Shown here: piece by piece, positions 1 to 43,509 of the stretch
How positions within the stretch are numbered: position 1 is the first letter of the stretch
Layout: each line of letters begins with the position of its first letter
Origin: a virus
Reading direction: 5' to 3' (one strand)
IMG/VR virus record: IMGVR_UViG_3300035183_000829
Coordinates: 1 to 43,509 of that record
Length of the DNA: 43,509 nt
Position numbers and translations under genes: made by a program
The notes under the pieces: generated by a model
The model's input: only the letters and a program-made list of their open reading frames with translations
What the model was told of the DNA's origin: nothing
Database searches by the model: none

Positions 1-2
1 AC

Positions 3-1622
3 CTCAATGTTGGTACGATGATCGTTGAGTCGGCCACAAGCCAAACCATCACCGCAAGCCACCTCTTCTCGGGTATGACTACTCAAGCGGTTGCTCAGGT
101 GAGCCTGAACGGAACCAACAACCCATTCACCTACGCCGCAGGTTTTGTGACAACTTCGTTGGCTGCAAAACGTATCGACAGCGCTGCTGAGCGTAAAGTC
201 TCTGTAGATGCAAGCCGTAGCTCTGACGGAGCTTCTTTCCCGTCGACTAACATCGGTGGTAATGTAGCTCTTGAGATCGGTTATACCCATGCATCTGCCA
301 CGGCTTGTACTGTATCGATTGACGCGCTTCGCGTAATGACGATCAATGTGACCGGCCCTGGCTTGAGCGATCTGACTGTCAACCTCAAGAAGTACGCCAC
401 TTTGCAAGATCTGGCCAGCTTCTTGAATACCCAGGCTAACATCACCGCCAAGATCCCTGACGCAAAGAATAAAACTTTGCCAACCTCAGCTTTGGATGCC
501 GTTAGCTCTGTCGGTATGTTGTCGGCTGGAACTTTGGCCAGTAACACTGGTAAGATCAAAAAAGATTACTACGATTGGAAGACCTTTTTCGCTAACAACT
601 TCGGACTCTTGTCCTTCCAGGAAGGTTCTATGAGTCTGAAGGCTGGTCTGCCAGCTGCTGAAGCAACGGCAAGTTTCTTGACTGGTGCTACTTTGGGAGC
701 AACGAGCTCTGCATCGATCCAAGCCGGCTTTGATGCTGGTCTTAAGATCGCCGTTCGCCACGTCATTCCACTCTTCTCTCGCGACGCCCAAAAGGATATC
801 GATGATGGTTTGACGGATAGCGGCTCTACCTACAGTATCGACTCCATCAATGCTGCAGCCAAGGCCCACGTTGCAACAGCCTCTAGCTCGCTTATGAGAA
901 AAGAGCGCTTTGCAATGGTTTCCTTTGACGGTAGCTTCAATGACGCCAAGCAAAAAGCTAGTGATCTTGGTTACGAGCGTATGCAAATGTGCTTTGAGCG
1001 CCATTCTGCCACCGCTGGTGACGGTACGCTTCGAACCTTCCTTCCATGGATGGCCTGTTGTGCAATCGCTGCTGGTCGTAGTCAAGCAGTTCTTGGTACG
1101 TCAATGCTGCGTAAGCCATTCAACCTGGCTTCCGCTTCGCATGTGGGCGACATGAGTCTCTATACTGATACATTGACTCAAGACTTCGATCCAGAAGATC
1201 GTGGTCAACTTGAAGATGCCATCAATTATGGTTTGGTTGTTCTTCGCTCGGTTCCAGGTTTTGGAGTCCGTATGGAATCTCCTGACCTGAGCACACGAAG
1301 CCGGACAAACGATCCACAAGGATGGGTGTGGGAACGCGTAAACGTCCTCTTTACCTGTGACGAAGTTCTGGACGCATGCCGCAATGTTCTCGAGAACTAT
1401 ACCGGTGAGCGTACTTCTGACGTACCTACAGCTGTCGTTAAATCTTCCCTCAATGACACACTGAGTACCTTCAAAGTCGGTACAGGTAATGGCTCGCTCT
1501 TGGCTTACAAAGTTGTCTCGGTAACGAGCTCTGGCAACGCCTACGCCGCCAAAGTGAGCATCACCCCAACCGAAGCTCTCGAAGCAATCACCCTTGATGT
1601 TACCGCTGAAAGAAGTATTTAA
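3..1622 (+). CDS. Tail sheath protein (5'-truncated by window edge)
   Basis: Probable contractile tail sheath subunit, the protein that shortens around the tail tube during DNA injection. The frame is open from base 3 and the first ATG is at base 18, so the true start is probably upstream and only the last ~539 codons are seen. The C-terminal part has the sheath pattern: a region around WERVNVLFT, a helix before a YTGE turn, a long linker, and a final beta strand around EAITLDVTAERS. Gene order supports the call, because tail tube genes follow after an accessory insertion. The protein is rich in Ala, Ser and Thr, as its tail neighbours are. A terminator follows the stop at once. The family call is by eye. 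Another large tail surface protein is possible but less likely. Confidence 0.78.
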   Translation, partial: LNVGTMIVESATSQTITASHLFSGMTTQAVAQVSLNGTNNPFTYAAGFVTTSLAAKRIDSAAERKVSVDASRSSDGASFPSTNIGGNVALEIGYTHASATACTVSIDALRVMTINVTGPGLSDLTVNLKKYATLQDLASFLNTQANITAKIPDAKNKTLPTSALDAVSSVGMLSAGTLASNTGKIKKDYYDWKTFFANNFGLLSFQEGSMSLKAGLPAAEATASFLTGATLGATSSASIQAGFDAGLKIAVRHVIPLFSRDAQKDIDDGLTDSGSTYSIDSINAAAKAHVATASSSLMRKERFAMVSFDGSFNDAKQKASDLGYERMQMCFERHSATAGDGTLRTFLPWMACCAIAAGRSQAVLGTSMLRKPFNLASASHVGDMSLYTDTLTQDFDPEDRGQLEDAINYGLVVLRSVPGFGVRMESPDLSTRSRTNDPQGWVWERVNVLFTCDEVLDACRNVLENYTGERTSDVPTAVVKSSLNDTLSTFKVGTGNGSLLAYKVVSVTSSGNAYAAKVSITPTEALEAITLDVTAERSI

Positions 1623-1633
1623 ATCACCAAAAA

Positions 1634-1668
1634 AGGGGAGAGTCAATAAAGACTCTCCCTTCTTTTTA
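1634..1668 (+). terminator. Rho-independent terminator after the sheath gene
   Basis: A 9-bp perfect stem, GGGAGAGTC (1636-1644) with GACTCTCCC (1651-1659), has a six-base AATAAA loop and is followed by TTCTTTTT. It begins 12 bases after the sheath stop codon and should end the upstream structural transcript before the accessory cassette. Confidence 0.9.
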
Positions 1669-1694
1669 ACCTATCATGATACAGAAGGTTGGGT

Positions 1695-3083
1695 GTGAAT
1701 TTGTGTTTTAAAAAAGACAAAGAACTGCAAGAAAAAATAATATCTGAAAGAGCCGCTGGGTTAACTACTCGCGAGATAGCAGAACTGAATCCGCAATACT
1801 CAGAAGTAACCTACAAAAGATTCCTGTCAAAATGCGGCATCGAACCAACGTCCAGATCGACAGAAAAATACAAAAATAAACAGAGAGATTCTCAGAGAAA
1901 GTCGTGGGATGCAAGAGATGAGGAGGCGAAAAAAAAGCATATTGAGCACCTCAGAGAGCTAGCTGCGAGTCAAAAAGGCGTGCCACTGGTCCACTCCGAT
2001 TCTTGGAAAGCTAAGAACCTCATCCATATAACGGGGGAGTCAGTTAGGGCCGGTGTTACAAAATTTAACAAAGATAGAAAAAAATACACTACCGATGTGA
2101 TACTAAAAAAGGCGGAGATTCTTGGCGTCTCTATAGAGGGTGATTTATCTGATTCTGAAAATACTATTATAGTAAGACCTCCCCTCGGAGCTCCGAGGAC
2201 TATGCAGATTAAAAAAATGATGCTTATGAGCGCTATTCCGCCTAAATATACGTCAATAGGACAGGCGGAGTTAAGTTCTTTTATTGATGAGTTAGGTATA
2301 AAATGGCATACCAGAAAAACTAATGGTTACGAAATTGATATCTATATGCCCGATATAAGTAAGGGTATTGAATATAATGGGCTTTACTGGCACTCAGAGG
2401 CTAATGATAAAGGATCTGACTACCATCTCGGCAAAACAACTAGGGCCAAAAACGAGGGCATAGACCTAATTCATGTTTTTGAGCATGAGTGGTTCGAGCG
2501 TAAGGAGCAGGTGAAAAGTAGAATTCGATCGATACTTGTTGGATCGGATAATATTATCCACGCCAGAAAGACGGAGGTGTCGGAAGTATCACCGGATGCA
2601 GCTTTGGAATTCATTAATAAATTTCACATTCAGCCACTAAAAAAGAGACCTGCGTATTCATTGGGTTTATTTTTCGAGGGCACTCTTGTTTCTGTGGCTG
2701 CATTCAATAGACATCACAGGAAGGATGGGTGGGTACTGCAGAGATTCGTCACTCTACCTAACACCTCAGTTGTAGGCGGCTTGTCTCGTCTATCCCGCCA
2801 CGCATCAAAGCATTTCAATGAGGATATCATCTCTTGGTGTGACCTGAGATGGTCGGAGGGTAATGGGTATCTTAAAGCTGGATGGGAGAAGGATGCCGTT
2901 TTGCCACCTGATTATTTCTATATTGACACAAATAAGCAATGCAAGGTCGTGTCTAAACAATCCCGGCAAAAGAAAAAGGTCAATACTCCAGAAGGTATGA
3001 CTGAGTATGAACACTCTCTCCTTGATGGGTTATCAAGAGTTTGGGATTGTGGCAAAATACGGTTTATATTCAGAAAAAGATAA
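1695..3083 (+). CDS. Vsr-like (EDxHD-type) homing endonuclease
   Basis: Probable free-standing homing endonuclease of 462 residues. The N-terminus has a helix-turn-helix-like stretch (GLTTREIAELNPQYSEVTY). A basic linker follows. The nuclease core near residues 205-275 shows YEIDIYMP, then GIEYNGLYWHSE, a Lys-rich turn, and DLIHVFEHEWFERKEQV. This E-x-D, Y-W-H, H-E-W pattern is that of the Vsr-related nuclease fold found in phage homing endonucleases of the I-Bth0305I type. The C-terminal ~170 residues (from HARKTEVSEV) form a second domain often joined to such phage nucleases and may help recognise DNA. GTG at 1695 is preferred because GAAGG lies six bases upstream; a TTG at 1689 is possible but abuts the same GAAGG. 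The gene follows the sheath terminator and shows no clear promoter of its own. Confidence 0.8.
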   Translation: MNLCFKKDKELQEKIISERAAGLTTREIAELNPQYSEVTYKRFLSKCGIEPTSRSTEKYKNKQRDSQRKSWDARDEEAKKKHIEHLRELAASQKGVPLVHSDSWKAKNLIHITGESVRAGVTKFNKDRKKYTTDVILKKAEILGVSIEGDLSDSENTIIVRPPLGAPRTMQIKKMMLMSAIPPKYTSIGQAELSSFIDELGIKWHTRKTNGYEIDIYMPDISKGIEYNGLYWHSEANDKGSDYHLGKTTRAKNEGIDLIHVFEHEWFERKEQVKSRIRSILVGSDNIIHARKTEVSEVSPDAALEFINKFHIQPLKKRPAYSLGLFFEGTLVSVAAFNRHHRKDGWVLQRFVTLPNTSVVGGLSRLSRHASKHFNEDIISWCDLRWSEGNGYLKAGWEKDAVLPPDYFYIDTNKQCKVVSKQSRQKKKVNTPEGMTEYEHSLLDGLSRVWDCGKIRFIFRKR

Positions 3084-3124
3084 CAAAAAGCGGTAAGCTG
3101 CACCGCTCTTATTTAAACCACTTA

Positions 3125-3152
3125 AACCACTCAGGAATCCTGAGTGGTTTTG
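3125..3152. terminator. Bidirectional terminator between convergent genes
   Basis: A 10-bp perfect stem, AACCACTCAG (3125-3134) with CTGAGTGGTT (3140-3149), has a GAATC loop. T residues follow on the + strand and an A-rich run precedes it, so it can serve both the endonuclease gene and the convergent - strand gene ending at 3155. A weaker hairpin (CGGT/ACCG) lies just upstream. Confidence 0.8.
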
Positions 3153-3154
3153 TT

Positions 3155-3496
3155 TCAGCCGTAATACCCACGGTTTGATTTGTTCTTTATTCGGTAAATC
3201 TCTTGCTCAATCTTTTTGATCACCCCTTTGGTCTTACACTCAGCATAGACAGATCCAAGGTCAGATGTTAGCGATATTGCGTCATTTAATCCATCACCGC
3301 ATGTTGTCGATATTGACGTATCATCATATAAAAAACCATTTAAAAAGTCTACAGCGTCAGGTATCGTCATTTTCATTGCAAAGGTCTTTTCGTTCCCATT
3401 GTCATCGTCATAATAGCCAACGAAGGTGTATTTTGGCTCCATGTGGAAGTCAAAAACATTTGCCGCCATCACGCCTATGGTGCCTCCCAGTATCAT
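3155..3496 (-). CDS. Small hypothetical protein (113 aa)
   Basis: Unrecognised protein of 113 residues. The first ~14 residues are mildly hydrophobic (MILGGTIGVMAANVF). The middle is acidic (YYDDDNGNEK) and the C-terminus is basic (KSNRGYYG). The start is well placed: GGAGG (3505-3509 on the + coordinate) lies eight bases before ATG at 3496. This ribosome site lies inside the last codons of the preceding 45-residue membrane gene, so translation of the two is probably coupled. It is the last gene of a three-gene - strand operon and is closed by the hairpin at 3125-3149. No catalytic motif is visible. Confidence 0.7.
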   Translation of the reverse strand: MILGGTIGVMAANVFDFHMEPKYTFVGYYDDDNGNEKTFAMKMTIPDAVDFLNGFLYDDTSISTTCGDGLNDAISLTSDLGSVYAECKTKGVIKKIEQEIYRIKNKSNRGYYG

Positions 3497-3499
3497 AAA

Positions 3500-3637
3500 T
3501 TAAACCTCCGACATGAGTTTATCGTATATGAAACAAGCAATGAGAGTTGTAGGAACCTCTCCCGTAATAAAAAGAAGCAGCATAACAAGTAGTGGGTACG
3601 CCAAGCCTATTTCCTGAATAATATTACCTAACAACAT
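3500..3637 (-). CDS. Very small membrane protein (45 aa)
   Basis: A 45-codon gene, MLLGNIIQEIGLAYPLLVML followed by LLFITGEVPTTLIACFIYDK and LMSEV. Most of it is one long or two short hydrophobic segments, so it probably sits in the inner membrane. AGGG lies nine bases before the ATG. The start overlaps the end of the upstream 43-residue gene by 14 bases. Its stop lies three bases before the next ATG and contains that gene's ribosome site. This tight packing is the main evidence that it is real. Small phage membrane proteins here could be holin-like or exclusion factors, but nothing in the sequence decides between them. Confidence 0.6.
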   Translation of the reverse strand: MLLGNIIQEIGLAYPLLVMLLLFITGEVPTTLIACFIYDKLMSEV

Positions 3638-3755
3638 AAAATTTGGCCCTGAGTTGCTCTGGTGTTAGCTTTGGCACGCTTTTGTTTTTTTTGCTGTTTT
3701 TCTCTGCTTTGTTCATTGCTTTGCCGAGTATCATTATTTGATTGATGTTGCTCAT
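3624..3755 (-). CDS. Very small basic protein (43 aa)
   Basis: A 43-codon gene with a near-ideal ribosome site: AGGAGG four bases before ATG at 3755. The product starts MSNINQIMILGKAMNKAEKN, then a Lys-rich stretch (SKKNKS) and a short helix LTPEQLRAKFY. No known family is recognised. It is the first gene of a three-gene operon and overlaps the 45-residue membrane gene by 14 bases. A sigma28-like promoter lies about 15-20 bases upstream of the ribosome site. Confidence 0.65.
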   Translation of the reverse strand: MSNINQIMILGKAMNKAEKNSKKNKSVPKLTPEQLRAKFYVVR

Positions 3756-3775
3756 AATTCCTCCTGTTATGTATC

Positions 3776-3803
3776 TTATCGGTCGTGCTCTCTATAAACT
3801 TAA
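3776..3803 (-). promoter_or_regulatory. Sigma28/FliA-like promoter for the small-gene operon
   Basis: Read on the - strand: TTAAGTTT (3803-3796), a 12-base spacer, then ACCGATAA (3783-3776). The sigma28 consensus is TAAAGTTT-N11-GCCGATAA, so each box matches at six or seven of eight positions with a spacer one base long. It lies just upstream of the 43-residue gene and directly after the terminator of the lipoprotein gene. Confidence 0.55.
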
Positions 3804-3804
3804 A

Positions 3805-3831
3805 CAAAAAAGCCCAAGATTTCTCTTGGGC
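3805..3831 (-). terminator. Rho-independent terminator of the lipoprotein gene
   Basis: On the - strand an 8-bp stem GCCCAAGA/TCTTGGGC with a GAAA loop (3812-3831) is followed by six T. It lies about 30 bases after the lipoprotein stop codon and is immediately followed by the promoter of the next - strand operon. Confidence 0.88.
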
Positions 3832-3862
3832 CTTATGATACTAAAGTAGGCACTCATGGGGC

Positions 3863-4927
3863 TCATTTCTTGTACTTCAGATTTTCCTTGGCTATAGCCT
3901 TAGCCTCTTCAAGACTTGGCCATGATTCGCCTGGAGCCAAATATTCGAGTCGGATGCCTTGCTGATAGATGATAGTTTTGCTCCAGTCGTAGATGTAATA
4001 GCAGTCACCAGTGGCGATGCTCGTGCTAACCTCGGCTTCGCAAATACCTGATGTCTCATGGTAATTGAACCCTACTACTTGGTATCCCTCGGAGGCGTGC
4101 ATTTCACCCACTGGTCTATCGTGGATACCGGGATCGCCTGTTTTGTAATCTATATCACCCAAGATATAGTTAAGAGCTAGCACAGTCATACCCGGCTTAA
4201 TTTGATTTCGGAGACTGTCGTGGATAAAGACCTTGGCTGTGGTCGCTTTTGTGGTAGTATATTCGGTTGGTTTGTCAGAGTTTTCGGGAACTTTCAGGCT
4301 GTCCGACCCAGCATCTTGCTGACATTCATAAGTGGTCAAACTCGATTTGAAGTTTGAAAGGATTATTGGGTCGTCAACCATTTCGTATGGTACTTCGAGG
4401 TCAACTGCTGCAAAGTTATAGCAGAATTTCTTGATTTCGGAACCTTTGGTGAGGATGATCCCGATTCGCTTGTTGGCTTTGATCTGATAGACATCCCCCG
4501 CAGCTTCTGCTGGCAGTTTTGCCGCAAAGGTATCGTTTTTGGCAATCAGGGTTTTGGTTTGGTAGCCACGTTTTTCCTTACCGGCGATATAGACCGTCAT
4601 GCCCTGGGTTAGGTCATTAAAGCCAATAGCCGCGTCAAAACGGACAGTGTAACCTTCATACCCGGCATCTTTAACTTTGGAAGGGAGGCGGGCACTCTCT
4701 GCTGTGAAGTACGATTCGATGTCGTCATAGTCCTGGCCGTCAACAGTAAGAGCGAAGGCAGAATTGACTGAACCTCGGATCACAAAGTCCTGTACCATCC
4801 CTGCCGCTGCGTCTTTTTGGGCCTGCTTTTGTGCAGCGCACTCAGCGTCTAGGCCGCATGTACCCTCACCTGTCCCACAACTTACCAAAAACACTAAGAA
4901 AAAACAGTAACGTAACAACCCGAACAT
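3863..4927 (-). CDS. Phage-encoded lipoprotein (354 aa)
   Basis: Secreted, lipid-anchored protein of unknown function. The N-terminus MFGLLRYCFFLVFLVSC is a type II signal peptide with lipobox LVSC, and lipidation is predicted at Cys17. The mature start is Cys-rich (CGTGEGTCGLDAEC). The rest has many short beta-like stretches and no recognisable enzyme motif. Several paired Cys residues would suit a periplasmic or outer-membrane location. AAGGAG lies six bases before the ATG. The gene stands alone between its own sigma28-like promoter and a strong terminator, with a small hairpin (GCCAGC-GTAGT-GCTGGC, 4947-4963) in the leader. Phage lipoproteins made as separate units often block superinfection or change the host surface; that role is inferred from context only. 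Confidence 0.78.
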   Translation of the reverse strand: MFGLLRYCFFLVFLVSCGTGEGTCGLDAECAAQKQAQKDAAAGMVQDFVIRGSVNSAFALTVDGQDYDDIESYFTAESARLPSKVKDAGYEGYTVRFDAAIGFNDLTQGMTVYIAGKEKRGYQTKTLIAKNDTFAAKLPAEAAGDVYQIKANKRIGIILTKGSEIKKFCYNFAAVDLEVPYEMVDDPIILSNFKSSLTTYECQQDAGSDSLKVPENSDKPTEYTTTKATTAKVFIHDSLRNQIKPGMTVLALNYILGDIDYKTGDPGIHDRPVGEMHASEGYQVVGFNYHETSGICEAEVSTSIATGDCYYIYDWSKTIIYQQGIRLEYLAPGESWPSLEEAKAIAKENLKYKK

Positions 4928-4974
4928 ATTGACTCCTTTTGTTTGCGCCAGCGTAGTGCTGGCTTACAAAACAC

Positions 4975-5001
4975 TTATCGGCCAGTTTGGCAGGAACTTA
5001 A
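4975..5001 (-). promoter_or_regulatory. Sigma28/FliA-like promoter for the lipoprotein gene
   Basis: On the - strand: TTAAGTTC (5001-4994), exactly 11 bases, then GCCGATAA (4982-4975). The -10 box is a perfect match to the sigma28 consensus and the -35 box matches six of eight. It lies directly after the terminator of the kinase gene and about 48 bases before the lipoprotein ATG. Confidence 0.68.
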
Positions 5002-5008
5002 ATTAAAA

Positions 5009-5036
5009 ATCCCCGGTAGAGTTAACTACCGGGGAT
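5009..5036 (-). terminator. Rho-independent terminator of the kinase operon
   Basis: An 11-bp perfect stem, ATCCCCGGTAG/CTACCGGGGAT, with a six-base loop, followed on the - strand by TTTTTAATTT. It lies 22 bases after the stop of the intein-bearing kinase gene. Confidence 0.92.
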
Positions 5037-5058
5037 CAAAGGAAAATCTGAAAGACGT

Positions 5059-6690
5059 TTACTCGCGATCTATGGCGTGAAGAATTTCTGAAACAATGTA
5101 GCTTGTTTGCAGCCCATCTTTGCCGGTTTGAAAGTAAAGATCAAACAATCCTGATGCAGCGTATGCATCAAGATCTGTCTCTGATATGTGGTCAGTTGCG
5201 GTACGCCAAGAATCGGCACGAGACTTGCGTTCCTCTTCAGGGGCTTCAAGCCGCACCCGAATCACATCAACAAGCCCACTTTCTTCAAGATCATCGAACC
5301 CTCTGAACTCATTGACGAATCTGCAGTCATCAATGATAAACACGAGACTATCGGGCTTTGTTGAGGTTTCAATAGTCTTCATTATTTTGTGGCGTACAGC
5401 GTTGACCCAAACATCCTGACCCTTGGTTTCCCGACCCCATTCTGTACCAAACCACTGAAGCATAGCTCCTTCTTTTTTGAGAACTGGTATGCCGTAATCA
5501 GCTGCCACCGCCAAAGCGGCATCGTGCATTTTATAGATCACGTCAGCGAACTTGAGGGTGACTGGGGTTAATCCAGATTCAATAATGGTTTTCTGAAGTT
5601 GGCTGGCTGTTGTAGAGTTATGTGTTATAAAACCATTAGCCAAAAGATACAAATTTGTATCATTGTTGATTGAAATATCATAAGTTTCAGCATCATAAGC
5701 TTCTGACACGGTAAACATAACCCCGCTGGGGTTTTTATTAGATCGGCCAGCTAAGTCTTCGTACTCATCTTTCCATTTTTTTCTTTCGCAGACAGTCGGA
5801 AGCTCTCTTAAAATAGATTGGGTGTATTTATTTTGACCTATCCTTATGATATATACAGGTCCATTTTTATATTTAGGCCTATTGTCAATATATATTTTAG
5901 CGTCAAATTGAAATAAATCCAAAAGAAGTGTTTTTACTGCGTCGATAACAACCTTAGCTTGCATTCCGATTGATATGGTTAGCAATCCTCTTTTTCTCAT
6001 CCTGACGCACCCATCCGTATCAATCAATCCAGCCAAGAGATCTAATTGAGATTGTCTATTCCATGATTTTACTTCATTGATATCTAATATTTTTTCATGT
6101 GCTTTTAACCCCTTGCACCACTTGTTGTAGTATTCAAGGCGACTTGGTGACTGTATTCTCCAGTTAAAGTTTTTTTCGTGTAGTTTTTTGTATCCTTCCG
6201 CACCGATTGAATTTGCAACTTTTTTAACCACCGACTCATCACTGCTTGAAATAACAACGCCGTTGATGGTGCAGCATCCATCCCCTAATAGGGCACCTAT
6301 GGCATAGGCTTCTGGAACATCTTTGTTTCCTCCGGGTATTTTAATAAAAGTCTGCAACAGCATATCCTTAGTATTAAAATCAGCAATGGCTTTTTCTTTT
6401 TTGATTTTTGTTTTGAAGTTGTATGACATGAAACGGTGGTCGATGGTAGCTGATACCAAAGTCTTATCCGACCAACTCAGATCTACGACTTTTTTAATAC
6501 CATTTTTATGAACATCAGTCACCTCACACTTAGACACCGTTTGGTCTGAGTTGTAGCCATAAACCTCGTCGCCAATCATTAAATCTTCTATTTTTTTTGA
6601 CCCGGTTGGTGTTTTAACTAATGTTCCAGCCTTAAGGCACTTGCCAGAGCCTTGCTTGCCAGATATCAGGATGACTTTTGCTTTTGACAT
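5059..6690 (-). CDS. Deoxynucleoside monophosphate kinase-like protein with a P-loop intein
   Basis: The mature host protein should be 202 residues: N-extein residues 1-17 and C-extein residues 359-543. The exteins join to give a Walker A motif, GKQGSGK followed by STTASQLQ. Downstream are the patterns LQWFGTEWGRETKG and FIIDDCRFVNEFRGF, like the phage dNMP kinase family (T4 gp1-like), which phosphorylates dNMPs for DNA synthesis. A related P-loop nucleotide kinase cannot be excluded. Residues 18-358 are an intein. The start has GAGG eight bases upstream of ATG at 6690. The gene is the last of an operon with the MazG-like gene and the broken small gene, a set that fits nucleotide-pool control. 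Confidence 0.85.
   Translation of the reverse strand: MSKAKVILISGKQGSGKCLKAGTLVKTPTGSKKIEDLMIGDEVYGYNSDQTVSKCEVTDVHKNGIKKVVDLSWSDKTLVSATIDHRFMSYNFKTKIKKEKAIADFNTKDMLLQTFIKIPGGNKDVPEAYAIGALLGDGCCTINGVVISSSDESVVKKVANSIGAEGYKKLHEKNFNWRIQSPSRLEYYNKWCKGLKAHEKILDINEVKSWNRQSQLDLLAGLIDTDGCVRMRKRGLLTISIGMQAKVVIDAVKTLLLDLFQFDAKIYIDNRPKYKNGPVYIIRIGQNKYTQSILRELPTVCERKKWKDEYEDLAGRSNKNPSGVMFTVSEAYDAETYDISINNDTNLYLLANGFITHNSTTASQLQKTIIESGLTPVTLKFADVIYKMHDAALAVAADYGIPVLKKEGAMLQWFGTEWGRETKGQDVWVNAVRHKIMKTIETSTKPDSLVFIIDDCRFVNEFRGFDDLEESGLVDVIRVRLEAPEEERKSRADSWRTATDHISETDLDAYAASGLFDLYFQTGKDGLQTSYIVSEILHAIDRE
5617..6639 (-). mobile_element. Intein with LAGLIDADG homing endonuclease (341 aa)
   Basis: In-frame insertion splitting the Walker A motif between Lys17 and the Ser/Thr position. 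Splicing residues are complete: Cys1 in CLKAGTLVKTPTG, a block-B-like ATIDHRF, terminal GFITHN, and Ser as the +1 residue. Two LAGLIDADG helices are visible, IGALLGDGCC and LLAGLIDTDGCV, each with an acidic residue. The element is therefore predicted to splice and to home. The intein is AT-richer and more Lys/Asn-rich than the exteins, which fits separate ancestry. The kinase cannot be active unless the intein splices out. Confidence 0.93.
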
Positions 6691-6704
6691 TGAATACCTC
6701 AGTA

Positions 6705-6803
6705 TTAGTTTTTTCTGAATCCAACAACCTTCGGATTCTTTCCATCTGTGTATCGAATCCTGACTGTATGATCAGCAGAGGTGACGTCCTCCCCAACTAA
6801 ACG
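6705..6803 (-). pseudogene. C-terminal fragment of a small gene split by the TnpB element
   Basis: An open frame with no start codon encodes RLVGEDVTSADHTVRIRY then TDGKNPKVVGFRKN and a stop at 6705. It reads like real protein and ends just before the ribosome site of the kinase gene. Joined in frame to codons 1-72 of the gene starting at 8268, at a shared GATCAG, it restores a 104-residue protein. It has probably been silent as a separate piece since the insertion. Confidence 0.72.
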
Positions 6804-7891
6804 CTGATCGCGCTATAGCTGGAGCTTCCCTTGGGAGAAAACGAAACCGTCTCTTCCCTCAGCGTTTCACGTCCGAAACGGAGAATGTTCTTGGCAGCAT
6901 TGTGGTCACGATCGTGTACCGCTCCACACGTCTTACAAGCCCACTCTCTTATACTCAACCCACTTAGTCCACTCGGGCCGCATCGTGAGAGACAAGCCGA
7001 GCAAGTGACAGTCGAGAATTTTTCGCTCACTTTGAGCACGATCCCTCCACGCCTCAGGGACTTATATTGGAGGAATGTGAATATCTGATACCAGCCTGCA
7101 TCCAGAACGCCTTTGGCCATCCTGGTTTGGGCCAGCTTGCTTGAATCGGCATCACCAAAATAGATCGTGTTATATCGCTTGGAGAGGCTATGAGAAGCCT
7201 TATGATTCCAATCCTGACGCTTATTCTTGATCTTTGCGTGAATGGACCTGGCCTGGCGCTTTTTTCTGTGCCGCTGGGCTTTGGCCAGTTTTTCCTCATA
7301 ATCTCGCGTCAGGTTCGCGCGCTCGAATTTTTCGCCATCGGAAGTTGTCAGGACCGTTTTTGTACCGGGATCAATCCCGACATCATAGTTGGGAGCCAAA
7401 GGCAGCATCAGAGCTTCATCCGCCACTTCGATAGTTAGGTTCAGATACCAGCGCCCACGCGAGTCTTCAGAAAAAGATCCGGTCTTGATCACAGACCCTG
7501 CCGGCAGTTTTCTGTGTTGCCAAAGCCTCAGTTTGAAACCATTATAGGTGATATAGTCACCGCAATATTTGGCCGTCTGGCCATTGAATGGTACCCAGCC
7601 AAGGTTTTTCCGTCCAGTGCGAAAGCGGATTCTCTTTTTGGCCTTCTGAGTCCTGAGCAAAACCTCATAGGCAACCGCCTGAATAGTCTGGGAATTTATA
7701 TCAAGTTCCTTGGAAGCGCCCTTTGTCAGGGCGTGCAGATCGTTTTTACTGGTGTATTTTCGCGAGCGACGCCAGTTTTCACGAATGATTTCGTTCGAGA
7801 AGTTCCAAACGAAATTAACCTGACCAGCAAGTTTTTTTAACTGATTTCGCTGGTTGCCATCTTTGAGCCTATAGCGGTAGGTCAGGAACAT
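6797..7891 (-). CDS. tnpB: TnpB, RNA-guided nuclease of the IS200/IS605 group
   Basis: A 364-residue TnpB. ATG at 7891 is chosen because GGAGGGAGT directly precedes it; a TTG 51 bases upstream extends the frame but lacks such a site. The N-terminal domain begins MFLTYRYRLKDGNQ, typical of the family. RuvC-I is GIDPGTKT (Asp ~174). The zinc finger is CSAC...CKTC (Cys ~297, 300, 319, 322) and RuvC-III is HDRDHNAAKNIL. At RuvC-II the usual Glu is replaced: the segment reads IYFGDADSSKLAQTRMAKG. A Glu at ~290 in VSEKFST could be a relocated catalytic residue. TnpB uses a guide RNA made from the element's right end to cut DNA beside a short motif, which favours element retention. No tnpA is present, so movement would need help. 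The stop codon appears to lie just outside the element, in captured flank. Confidence 0.9.
   Translation of the reverse strand: MFLTYRYRLKDGNQRNQLKKLAGQVNFVWNFSNEIIRENWRRSRKYTSKNDLHALTKGASKELDINSQTIQAVAYEVLLRTQKAKKRIRFRTGRKNLGWVPFNGQTAKYCGDYITYNGFKLRLWQHRKLPAGSVIKTGSFSEDSRGRWYLNLTIEVADEALMLPLAPNYDVGIDPGTKTVLTTSDGEKFERANLTRDYEEKLAKAQRHRKKRQARSIHAKIKNKRQDWNHKASHSLSKRYNTIYFGDADSSKLAQTRMAKGVLDAGWYQIFTFLQYKSLRRGGIVLKVSEKFSTVTCSACLSRCGPSGLSGLSIREWACKTCGAVHDRDHNAAKNILRFGRETLREETVSFSPKGSSSYSAISV
6804..6950 (-). ncRNA. Predicted omega-RNA (guide scaffold) at the element's right end
   Basis: TnpB elements make a guide RNA whose scaffold overlaps the 3' end of tnpB and ends at the element's right edge; the guide is the flanking DNA. 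Here the edge is placed at 6804, so the guide would begin CGTTTAGTTGGGG, reading into the disrupted gene. Short stems, such as TCCC-AA-GGGA and the palindrome GCTATAGC, lie in the last 40 bases. The 5' limit is only a guess based on typical length. Confidence 0.35.
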
Positions 7892-8052
7892 ACTCCCTCC
7901 GGTATCTTCGATAGATATAACCGAATACCCGACCTCTGTCAACCCCGATTATGGGAGATAGCTGAAGTCCTTGTATCTACAGCCAAAACTGTCTTTCTCC
8001 TCACTGACCTGGGGCAGGTTATGGCTGGAGTATTACGGTCTCGGCTGATAAA
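6804..8052 (-). mobile_element. IS200/IS605-group (IS1341-like) element carrying only tnpB
   Basis: Limits are proposed from the interrupted gene. GATCAG occurs at 8058-8053 and again at 6809-6804 on the - strand. Removing one copy plus everything between restores an open frame of 104 codons across the site. This gives an element of about 1249 bases. A slightly different left limit, after TTTAT, would also keep the frame, so the exact ends are uncertain by a few bases. The left end holds about 160 non-coding bases before tnpB, and the right end has short hairpins (TCCC-AA-GGGA, GCTATAGC). There is no target duplication, as expected for this group. Confidence 0.7.
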
Positions 8053-8268
8053 CTGATCCTCGGGTTGACAGATAGAGAAGCCAAACAGAAACTGATAGGT
8101 AGTATCAATGTTGATAGCCAAACCAGCCATATCTGTGATGAGTGACTCCATAGTTGGAAGGCCTGACATCACGATAGTGGTAGGCTTTTCATAAGCCTCT
8201 GAGTGCTTTCTGTGTGACAAAGGCTGTCTGAATTTATGATTAAGAAAGTTGACAATATCGTAGTTCAT
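8053..8268 (-). pseudogene. N-terminal part of a small gene split by the TnpB element
   Basis: From ATG at 8268, 72 codons encode MNYDIVNFLNHKFRQPLSHR through FGFSICQPEDQ before the proposed element edge. Translation now continues into the element for 37 more codons and stops at 7939 (109 residues, ending TSAISHNRG), a chimeric tail. The intact gene would have been 104 residues and unrecognised. The start overlaps the stop of the MazG-like gene (ATGA), so the two are co-translated, and the kinase gene follows the remnant's stop. This places the unknown protein in a nucleotide-metabolism operon. The fold is unclear; the mid part (TMESLITDMAGLAINIDTTY) looks helical. Confidence 0.68.
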
Positions 8269-8696
8269 TTCTTTTTACTCTCCAGTAGGATTCTGATAGC
8301 CGCCTCTGGACGCCAATATCCAGGACCTTTTAGTAATTTGCCTCTTTCGTCATAGATTGGCTTACCATCTGGTCCCATTTTTGAAAAATTGGATTCCATA
8401 ATGATATTAAGGACTTCCTCTGTAGGAAGTCCCAATCGCTCCATCTCAGAGGCGCAATAGATAATAATGTCACACAGAAGATCAGCCTTGATAGTATCGA
8501 TGTGATCTTCAGAGTCACCATTATCGTAGGCGTCCAGGATTTCTTCACCCTCTTCAAGCTCTTCCCTAATGATATCAAGGAATTGCACCATCCTCTCACG
8601 TTTTTCATCGCGAGTTGCCTTTTTGAGGCTAGGCATTTTGTACATGTTGTTGAATTTAATGATGTTTTTGAAGAAATTCACTGTCACACCTGTCAT
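8265..8696 (-). CDS. MazG-like nucleotide pyrophosphohydrolase
   Basis: A 143-residue all-alpha NTP pyrophosphohydrolase-like protein of the MazG/PRA-PH type, which hydrolyses NTPs or alarmones to the monophosphate. Helix 2 carries the acidic run EELEEGEEILDAY. The next acidic helix is KADLLCDIIIYCASEM. The C-terminal segment, SNFSKMGPDGKPIYDERGK then LLKGPGYWRPE, is very characteristic of phage members. The second metal motif (ExxD in most family members) is modified here to DLLCD, so activity should be tested. AGGAGGGG lies two bases before the ATG. It is the first gene of the - strand operon leading to the kinase. Confidence 0.82.
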   Translation of the reverse strand: MTGVTVNFFKNIIKFNNMYKMPSLKKATRDEKRERMVQFLDIIREELEEGEEILDAYDNGDSEDHIDTIKADLLCDIIIYCASEMERLGLPTEEVLNIIMESNFSKMGPDGKPIYDERGKLLKGPGYWRPEAAIRILLESKKK

Positions 8697-8720
8697 AACC
8701 CCTCCTGTATATCAAAGGTC

Positions 8721-8747
8721 GTATCGGAATTAATCATACCGTCTTTA
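8721..8747 (-). promoter_or_regulatory. Sigma28/FliA-like promoter for the MazG-kinase operon
   Basis: On the - strand: TAAAGACG (8747-8740), exactly 11 bases, then TCCGATAC (8728-8721). It matches the sigma28 consensus at five and six of eight positions, with the canonical spacing. It is weaker than the lipoprotein promoter but has the same geometry, and lies about 25 bases before the operon's first ATG. Confidence 0.45.
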
Positions 8748-8748
8748 G

Positions 8749-8757
8749 TGCTAAAAT
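8749..8757 (+). promoter_or_regulatory. Extended -10 structural-gene promoter (TGCTAAAAT)
   Basis: TGC followed by TAAAAT at 8752-8757, 38 bases before the first tail tube ATG. The box is symmetric: GCTA-AAA-TAGC. No good -35 box is visible. The same TAAAAT box recurs before five other structural transcription units. Confidence 0.5.
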
Positions 8758-8794
8758 AGCCACGAGATGTATAACCTCGCCTCAAGGAGCTTTA

Positions 8795-9367
8795 ATGGCT
8801 GGTTTAATTCCTAGTTTTGCCTCTGGCTCAACATTGGTTATTCAAGTTGGAAAAACCCGTGTTGCTTACGCTACAAACCTCACCTTTGTCGATGATGTGA
8901 CCCATGCACCAATCGGTGGAATCGGGTCTTATTCGTACGACTCGTTAGAACCAACTCAGTATTTGGCACGTGGTAGCTTCACTATGCAGCGCTACTCCAA
9001 GCCTGCTTATGATGCCAATGTATCAACCGATACAAACAAAGGCAATCAAAATCCTGCACGATCTTCTGTTTCTGCTGGTGTACCAGACGGCAACAGTATG
9101 CTTTGGGGTTCGCAGTTTAATCCATCAGGCCTCTTGCTTGGCAAGACGTTTGATATCTTGGTTTATGAGAAGTCTACAAACGGAACCTACATGGATGATC
9201 CATTATTTACAATCAAGGATTGTCGCCTGACTGGATATTCGATCAGCTTTACCCCTGGTCAAACCGTTTCAGAGAATCTGAACTTCATGGCTATCCTGAT
9301 CCAGGACAATATCGTCACTCGGGACACCAGTACCGATCTACCATCCGCCAACCAAGTTACACTTTAA
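8795..9367 (+). CDS. Tail tube protein, paralogue 1
   Basis: Probable tail tube or tube-related protein of 190 residues. It starts MAGLIPSFASGSTLVIQVGK and has the tube-like order: an N-terminal beta strand, AYATNLTF, then a conserved SLEPTQY segment and GSFTMQRYS, a Gly/Asn-rich loop, and a second sheet with LFTIKDCRLTGYSISF. The two genes downstream share this order (AYAVGFNL, SLEPTMY, LTVKNCRITS). AAGGAG lies five bases before ATG. It is the first gene of the resumed + strand tail operon. Position after the sheath, once the accessory cassette is discounted, supports the call. Confidence 0.68.
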   Translation: MAGLIPSFASGSTLVIQVGKTRVAYATNLTFVDDVTHAPIGGIGSYSYDSLEPTQYLARGSFTMQRYSKPAYDANVSTDTNKGNQNPARSSVSAGVPDGNSMLWGSQFNPSGLLLGKTFDILVYEKSTNGTYMDDPLFTIKDCRLTGYSISFTPGQTVSENLNFMAILIQDNIVTRDTSTDLPSANQVTL

Positions 9368-9379
9368 GGAGTGATATAA

Positions 9380-10024
9380 ATGGCTAATTTAAAACCGCTT
9401 TTTGCTACTGCTCCACGCATTAAAGTGTATATTCAAGATAAGGTTGTGGCCTATGCTGTAGGCTTTAACCTGAATGTTTCTGTTGAAGTTCAGCCTGTGT
9501 TTGTACTCGGCCAATTTGCCCCAGTGTCTCTTGAACCAACCATGTACAATATCGTCACTGGTACTATGCAGATTGTGCGTCTTTCTGCTCAGAGCCGTAC
9601 AGCAGCATCTGATGCTGCTACGAACCAGGTCGGCTTAGAGGGTGCTCTACAACAAACATCAAACTCAAGCGGTTTGTCTTTTGGCGGCGAACTAAAGAAT
9701 TCGGTTGGTGGCCCAACACCAACCAACAGTCCGTTGGCTCAGAAAGATTTATTCCTTCACCTTGATCCATCTAAGCTTTTGCTCTCTGAGTCGTTTGATG
9801 TGAAACTTTACATGAAAGTTCCAAACGCAAATAACACTGGCCTGGTAGAAAAGCAGTGGCTGACAGTCAAGAACTGCCGTATCACCAGTCGAAACACCAA
9901 TATTGCTCAGGGTCAGCTTGTCAATGAGCCCTTGTCGTTCCAAGGCCTTCTCTTGACTCATGAAGGCGACAATGCTGACGTGTTTGAGCTTGACGGCGCA
10001 GTTAAGCAATTCGTAGGTCCATAA
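9380..10024 (+). CDS. Tail tube protein, paralogue 2
   Basis: A 214-residue paralogue of the preceding gene. It matches in the N-terminal strand (MANLKPLFATAPRIKVYIQD), the SLEPTMYNIVTGTMQIVRLS segment, the LLLSESFDVKLYMK strand (compare LLLGKTFDILVYEK in paralogue 1) and LTVKNCRITSRN (compare FTIKDCRLTGYS). It is longer because of a loop around residues 75-115. GGAG lies eight bases before the ATG and the gap to paralogue 1 is 12 bases. Which copy forms the main tube and which are terminator, initiator or inner-baseplate variants cannot be told from sequence. Confidence 0.66.
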   Translation: MANLKPLFATAPRIKVYIQDKVVAYAVGFNLNVSVEVQPVFVLGQFAPVSLEPTMYNIVTGTMQIVRLSAQSRTAASDAATNQVGLEGALQQTSNSSGLSFGGELKNSVGGPTPTNSPLAQKDLFLHLDPSKLLLSESFDVKLYMKVPNANNTGLVEKQWLTVKNCRITSRNTNIAQGQLVNEPLSFQGLLLTHEGDNADVFELDGAVKQFVGP

Positions 10025-10027
10025 TAA

Positions 10028-10654
10028 ATGTCTAAAAAAACGGCAGGTAAATTTGGCTTACCCGGTGGAACCTTGGGGAAACTCGAGGAGTCCACTAAGG
10101 CTTTGGCTGATAAGCTTGATCCATTTTCCGAAGACGCCAAAAAGACTGGTCAGATCCCCTTCTATTCGACAGGTGCCAGAGCTTTGGTTAAGCTTGGTGG
10201 TGTTCCACTGGGCGTTGTGTCGGATATTAGGTGGTCTGTGTCCTATAATGCTACGCCAATTCAGACTATCGATACACCGTTTCCTTGGGATATCGATGTT
10301 GGAGCTGTAACCATTACGGCCACACTCGGTCAGATTATAGATCCAACAAAAGGCCCGGAGTCGGAAAATCTATTTGCTGTCATGCAGGCAGCTGTTCACC
10401 AGCCATTGGTAGAGATGCAGGTTCTGGACGCATCCGGAACCAGCATCTTCTTTGCTCGAGGAATGTTCACGGCTGTGAACGGTAATATAGGTCGCGGTCA
10501 AGTTGGCACATGGTCGTGTCAGTTTACCGGAGTTGCGTATCAGCATTACGTTGCCCAATCTTTTAAGCCGTACACTGGCGTGGCAAACGCCGCAGGCACT
10601 CTTGTGAACGGCCTTAAGAAGCTTGCCAGTGACCTGTCCGGAGGTATATTTTGA
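10028..10654 (+). CDS. Tail tube-like protein, paralogue 3
   Basis: A 208-residue protein with the same general layout as the two genes before it, but more diverged. An extra ~40-residue charged N-terminus (MSKKTAGKFGLPGGTLGKLE) precedes the first strand ARALVKLGGVPLGVVSDIRW. The SLEPT signature is replaced by FPWDIDVGAVTITATLGQII. The C-terminal sheet is VGTWSCQFTGVAYQHY. It starts three bases after the stop of paralogue 2. A tube terminator or baseplate-proximal tube protein is possible. Confidence 0.55.
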   Translation: MSKKTAGKFGLPGGTLGKLEESTKALADKLDPFSEDAKKTGQIPFYSTGARALVKLGGVPLGVVSDIRWSVSYNATPIQTIDTPFPWDIDVGAVTITATLGQIIDPTKGPESENLFAVMQAAVHQPLVEMQVLDASGTSIFFARGMFTAVNGNIGRGQVGTWSCQFTGVAYQHYVAQSFKPYTGVANAAGTLVNGLKKLASDLSGGIF

Positions 10655-10776
10655 GTCGCTCACGTCATAATGGCTGTGGAAAATCTTGCCCGCTCTGCAG
10701 GCCATGGAAGCACGGCCTTGAGCCCAAGTTAAAGCCCAGCGAGCGCAAGAAAATCCAAAAAGACAAATCAGAGTGA
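10651..10776 (+). CDS. Small cysteine-rich basic protein (41 aa)
   Basis: A 41-codon gene beginning with TTG at 10651, overlapping the previous stop by TTGA. GGAGG lies six bases before the TTG, a strong ribosome site. The product is MSRSRHNGCGKSCPLCRPWK then HGLEPKLKPSERKKIQKDKSE. The CxxxC-x2-C pattern plus His could bind zinc, and the tail is strongly basic. No family is assigned. It ends nine bases inside the convergent gene at 10768. Confidence 0.65.
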   Translation: MSRSRHNGCGKSCPLCRPWKHGLEPKLKPSERKKIQKDKSE

Positions 10777-11010
10777 TTCGACCGGATCATTCAGATCTAT
10801 CTTGAGCCAAATCCCACCGCATTCAAACCACTCACCTTCCCCTCTGTCATCAACATGATCTACAACACCGGATGAGCATTTTTGTACATAAAAGCGCTTA
10901 CCCATCGGGTCATAAGCTATGACTTTCACAAAGTCTTTGCCGTCTTTATTCCAGTGGCTTTTATTTGAGTACACTTTACCTATATATTTTTCAGCCTCTT
11001 CCCTTGTCAT
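10768..11010 (-). CDS. Small hypothetical protein (80 aa), opposite strand
   Basis: An 80-residue protein, MTREEAEKYIGKVYSNKSHW with a Trp/Gly-rich middle (GEGEWFECGGIWLKIDL). It looks like a compact SH3-like or small beta fold; no function can be assigned. GAGG lies five bases before ATG. It is a lone - strand gene within the + strand tail operon, overlapping the 41-residue gene by nine bases at the 3' ends, and transcribed divergently from the gene at 11063. No terminator is visible. Confidence 0.6.
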   Translation of the reverse strand: MTREEAEKYIGKVYSNKSHWNKDGKDFVKVIAYDPMGKRFYVQKCSSGVVDHVDDRGEGEWFECGGIWLKIDLNDPVESL

Positions 11011-11027
11011 ATATCCCTCATTTCCTG

Positions 11028-11056
11028 TTGCTAGCCTATAAATTCCATGTTATATT
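11028..11056 (+). promoter_or_regulatory. Sigma70-like promoter, possibly giving a leaderless transcript
   Basis: TTGCTA (11028-11033), 17-base spacer, TATATT (11051-11056). The start point expected about seven bases after the -10 box falls on the ATG at 11063, and no Shine-Dalgarno is seen before that ATG. Confidence 0.5.
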
Positions 11057-11062
11057 CATGCC

Positions 11063-11461
11063 ATGGACACTTTTTTAGAACTACATTTAGAGAAAAGAAT
11101 CCAAGAAGCCCGCGAACGAGCTAATCGTATCGTGTCAAATCAGCACGCCACATTTGAAGATAACGTGATTTACCTTCAGGCTATTTTGGCGCGTCATTAC
11201 AACATGCCTATTTTTCACGAATACTTCAAGAACAGGACTATTGATGAGCTTATCTTTGAGATAGAACTCATCTCTGCCTTTAATAAAACACCTGAGAGCC
11301 GAGGTCAAGAGCTCTTAAAAGAGAACAAAGAGGAGGCTGCTTCTTTGTTCGATGATTGGGCAAAGGATGATATGGTCGAGGTCTCTCAGCAAAACTTTAT
11401 GTCCGATGATGAATTTTCTAAAATATCTCAACAATTTATGGAAAACGGAGAGTTTAAATGA
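11063..11461 (+). CDS. Hypothetical protein, possible tail assembly protein (132 aa)
   Basis: A 132-residue acidic, mostly helical protein: MDTFLELHLEKRIQEARERA at the start and an acidic C-terminus (DDEFSKISQQFMENGEFK). No family is recognised. Position after the tube genes and before the tape measure is where tail assembly chaperones usually lie, and small helical acidic proteins are common there. ATG is the only good start, but no ribosome site precedes it. The stop overlaps the next ATG (ATGA at 11458), so the two are coupled. Confidence 0.6.
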   Translation: MDTFLELHLEKRIQEARERANRIVSNQHATFEDNVIYLQAILARHYNMPIFHEYFKNRTIDELIFEIELISAFNKTPESRGQELLKENKEEAASLFDDWAKDDMVEVSQQNFMSDDEFSKISQQFMENGEFK

Positions 11462-11805
11462 TTAATGCGCCAAAATGGGTCGATATTGATGTTATAGGCG
11501 AGCACACCAAGCAGAAGTATTTCGGTCGCTTTGCTTTGAAGCCCTACCTAACCAACGGTGAAAGAGCCGATGCGGTGCGCTTGTCAGAAACATATTTCCG
11601 TGGTATCAGTGAGAATACCAATCAGAAAATGTTCTTGTCGGCTTTAGCATTCTTGTCTATGCATATAGTCGAAACCGATGCAAAATGGTGGACATCGAAC
11701 GGCCTCGACCTTTTGGATGAGGCCCCTGTTTGGGCTATCATAAACAAGCTCAGCGAAATCCAAGATCCAAACTTTGGGAAACCCAAAGATCCAACAACGG
11801 AGTGA
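11458..11805 (+). CDS. Possible tail assembly chaperone (115 aa)
   Basis: A 115-residue protein: MINAPKWVDIDVIGEHTKQK, FGRFALKPYLTNGERADAVR, then a helical SALAFLSMHIVETDAKWW region and LDEAPVWAIINKLSEI. The layout, with an N-terminal beta part, an Arg/Glu helix and a C-terminal helix with Trp, resembles tail assembly chaperones encoded just before tape measure genes. The evidence is position plus general resemblance. It overlaps the previous gene by ATGA and ends two bases before the next start. GGAG before the 11805 stop serves the next gene. Confidence 0.5.
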   Translation: MINAPKWVDIDVIGEHTKQKYFGRFALKPYLTNGERADAVRLSETYFRGISENTNQKMFLSALAFLSMHIVETDAKWWTSNGLDLLDEAPVWAIINKLSEIQDPNFGKPKDPTTE

Positions 11806-11807
11806 AC

Positions 11808-12227
11808 ATGAGTAAGCCAAATTGGGATATCGCTATAGAATTAGCTGAACAAATGTTTGGTGAAAAATGCTGGGAGCTGACTGCTAACGACTCTGTATTG
11901 TTGGTAAAACACGAAGGCACAATGCTTTTTTTGCTTCAGAAAAAAGAAGAAAACGACTTTTTCTCCATGCACTTACGCGCGGGGTTATTGCCGAACACGG
12001 CAGCCTATATTGCATCAAGCTTCTTTGTTAATATGGACTTCGTCCTTGGTGAGAATTTTGAATTTGTTGATTCAAAGACTATGGCGTTTGGTAAAGATGC
12101 TCTTCAATTCGCCGCCGATAACATCCACTCGCTTTGGGATCTAGGCAAGACCAAGACCGGTATGAAATCCAAGTGTGACGTCGACACCAAAAAGGTCATC
12201 AGGCCCAAAGATACCCTTCTGAATTAA
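11808..12227 (+). CDS. Hypothetical protein (139 aa)
   Basis: Unrecognised 139-residue protein. ATG at 11808 is chosen because GGAG lies five bases upstream. The frame is open 78 bases further back, but that part (GYHKQAQRNPRSKLW) is out-of-frame translation of the previous gene. The product starts MSKPNWDIAIELAEQMFGEK and has alternating strands and helices with an aromatic middle (NDFFSMHLRAG). It lies in the run of small tail-operon genes. Confidence 0.6.
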   Translation: MSKPNWDIAIELAEQMFGEKCWELTANDSVLLVKHEGTMLFLLQKKEENDFFSMHLRAGLLPNTAAYIASSFFVNMDFVLGENFEFVDSKTMAFGKDALQFAADNIHSLWDLGKTKTGMKSKCDVDTKKVIRPKDTLLN

Positions 12228-12268
12228 GGGATGATCTGTCATCTTTAATTAACCGTAAAGGATGATGC

Positions 12269-12892
12269 ATGCTCAGTATCAAGCCGATTACCAATAAAAT
12301 CCTGCACATCACCGCCGACTCACAACAAGAGCTAAATGAGGCTTTTCTCAGATTCTCCGAGTACGAGGAGTCTCCTGAATGGAAGGGTAAGATCTTCACG
12401 GTTGGTCAATACCGGAAGTGGTATGCCGAAACCTTTGGTGCGTTCAGTTACTTGACTGACTGGTCAGGATTCAATCTTACAAACAGATCCTTTGCGCCAT
12501 TCATTCAGGGTCTTTTCGATCCACTGACACCCGGCGAGGAGCAGATGGTTAAGTGGCTCAGGGATAGGACCGATACTTACTCTGTGATTGGTTCTCAACC
12601 GGGCTCCGATTCGCTTGAGCACGAAATTTGTCACGCTTTGTGGGCAACAGAGCCAAAATATAAGGAACTTTGTCAAGAAGTGGTCAAAAAAATTGATAAA
12701 AACGTATTTGATGCGCTTTGTCTTTTCTTGACAAAGATTGGCTACAATGAGAGTGTTCATGATGATGAGGTTCATGCTTACTGCTCTTCTGACAGGGCGT
12801 GGTTAATGGAAAAGCATGGGATCGTTATTGATGAAGCCATTCAGTCGGAACTACTTGAAATTAAAAAGCAATTTTATCAACCAAAAAGGTGA
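12269..12892 (+). CDS. Putative HExxH zinc metalloprotein (207 aa)
   Basis: A 207-residue protein with a classical zincin motif, HEICH at residues 118-122 within LEHEICHALW. A possible third ligand is Glu167 in HDDEVHAYC. A helical stretch lies between the two motifs, as in minimal zinc-dependent peptidases. The N-terminal half has no recognised domain. AAAGG lies six bases before ATG. The stop overlaps an alternative start of the next gene (GTGA). In the tail operon it could process a structural protein, but that role is inferred. A non-catalytic zinc protein is also possible. Confidence 0.62.
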   Translation: MLSIKPITNKILHITADSQQELNEAFLRFSEYEESPEWKGKIFTVGQYRKWYAETFGAFSYLTDWSGFNLTNRSFAPFIQGLFDPLTPGEEQMVKWLRDRTDTYSVIGSQPGSDSLEHEICHALWATEPKYKELCQEVVKKIDKNVFDALCLFLTKIGYNESVHDDEVHAYCSSDRAWLMEKHGIVIDEAIQSELLEIKKQFYQPKR

Positions 12893-12897
12893 AATCG

Positions 12898-13746
12898 ATG
12901 TTCAGCAAATCTCAAAGAGAGTCTCTTAATGCTCTGTCAAGCAAGGTCTACGGAGTTGAAACCGGTTGGGTGAAACTCCTGAATGATCCGCGCTATCAAA
13001 TCGCAACTGGACAAAGAGAGATTGATGGACAAAGATACGTCCAATATCAAACCAAAGATGGTCGCCCTGGTACGGTCGTAACTATCGAAAAAGCTATCGA
13101 AAAATACGGCTTTCAACCAACAGAAGAGCAATTGTCCAAAAAAGTGACAGTGGTTGACAGTCGCCCAGCGACGTTTGAAGAGTTGATGACTGCTATGGAG
13201 ACAGCACTTGAAATCAAAATCCATAGTGAACTCGACACCCCAGGGCGCCAGCATGTCTTCGCCCATATGTTAGTGTCCGGCAAGTTGCCATATAAGCTAG
13301 CTCTTGAGTTAGGTGATGGTGAACAAACAAAAATATCCTTTGAAGAGCAATTAGCCTTACTTTCTGATGAGTTAAAAGATTCTATTAAAGGAATGCTGAC
13401 ATCTGCCGATAATCCTGTTAGAGGCATTCCTATGGATGCTTATGGTTTTGTCTCTGATGTGGTTTTTTGCAAAAATCACGAAGAGAGGGCTGCCGAATTG
13501 ACGCATAGCTATTTAAGTGATGCGATGGCAAGAGCAACCTCTCCAAAGAAAAGATTTAGTCGTGAAGTCCAGATAAAGCTTCATAAAGAATACTCCGATA
13601 AGGCTAAGATGATTAAGAGGCAAAAGCAGGCTAAAAAACAAAAAGAGGCCAAAAATGCGAAGCCAAAACAGCAGAAACGAAATTCACTCGTTCATGGTCA
13701 GGATTCTAGCAGCGCTGGAGAACATCAACCGAGTAATGAGGAATGA
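12898..13746 (+). CDS. Hypothetical protein with basic C-terminal helix (282 aa)
   Basis: Unrecognised protein of 282 residues from ATG at 12898, which has AAAGG eight bases upstream; a GTG at 12889 overlapping the previous stop is the alternative. The N-terminal part (SLNALSSKVYGVETGWVKLL) precedes a small beta region (RYVQYQTKDGRPGTVVTIEK). A helical middle carries GRQHVFAHMLVSGKLPYKLA and AYGFVSDVVFCKNHEERAAE, with several His. The C-terminal ~45 residues are a Lys/Gln-rich basic helix (KMIKRQKQAKKQKEAKN) that may bind nucleic acid or a partner. The 3' end overlaps the next gene by 92 bases. Confidence 0.62.
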   Translation: MFSKSQRESLNALSSKVYGVETGWVKLLNDPRYQIATGQREIDGQRYVQYQTKDGRPGTVVTIEKAIEKYGFQPTEEQLSKKVTVVDSRPATFEELMTAMETALEIKIHSELDTPGRQHVFAHMLVSGKLPYKLALELGDGEQTKISFEEQLALLSDELKDSIKGMLTSADNPVRGIPMDAYGFVSDVVFCKNHEERAAELTHSYLSDAMARATSPKKRFSREVQIKLHKEYSDKAKMIKRQKQAKKQKEAKNAKPKQQKRNSLVHGQDSSSAGEHQPSNEE

Positions 13747-13897
13747 GCCTATAAAACCATCCACGCCAACTGGTCAAGCTGTGGTTAGCTCGCGTGACGA
13801 TCAAGATACCATACTGATGGTCAATGAGTGGGGTATCTTAACTGCGGTTCCACGAAAGCCATCGAATGTCATAAGTATTTTTCGCAAAAAGAAGTGA
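13655..13897 (+). CDS. Small hypothetical protein (80 aa)
   Basis: An 80-residue protein, MRSQNSRNEIHSFMVRILAA to the C-terminus RKPSNVISIFRKKK. ATG at 13655 has GAGG six bases before it, but the long overlap with the previous gene leaves later starts open (ATG at 13693 or 13736). The second half (DTILMVNEWGILTAVPRK) has a beta-rich look. It is unrecognised, and lies just before the glycosylase gene. Confidence 0.5.
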   Translation: MRSQNSRNEIHSFMVRILAALENINRVMRNEPIKPSTPTGQAVVSSRDDQDTILMVNEWGILTAVPRKPSNVISIFRKKK

Positions 13898-13924
13898 AGT
13901 GTAAGTCTTTTGTGGGGTTTGCAA

Positions 13925-14683
13925 GTGAAAATTAGCTCATTTGTCGAAAACGAACTAAAAAACACAGGCTGGCTTGATATACTCAGGCCTGTCATGGAAA
14001 CCCCTGAATATAACAAGCTACGCTCTTTTTTGCTTGAAGAGATCAAATCCAAAAAGAAGATCTATCCCGACTCGATCAACCTGTTCAGAGCTTTTCGTGA
14101 AACACCACTTGAATCGGTCAAGGTTGTTATAGTCGGCCAAGATCCATATCACGGCCCTGGTCAGGCTAATGGGTTAGCTTTTGGCGTTAGAAATGGCTTA
14201 CCTATTCCACCCTCTCTTAGGAATATCTTCAAGGAAGTCGAAAGAGAATTCGGTGTTTCTATACCAAAAGACCAATCCGATCTTGTCGGTTGGGCTAAGC
14301 AGGGCGTCTTACTATTGAACTCTGTTCTTACTGTAGAGCATGGGATGGCTGGATCACATGCTCAGATTGGTTGGCAGTTTGTCACTGATCATGTGATCAA
14401 AAAGCTTGGTGAGCGTCAAAATGGTATAGCGTTCATGCTCTGGGGCGAATACGCCAAAGCCCAGGCAAAGCTTTTGCCGAGAAGCGGTGTCAAGGCGTTC
14501 GTAACAAGTCACCCAAGTCCATTTTCAGCCCGTCTTGGATTTACAGGTTGTGGGCATTTTTCAGCTGTTAATGCCTACCTCGAACATGAAGCTAAAAAAA
14601 CCCCAATAGACTGGACCAAAACCAGTACCGGTCAATCCACAACAATTGGTCTCCTGCTGGCCGAAATGGGATTGCTTCGTTGA
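13925..14683 (+). CDS. ung: Uracil-DNA glycosylase, family 1
   Basis: Removes uracil from DNA by cleaving the N-glycosidic bond, starting base excision repair. All family-1 motifs are present: the water-activating GQDPYHGPGQA (residues 71-81, Asp73), PPSLRNIFKE, GVLLLNSVLTV with Asn132 in the uracil pocket, and the DNA-intercalating HPSPFSARLGF (residues 196-206). The length of 252 residues from GTG at 13925 fits the family. That GTG is preferred because GGGG lies seven or eight bases upstream. TTG at 13910 or 13919 would extend the frame. Its place between tail genes is odd for a repair enzyme. It may protect phage DNA or act on uracil-containing host or rival DNA; the sequence does not decide. 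Confidence 0.96.
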   Translation: MKISSFVENELKNTGWLDILRPVMETPEYNKLRSFLLEEIKSKKKIYPDSINLFRAFRETPLESVKVVIVGQDPYHGPGQANGLAFGVRNGLPIPPSLRNIFKEVEREFGVSIPKDQSDLVGWAKQGVLLLNSVLTVEHGMAGSHAQIGWQFVTDHVIKKLGERQNGIAFMLWGEYAKAQAKLLPRSGVKAFVTSHPSPFSARLGFTGCGHFSAVNAYLEHEAKKTPIDWTKTSTGQSTTIGLLLAEMGLLR

Positions 14684-14697
14684 ACGCGCCCTAAAAT

Positions 14698-14755
14698 GCT
14701 GATATAATTGGGTTTGAATTACTACTCTCAAAGTGGTAAAATACCCTATATCAGC
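14698..14755 (+). promoter_or_regulatory. Promoter embedded in an inverted repeat before the tape measure gene
   Basis: TTGAAT (14714-14719), a 17-base spacer and TAAAAT (14737-14742) with an extended TGG form a strong sigma70-like promoter 33 bases before the tape measure GTG. The promoter sits inside a 9-bp perfect inverted repeat, GCTGATATA (14698-14706) and TATATCAGC (14747-14755), plus GGG/CCC inside it. The -10 box itself is symmetric (GGTA-AAA-TACC). A second TAAAAT lies at 14692. The repeat could be an operator or, once transcribed in part, a leader structure. Confidence 0.6.
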
Positions 14756-14774
14756 GTAATTATTAGGGGTTTTT

Positions 14775-17700
14775 GTGGCCAACCAGATTAAATTCGATTT
14801 AGGTTCAATGATACGGCAAGTTGATGAACTTGCCAAGGCCATTGAAAAACTTGGAATTTCTACCCAATCATCGTTCAGTAGCATGGCCGCATCAACAGGG
14901 ACTCTCGGCAGGGCCGTTGCCGAGGTGTCGTCTGTAGGGTCGAATCCCGGCGGGGTTACGTTTTTATCTAAAGCTGGTCAAGCCGCTAAGACGAACTTCG
15001 CTCGAAAAAGCATAGAAAACGCCCTTGAGAACCAAGCCAAGATTGACGCATACAATGCCTACAAAAGGGGTGAGCCTGGGTATTACGAAGACCAGGGTGT
15101 TCTTAGGTATAAGAATCCAAAGCATCAGCCATCGAATGGTACCTACATCAAAAACTATGGTGATATTGGTGTAATCGAAACCCTCAAAGAACAACAAAAA
15201 GAAAGACTCTTAGCAGCCGAGAAAAAACAATCCGAAATACCTGATAGTGTGCCGATTACAGCTGGCACAGTTGTAAAGCCAACCAGGAATGCTTTGGGGT
15301 ATTCTGCTGCGGATATTCCTCGCGGTCTCCAGGCTCAGGCCGATATTGAGAAGATAAACGATAGCATCAGCAAAGCTATAAATGGCCTTAAGCAATCCAA
15401 CGACGACAACGCCAAAATATCCGCATCTATCCTAAAGAGCCTTCAAGATAGGATCAGCGAAAAGAACGAAGCCCTTGAGAAAGCCAAGGCAGACTTCCGC
15501 GCCGACACATCCGAGAAAAAAGAGGCCAGCACCCAAAACCTAATCAATGCACTAGCCGACCTCGAGAAGGCTGTTGAAGATGCTACGACTGCGACCAAGC
15601 AGTTTGGTGGAGGGGGTGGAGGGGGTGGTGGTCAGCCGCCTAAAGAAGGTTTTGGTGAAAAATTTAATGAATTTCGTAATAAATTTGGTGCATTAGCTGG
15701 TGCCGGACTTGCTTTAGCGGCTGGTGTTGCTCAACAGTATTATGGGTTTCAAGCTACCGGCCGAAATGTAGTTATTGGACAAGAGCTTGGATTGCAAAAA
15801 GCTCGCGGTGATTTGGCTCAGTTACAATTTAATAGAGAGATGGCTTCTGTTGACATGCGTAGTGGTGAGAATATCATCAAATACTACGGCGATATGTTTT
15901 ATGGAAACCGTCCTGGTTCTGAATTTTTAGGACAAAAAGGACTATTAAACGCAAACAAAGCAGCGTGGTTGAATTTTGAAAGCATCAAAGAGAGAGACTC
16001 TGCAGATAGGTCATCTAATCGTATTAGTGCAGCGACTAAGATAATAGGCGGAGCGGCTGCAGCTATCGGAAGCGGCATCGCAGGTGCTGCGTCTTCGTGG
16101 ACCGGTGTTGGTGCTATGATGGGAGCCGCAGGCGTAGTATATGGTATAAACCAAGTTGTTGGCGGTATTGGCGATTTAAGGGGAGACGTCACTTCTGCCG
16201 CTTCCGCAAGAGAAGGTTTTGAGGGTATTGCGGGTTTGGGTGCTCGATTAGCTGGTATGTCTCCCGAGGAGAGAGCCAAGGCTCAGGCTCGTAGAATTGC
16301 TGAAGATAATCTTGAGATGGCTAATTATAGCGAAAGCCTTCGTAATGCTCAGGTTCAGCAGCACGCCAAAGATGTATTTTTGATAGATAAGCAATTAGAA
16401 GCAAAGGCAGCTACTCGTCAAGCTGTTCAGCTGGTCGGTCAATACGCATTGACTCCTAATGAACTGAATACGATTTACAAAAGTGTTGAGGATTTCCATA
16501 AGAGCGCCAAAAGATCTCCGACTCTTTATGAAAATGGTGAATCCGTAAGGGCGTTTACCAGCCAGTCTCAAAGAGAAAAAGAGAAGGTCGAAAACATTGG
16601 TCCATTCGCTCCCAATACTGATAATTTCAAATCCTACGCCAATACGCTGTACGAAAAGAAAAGGAGTGATGGTAAGGCTCGCCTTCTACAAGAGCGGCAA
16701 GAAAAACTAGCCGCGAGAGCTTTCCCTGGATCTACTCCGGAGGATGAAGAGAATCGCAGAAGGCTTTTGGCTATGGGACTCCCGCCAAGCCTTCAAAATA
16801 TAAAGTCCGGTGAACAGCCAATATCAACTAAAGGTCCAACATCTGTATGGGCTTCTTTTGGTATGTCCCAGGCTGAGTGGATAGGTAGAGCTGCACAGGT
16901 CACTGATTTGATGAGCGACCTAAGACCAGGAAAGAGCACGAGCGTTGGTGAGGTTAACGAAAGAACCAGAAGGGTGCTTTCGCTCGGGTTTGCCGGGCTC
17001 GGAAGCCAGGATCAAATACTGAGCAATCTTGGCGCACTCAATCAAACAACTGGTCAGGCTAATAATACCCAAAAGCTTGAGCAGATAATGTCTCAAGCGG
17101 TGGCTTTGGGTTTTGACAAGTCAAGGACTGGTCAGCAGTTTATTGGCGCTGTAACAGACCTTTCTCGATCGCTAGGGGTGACCGAAACTGGCTCCATGGG
17201 AAGATCGCTCGGTTTAGCCGCCACTGCATTGTCGGCAACCGGAACAGCAAATGAATTATCGCTTGAAGCTGCTAAGCGCGGTGTAAGTGAGTATGCTTCT
17301 TATACCAGTCAAACTGGCGGATTTGTCGGTGCGATGAAAATGCGTGCCGCTTTTGGTGCGGGTATTGGTTTTGGTAGTGGAGCTGGAATACTATCAGGTA
17401 AAAGTACTGAACAAATCATGTCATGGATATCGGAGTTAGATAAGGGTACGATCACAAGCCCTGGGCTCCAGGACTTGATGAGACTGAACGGGAACGACAA
17501 AGAAAAGGTACGCAAAGTCCTAGAGGGTCAGGTAGGTGCAGCTGCTACATCAATTCGCGGCCAATTCAATGTAACCTTTGGTAAAAATGCTTACGAAGAG
17601 GCGGTCAATAAAGTCAAAACCTCATCCGGTAAAGAGCGTGATGAGGCTATGGCCACACTTAGAGCTAGGGCTGCGGAAATAGCCCCAATGGCTGGCTTAG

Positions 17701-18194
17701 GTGCAGAAGCTGGAATGCAATCTGTGATTCAGGATCTTGTAGTGAAAGGTGTCTTGAATCAAAGAGAGGCAACCAAAGAGCTTGATAAGGCCAAAAAAGA
17801 AGGTATGGCAAAGGGTATAGATCCTGCAGCTAAAAATCTACAGAACTACATAGATCAAGCAACCCGCGACTTCAATAAAGCTGGTGGACCTAACTCCGTC
17901 AATATGGCTAAGTATAAAGAGTACCTAAGGGCTGGTGGAGTCGAGCAAGCTGGGGTGACAGAGAAAGATATCGCTGAAGCTGAAAGAGATCCAAAGAAGA
18001 AAGCCGAACTCGAGAAGAAACTTGAAGGGTTAACGACAGTTGACCTTGCTCAAGGGGCTGAAAGGGCGTATGCTGCTACAGGGCAGGTTCAGCGGGTAGA
18101 AATAACAAACTGGTTCGGTATGAGACCTGTTTTAGCTGGAACCGGCTTGGGTGACAAAGTCAGGCAGGTTCCGCCACCACCAACACGGCAATAA
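14775..18194 (+). CDS. Tail tape measure protein (1139 aa)
   Basis: Sets tail length and travels through the tube during injection. Evidence is length, position between small tail genes and the baseplate hub, and composition: long helical, Ala/Lys/Glu/Gln-rich regions, a coiled-coil-like stretch near residues 190-270, a nine-Gly linker near residue 278, and hydrophobic Ala/Gly segments around 305-325 and 430-470 that could insert in a membrane. By the usual ~1.5 A per residue, the tail would be roughly 170 nm. The start is GTG at 14775 with AGGGG five bases upstream. No lysozyme or peptidase domain was seen. The C-terminal part is charged and helical, ending in a short Pro-rich tail. Confidence 0.86.
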   Translation: MANQIKFDLGSMIRQVDELAKAIEKLGISTQSSFSSMAASTGTLGRAVAEVSSVGSNPGGVTFLSKAGQAAKTNFARKSIENALENQAKIDAYNAYKRGEPGYYEDQGVLRYKNPKHQPSNGTYIKNYGDIGVIETLKEQQKERLLAAEKKQSEIPDSVPITAGTVVKPTRNALGYSAADIPRGLQAQADIEKINDSISKAINGLKQSNDDNAKISASILKSLQDRISEKNEALEKAKADFRADTSEKKEASTQNLINALADLEKAVEDATTATKQFGGGGGGGGGQPPKEGFGEKFNEFRNKFGALAGAGLALAAGVAQQYYGFQATGRNVVIGQELGLQKARGDLAQLQFNREMASVDMRSGENIIKYYGDMFYGNRPGSEFLGQKGLLNANKAAWLNFESIKERDSADRSSNRISAATKIIGGAAAAIGSGIAGAASSWTGVGAMMGAAGVVYGINQVVGGIGDLRGDVTSAASAREGFEGIAGLGARLAGMSPEERAKAQARRIAEDNLEMANYSESLRNAQVQQHAKDVFLIDKQLEAKAATRQAVQLVGQYALTPNELNTIYKSVEDFHKSAKRSPTLYENGESVRAFTSQSQREKEKVENIGPFAPNTDNFKSYANTLYEKKRSDGKARLLQERQEKLAARAFPGSTPEDEENRRRLLAMGLPPSLQNIKSGEQPISTKGPTSVWASFGMSQAEWIGRAAQVTDLMSDLRPGKSTSVGEVNERTRRVLSLGFAGLGSQDQILSNLGALNQTTGQANNTQKLEQIMSQAVALGFDKSRTGQQFIGAVTDLSRSLGVTETGSMGRSLGLAATALSATGTANELSLEAAKRGVSEYASYTSQTGGFVGAMKMRAAFGAGIGFGSGAGILSGKSTEQIMSWISELDKGTITSPGLQDLMRLNGNDKEKVRKVLEGQVGAAATSIRGQFNVTFGKNAYEEAVNKVKTSSGKERDEAMATLRARAAEIAPMAGLGAEAGMQSVIQDLVVKGVLNQREATKELDKAKKEGMAKGIDPAAKNLQNYIDQATRDFNKAGGPNSVNMAKYKEYLRAGGVEQAGVTEKDIAEAERDPKKKAELEKKLEGLTTVDLAQGAERAYAATGQVQRVEITNWFGMRPVLAGTGLGDKVRQVPPPPTRQ

Positions 18195-18197
18195 GTT

Positions 18198-20042
18198 ATG
18201 ACGCTTAATGTAACCACAAAATGGATAGTTGAGGTTTTCCCTTTTGAAAACCCAATACCATCTGATGGCGATTTTGTCGGAAAAAGCCTCAAAAAAGAGA
18301 GCTCATCCGATCAAACAGTCAGGGTGATAACCAATGACAACCTTGGCATAGTCAGTGTAAATCTGAGCAGATCTAAAGGATCGCCTGACGGCCAATGCTT
18401 GGTTAGTATGGTTGGCCCATTACCACCAAGTTTTTATGTCGGAGCTTGGGCGATCGTATCGTCAACAACCGATAAATCATCTACCGCAGTTACACGATTC
18501 ATAGGTCAAATCGAAAATATTGACATATCTTATAATGTGAGTGACATTTCGGGTAACCAGTACATCCTGTCTTCTCTGAAGATAAGAGAGTGGTCGGCTA
18601 TGCTCCGTATGCTGGTTCGATATGACGTACTTTCGATTGTCGGAGCCGCAGCTGACCTTGGAAAGATTGCAAATGCGTCTAGCCTAGTCAGCAAGAAATT
18701 CATAGGTCCACTAAACAAGGGTGAATCAGCCGACAGTAACGCTATCGAACAATTGATGAGCTCAGCCTGGAATCCATTTGAGATGGGTCACATCATACTA
18801 AAGCTTATTGGTGCCATGAACGCCGCTGATGCAATAGACACGACCAACAGTATTGACGGCAAGACTCTCCCGAATATCGCAACTATTGCCCCATACATAC
18901 CCCAAGCCCTACTTGAAAGATTGGGTATAGAGCTAGACACCCTAGGAAACCCGTTTGAGTCAGGATTTATGCGAGTTATAACCGGAATTCAAGCTAGCCC
19001 ATTCTATAATGACGGATCTTGGGGTGGGGTGTTTGATGATATCGAAGAGTTAATCGCAGATTATAAAAATGGCTATGAAGCTAATAAGATACATCCACTG
19101 ACGTATGGCCTGCAAGCTATAGTTCAAAACGGATCATCTGCGTGGGACCTGCTGTCAACACAATGCGATAACTCGGTGAACGAAGTATATACAGACTTTC
19201 TGTATGAGTATGGTGTCGATGGCTCTGTAGTAGGAAAGCCGGTTATTGTTTTGCGAAATAAGCCCTTTCTTTTGCGGAAAATAAGAGACGGCGAAATTAG
19301 CGGTATCGACCTTGAGACAGATCTTAGTGGATTTACTATTTATGACAATTTGCCGCGCCATAATATACCATCAGAGTCAATCGTCTCATTTAGGGTTAAT
19401 TCGACTTTCTTAAATAGTCCGAATTATATACGGATAGGTTACTCCCCATCTGTTGGCTTGAATAGAACCGGAGAAGCGACGGCCTTGCAGGCTGGTAGGG
19501 AGCGACTTGATCCAGAGATGAAGCGCTTTGGCGGCAATGAGCTGGAAATAACCACAATATACAACGGCACTGAACAGATTGGCATATCAAATGAAGACTC
19601 ACGAACAGTCAAAGTCCCGCTTGACGAGTGGTATAAGCAACTGAAAGATTTGGCTAAATCTTGGTATTCGTATAATTATCGAATGGGAACTGGTATCATA
19701 ACCATTAAAGAAAACGGACTTCCCCTTTCGGTAGGAAACAATGTTCAATTCAAATTTGGTCAGTATTATATTGTAGGGCATATTGAGGCTATCACTTGTG
19801 ACTTTCAGGTCGAGGGCGATGGCTTGATGACGAACCTGACAACGCTAACACTAAGTCACATTGTACAGGCAGTAAATGGCGGAACAACACTGGACTTCAT
19901 AGACATGACGCACTTTGGCAATCTTCTACGGTCTGTCCCTACTCAATCAGAAGCTGGTGTTGGCGGTGGAAGCAAAGCAGCAGGGAAAATTCTTTCAGAC
20001 CTTTCTGGGGTTTCTAATAAAATCAAAGGGTTATTTGGATGA
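18198..20042 (+). CDS. Baseplate hub protein (614 aa)
   Basis: Probable baseplate hub (T4 gp27 / late-control-D-like), the ring between the tube and the spike. It lies between the tape measure and the spike gene, the standard hub position. The N-terminal region is beta-rich, with AWAIVSSTT and TRFIGQIENIDISYNVSDIS. The middle is a long helical insert. A second beta domain has DNLPRHNIPSESIVSFRVNS, and the last domain includes LPLSVGNNVQFKFGQYYIVG and HIEAITCDFQVEGDG, a pattern common in hub proteins. It starts three bases after the tape measure stop and overlaps the spike gene by ATGA. Some segments could instead belong to a T4 gp48/54-like tube connector. Confidence 0.65.
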   Translation: MTLNVTTKWIVEVFPFENPIPSDGDFVGKSLKKESSSDQTVRVITNDNLGIVSVNLSRSKGSPDGQCLVSMVGPLPPSFYVGAWAIVSSTTDKSSTAVTRFIGQIENIDISYNVSDISGNQYILSSLKIREWSAMLRMLVRYDVLSIVGAAADLGKIANASSLVSKKFIGPLNKGESADSNAIEQLMSSAWNPFEMGHIILKLIGAMNAADAIDTTNSIDGKTLPNIATIAPYIPQALLERLGIELDTLGNPFESGFMRVITGIQASPFYNDGSWGGVFDDIEELIADYKNGYEANKIHPLTYGLQAIVQNGSSAWDLLSTQCDNSVNEVYTDFLYEYGVDGSVVGKPVIVLRNKPFLLRKIRDGEISGIDLETDLSGFTIYDNLPRHNIPSESIVSFRVNSTFLNSPNYIRIGYSPSVGLNRTGEATALQAGRERLDPEMKRFGGNELEITTIYNGTEQIGISNEDSRTVKVPLDEWYKQLKDLAKSWYSYNYRMGTGIITIKENGLPLSVGNNVQFKFGQYYIVGHIEAITCDFQVEGDGLMTNLTTLTLSHIVQAVNGGTTLDFIDMTHFGNLLRSVPTQSEAGVGGGSKAAGKILSDLSGVSNKIKGLFG

Positions 20043-21436
20043 ATTCATCTTTTGTTCCATATATGGTTGAAGGCGAAATCCTGAAGGTTCAGCCGTTCCT
20101 AAAGAACGGGAAAAAAATCTTCAGATATTCCTGTTCTGCCTTGATGCCTAATGGATCTAGGATGATCCTCACTAATATTGAAATGGCTACCATGTTTGGT
20201 GGTATCGGCGATTATGTTCAGCGTAGGGCCAGAGCCACGACAGATGACGGCAACAAAATCCCAGACCAGCTTACCAATGAAAACCTCTCATCTACAATAG
20301 GTGAAAGAGTTCTAATCTCGTTTATTGGCGGCAGCATCCAGTATCCAGTAATTGTCGGCTTTCTTCAGCACCCATCACAAACTGAAGAGTTTACTGATGA
20401 GCCATCCGATATCAAGCCTCAAGCTGTCTTTCAGTATCTTGGTGTTCGCTTTGAGGTAAGTGATACTGGCGCAATTAGGTGCATCAAAAAGGGTGCGCCA
20501 AAAGTGAAGTACACAGGCGGCGGTCCTGGTGGACTACTTGGCGCAGCAGCTGGATTGGCATCATCAGCTCTTTCGTCACTTAGTTCATCCGATTCTGCCA
20601 TAAAAGGTAATGATAATGCAGCACTAGAGCCTGCTGATGATACTGAAGTGGTTCTTTGGGAAATGCTTGATGAGGGTGTGTTCAGGATTCGTGACGCTGA
20701 AGGACAAATGTTTGAGATAGATCGTACCAAAATGCGAATCTATATCAGCAACAATGACCTCAAATCAACCGAAGACGCCGCAGGAGGACCATTATCTGGC
20801 GGGAACCTCCTATCCTCCAACTCTACTGATGCGGAGTACATTCTCCTCGATAAGGATAAAGAACTTGTACTTATCAATGCCCGTACAACGGCTCAAATTT
20901 ACTCCTTTGACGCTCGAAAAGACGTCACTGAGGGGGTTCATACTCACAAGGTCGGGGAAGACTCAGAGTGGACAATTGGCGGCAATGAGACCGTTGCGAT
21001 CGATGGCAGTCGCGAAGTATCGATACAGGGAGATGACACCCTGACTGTTGAGGGTGACTTAACGATAGAAGTAACAGGTGATTCAGCTGAAACGATAGAA
21101 GGCAATAAGACCACCGATGTAACTGGAGATATGGCTGTTTCTACGGGTGGCGATTATACCTATGAAGTGACAGGTGAGGTCGCCATAACCGGTACAAGCG
21201 GGGCCACGATCAAGGGAAGTGGTGGAGCTACCCTCAAGCTTGCTGAGGGTAAAGTCGGCCTTGGTGGCCCTGCTGCTGAGCTGCTCGACCTTATGGATCA
21301 GCAACTTGATGCAATAATCAACAACGCACCAACTTTTGTTTCAACAGCAGTCGGCCCAGGCGTTCTCAATCCAACGGTTGTTACTCTTTTGACGCAGATC
21401 AAAACTCTTTTGGGATTAATTAAAGGCGGTATTTAA
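20039..21436 (+). CDS. Baseplate spike protein, gp5/gpV-like (465 aa)
   Basis: Trimeric tail spike that punctures the host envelope. An N-terminal OB-fold-like part (residues ~1-130) begins VEGEILKVQPF and includes GERVLISFIGGSIQYPVIVG. A Gly/Ala/Ser-rich insert follows near 160-200. A VHTHKVGEDSEW motif near 300 leads into triple-stranded beta-helix repeats of about eight residues (TVEGD, EVTGD, TIEGN, DVTGD, EVTGE) to about residue 395, the needle seen in gp5, gpV and VgrG proteins. A C-terminal helical region ends in TLLGLIKGGI. No lysozyme domain is present. It overlaps both neighbours by one or four bases. Confidence 0.86.
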   Translation: MNSSFVPYMVEGEILKVQPFLKNGKKIFRYSCSALMPNGSRMILTNIEMATMFGGIGDYVQRRARATTDDGNKIPDQLTNENLSSTIGERVLISFIGGSIQYPVIVGFLQHPSQTEEFTDEPSDIKPQAVFQYLGVRFEVSDTGAIRCIKKGAPKVKYTGGGPGGLLGAAAGLASSALSSLSSSDSAIKGNDNAALEPADDTEVVLWEMLDEGVFRIRDAEGQMFEIDRTKMRIYISNNDLKSTEDAAGGPLSGGNLLSSNSTDAEYILLDKDKELVLINARTTAQIYSFDARKDVTEGVHTHKVGEDSEWTIGGNETVAIDGSREVSIQGDDTLTVEGDLTIEVTGDSAETIEGNKTTDVTGDMAVSTGGDYTYEVTGEVAITGTSGATIKGSGGATLKLAEGKVGLGGPAAELLDLMDQQLDAIINNAPTFVSTAVGPGVLNPTVVTLLTQIKTLLGLIKGGI

Positions 21437-21984
21437 TGTCACTCGAACCGCTAAGTGTATGGAAGAGCACGCTCGCAGCCTTGCCGCCTACGGCAGGGGC
21501 GTGGTATATTCCGTTCGCTTCTTGGTATGCTGCCAGAATCCTTCCTATTTCTCCAGATCCTGGTGTTTTTGTAGCTGCCGGATTCCTTTTCACATTCAAT
21601 GTGTCCGTCTTTCAGACACAATTATCCTTGCTCACTCCGGTCAATAACGCATTGGCTGGCATAACCGGGTTCGCTAATGCTTGGGAGGCTGCCATTTTGG
21701 CATCCACAGTTGTGGTCAGCCCAGGCTCAGCCCTTGTTCCGCCAACTCCAGCAACAACATTCAGCGCGGTGGCCACATCTTTGATAGACACCACTTCCAT
21801 AGCGCTCGGCAAGGCTAAGCTTTTGGAGCTTGTAAGTGCTCCGCAGGTTCCAGACGCTAATGACTCTGAATTTCCTGAGAAATTTAGGGAGGCTACACTG
21901 CTTTTGACGATGACCGTAACCGGTATTAACTCAATAGTACCCGTGCCAACCCCATTGACCGCACCTTTTGTACCATTTATTTAA
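21436..21984 (+). CDS. Hydrophobic baseplate-cluster protein (182 aa)
   Basis: Unrecognised 182-residue protein rich in Ala, Pro, Val and Thr. It has a hydrophobic middle (VFVAAGFLFTFNVSVFQ) and several Ala-rich stretches. It begins at the last base of the spike stop codon (TAATG), so translation is coupled. The position between spike and baseplate genes suggests a small hub- or spike-associated component, for example a chaperone or a PAAR-like cap. No PAAR motif was recognised. Confidence 0.6.
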   Translation: MSLEPLSVWKSTLAALPPTAGAWYIPFASWYAARILPISPDPGVFVAAGFLFTFNVSVFQTQLSLLTPVNNALAGITGFANAWEAAILASTVVVSPGSALVPPTPATTFSAVATSLIDTTSIALGKAKLLELVSAPQVPDANDSEFPEKFREATLLLTMTVTGINSIVPVPTPLTAPFVPFI

Positions 21985-22031
21985 TTATTTCAATAACTTA
22001 ATTTGCAACTGCAACACCCAAGCCAAAGGGG

Positions 22032-22037
22032 TAAAAT
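22032..22037 (+). promoter_or_regulatory. Candidate promoter box TAAAAT within GGGTAA-AA-TTACCC
   Basis: TAAAAT lies 28 bases before the ATG at 22066, inside a perfect inverted repeat, GGGTAA-AA-TTACCC (22029-22042). The -35 box is weak. It is listed because the same box and symmetry occur before other structural units. Confidence 0.4.
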
Positions 22038-22065
22038 TACCCTACACACTCACGCGGAAATTCAA

Positions 22066-23085
22066 ATGGGTTTTCTTGACAGCGCCAAATCAGTTGTGAA
22101 CAGTGCCGCCAAAGCTCTTGGCGTTGAATCGCCGTTTGGTGGAGATGCGATTGTAGCCTCGACCCTGAAGGACGAGTTTTCTAAGCAATACAAAGCCGAT
22201 GGTGGAAAGATTTGGTCAGTTAAAGGTGCTGATTGGTATCAGGTCTATGGATATCAGTTTGCCATTAATGTCACCACGGAAAAAGAAACCAAAGACTCGT
22301 TTAAATTCACACTGCCGATTCCACCTCAGAGTTTCATGGTTAAGCCAGTAATGGCCACCAGAGCTACGCCAACAATAGGCGGTGTTGTAGAGGAAACTAG
22401 CGCTGTGGTGTTTTGGATTATTCAAATGCAGGGAACCACTGGAGTTGCTGTTAATCGTGGCGAAAATGACGGAGTATCAAGGAATGAAGTCGCCAAAACA
22501 TTCAGAGATAACATAACCACAACAGGCCTACTTTCTGGCGTATCAGCGAACTTGAACAAGACCATATCCAAGATCGGTGGGGTTGCTGATAAGGCGATCG
22601 ATGCATTCGGTAGAGTATCAAACGCAATCAAGAGTAAAGATTTTGCTGGAGCTGTATCTAGCGCAGCTGAGGGTTTTGTTGGTGCAGCTAATACCGCACT
22701 TCTCCCGCCGCTCCCATACTCATCTTCGGCTGTCAGCCAGGAAGGTAATGGATTTACCGAAGCTCAGGAGCTTCAAAAGTTTTTCTATATGTATTCAAAA
22801 CTTAAAGGCAAAAGTCCTAACAAATACTCTTTGATTTTCAGATGTTACAAGACAAATCAAGAGTGGGATGTCATTGTTAAAGACTTCTCCTTACAGATTA
22901 GTGCTCAAAACCCCAATCTGTATAAATATTCGATCAGCCTCCAAGGATGGAACTGTCGAGCTGTTGGTGACAAAATGACAAAACCGATAGATCGATTAGG
23001 TCCCAACGGAGATCTGAAGTCCGTCAACACCATCACTTCTGGCGCATTGAGTAAAATCAACACCAAGAAAATACTAGGATTTTAA
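22066..23085 (+). CDS. Baseplate or tail-associated structural protein (339 aa)
   Basis: A 339-residue protein starting at ATG 22066 (MGFLDSAKSVVNSAAKALGV). The frame is open back to 22003, but that part crosses a promoter-like inverted repeat and reads as non-protein. It contains a beta region (YGYQFAINVTTEKETKDSFK), the segment LPIPPQSFMVKPVMATRATP, an Ala-rich middle, and the C-terminal pattern FRCYKTNQEWDVIVKDFSLQ followed by YKYSISLQGWNCRAV. The last resembles tail proteins that sit next to the hub and may bind the tube or wedge. It overlaps the next gene by one base (TAATG). Confidence 0.58.
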   Translation: MGFLDSAKSVVNSAAKALGVESPFGGDAIVASTLKDEFSKQYKADGGKIWSVKGADWYQVYGYQFAINVTTEKETKDSFKFTLPIPPQSFMVKPVMATRATPTIGGVVEETSAVVFWIIQMQGTTGVAVNRGENDGVSRNEVAKTFRDNITTTGLLSGVSANLNKTISKIGGVADKAIDAFGRVSNAIKSKDFAGAVSSAAEGFVGAANTALLPPLPYSSSAVSQEGNGFTEAQELQKFFYMYSKLKGKSPNKYSLIFRCYKTNQEWDVIVKDFSLQISAQNPNLYKYSISLQGWNCRAVGDKMTKPIDRLGPNGDLKSVNTITSGALSKINTKKILGF

Positions 23086-24635
23086 TGGCTAAGAAATACA
23101 CGAACATGTTTGAGATCACCAAAGATGTGGAGATGTACACGATACTCCGCAATGGTGGCGCACTCAATCTAAGCCATATTCAGCCTATCGCACAAAACCG
23201 GTGGACCTGGTTTGTTGATAATTGGAAGACACTCTACAGCAGGTTTGTAACAAACGCCAATGGTGATGACGAAGTCATGCTCGCCCTTTCAAGTATGAAT
23301 AGAGAAGTCCAAAACTACAAACTTGGCAACACAACCAATCCACTTGAGTCTATCTCTAAAGCTATTCAGTTTGATCCATTCATCTCTCAGATTAGCCTCC
23401 AAGAGCTCAAGCTCACTCCCGAAGAATCTATCCTCAGGGATACTGAATCCCAAAGAGTTCTTAATCTTGATATTGAATCATTCACTCAAATGATTGATTA
23501 TATTAAAAAAACTGTATCCATCTTCTCTCAAACAATTGGTCTTGGTGATGCAACTACTGCTGAGCTCTATGGCATCTCTTTGGAATCCAAGAAAAAAAGA
23601 ACAGCCACAATTACCGACCTAGAACAGATCCAAGACCTCGAAAAGGTTAGAAAGTACATCACAGGTATTGTGTATGACTTAAAAACACGTCAAAAGGTCA
23701 CACCAAATCTTCTCAAGATCGCTAATCAGAATATTGACCCGACTAGCAATGTCGTAATCAACGAAAACTACCTATCCTATATTCCTGTGCCTTTTGAGAT
23801 ATCTCTTCAGCACATGGCAAAGAAGTATCTCAATGATGCAAATAGATGGTTTGAGCTAGCTACGGTCAACAATCTTCAGCCACCATTTGTGGATGAATCA
23901 GGGACTAAACTCAACCTTCTTGCTCCAGCAGCGGTCAACAACCTAATCATACCAAGCGACCTCAAGGATCGTCTCTTTGTTGGTATCAAGGTGTCAGTTG
24001 GATCTTACAAGATAAGAGAAGAAACGAGAATCATTGAAAAAATAATTCTTAACGAAAACAACACCATGGTTCTTTTCCTTAGTGGTAATCAGGACTTAAA
24101 TAAATTCAAGTCTTCAGAGGGTGCTTTTGTTAGGGTTTATAACCCAAACACAGTACGAACCAATAGTTTTGTTCTTATTCCAAGCCCAACAGCTGGTTTT
24201 ACAACAAGACCAGCACCAACACCTAGTAATGACGATCTTAGGCGACTTGAAAGAGCTTTTATCAACTTTGGCATAGATATAGCCAGAGATATGACCACAA
24301 ATGACTTCATCATAGACTCTAGTGGTAATTTCAAGAAAGCAGCAGGATACCCTGCTGTCAAACAGGCAGTACTCTATGCGCTCAAAACTACTAAAGGAGA
24401 GCTTCCGTTTCATCCTGAATTTGGAGTAACTGCAAATATTGGCAATATGTTCTTTGGGACTAATGACGAGGCTTTGATCTTTGGGGAACTCTTGAGAGAG
24501 ACACTATTAAGCGATCCAAGATTTAATAATGTCGTTATCAGTAGGGTATCAACAACACCAACTGGAATATCCCTAAGTCTACTGGTGACAATACAAGGAA
24601 TGAATCAACCCATTCCTCTGAGTTTCATCAGTTAA
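23085..24635 (+). CDS. Baseplate wedge protein: LysM-like plus gp25-like domains (516 aa)
   Basis: Baseplate wedge component. The C-terminal ~130 residues match the GPW/gp25 family: ALKTTKGELPFHPEFGVTAN, then a helix with LRETLLSDPRFNNVVISRV and final strands. A LysM-like unit in the middle (AKKYLNDANRWFELATVNN, then LLAPAAVNNLIIPSD) resembles the LysM-like part of T4 gp53. The N-terminal domain (FEITKDVEMYTILRNGG, WTWFVDNWKTLYSRF) is also reminiscent of gp53. This suggests one polypeptide doing the work of gp53 and gp25. It begins at the last base of the upstream stop. A 209-base intergenic region with a direct repeat and a promoter follows. Confidence 0.78.
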   Translation: MAKKYTNMFEITKDVEMYTILRNGGALNLSHIQPIAQNRWTWFVDNWKTLYSRFVTNANGDDEVMLALSSMNREVQNYKLGNTTNPLESISKAIQFDPFISQISLQELKLTPEESILRDTESQRVLNLDIESFTQMIDYIKKTVSIFSQTIGLGDATTAELYGISLESKKKRTATITDLEQIQDLEKVRKYITGIVYDLKTRQKVTPNLLKIANQNIDPTSNVVINENYLSYIPVPFEISLQHMAKKYLNDANRWFELATVNNLQPPFVDESGTKLNLLAPAAVNNLIIPSDLKDRLFVGIKVSVGSYKIREETRIIEKIILNENNTMVLFLSGNQDLNKFKSSEGAFVRVYNPNTVRTNSFVLIPSPTAGFTTRPAPTPSNDDLRRLERAFINFGIDIARDMTTNDFIIDSSGNFKKAAGYPAVKQAVLYALKTTKGELPFHPEFGVTANIGNMFFGTNDEALIFGELLRETLLSDPRFNNVVISRVSTTPTGISLSLLVTIQGMNQPIPLSFIS

Positions 24636-24643
24636 GATACCTT

Positions 24644-24670
24644 ATCCCCCCTATTACATATAGTATTCAC
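24644..24670 (+). repeat. 27-bp direct repeat, copy 1
   Basis: Starts ATCCCCCCTATTAC and ends TAGTATTCAC. It is identical to 24727-24753, starting 83 bases downstream. Both lie in the gap between the gp25-like and the giant wedge genes. It contains the -10-like TATAGT, but no -35 box is seen. Confidence 0.9.
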
Positions 24671-24726
24671 GTTATTCTTAGTCCCTATATAGGATACCCC
24701 TATGTAGAACCAAATCTAAAATGTAG

Positions 24727-24753
24727 ATCCCCCCTATTACATATAGTATTCAC
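24727..24753 (+). repeat. 27-bp direct repeat, copy 2
   Basis: Perfect second copy of 24644-24670; the bases on either side differ. It ends 31 bases before the -35 box of the promoter at 24784-24812, a place where an activator or repressor site would act. Confidence 0.9.
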
Positions 24754-24783
24754 TTTTGTTGTGCACTATATCAGGATTCATCA

Positions 24784-24812
24784 TTGATTGTTCATGGTTA
24801 CTGGTATAAAAT
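24784..24812 (+). promoter_or_regulatory. Sigma70-like promoter for the giant wedge gene
   Basis: TTGATT (24784-24789), exactly 17 bases, TAAAAT (24807-24812), 33 bases before the ATG at 24845. The direct repeats lie just upstream. Confidence 0.68.
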
Positions 24813-24844
24813 GACTTAAGAATAACCCTAAGGGGCTAATATAA

Positions 24845-27800
24845 ATGGCAAATACGATAACATTGCGAAGTCCAGACCAGATTTTAGGTGAATTAGTCAG
24901 GGAACTCCTTGTTTCGACTGATATTTCTACAATTGCTGCTGGTAGCGATGTTATGACATTGCTTGAGGCTATCGCACAGAGTCAATTTGAGATAGAGGTA
25001 TCAGCTCTCAAAATTCTCGAGAATAGTGCTCTTGAGTCTTTGGTTGGTAGCTCTTTGGATAAAAAAGCTGAAGCTATTCGGTTACCTAACACTATTGGTG
25101 GGTACGGAAGAAAGCCAGCCTCTCAGGCTATTGGTCCTGTGATTATCGGATCTTCTTTTAAAAAGATCAGTTCAAAGCTCTATGCAGGCAAACCAGCACC
25201 ATTCTCTGGTTCATCTATTCTCTATCTCGAGAAGGCTGATTCTTTCCCCCCAACCGGCCAAATTTACATAGGTCGTGGAACTATTGATAGGTTTGAGGGT
25301 CCGATTGCGTATTCCTCTTTGGTCAACTCTGGGTCATTCTGGACAATGACCTTGTCCACATCTTTGACCAAAAACCACCTTCAGTCTGATCTTGTTGTCT
25401 ATGCTCAAGGCGGTGACAGAATTGTACCAGCTGGTACTGTGGTTCAGGTTCCAGCTAATAGCGAGACTCCAGCTGTTTCGTTCACAACTGTGTCCGATAT
25501 TTTGATTCCAGATGGTGAAGCTGAAGGTACTGTCAATGTGGCGTGTACTCAGTTTGGCGGTGTTGGTAATGCATTAGCGGGATCAATCAAAGTTTTCTTG
25601 AATGCTCCATTTCCTGGAGCTACTGTTACAAATGATACGTCATTTAGAAGCGGTAAGAATACTGAGTCTGACGAGGATCTCCGTCAGCGCATTAAGGCTT
25701 ACCCATCTACACTCTCAAGGGGTACAAGATCTGCTATTTTGGCGGCCATTCAGGGAGCCACGGATTCGACCTCAGGACGTACGATACAGTCGGCAGTTAT
25801 CTTAGAGCCGGTTGAGCCAGGAGATGTTGCCAGAGTCTATATTGATGACAATACAGGTCTAGAACCAAGCTTTGGTAAGCAGCCATACGAAATCCTTATT
25901 CAGAATGCTGCAGGTCAAGAGACAAGGTTTAGGACTGCTCAGTTCCCTATTACTCCGGCAACAATTGAGGGAGCTAACTTTGGCCCATTCTCTTTGACAA
26001 ATGGACTCACACTTACTGTGCATGTTGATGAGGTTGTGGAGACCTATTCAATCACCCCGTCAAATTATACAAACTTAATCTCGGCTACTGCTTACGAAAT
26101 CGCTCGTGATCTGAATAGCCAATCTAACATAGTTGGCTTCAGGACTATCGACAACGGCACTAGACTTGTCATGACAGATTTGTCTGGTACAGCAGAGGTG
26201 ATGTATGTTACAGCGGGTAACCTTCAAGAGATTTTGGGCATTCCACTAGCCGTAGTGCGGCCAATCTTTGTTTATAAGAATTCTGAGCTACTATCCTTTA
26301 GAGGTAAAACAGCAACACTTGAAACTAGAACTAAGAACTCCTGGAATCTCTCCGCTCTTGATATGACCGATGTTCGTGTCAATGTTGACGGGGTTATTCA
26401 GGAGTTCAGTGTATCAAACACTGACTTTTTGCCATATGGCACAACCATTTCATCAGCAACTATCAATCAGTGGGCTGAGGTACTCTCTACCAAATTAGCT
26501 GGCGTTAAGTTCACGGTATCCGGATCTGTATTGGTCTGGAGTAGCTGGCAGGACTTCTCTTCGGGCGGATATCTTGAGATTCTTGAAACCAAAGCTGACG
26601 GATCGCCGGCTGGGTGGATCAATGACGTGACCGGTATGTGGACTTCGGCAGCCTCGGGCGGTAAGCTTTCTGATAGAGGGTCCTCAAAAGATTATAAATT
26701 CAACAGGTTTACTGGCGAGATAAATCTCTTATCCAAGCCAGCTGCTGGTGATATTATCGAGGTTGGCCTTAGGGCAACAAGAGCACACATTAACTCAATC
26801 AAAACCACCTCCGGTTTAGTGTCCTTGGCCCCAAGTTTGACAACTGTAGGTAACTCTCGGTTTGTTGTGGCTTTCGATGGTGAGTTTGCCTTGCGTTCGG
26901 TTGCTGTTCCAGCTGGATCTCAATTCACACCAACCGAACCAGACCCAACAAATGCCAAGCACGTCATAAGAGCAACGGTCAATGTACCCGATGTCTTTTT
27001 GCATGCAAAAACAAACGATTGGCTTTATCTGATCAAAGACGTGTCGGCGGTCCCAGGTTGGGGAGCTAATGTTGAGGGTTTCTATAGGATCAAACGTAAG
27101 GGTAATGGTCTTTACTCGACAAACCAAGTGTTCAATACTTTGTCAGCCTCGACACAGCTTTTTTCAGGCGTAACAGCTTCTGTTACCAAAGATCTCAATA
27201 TTGTCAAAGTTACATCAACTTCGCATGGTCTCAAGACGGGTGATCTTATAACCGTAACAACCACGACTGCGATCGGCGGTATTTCATCTGCAAACTTGTC
27301 TGTTACCGATGCGCCAATTATTGTCCTTAGTCCTAATACATATCAGTACACTGCGCTGGCTACTGCCACCTCAACTACTGGTGGTACTCTTGACTCGATC
27401 GGGACTAACATAGTCACTGTGACACAGACTGCTCATGGCTTTTCTACAGGTGCTGAGATAAGCGTAACCACGGCTGCAGCTATCGGAGGTATCTCTGGTG
27501 CTAACCTTAGTGTGACTTCGGCCGCGATAGAGGTTATTTCTACAAATATTTATAAATTCAGGGCCTTAGCTGCCGCAACATCTTCCGCTTCTGGCACTCT
27601 CACGACAGTGACTTATCTGGCTGATACGTGGGTAGAATTTGAAGTGTCGGCTGTTCAATATGCCGATTGGTCACCCCTACTTGGTATTCCACAAGACCTA
27701 ACTTTGTTTATGGTCAATGTTTTCTTGTCAACAGCTACGCCACAGCTTGTTGATTTTGGAAACGCTGTATCCGCGGTTAGTATCGATCAGATAGTCAGCA

Positions 27801-30800
27801 TGATTAATGACAATATAGCTGGCGGAACTGCGGTTAAACTTAGTCCTCAGCAATTTCAAATCAGAACTAATAACTTCCAGGATGGTACAGTCGCTGTCTT
27901 GGCGGTTGTCGGCAATGCTAAAGCAATGCTTGAGGCTGCTATTGACACAAGTATTCAATCTCATACAGGTAACTCGATCTCTGGCTATACCCAAGGCGGG
28001 TTCCCCGTTGTTCAGTCGGTGTCGCTGCCAACCTCTGCATCATCTGGTTACCCAACAAGAACATATTTGTCGGTCGATAAGACCTTTGTTGATGTACTGG
28101 ATACACTACCTGATCCAACAATCAACGCTCCTTCCTTTGTGACAAGCTATCCAGAAGGATTCCAACATCTGTGGCTTACTGGCCGTCAATCTGGTATAGT
28201 TGGCCGTGTATATAACAACCAAACAACTGCACCGTTTACTGGTATCCTTCGTGGCGGCGATGTTATCAGAGCCCTTGGCACTTCTGATACTGAGCAAACA
28301 TCGGCATCAAACCTCAATCGATACTCGAATTACGGTCTGCGCCTTCGTGACATACCACTAAACAATCATGACAGGTTGGTGGTGGAAATGGACCTGAACG
28401 CAACTGACAGAACCGTTGCTATCAGTATGGCAAAGCTAGCTAAAATCCTTGATATCGACGCCATCACTGGTTCTGGTATGGGGCAGGTGATTTCGTTCAG
28501 ACTTAAGGACCCAGAGGATTCGGATAAAGCTTTCTTTGATTCGACATCTGTTTATAAAGATTTTGACTTCCGTGATTTCAATATACTCACTAAATCAGTT
28601 GGTCTTTATCGTGAAGATGTGTCCGATAGAGCTTTGATCCTACGGTCTGTTGAGTACGGTGCCGCCGCAAGACTCCGTCTTTCAATACGTTTGCCTGAAG
28701 CGCCTAATTTGGCGGACTTTTCGATAACACACCTAAACAATTTCTCTGGGAATGAGGGCTGTCTCAATTTAATCGTAACCCTGCCAAGCCAGACACTCAT
28801 TGCTGGTTCGGGTGTTACATCTGGTTCGTACAAAGTAACAGCAACTGCGTCTGGTACTCTGTATGATTGGCGCATATCTGCTCCATCGATAAATTCTGGA
28901 AGCGAATATGTTGCCGGTAATGTACTTAACATCGCCGGTTCAAATTTGGCTGGCTCATATGAAATCATAGCATCAACTTACGGAAGCTACACTGCCGTTA
29001 CAGCAGCTGTGACTAACGGCTCCCCAACTGTAACCGTAACTCAACCATCGCACGGATATCAAACCGGCGATTTGGTTACGATTTCTGCTAGTTCTGCTAT
29101 CGGTGGAATATCAGCAATCGATTTGAGCCAGGCCGCAACCGAGATCACAGTCTTGAATGCGAACACATTCACATATGTAGCAGGTGCATCGGCTACATCG
29201 TCAATCAATGGTTCGCTTAACTCGATCACTGGCGGATCGGTTACAATCAAAGCTCCCGGTTCCGGTGGTCTTGCTCCTTCGGCGATGTATGATGCTGGAA
29301 CGGCTCCTATCAAATCGTGGGCTTTGTTACCAAAGACTTTGGCTGATTTGGCAACCGCCATTACGGCATACTATCCAAATGCACCTGTGGCAACTGGTGA
29401 GGCGATCGGTACAAACATTCTCACGAGTCCGATAGCTCACCCAACTTACATAGTTTACCCAGCTTCGTCGGCGTACACTGGATCGGATATGTCAGGGGCT
29501 TTCAATCATCATTCCTTCTCCACCAAATTTTCTGGTGGTGCTAGTATATGGCAGTATGACAGCTCCAACCCTCTTTTGAACAATATTAAGGCAACTGTTC
29601 AGACGGTGGAGTCTATATTCCCAACGACCACAGATGCTCTTGGAACGACCTACACGCCTATCAATGAAGAGGTGCTGATTGTTCCATCGAACACCAAAAC
29701 GCTAGCTTCTTGGTTGGCTTTCAAGGCGTCTTCATCGCTTAACATCTTGGCTGCAATTGAGCGGGTGAACGGAGATAACTCCATATCCCTGGCATCTAGG
29801 GAAGACGGCTCTAACGGCGCGGTCAATGTGACTGGTGTTGCTGCAAACTCTGTTGTGTCGGCTGTAATAGGCAACGGCTCAACCGACGGTGACGCATCCA
29901 AGGTAACGATTCTTAACGCGGATGCTCGGTCAATCATGCGCAACTCTGTAGTCAGAGTAACAAATTCTATCGCGTCTGAAATCCTCAGAGCTTACAGAAA
30001 CATGCCAACCGGAGCCAGCATTACATCAGCTAATACTACCAATATTAACAACTACTTCCGGGCAACGAACTCGCTAAAGTACATCAGGGTTAATGCCAAT
30101 TCTGGTCGGCTCATCTTCCTTCGAAACGGTCAGGGAATTAGCCAGACCGAACCGCTTGATGATGGCAACATCATCACACTCACCTCGCTCGGTGGCGGAC
30201 TTGTGCAAGTAACTTCAGCAATTGGCTCGGGTGTGGTTGGCAGCGGTAAACTCTCAGCTCGCGTCGGCGATATGATGTATGTTCAGCCAACAAGCCCATT
30301 CCCTATTGATGTGAAGTGCAAGCCAATACCAGCTACTGGTCGCACCGATAGTTCAAACCCAGAATACCTTGGTTATCCTGTTGTCCATGTGATTGATGAC
30401 AGTAATATCGTCATAATTGCGCCAAACATAACAAGCTTTGGCGCGACTGTTTTAGCTGACACTGCAGCTGTCGGGTCGAGAGAGCTCGTGTTCTTACCAG
30501 CTGTTTGGAACGAAAAGAACATCCGAACCAACCATGCTGAAGGTGCCAAGTTTGACGCACTTGTGAATAATAATAAGGCGTATTATTTGGTAAAAACTCT
30601 CGGTGGTGGTATGATGTCGGTTTGGCTGCAGAACTCTTCTGCTGAATCTACGGACACAATGCTGCTTGATACTATGTCAGTTTCGACTGATGATTACGCT
30701 GTATTCGGTAATGGCTTTGATCCGGCCAATCAAGGTATCATGAGGATAGTTGCTCATAACGGTAGAAACCACTTGATTGTTCACAATCCAAATGGCGGGA

Positions 30801-31786
30801 AAGACGAACTCGTGGACCCAACCAATGGTGATAGGATTTGGCGAGTAGGCCCTCTTGAGGATGGTGTTGGTCGCCAACTCAGAATCATATCCGGTGACTC
30901 GGTTAAAATTGGCGATCTCCTTAGGATATCTACGCCGTCTGATTCGGCTCAGTGGTTTAACTCGAGCTTCTTTGGATCGTTTAAGATTACTGGGATTGGT
31001 CTGCAGGCTATCGACTATACCGGAGCATCGTTGCCACATACAACCGCAAGCGGGACATATGACAACAACGAGGTATGTCCTTTTATTGATTTTGATTTTG
31101 TCTCTGCTCCAGTTGCGGTCACAGATTCATCCAATAACCCGGTAAGCCAGTTTGTCGTAGGTAACAACGCATCTTCAATTGGTTTCACTGAAGGTACACC
31201 ATTTAGTGTGTTCAGGCTCGTCGCTGGTCAAGCTGTTGATCCGCAGAATGCTGAGAACTCCACGCTCTTTTTGGTTCCAAAGATTAATACACAGAAGATT
31301 TCTGCTTCGTTTGGTACGTCGATTGCGTCTATCAATAAGATCGGGTTCAATGAGCAGACCTATATCGGTATAGATGGCTACAAGACTCATGCTGGTCCTG
31401 TCCAGCTTGCCCATAGGATCATCGACGGCCTACCTCAGAACACCGTCTTGTATCCAGGTGTCAAAGCGGCGGGTGCGGTTGTTGAAGTTCAAACTCCGTT
31501 GATTAAGTCGATTAGTATTAGTTTGTCGGTAAGTCCAAAAGATGGTGTGACGCTGAACAGTATTTCTGACCTGGTCAAGGCTTCGATTGCTGACTACGTC
31601 AATTCTCTTGGTGTCGGTAAAGATGTGGTCTTATCTGAAATCATCAGGGTTGTTCAGAGTTTGCCCGGCGTGTTTAGTGTGCAAGTTCTTTCTACACTGC
31701 CAGTAGCCGATGATGGTAAGATAGTGGTGGCCGACCAAGAGAAGGCGTTTATCTTAAGCATCACAAAGGATATCTCAATTGGCTAA
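24845..31786 (+). CDS. Giant baseplate wedge protein, J/gp6-like (2313 aa)
   Basis: Baseplate J-like wedge protein enlarged by inserted domains. The N-terminus (LRSPDQILGELVRELLVST, then AIAQSQFEIEVSALKILENS) and residues ~265-330 (SGKNTESDEDLRQRIKAYP, STLSRGTRSAILAAI) are typical of the family. The C-terminal ~120 residues also fit, with SISISLSVSPKDGVTLNSIS and VLSEIIRVVQSLPGVFSVQV. Ordinary members have 300-700 residues, so about 1800 residues are insertions, mostly beta-rich. Three are copies of a 61-residue module (residues 789-849, 859-919, 1398-1458) around AIGGIS. It may form the outer baseplate and carry adhesion or fibre-docking domains. AAGGGG lies nine bases before ATG. The frame is unbroken throughout, and the end overlaps the HNH gene by eight bases. 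Confidence 0.83.
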   Translation: MANTITLRSPDQILGELVRELLVSTDISTIAAGSDVMTLLEAIAQSQFEIEVSALKILENSALESLVGSSLDKKAEAIRLPNTIGGYGRKPASQAIGPVIIGSSFKKISSKLYAGKPAPFSGSSILYLEKADSFPPTGQIYIGRGTIDRFEGPIAYSSLVNSGSFWTMTLSTSLTKNHLQSDLVVYAQGGDRIVPAGTVVQVPANSETPAVSFTTVSDILIPDGEAEGTVNVACTQFGGVGNALAGSIKVFLNAPFPGATVTNDTSFRSGKNTESDEDLRQRIKAYPSTLSRGTRSAILAAIQGATDSTSGRTIQSAVILEPVEPGDVARVYIDDNTGLEPSFGKQPYEILIQNAAGQETRFRTAQFPITPATIEGANFGPFSLTNGLTLTVHVDEVVETYSITPSNYTNLISATAYEIARDLNSQSNIVGFRTIDNGTRLVMTDLSGTAEVMYVTAGNLQEILGIPLAVVRPIFVYKNSELLSFRGKTATLETRTKNSWNLSALDMTDVRVNVDGVIQEFSVSNTDFLPYGTTISSATINQWAEVLSTKLAGVKFTVSGSVLVWSSWQDFSSGGYLEILETKADGSPAGWINDVTGMWTSAASGGKLSDRGSSKDYKFNRFTGEINLLSKPAAGDIIEVGLRATRAHINSIKTTSGLVSLAPSLTTVGNSRFVVAFDGEFALRSVAVPAGSQFTPTEPDPTNAKHVIRATVNVPDVFLHAKTNDWLYLIKDVSAVPGWGANVEGFYRIKRKGNGLYSTNQVFNTLSASTQLFSGVTASVTKDLNIVKVTSTSHGLKTGDLITVTTTTAIGGISSANLSVTDAPIIVLSPNTYQYTALATATSTTGGTLDSIGTNIVTVTQTAHGFSTGAEISVTTAAAIGGISGANLSVTSAAIEVISTNIYKFRALAAATSSASGTLTTVTYLADTWVEFEVSAVQYADWSPLLGIPQDLTLFMVNVFLSTATPQLVDFGNAVSAVSIDQIVSMINDNIAGGTAVKLSPQQFQIRTNNFQDGTVAVLAVVGNAKAMLEAAIDTSIQSHTGNSISGYTQGGFPVVQSVSLPTSASSGYPTRTYLSVDKTFVDVLDTLPDPTINAPSFVTSYPEGFQHLWLTGRQSGIVGRVYNNQTTAPFTGILRGGDVIRALGTSDTEQTSASNLNRYSNYGLRLRDIPLNNHDRLVVEMDLNATDRTVAISMAKLAKILDIDAITGSGMGQVISFRLKDPEDSDKAFFDSTSVYKDFDFRDFNILTKSVGLYREDVSDRALILRSVEYGAAARLRLSIRLPEAPNLADFSITHLNNFSGNEGCLNLIVTLPSQTLIAGSGVTSGSYKVTATASGTLYDWRISAPSINSGSEYVAGNVLNIAGSNLAGSYEIIASTYGSYTAVTAAVTNGSPTVTVTQPSHGYQTGDLVTISASSAIGGISAIDLSQAATEITVLNANTFTYVAGASATSSINGSLNSITGGSVTIKAPGSGGLAPSAMYDAGTAPIKSWALLPKTLADLATAITAYYPNAPVATGEAIGTNILTSPIAHPTYIVYPASSAYTGSDMSGAFNHHSFSTKFSGGASIWQYDSSNPLLNNIKATVQTVESIFPTTTDALGTTYTPINEEVLIVPSNTKTLASWLAFKASSSLNILAAIERVNGDNSISLASREDGSNGAVNVTGVAANSVVSAVIGNGSTDGDASKVTILNADARSIMRNSVVRVTNSIASEILRAYRNMPTGASITSANTTNINNYFRATNSLKYIRVNANSGRLIFLRNGQGISQTEPLDDGNIITLTSLGGGLVQVTSAIGSGVVGSGKLSARVGDMMYVQPTSPFPIDVKCKPIPATGRTDSSNPEYLGYPVVHVIDDSNIVIIAPNITSFGATVLADTAAVGSRELVFLPAVWNEKNIRTNHAEGAKFDALVNNNKAYYLVKTLGGGMMSVWLQNSSAESTDTMLLDTMSVSTDDYAVFGNGFDPANQGIMRIVAHNGRNHLIVHNPNGGKDELVDPTNGDRIWRVGPLEDGVGRQLRIISGDSVKIGDLLRISTPSDSAQWFNSSFFGSFKITGIGLQAIDYTGASLPHTTASGTYDNNEVCPFIDFDFVSAPVAVTDSSNNPVSQFVVGNNASSIGFTEGTPFSVFRLVAGQAVDPQNAENSTLFLVPKINTQKISASFGTSIASINKIGFNEQTYIGIDGYKTHAGPVQLAHRIIDGLPQNTVLYPGVKAAGAVVEVQTPLIKSISISLSVSPKDGVTLNSISDLVKASIADYVNSLGVGKDVVLSEIIRVVQSLPGVFSVQVLSTLPVADDGKIVVADQEKAFILSITKDISIG
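27209..27391 (+). repeat. 61-codon tail module, copy 1
   Basis: Begins VTSTSHGLKTGDLITV, centre AIGGISSANLSV, end YTALATATSTTGGTL. Exactly 183 bases, in frame. Confidence 0.85.
27419..27601 (+). repeat. 61-codon tail module, copy 2
   Basis: Begins VTQTAHGFSTGAEISV, centre AIGGISGANLSV, end FRALAAATSSASGTL. Exactly 183 bases, nine codons after copy 1. Confidence 0.85.
29036..29218 (+). repeat. 61-codon tail module, copy 3
   Basis: Begins VTQPSHGYQTGDLVTI, centre AIGGISAIDLSQ, end YVAGASATSSINGSL. Exactly 183 bases. Confidence 0.85.
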
Positions 31787-32444
31787 GTGGATTGGTAAGG
31801 TTTGTAGCACTGAATCATGCGGAGGTAAAATCCGATGCATAGGTTTGTGCTCAAAATGTTATAGCAAACATTTAAGGTTGAAAAATCCAGAAAAATACAA
31901 AGATCGCGACAAGGAAAAGTACCAAAAAGGTAAAGATAGAATATCAAAAAGAAAAAAGGATAAATACAAAGAGAATCCAGAACCAGCTAAGCAACGAGCT
32001 AAGAACTATAGGAAAAACAATCCTGAAAAAAAGAAGATCGCTGATGCTGTGTATAAAGAGAAAAACAGAGAAAAACGCAAGCCTTTAAATAATCAATATA
32101 TGATCAACAGAAGGCGATCGGATGAGCAGTTTAGATTGATAGGTGTTTGTAGGTGTCGTATTTATAAAGCTTTAATAGAGCAAGATGTCGAAAAGCAGAT
32201 GCCGACTAAAGAGCTTATTGGCTGCAGCGTGACGGATCTTAAAAAGCATATTGAGTCTAAATTTAAGGATGGGATGGGTTGGGAGAACTACGGTCTGTCC
32301 GGTTGGCATATTGATCATATCAAGCCATTAAGTTTGTTCGATCTTTCCGATCCGGTCGAGCTTTTAAAGGCGTGTCATTTTACTAATTTACAGCCATTAT
32401 GGGCCAAAGAGAATTTATCAAAGGGCAATCGCTATGACGGATAA
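31779..32444 (+). CDS. HNH homing endonuclease (221 aa)
   Basis: Free-standing HNH endonuclease. The C-terminal catalytic part (residues 175-217) reads GWHIDHIKPLSLFDLSD, then HFTNLQPLWAKENLSKGNR, with His177, Asp179, His180 and Asn203 as expected for an HNH core. The N-terminus has a Cys cluster (Cys9, 14, 20, 24, 27: CIGLCSKCYSKH) that may be a zinc ribbon. A very Lys-rich DNA-binding middle follows (KEKYQKGKDRISKRKKDKYK). The start is TTG at 31779 with AAAGGA eight to nine bases upstream. It overlaps the wedge gene before it by eight bases and the wedge gene after it by 11, so it sits without any spare DNA between two structural genes. Its Lys/Asn-rich, AT-rich coding differs from its neighbours. 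Confidence 0.9.
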   Translation: MAKWIGKVCSTESCGGKIRCIGLCSKCYSKHLRLKNPEKYKDRDKEKYQKGKDRISKRKKDKYKENPEPAKQRAKNYRKNNPEKKKIADAVYKEKNREKRKPLNNQYMINRRRSDEQFRLIGVCRCRIYKALIEQDVEKQMPTKELIGCSVTDLKKHIESKFKDGMGWENYGLSGWHIDHIKPLSLFDLSDPVELLKACHFTNLQPLWAKENLSKGNRYDG

Positions 32445-34944
32445 TACAAATCTTAGTGCCCGAATTGAGAGATTCGTCCCCCAACACTTCCTTGAAGTGC
32501 TTGGGAAGAATTTGCCCGCTCTTTTGAAGGCTATCAACTCGTCAAACGCTAAGGCTGAGGCCCAGGTGCAGGCCTGTATTGATAACCTTTTCTTATCCAC
32601 TGCAAACGGAAAATATCTGGTCCAGCTTGGAGAAGAGCAGGGTTTCACGATGCCTGCCAACTCTGGTCTCGACCTGAGAGCCTATCGTGTTTTGGTGCCT
32701 ATCATGGTATCCAATCCAAAGCAGGTTCGCATCAGTATAAACGAGCTGATTCAGGCTTTCTACGGATCTGAAAGAACAAAACCGTCAATTGAATCAAGTA
32801 TATACAGCCCTTACTCTTTGGCCGATGGGGATGATTTGGTTGTCACGACCGAATCCGGGTCCGTGGATCTGTCTGTTCTGGCTAATCAGGTTTCCGACAT
32901 CACAAGTGTCTCTGCTCAAGAGTTAGCTGCTATTATAAACTCGTCCCAGTCCATCGTCCTTGCTCAGGCGGTTACCGATCGAGCGGTTGGTCTTGATTTT
33001 GTAAGGATATCAAGCAATACCCCAGGATCTGGTGCCTTTATTAGGGTATCTGGTGGAACGCTTCAAAATATATTGAAGTTCCCGAATGTATTAGCAACCG
33101 AAAACACCACGGGAACAACTTGGAATATCACAAGAACATCTCTTCTTAATGACGAGGTGAAGTTCACTTGGAACGGCCTCGGTACTAACCCTAAAGTCTA
33201 CCTAGCAAAAAAAGATGATGTGGTTACTATACGCGGCCTAGTTGACGGAGTAGCAGATTTTTCTCTTCTGAATGGTTCGTATACTGTTGTTGACTCTGGT
33301 TATGATTATTTCATTATCCGGAATGATCGCTTTGATTATGTGTCTGCCGTATTGACGCAGAACATGACAACAAATATTGTCTTTACCGAAAACCGCAATA
33401 TCACCATTTTTGATAGAGATGAGTATGCACTCAGCTCTGAAACAACCGATCAGACAATTACCATCACTGTCCCAGCTGTACCCCCATTGGCAAGACGCTT
33501 CCTTTCTGGGTCCGCACATCTGCGAGGCGGTGAGTATAAAGTTATTGATTTCACCAGGAGCTCGGTACAAATAAGCACTGGTTCTACTGGAGCTGTACCC
33601 AATCAGGATAATCAGTTTGTGTTGAGTAATCCGTATCAGAGATACGACTTCAAGCTCAAACACTATAAAACAATACTTGTTGACACTGATACCGTCACTC
33701 CGACGTACCTCATGGAAACCGGTAATGATGATTATGCTGTATTTCCATATACATCCAGTACAAACGTAAGCACTGACCCTATCTATGGCTCGATCGATTC
33801 TGATGAGTATAAGATGACTTTTCCGTACCCTCACGGCCTTCAAAAGGGTTGGGGGTTTACGATTGACTCGGCAATTGGCATCAGTAATATAACTTCGTCT
33901 GATTTGAATTCGGAGCATGTCACAAAGGCTGTTCTTGATAAGAATAATATTAAGTTCACAATGAAGGATACATCCGGTGTTCCGAAGGTATTCGATGGAA
34001 TAGGTTGGGCCGCTCTAGCGGCTATTCCAACAGCGCCGTGTGATGTGATTCGTTATACCGACTTCCAGCCTGATGGTGCGGATTTTTATCTACAATTTCC
34101 ATCCTCATCGGCCAGGATAGCAACCGGCCTAACACCTGGAACTACATTTCGATTAAGTACGTCACTTGGTACTGATGTCGATCCGTATTTTGCTGGTATA
34201 CTCCGATACACACTATTGACTGTCACCTCGGCCACAGGCTCGACAGTCAATTTCTCTCTTGGTCAAGGGCCGGGTGGAACCGGAACCGTCATCACCGGGA
34301 TATCGGGGAGAAGATCTGGGTATTTTGGTGGCACAGTGAACTATCGCTTGGATAAAACAAGCCCCTATAATCAAGAGCGGGTTTTTGCGGATCTGAAGGG
34401 TGTCTTCATATCCTATAGCGCATCACAAAATCCTGATTACATTGGCTCTTTCATTTTTGATCCGGTTGGCTCTCAAACTGCCTTTACCGTGTCTCAGTAT
34501 ATAGTCAAGCTGACTGATAACGTCCTAAAGGGTGATAACCTCACACTTCTTAAGGTAGATAGAACTACCATACCATCAGGCAAAGCCTTCCCGTCGTCAG
34601 GTCAAATTGTTTTAGATTATGGCAACGACAATCTCGAAGGCCCGATCAGATACTTTGCTGTGATCGATAACACAACCTCTGGCCAAATCCTTATCGATCC
34701 GGCTTATAGGTTCAAAAAAGCTCATGCAGTTGGCGCGAATGTTCAATATATACACGCTAACTCAGCCTACGCTCCGTCTGTTGATGGCGCTGATTATCCA
34801 GTTTACATTACAGGAACAACCGCAGCCAGAAATACCCTGTTCGCTCTGATCAGGCTTCTTGTGGCGTCGGGTATCTTTGTGGAATCAGACATAATTTTGC
34901 CGAATCTTAGGAATGACGACCTAGGTATCGTTCCGTTCGATTGA
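32434..34944 (+). CDS. Baseplate wedge or tail protein, I-like (836 aa)
   Basis: Large beta-rich structural protein following the J-like protein, the usual place of a P2 gpI-like wedge or fibre-linking protein. The N-terminal helical part (RFVPQHFLEVLGKNLPALLK, then ACIDNLFLSTANGKYLVQLG, EEQGFTMPANSGLDLRAYR) resembles proteins that attach to the wedge. After residue ~110 the sequence is a long series of beta stretches typical of tail surface proteins. The C-terminal helix FALIRLLVASGIFVESD ends the chain. ATG at 32434 overlaps the end of the HNH gene. The I-like assignment comes mostly from gene order. Confidence 0.6.
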   Translation: MTDNTNLSARIERFVPQHFLEVLGKNLPALLKAINSSNAKAEAQVQACIDNLFLSTANGKYLVQLGEEQGFTMPANSGLDLRAYRVLVPIMVSNPKQVRISINELIQAFYGSERTKPSIESSIYSPYSLADGDDLVVTTESGSVDLSVLANQVSDITSVSAQELAAIINSSQSIVLAQAVTDRAVGLDFVRISSNTPGSGAFIRVSGGTLQNILKFPNVLATENTTGTTWNITRTSLLNDEVKFTWNGLGTNPKVYLAKKDDVVTIRGLVDGVADFSLLNGSYTVVDSGYDYFIIRNDRFDYVSAVLTQNMTTNIVFTENRNITIFDRDEYALSSETTDQTITITVPAVPPLARRFLSGSAHLRGGEYKVIDFTRSSVQISTGSTGAVPNQDNQFVLSNPYQRYDFKLKHYKTILVDTDTVTPTYLMETGNDDYAVFPYTSSTNVSTDPIYGSIDSDEYKMTFPYPHGLQKGWGFTIDSAIGISNITSSDLNSEHVTKAVLDKNNIKFTMKDTSGVPKVFDGIGWAALAAIPTAPCDVIRYTDFQPDGADFYLQFPSSSARIATGLTPGTTFRLSTSLGTDVDPYFAGILRYTLLTVTSATGSTVNFSLGQGPGGTGTVITGISGRRSGYFGGTVNYRLDKTSPYNQERVFADLKGVFISYSASQNPDYIGSFIFDPVGSQTAFTVSQYIVKLTDNVLKGDNLTLLKVDRTTIPSGKAFPSSGQIVLDYGNDNLEGPIRYFAVIDNTTSGQILIDPAYRFKKAHAVGANVQYIHANSAYAPSVDGADYPVYITGTTAARNTLFALIRLLVASGIFVESDIILPNLRNDDLGIVPFD

Positions 34945-34947
34945 TCA

Positions 34948-34976
34948 TTGATTTCGGGCGCCTCGGGTGCTAAAAT
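34948..34976 (+). promoter_or_regulatory. Sigma70-like promoter for the tail fibre gene
   Basis: TTGATT (34948-34953), exactly 17 bases, TAAAAT (34971-34976) with extended TGC before it. It lies 41 bases before the ATG at 35018. The spacer contains the imperfect hairpin GCGCC-TCG-GGTGC. Confidence 0.72.
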
Positions 34977-35017
34977 CAGGTAAGCCTCGATACTATTTCA
35001 AATCCAAAGGTGTCATA

Positions 35018-38000
35018 ATGGCAGTTTTGAGCCGCGTCAATTTTACAGGTCAGCAACGTCTTGATTTGCCAGACCTTTTGGCCATGGAATCTTTTTCCGC
35101 ATTTGATTTGCGTACAATCATATCCGTTTTCTCTGGCGCTGATAAAGCTTATGTGATTCGTGGATTTCAAGTTGTCGGTAAGACTGGTCTCAACATTCAA
35201 ATATCCGTTGCCAACTCCGTCGTATTCAACCCACTTGATTCAGTTGGTAGTTTTTATACCGGTCTATCTGATGATGCTGACCTGTCCGTCGATTTACCTG
35301 CCGATCAGACCAACGTCTTTGTCGAGGCTGTATTCAAAAGTGTCACAAAGAACCCAGTCAACCGCGGCGTGTGGGACCCATTGGCTCTTGCTGGCGATGA
35401 TGTATCGGGTACTGAATTCTCTGCAGCTATCAATTTTGAGGCTCAGATTGAACTCAATATATCCGTAAATACGACCGGTTTTTCTGACGGAGCTATTCCT
35501 CTTTTAAGAGCTCAAACTTCGGCCAGTGCCATCGTTAGTATGATCGATTGTCGCCCACTTCTTTATCGACTCGGTACTGGCGGAACTACACCAGATCCAC
35601 TTAATAAATACAATTGGTCTGCCACAAGGGCCGAGCCTGTTCCGAGTGGAACTGGTGTTGGTGATGCGCCCGACAGCCCTTGGCGTGAAAAAGACGCATC
35701 AGGCTCAATTAACGACAAAGCCTTCAAATCATTCAAGGACTGGGCTGATGCCGTTATGACTCGGTTTGCCGAGTTGTCGGGTTCGTCTATCTGGTATCTA
35801 TCCGGAGCATCATCAGCCCCAATTCCCGGCACTTCGATAAATCAAATCTTTTTTGATGCGCTTGGCCACAATCTGCAACCAAGCTCGACATCTGCATTCA
35901 AATGGAAGAGCGTCGGCGGGACATATAGGCTCGCTGGTGAAGGATCTGTGGCTGTAAATGGAGTTACCGGACAAGTACACTCTGGTCTTATCCGATGGAA
36001 GTCCAATTATTCAAACCTTGAATGGCATTTGGGTGGAACCTATGCTGTAGGTACCAAGCGAAACTATACACCTGCAGGTGTTCGTTTTACATCTCCGGCT
36101 CCAATTGATGGCGGTAACGTATACCTCAAGCTCGAAAGAGAGATAGCCAAGGGATCTGGTGCTGATGTTAAATGGGCTGATAACTCAAGCTATCTCTCAT
36201 TCACAGCAAATAAGGCTGTTTCTGGTAATGCCGGTGACTTTACTGGGATCGCAATTGGCGATTATATCAGAAAAGAATCAGAGGGTTATGGTCGATACTA
36301 CCGCGTCACAAAGATGTGGGATGGCTCGACTCTCTATAACATCGCGAATGATGCCGACCAGAACCTTATAGCTACCTCAGCTGTTGTTGCCCTTGAGGTT
36401 GAAAACCTGACCGACCCAACCTTGGGTATTGTTGGTGGGGCTTCCACCGAACCATTAAGGTATTTCAGGTCGCGCTATTCTGACGCAGATTTGTTTGCTG
36501 ACACTGTTACAAATACGTATCTATACCAGCATGTTGATTATTATTGGCTCGGTCGTCGCCAAGGCAACCTTTTCTTCCTTCGTGGTTATGGAACTATGGA
36601 TCAAGGAGAAGAGGTAACTGCACTTGACGCTACATGGTCTAAGGGTAATCAAGGTGGCGGTAATGATTGTATAATTGAGCATGCGTACGACTCGGTTTAT
36701 GATGGCACTAACGGTTACTCTCTTAAGAGTGGTGCTACAACTACCCTTGTTACGATTCGTCGATTCAAGCGTGACAATACCATTGAGACTCCAACTCCTG
36801 CATCTGACAATAGCGGTGCTCTACTCACCTACACCATCAATGCGCCTGTCGGCCTCATGAATGTAGGTGATCAGTTGTGGGTGCGTCTATCTGACACAAC
36901 TGGCGGCACGCTCACAAACGGATCTGTTACAAACTCGACAGACGATCTCGATAATACGGATACACTTAGCAACCGTTGGGAAATCCGTCCAGCTGCAACT
37001 ACACCAGCAAGAACCTTTGATGACAAAGATATTTTCCTCTTGGCTCGCCGTATCACGGTTGGTGGTAATGCAGCGCTCTTGTTCTCTGATGGCTCTGTAT
37101 TAGATTCCTATGGTAAGTATATCAACAATCACCTTGAGATTCAGGGTGATGTTAAGTTGACTGGCAGACCGGTTACCTCCGCTCTGTTTATTCATCCAAC
37201 GATACAGGGTCAAATTGACACAGATGTCGCAAACTACTTCTACGACAAAAACCTCGGCGTTGCAGGTATCAGAACCTTTAGAATCGCAGATGATTCAATC
37301 ACTCTGGATGCAGCAGCTGATGTATCGTTTTTACCAAACATGGGACAAAAAACCCTCACGGTTGGTGGAGCAAGTTCAACCACGTACATCCCAGGCGACC
37401 TTATTGTCGCGGGTAACACGGTTGCTGCCCAGGTTTCTCAAATCCAGTCCGAAGATAAGCTCATAACCCTTGGAGTTGGTAATGCTCTTAATGGCGGGTA
37501 TAATGCGGGCCTGGAGGTGGCTGATGACACACAGACTGGCGTTTCCTTTAGCTCAAGCTCTGGTACGCCTGATATAGTCGTAACCTTCGGTTCAGCTCCA
37601 ACTTATTCGGTTGGCGATGTAATCGGTATCTCGGCTGCACTCGGTATCGGCGGCATCACTGCTGGTGAAATCGGTGGTGAGTATACCATTGTAGCCGGTG
37701 CTCCTGCATCTGCTGGTGAAGCTCAAGTATCCGGCTCTACCCTGATACTCAGAACTGCGGCTACAGCAACATCCACTGCATCATCTTCGACCACACCTCC
37801 GAAATCATTCAAGAGCGAATGGGCGTTCAAGGTAACTGGTGCCGATGGCAACCTGACTGGTTACACATCTTGGATGTTCCAGGCTAAAGGTGTCGCCACC
37901 AAACCAACCCTGACCCCTGTTGCGTCTTATGGAATCGTGCCAACAGCTCATTCCACAAATATGCTCGCGACTCGAATCCCGTTCGTCAACAATGACAATG

Positions 38001-40387
38001 CTGGTCCGGCTGGTGTTGACTCTACATTGAACTTCTCTGCCAACCTGACATGGGATGGTACGACTTTCTCAGTTGTTGGTAATACAAGCATTACTGGATC
38101 TATGATCCCGGGCGTTGACGATCTTTATGATATTGGTACGTCACTTTTGCAATGGCGTATGCTCTATCTTGGACCATCCAATGACTCCGGTATTACTTGG
38201 GGTGGAGATACCAATCTCTATCGCCCATCTGCTAACCTTCTTAAGACCGATGACTCGCTGGAAGTGACTGGCACTGCTTTCTTAGATACGGCGGCTGACT
38301 TCACTCAGCAGGCAAGCATAGTTTCTCCGTCACCTAATCATACGTCAATTTGGGCCTCGTCGGTTGACGGATTCATGTATCAAAGGACTTCGGATGGCGA
38401 TGTTAAGCTTCTGACTAACATTGAAGGTAATGTTTATGAAGAAACTGTTTATATCGTCTCTTCGCCAAGCGGCAACAACCAAGCCGCGCAGCTTTTGTCG
38501 CCTCCAGCTAACGTAACTCTGCCAAAAGACTCCAAAAAAGTTATCGGCACCACGCTTGTGGCGTCGGTTATCAACGGTTTCTCAACTGTAACCGTAACCA
38601 AGATCAATCACGGCCTCAGTACTGGTGATCTGGTAACTGTGACAACTGGTTCTGCGATCGGCGGCATCTCGGCTGTTGATTTGTCAGTAACTGGTGTGGC
38701 ATGTACAGTTTTAACGCCAAATACCTTCAGTTATACAGCTACGGCATCAGCCACATCGACAGCATCAGGAAACCTGGATAGAGTCACTGCACAAACAATT
38801 AGATACTATCTGGTTGGTGATAGAACTCTTGAGGTCTACCTTAATGGCGAGTTAATGACTCGCGGTGAAGATTATAACGAGTTTGGTGCAGCTAATACCA
38901 ACTCGAACATCATTACTTGGCTCAGAACGCTTGAGCTAACCGATATTGTTGTGTACCGCATAGACTCGAATGGTGGTCAGTACATCGTGAACGCCAATGG
39001 CGGGACAACACTTCAGGCCGCCTATTTGGCTGGTCCGATTATCAACACCTCGCCAGGAACTCCGGTCACCATCAATGGTACTGGTAAGCTCCTTGTTGTC
39101 AACGGTGATATGACTGTAACTGGCGTAATTGACCCAACTGGCCTGACACTCACACCATCCGCATCCGATCCGTTGCAGGCAACTGATTATGGATTCTGGC
39201 TTGATGCGACCAATCACTTGATTTGGAAGCGCGGTGTGTCTAGTCCAATTGATCTATCCCATGGATTTATCAGGAAAGATGGAGATGCTCTTGGTACGCC
39301 AACTGCACACATATCGTGGGGTGGTTTTAAGATAACAGGCCTTGCAGACGGTACATCCGCTCAAGACGCTGTCACCAAGGCGCAGCTCGATACGGTGGCT
39401 GGATACTTGTCTGACTATCTACCAAGAGATGGGTCTTTGTCTATGACAGCCAATCTCCCAATGGGTAATAACAGGATAACCGGACTCGCTACTCCGGCTG
39501 CACTTACTGATGCAGCCACAAAAGGGTATGTTGATTCATTTGATCGATATACTGGTGTGTACGTCACATTGACCAACAACACCGGATCGACTATTACTAT
39601 CGGCCAACTTGTGATTGTCAGCACCTCAGCCGCTGGTGAAATGACCTTAGCTGATGCAACCACACTCGCCTTGTCTGAAGGTACGGTTGGCGTCTCTGTT
39701 GAGAATATCTTGACTGGAACTCAAGGCAAGATCCAGCTCATAGGTAAGGCAACTGTTAATGGTGGTCCATTCACTATCGGCAAGCGTGTCTTCCTTAGTG
39801 AAACCCCGGGTCTCGGTACTTCATCGCCTCCAACATTGATTGGCTCAACTGTGTTTGTTATTGGTTGGGCAACTACGGCTACCGAAGTTGTCTTGAACCC
39901 GTACCTAGACAGTATTAACGACAATGTTTACGAAGAGTTGATGACTGTCGTGTCAGGCGCTCCGGCAAATGACAATGAAATCACTGGACCGGTAACGTCC
40001 GGCACGAACATTACCCTACCTCTTGACTCGAGAGACTCAAATACTACTCAAGAGTATCGAGTTGGTGATGGGTTGTTGCAGATATACCTTAATGGCGTAT
40101 TACTCACACCAACTGTTGATTGGACAGAAGTTGGTACTATTGGTACGCTTAGTTCTGTGATTCAGATCCAAAGAGATTTAGAGATCACCGACGAGCTAGT
40201 ATTCCGAATTAGCATCAGAGATACAGCATACTTCCCGGGCGCTGGTGGAGGTGCAACTCTTCAGACTGCGTACAACGCTGGTCCGACGATTACAACAACC
40301 ATGAGCAATCCAGTTACAATCAATGGCCCGGTTGGTACACAACTGCATGTTCTTGGTGATTTCCAAGTTGATGGATTAATCCTCTAA
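35018..40387 (+). CDS. Large tail fibre protein (1789 aa)
   Basis: Probable long tail fibre or adhesin. ATG at 35018 is chosen: AAAGG lies seven bases upstream and the promoter -10 box lies inside any longer frame from GTG 34967. The N-terminal ~200 residues (SRVNFTGQQRLDLPDLLAME, then SAFDLRTIISVFSGADKAYV) probably attach to the baseplate. The rest is beta-rich with fibre-type motifs: DIGTSLLQWRMLYLG, GGFKITGLADGTSAQDAVTK, ITGLATPAALTDAATKGYVD. A domain starting NVYEE occurs twice (residues 1138-1354 and 1636-1770). The first copy contains one 61-residue AIGGIS module also found in the J-like protein. A domain near residues 1520-1600 (NNTGSTITIGQLV) is shared with the next gene. Host-range determination is inferred. 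Confidence 0.78.
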   Translation: MAVLSRVNFTGQQRLDLPDLLAMESFSAFDLRTIISVFSGADKAYVIRGFQVVGKTGLNIQISVANSVVFNPLDSVGSFYTGLSDDADLSVDLPADQTNVFVEAVFKSVTKNPVNRGVWDPLALAGDDVSGTEFSAAINFEAQIELNISVNTTGFSDGAIPLLRAQTSASAIVSMIDCRPLLYRLGTGGTTPDPLNKYNWSATRAEPVPSGTGVGDAPDSPWREKDASGSINDKAFKSFKDWADAVMTRFAELSGSSIWYLSGASSAPIPGTSINQIFFDALGHNLQPSSTSAFKWKSVGGTYRLAGEGSVAVNGVTGQVHSGLIRWKSNYSNLEWHLGGTYAVGTKRNYTPAGVRFTSPAPIDGGNVYLKLEREIAKGSGADVKWADNSSYLSFTANKAVSGNAGDFTGIAIGDYIRKESEGYGRYYRVTKMWDGSTLYNIANDADQNLIATSAVVALEVENLTDPTLGIVGGASTEPLRYFRSRYSDADLFADTVTNTYLYQHVDYYWLGRRQGNLFFLRGYGTMDQGEEVTALDATWSKGNQGGGNDCIIEHAYDSVYDGTNGYSLKSGATTTLVTIRRFKRDNTIETPTPASDNSGALLTYTINAPVGLMNVGDQLWVRLSDTTGGTLTNGSVTNSTDDLDNTDTLSNRWEIRPAATTPARTFDDKDIFLLARRITVGGNAALLFSDGSVLDSYGKYINNHLEIQGDVKLTGRPVTSALFIHPTIQGQIDTDVANYFYDKNLGVAGIRTFRIADDSITLDAAADVSFLPNMGQKTLTVGGASSTTYIPGDLIVAGNTVAAQVSQIQSEDKLITLGVGNALNGGYNAGLEVADDTQTGVSFSSSSGTPDIVVTFGSAPTYSVGDVIGISAALGIGGITAGEIGGEYTIVAGAPASAGEAQVSGSTLILRTAATATSTASSSTTPPKSFKSEWAFKVTGADGNLTGYTSWMFQAKGVATKPTLTPVASYGIVPTAHSTNMLATRIPFVNNDNAGPAGVDSTLNFSANLTWDGTTFSVVGNTSITGSMIPGVDDLYDIGTSLLQWRMLYLGPSNDSGITWGGDTNLYRPSANLLKTDDSLEVTGTAFLDTAADFTQQASIVSPSPNHTSIWASSVDGFMYQRTSDGDVKLLTNIEGNVYEETVYIVSSPSGNNQAAQLLSPPANVTLPKDSKKVIGTTLVASVINGFSTVTVTKINHGLSTGDLVTVTTGSAIGGISAVDLSVTGVACTVLTPNTFSYTATASATSTASGNLDRVTAQTIRYYLVGDRTLEVYLNGELMTRGEDYNEFGAANTNSNIITWLRTLELTDIVVYRIDSNGGQYIVNANGGTTLQAAYLAGPIINTSPGTPVTINGTGKLLVVNGDMTVTGVIDPTGLTLTPSASDPLQATDYGFWLDATNHLIWKRGVSSPIDLSHGFIRKDGDALGTPTAHISWGGFKITGLADGTSAQDAVTKAQLDTVAGYLSDYLPRDGSLSMTANLPMGNNRITGLATPAALTDAATKGYVDSFDRYTGVYVTLTNNTGSTITIGQLVIVSTSAAGEMTLADATTLALSEGTVGVSVENILTGTQGKIQLIGKATVNGGPFTIGKRVFLSETPGLGTSSPPTLIGSTVFVIGWATTATEVVLNPYLDSINDNVYEELMTVVSGAPANDNEITGPVTSGTNITLPLDSRDSNTTQEYRVGDGLLQIYLNGVLLTPTVDWTEVGTIGTLSSVIQIQRDLEITDELVFRISIRDTAYFPGAGGGATLQTAYNAGPTITTTMSNPVTINGPVGTQLHVLGDFQVDGLIL
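38429..39079 (+). repeat. Fibre domain repeat A (217 codons, with inserted module)
   Basis: Starts NVYEETVYIV and includes NVTLPKDS, YYLVGDRTLEVYLNGELM, LRTLELTDIVVYRI, TTLQAAYLAGPIINTS and PVTING. It is homologous to 39923-40327, but about 82 codons longer because a block holding the 61-codon module sits between LPKDS and YYLVGDR. Confidence 0.8.
38594..38776 (+). repeat. 61-codon tail module, copy 4
   Basis: Begins VTKINHGLSTGDLVTV, centre AIGGISAVDLSV, end YTATASATSTASGNL. Exactly 183 bases, the same length as the three copies in the J-like wedge gene. Confidence 0.85.
39923..40327 (+). repeat. Fibre domain repeat B (135 codons)
   Basis: Starts NVYEELMTVV and includes NITLPLDSRD, EYRVGDGLLQIYLNGVLL, QRDLEITDELVFRI, ATLQTAYNAGPTITTT and PVTING. 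It is the short form of repeat A, without the inserted module. Confidence 0.8.
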
Positions 40388-40400
40388 CTAGGTAATATGT

Positions 40401-40958
40401 ATGGCAAAAGGAATAATTTTCCAACCTCAAGCTTCTAACCCCATCCCAAATGGCAACAACGGGATTTGGGTTAACAACTCCAATGAAGTGATATTCGTTA
40501 ATCAATCGAATGTTCAAACCAACATCATCGCTCTTTTGAATGGCGGCTTGTCGGCTGCAGCGACAGGGATTCCACTCAAGAACAATACCGGGTCCACTAT
40601 CACCAAGGGTACGCCGGTATCTATTAACTCAAGTGGCGAACTTCAGCTTGTTGATGTGACTGTGGATGCCAATGCATTAGCTGCTGTTGGGGTTGCGGCG
40701 ACAGACATTCCCAATGCCTCGTCTGGTACTATCATAATGAATGGCATAATCACCAATATAACCACTGGCTTAGCCTTTGGTTCGGCAGTTTTCATCACAC
40801 CTGCAGGAACTCTGACAAGCACATATCCATCCATCGGTAACGGAGATGGATTTGCTGCAGGTGATTTCATTATTAAGGTCGGTGTTATTGCCAAAAATGC
40901 CACCACACCAGCCAACAAAGACCTTCTCGTGAATCTTTATGTTGTTGGCCAGCTCTAA
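40401..40958 (+). CDS. Small tail fibre-associated protein (185 aa)
   Basis: A 185-residue beta-rich protein. Residues ~60-140 (NNTGSTITKGTPVSINSSGE, VAATDIPNASSGTIIMNGII, GSAVFITPAGTL) match a domain of the preceding fibre (NNTGSTITIGQLVIVSTSAA, GKRVFLSETPGL), so the two share an ancestor. The N-terminus (MAKGIIFQPQASNPIPNGNN, GIWVNNSNEVIFVNQS) resembles short fibre or decoration proteins. It starts 13 bases after the fibre stop with AGG upstream. It may cap, decorate or help fold the fibre. The AT-hook gene that follows is separated by a possible structured RNA region and a strong terminator. Confidence 0.65.
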   Translation: MAKGIIFQPQASNPIPNGNNGIWVNNSNEVIFVNQSNVQTNIIALLNGGLSAAATGIPLKNNTGSTITKGTPVSINSSGELQLVDVTVDANALAAVGVAATDIPNASSGTIIMNGIITNITTGLAFGSAVFITPAGTLTSTYPSIGNGDGFAAGDFIIKVGVIAKNATTPANKDLLVNLYVVGQL

Positions 40959-40961
40959 TTC

Positions 40962-41140
40962 TGATAAATCACCAAGGCTATAGTCGGAGTAGCGACCGGC
41001 ACCTGGCACTTAAAATGGGAATATCGGGTGCCTAAGACCCGTTTCACGCACCTGAAGTGGTGCCGAGCAGCAATCGTTAACTGTTGTGGCGTGTGCAGAA
41101 AATTAGCGGCACTGACGACCAGGAAAGACTGGTGTTTTCT
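40962..41140 (+). other. Non-coding stretch with several possible hairpins
   Basis: About 180 bases with no plausible gene on either strand, ending just before a strong terminator. Visible pairings include GTCG/CGAC (40983-40996), GGCACC with GGTGCC (40998-41003 and 41027-41032), GCACC/GGTGC (41048-41063) and ACCAG/CTGGT (41118-41133). Some are mutually exclusive. It could be a long 3' leader of the fibre transcript or a small RNA processed from it. No known RNA family was recognised. Confidence 0.35.
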
Positions 41141-41144
41141 CTGT

Positions 41145-41181
41145 AACTTGTCATAAGGGTTGCTTATGACAAGTTTTTTAT
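41145..41181 (+). terminator. Strong Rho-independent terminator after the fibre genes
   Basis: A 13-bp perfect stem, AACTTGTCATAAG (41145-41157) and CTTATGACAAGTT (41163-41175), with a GGTTG loop, followed by TTTTTATTT. It separates the fibre transcript from the next promoter. Confidence 0.94.
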
Positions 41182-41195
41182 TTATGACAGTGTAC

Positions 41196-41224
41196 TTGAT
41201 AATTGTCCATATAAAGCATATTAT
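41196..41224 (+). promoter_or_regulatory. Strong sigma70 promoter for the AT-hook gene
   Basis: TTGATA (41196-41201), exactly 17 bases, TATTAT (41219-41224). The -10 box lies in the palindrome GCATA-T-TATGC. TATAAAGCA occurs twice, at 41210-41218 and 41229-41237, flanking it, which could be an operator pair. AGGAG and ATG follow at 41244 and 41254. Confidence 0.75.
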
Positions 41225-41253
41225 GCACTATAAAGCACACCACAGGAGTCCTT

Positions 41254-41586
41254 ATGACAAGCGTACCACTGTCCGAGCGCAAACGTAGCGTTGATCTCAA
41301 TAACTTTTCTGACGCAGAGATTGAAGAACTTAGCCAAAAGATTGGCAATTTGGTTTCTGAAAAGGTTCGCAATTGTGTTATCGAATGCCAAAAGGTACTG
41401 CAAATCTACGGAATGGATATATACCTGCAATATAACCTTCATCCAGCTGGAATGCCGCCACCAATATTAAAAACAAAGAATGTCGAAGCTGACGATCAGG
41501 ATGCTGCTGACCTGAGCCTTAAGGAAGAGCAAACTCCTGTAACGGTTAAGAAAAAACGTGGTCGCCCCAAGAAAGAGAAAGCCTGA
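41254..41586 (+). CDS. Small protein with C-terminal AT-hook (110 aa)
   Basis: A 110-residue protein with two parts. Residues 1-65 are helical (DAEIEELSQKIGNLVSEKVR, NCVIECQKVLQIYG) and may dimerise. The C-terminal end KKKRGRPKKEKA is a classic AT-hook, with the GRP core flanked by basic residues, expected to bind the minor groove of AT-rich DNA. An acidic linker joins the two. AGGAG lies five bases before ATG. It is transcribed from its own sigma70 promoter, isolated from the fibre transcript by a terminator, so it may be regulated apart from the structural genes. A regulatory or DNA-organising role is inferred. Confidence 0.72.
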   Translation: MTSVPLSERKRSVDLNNFSDAEIEELSQKIGNLVSEKVRNCVIECQKVLQIYGMDIYLQYNLHPAGMPPPILKTKNVEADDQDAADLSLKEEQTPVTVKKKRGRPKKEKA

Positions 41587-41638
41587 ATCTACGCCAAAAG
41601 TGCGTACCATACGGTGAGAAGGAAGGTGTTGTGGTAAA

Positions 41639-41647
41639 TGGTAAAAT
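41639..41647 (+). promoter_or_regulatory. Extended -10 promoter (TGGTAAAAT) for the second fibre gene
   Basis: TGG followed by TAAAAT at 41642-41647, 50 bases before the ATG at 41697. No good -35 is visible. Downstream, AAGGTG (41622) and CACCTT (41666) could pair over a long distance before TTTCTTATTTTT. Confidence 0.5.
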
Positions 41648-41696
41648 AACCTCCATAACTCCCATCACCTTTTCTTATTTTTAAAGGTACGTCAAT

Positions 41697-43509
41697 ATGG
41701 TAACAGTGAGTAAGCTTTCGCGTCTTATTAACGGCGTACAGCGTCAGTTTGACTTTGCCGCTTCAGGCAATGTTTTTTGGACCGATTCTATCCAAATTGG
41801 CGCATCGAGCCCGGCCACACTTACCAAAACCATCCTGCTTAACCTGATTGCCCTTCAAAACGGCACAGATTTTGCTGATGGTACAAACAGCCATACCCAT
41901 GATGGTCGCTATTTCACGGAATCGGAACTCGGTGCAACATCTGGCACAACTGGTTCTGATCTTATCGGTGATGACAACACTTATACCAACTTTACCCCAA
42001 CCGCCACTACCGTGAAAGGCGCTTTGGCTGGTATCGACTCTGCACTGAGTACGGGTAATGGTAGAGTCAAAGTTACTTCTGCTGACACCACAGCTGACTA
42101 CCTGAACAACTCCATCACAGCTGGTGCCGGTCTTTCTAAGACTGTTGTCAACCCAGCTGGTGATGAAACTCTCGACCTCTCTGTTAATGTTGATAACTCG
42201 ACTATCGAAATCAGCTCTGATGTCCTCCGTGTCAAAGATGCTGGTATCACCAATGCCAAGATCGCTACGGGTATCGATGCTGCCAAGTTGGCAGATGGTT
42301 CTGTAAGCAACACCGAATTCCAATATATCGGCACCCTGACTTCTAATGCTCAAGATCAATTGGATGCCAAGGTAGCAAAATCCGGGTCCACTATGGACTC
42401 CGGCGCAAACATCACCTTTGTTGGTGGTGGCGAGGTTCTCGGCCTTCCTTCTACTCCATCCGCAGCTGGCGCAGCAGCTTCTAAAGCTTATGTTGACGCA
42501 GTTGCTCTTGGCCTTGCTCCTAAGAAAGCTGTCCGTGTTGCTACAACAGGACCAGGAAATTTGGCTTCGAGTTTTGAAAACGGCGATGTAATCGACGGAA
42601 TCACACTCGCAACTGGCGACCGAATCCTCATCAAAGACCAAACTACCGCATCTCAGAACGGTATCTATATCGTTAATGCCTCTGGTGCCCCTACTCGTGC
42701 AACTGATTTTGACTCCCTTTCGCCTATCGACGAAATTAACGGTGCTTGGGTTCCTGTACAATTTGGTACAGTAAACGCTGGTCGGATTTATGTTCAGTAT
42801 GGCGTAGTATCGACAATTGATACTGATGCAATTAACTTTGAATTCTATAACCCGATTGCTAGCCTTATCGGTGGCGACATGGTCACCGTTACTGGTTCGA
42901 CCATTACCCTTGACCTCGCTACCACTGGTGGTCTTGAGTCCACCAACGCTGGTGACGCAGCTGGCCAGCTTCGCATCAAACTCGAAGCTACAAACCCTAC
43001 TCTCAAATTCACCGGCTCTAACGAACTTGCTGTCAAACTCAACACTGATTCAACTGCCGGTAACATCTCCACAAGTGCAACTGGTCTCAAGGTTGACACT
43101 GACGGTGTTACCATTGAAACCGCTTCTAACGCTCTCCGGGTTAAAGATCTTGGAATCAGCACTGCCAAATTGGCAGATGCATCTGTAACTGCTGATAAAC
43201 TTGCCGCTGCAGTAGCCGGAAATGGTTTGACTGGTGGCGCAGGCTCCGCACTCGCAGTTGGTGCAGGCGACGGTATCACTGTTGCGGCTGACTCGGTTGC
43301 TGTTAACGTAAGCGATCTGGCTGGCTCAGGCCTTGAAAACGACGGAAATAACAACCTTCGCATCTCTGCCGCTGCTGCTGGAAACGGTTTGACTGGTGGA
43401 GCTGGCTCTGCCCTTTCGACCACTAGCGCTCCTGCCTTGGCTAAATTCGCTGGTGTTGCTGGTGAATCTTTCGCTGCCAACAAGACATATGCTGTTCGCT
43501 TTGCTATCG
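41697..43509 (+). CDS. Tail fibre or collar-type protein (3'-truncated by window edge)
   Basis: At least 604 codons, open to the window end. It starts MVTVSKLSRLINGVQRQFDF at ATG 41697, with AAAGG about nine bases upstream. Residues ~265-385 form a common phage tail domain: KAYVDAVALGLAPKKAVRVA, TLATGDRILIKDQTTASQNG, IYIVNASGAPTRATDFDSL. On both sides are beta repeats: VLRVKDAGITNAKIATG near residue 180 and ALRVKDLGISTAKLAD near 480. GNGLTGGAGSAL occurs twice near the end. Ala, Gly, Thr and Val dominate, as in trimeric fibres. It is transcribed from its own promoter. It is probably a second receptor-binding or structural fibre. Confidence 0.8.
   Translation, partial: MVTVSKLSRLINGVQRQFDFAASGNVFWTDSIQIGASSPATLTKTILLNLIALQNGTDFADGTNSHTHDGRYFTESELGATSGTTGSDLIGDDNTYTNFTPTATTVKGALAGIDSALSTGNGRVKVTSADTTADYLNNSITAGAGLSKTVVNPAGDETLDLSVNVDNSTIEISSDVLRVKDAGITNAKIATGIDAAKLADGSVSNTEFQYIGTLTSNAQDQLDAKVAKSGSTMDSGANITFVGGGEVLGLPSTPSAAGAAASKAYVDAVALGLAPKKAVRVATTGPGNLASSFENGDVIDGITLATGDRILIKDQTTASQNGIYIVNASGAPTRATDFDSLSPIDEINGAWVPVQFGTVNAGRIYVQYGVVSTIDTDAINFEFYNPIASLIGGDMVTVTGSTITLDLATTGGLESTNAGDAAGQLRIKLEATNPTLKFTGSNELAVKLNTDSTAGNISTSATGLKVDTDGVTIETASNALRVKDLGISTAKLADASVTADKLAAAVAGNGLTGGAGSALAVGAGDGITVAADSVAVNVSDLAGSGLENDGNNNLRISAAAAGNGLTGGAGSALSTTSAPALAKFAGVAGESFAANKTYAVRFAI

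Follow-up and report, generated by a model that had tools for sequence, protein, structure and literature searches.

Why would one small protein module recur in both the baseplate and the fibre of a tailed phage? The question is raised by the tail operon of a 43.5-kb virus record, the whole of which is referred to here as the window. An earlier note, made from the sequence alone, had described the repeat as a module of FCCH-like type shuffled between the wedge and fibre proteins. It is highly probable that the copies represent one small all-beta barrel domain of about 80 amino acids, of the endosialidase beta-barrel (PF12195) or E1-FCCH (PF16190) kind, and that this domain is an insertable unit. 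The whole explanation, in which such an insertable barrel serves as an accessory surface module in three tail proteins, is probable.

The modules lie in three neighbouring genes (Table 1). The largest encodes a Baseplate_J-like protein (Baseplate_J, 64.4 bits in Pfam; baseplate wedge subunit, 7e-27 in PHROG). No matches were obtained when this whole protein was scanned as a single query against viral contigs, a scan with its N-terminus found no relatives among the genome contigs, and an NCBIfam search gave nothing relevant. The second gene encodes a tail protein with 48-52% identity to its orthologues in two related contigs, L030 and L031. The third encodes a fibre-like protein whose orthologue in L030 (3959-7372) is 50% identical across 1039 amino acids, and whose N-terminus resembles a gene of Myxococcus phage Mx1. 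Similarity to PHROG head decoration and tail fibre proteins is seen in part of the fibre gene and also in an ORF truncated at the window end (41697-43508, plus strand). Between the J-like gene and the next tail gene lies a 221-aa ORF (31779-32444, plus strand) that is endonuclease VII-like (PHROG, 2e-8) with an HNH-like end. The two tail genes directly adjoin in L030 and L031 with no ORF between them, so this ORF appears to be a homing endonuclease gene that stands free within the tail operon. Elsewhere in the window, a 543-aa ORF on the minus strand (5059-6690) contains intein-splicing and LAGLIDADG domains followed by a deoxynucleoside monophosphate kinase match, and is probably a kinase split by an intein.

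Table 1. Module copies, their host genes and the module-free host domain in the window.
Feature	Position	Strand	Gap-free 68-codon core	Remarks
Baseplate_J-like protein (baseplate wedge), 2313 aa	24845..31786	+		hosts J1, J2 and J3
J1	27164..27400	+	27197-27400	J protein residues 774-855; profile match; AlphaFold barrel
J2	27401..27631	+	27407-27610	J protein residues 849-929; tandem with J1; profile match
J3	28991..29248	+	29024-29227	J protein residues 1383-1468; profile match
Tail protein, 836 aa	32434..34944	+		between J-like and fibre genes; hosts T1
T1	33814..34038	+		diverged copy; sequence-profile and profile-profile matches
Fibre-like protein, 1806 aa	34967..40387	+		hosts F0 and F1
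F0	37541..37792	+		diverged copy; profile-profile match; AlphaFold model
F1	38537..38785	+	38582-38785	83-aa insertion into a fibre domain; 38549-38806 by profile match
Second copy of the F1 host domain	39923..40231	+		module-free; empty site 40033/40034

Four copies, three in the J-like protein and one in the fibre, are clear, which confirms the repeat as it was originally reported. They share 41-60% protein identity pairwise, with no gap over 68 codons. Their pairwise BLOSUM62 local scores are 144-201, whereas none of the 300 composition-preserving shuffles made for each pair scored above 64. Thr, Ser and Ala are abundant in the copies, but there is practically no chance that their similarity is a matter of Thr/Ser-rich composition: the shuffle controls refute such an artefact, conservation across phages is seen in the columns H, G, GGI, N and F/Y, and the predicted fold is confident. 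The stated unit of exactly 183 bases is a segment of the gap-free core and depends on where the cut is chosen; the core itself spans at least 68 codons. Other measures of module length are the J1-J2 spacing (70 codons), a tandem spacing of about 86 aa in the related contig L006, and the fibre insert itself, which comes to 83 aa by comparison with empty sites.

A fifth, diverged form had been suspected near 37580-37790 in the fibre gene. This copy, F0, is real by both its profile-profile score and its AlphaFold model. A profile built from relatives, containing neither F0 nor T1, matched F0 with a profile-profile E of 9.9e-9 and a score of 45.9; the highest score among 60 column shuffles was 18.3. 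T1, a sixth copy absent from the first description, was recovered by a sequence-profile search whose model excluded it (E 4.7e-5) and by profile-profile comparison (E 1.7e-7; score 39.6, shuffles at most 14.2). Both diverged copies are kept in orthologues of related phages, T1 in two of them. The total thus comes to at least six copies in three neighbouring tail genes. A further candidate, T0 (residues ~225-325 of the 836-aa protein), was rejected, its profile-profile score of 18.0 barely exceeding the shuffle maximum of 16.9.

Two Pfam families compete for the name of this module. E1_FCCH matches the best window protein at 26.8 bits and single copies at 14-20 bits, J3 being the best match, all below the cut-off of 29.5; L110, a relative in the same module family, exceeds it at 39.4 bits. 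Among 18 family members scanned with Pfam, E1_FCCH was found in nine and End_beta_barrel in seven, the latter always under its 35-bit cut-off (best E 6.6e-5). The first profile matches in the PDB, weak by themselves, were the FCCH domain of UBA1 (2lzj, top, E 0.034) and the phi92 endosialidase. The family model also matches residues 443-499 of the K1F tailspike, which fall in the End_beta_barrel domain (424-506) that is itself inserted in the propeller (313-754). Columns conserved across phages follow the pattern H-G-x3-G-(D)...G-G-I...N-x-F/Y.

Structure prediction supports the same assignment. For J1, AlphaFold was run on an alignment of four sequences; the best model reached a pLDDT of 93.2 and the other four of the five were poor. 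The F0 run used 15 sequences, and each of its five models had a pLDDT of 88-94 (best 93.7); this alignment included other module copies, which favours a shared fold. The two models have identical strand order and the same short helix. The module is accordingly modelled as a compact all-beta barrel and is predicted to be an independent folding unit, as the idea of a discrete foldable unit had anticipated. In Foldseek searches against the PDB, the top eight matches of J1 were endosialidase barrels (TM 0.69-0.72, probability 1.00), followed by V-/F-ATPase barrels and UBA1, whose FCCH ranked below the endosialidases (probability 0.95, TMq 0.52). The top match of F0 was the phi92 endosialidase (TM 0.56, probability 0.98). 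No PDB match of either model reached an E of 0.001. Searches against predicted viral proteins returned mostly unnamed tailed-phage proteins, with some tailspikes and fibres. The FCCH-like label thus stands: the profile matches the copies, below the cut-off in the window and above it in L110, and the barrel fold agrees.

Relatives of the module are widespread. A scan with the module of one relative, with matches confirmed, detected them in at least 219 virus contigs. They lie in phage tail, fibre and head-associated proteins; among the host proteins are a tail fibre that has an S74 chaperone, PHROG tail protein 376 and PHROG virion structural protein 3287. One module also makes up a large part of several stand-alone small ORFs of 116-184 aa (L008:5920-6267, L011:3722-4273, L013:5833-6369 and L015:5791-6342).

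The fibre gene shows how such a module sits in its host. F1 is a single clean insert that follows 'VTLPKDSK' and precedes 'TAQTIRYY'. Its host domain exists in three module-free versions, one towards the C-terminus of the same fibre protein and two in the relative L036. One of the L036 positions has orthologous flanks, with GEDYNEFG and TGVIDP in common, so this position represents an empty site in a relative. L030, the closest relative having the fibre gene, lacks the entire C-terminal fibre region and is therefore uninformative on F1. The 1719-aa fibre of L036 (2956-8112; also in L037 and L038) carries two other FCCH-like modules near residues 515-640, and none was detected at the corresponding place in the window fibre.

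Copy number also varies in the J-like protein. The protein of L007 has the same three copies as the window, and that of L006 has five, the extra two standing in tandem at the J3 site of an otherwise collinear protein. The more distant J proteins of Mx1 and L009 have no J1-J2 at that place, though both contain diverged modules at later positions; their sequence around the place differs too much for a clean empty site to be called. The clean insertion of F1 and the tandem gain in L006 bear out the view of a transferable unit.

How old is this mobility? A search for DNA repeats detected none as long as 40 bases at the module copies, and identity at codon third positions among J1, J2, J3 and F1 is 19-34%, near random. 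The repeat is therefore a protein-level and old one. Given four copies spread over two genes 9 kb apart and an endonuclease gene lying in between, one might suspect that recent recombination or gene conversion is now carrying the module from wedge to fibre gene or back. This is very improbable: recent shuffling at the DNA level is rejected by the missing repeats and the saturated third positions, and J2 forms a position-specific clade (100/95) of the window copy and its orthologues in L006 and L007, hence is orthologous in three phages.

A tree of 36 modules, all of them short sequences, places every J copy, F1 and three long-branched others on one side of a 97/98 branch, apart from 21 of the 24 outside modules. 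The nearest matches of F1 are J3 and J1 copies from the same phage group. Both observations speak against independent acquisition, by which the J and fibre modules would each have come from other phages carrying the same family rather than from gene to gene within one lineage. Independent acquisition does draw support from the breadth of the family and from an AU test in which J-only and J+F groupings were not separated (p 0.18-0.21), and we regard it as less likely than not. The tree suggests a common source for the fibre copy and the J copies, whether by passage from J to fibre or by descent of both from one pool; sequences this short do not settle direction or donor. The copies would have originated long ago through insertion and tandem duplication, with divergence following. 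The proposed shuffling between wedge and fibre is thus sustained insofar as F1 groups with the J copies, but it is old and not ongoing in this genome.

The K1F tailspike offers the closest guide to function. Its barrel is reported to be one of three polysialic-acid sites and to affect host discrimination, and S460 is listed among the residues (PMC12632334, preprint). At the equivalent position most module copies have Ser or Thr. UBA1, which is not known to bind sugar, has Ser there too, so that this residue is no binding signature. Sugar binding by the module is plausible by homology, given the polysialic-acid site in the related barrel of K1F. The module would act as an accessory unit inserted into virion proteins, either between their domains or in loops at the surface. 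In the assembled tail its copies would stand outward and touch host-surface polymers, most likely glycans, through weak, multivalent contacts, in the way the K1F barrel does with polysialic acid. A surface-binding role is put forward tentatively on this basis.

The barrels may instead be pure spacers, stable units that lengthen or stiffen the baseplate and fibre proteins, bind no ligand themselves and are accommodated by permissive loops. Copy number indeed varies freely among relatives (three versus five in J, none versus one at the fibre site), the family extends beyond receptor-binding proteins to head-associated and other tail proteins, and no ligand site is conserved besides the structural positions of the motif. 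Against a spacer role stands K1F, the best-studied homologue, with its reported polysialic-acid binding. Taken by itself the spacer reading is a fair contender that falls somewhat short of an even chance, and adhesion and pure spacing are about equally likely. The fibre domain with and without its barrel is a natural insertion for a direct test of the two.

Among known systems, the End_beta_barrel domain of the K1F and phi92 tailspikes is the closest, by best fold match (TM ~0.7) and by the placement of the family model on K1F, whose barrel likewise sits as an accessory domain inserted into a phage tail protein. The window copies differ in being multiple and in residing in baseplate and fibre proteins without propeller or stalk; a Pfam scan of the window proteins found neither a sialidase propeller nor a tailspike stalk. 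They also have an extra AIGGISxxxLS stretch and score below the Pfam cut-off. E1_FCCH of ubiquitin-activating enzymes, named for the first catalytic cysteine half-domain, a name that only marks where the domain was first described, shares the HGxxxGDxV motif, weak-to-significant profile matches and a similar barrel. The module proteins differ in lacking E1 adenylation or catalytic domains (no E1 enzyme domain was found in the window host proteins by Pfam scan) and in having no ubiquitin link. The J-like protein of Mx1 (OR576727) is a related wedge protein of ~30% identity with two weak module copies, much diverged and without the J1-J2 pair at the window's site.

The domain kind is thus already known, in Pfam under two names, as an old, promiscuous accessory module of phage-particle proteins. 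The literature search, with most subscription papers outside its reach, found no paper describing FCCH-like barrels in phages. What is new is that six copies occur in three genes, that one of them is a clean insertion, and that the FCCH-like phage motif is linked explicitly to the endosialidase barrel, a link through which a recurring HGxxxGD...GGI...NxF motif in many unannotated phage virion proteins gains a fold and a solved relative. A bolder extension, unlikely at present, would unite E1-FCCH-like and endosialidase barrels in a large unnamed class of phage-particle adhesion barrels, which phages would copy among their tail, fibre and head proteins and so adjust weak glycan binding in the manner of Ig-like domains. 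The modularity of tail proteins is well established (PMC10684548), and Ig-like domains found promiscuously on phage virions, together with shuffled fragments of tail proteins, offer a parallel (PMC10684548, and Fraser et al. 2006 cited there). The fold of Ig-like domains is another one: an Ig profile matched one of the 18 family members (Big_7 at 0.0026), and no Ig structures were among the leading Foldseek matches of J1. The phage Ig-like domains nevertheless share with the barrel the habit of a small beta domain scattered over unrelated virion proteins in variable copy number.
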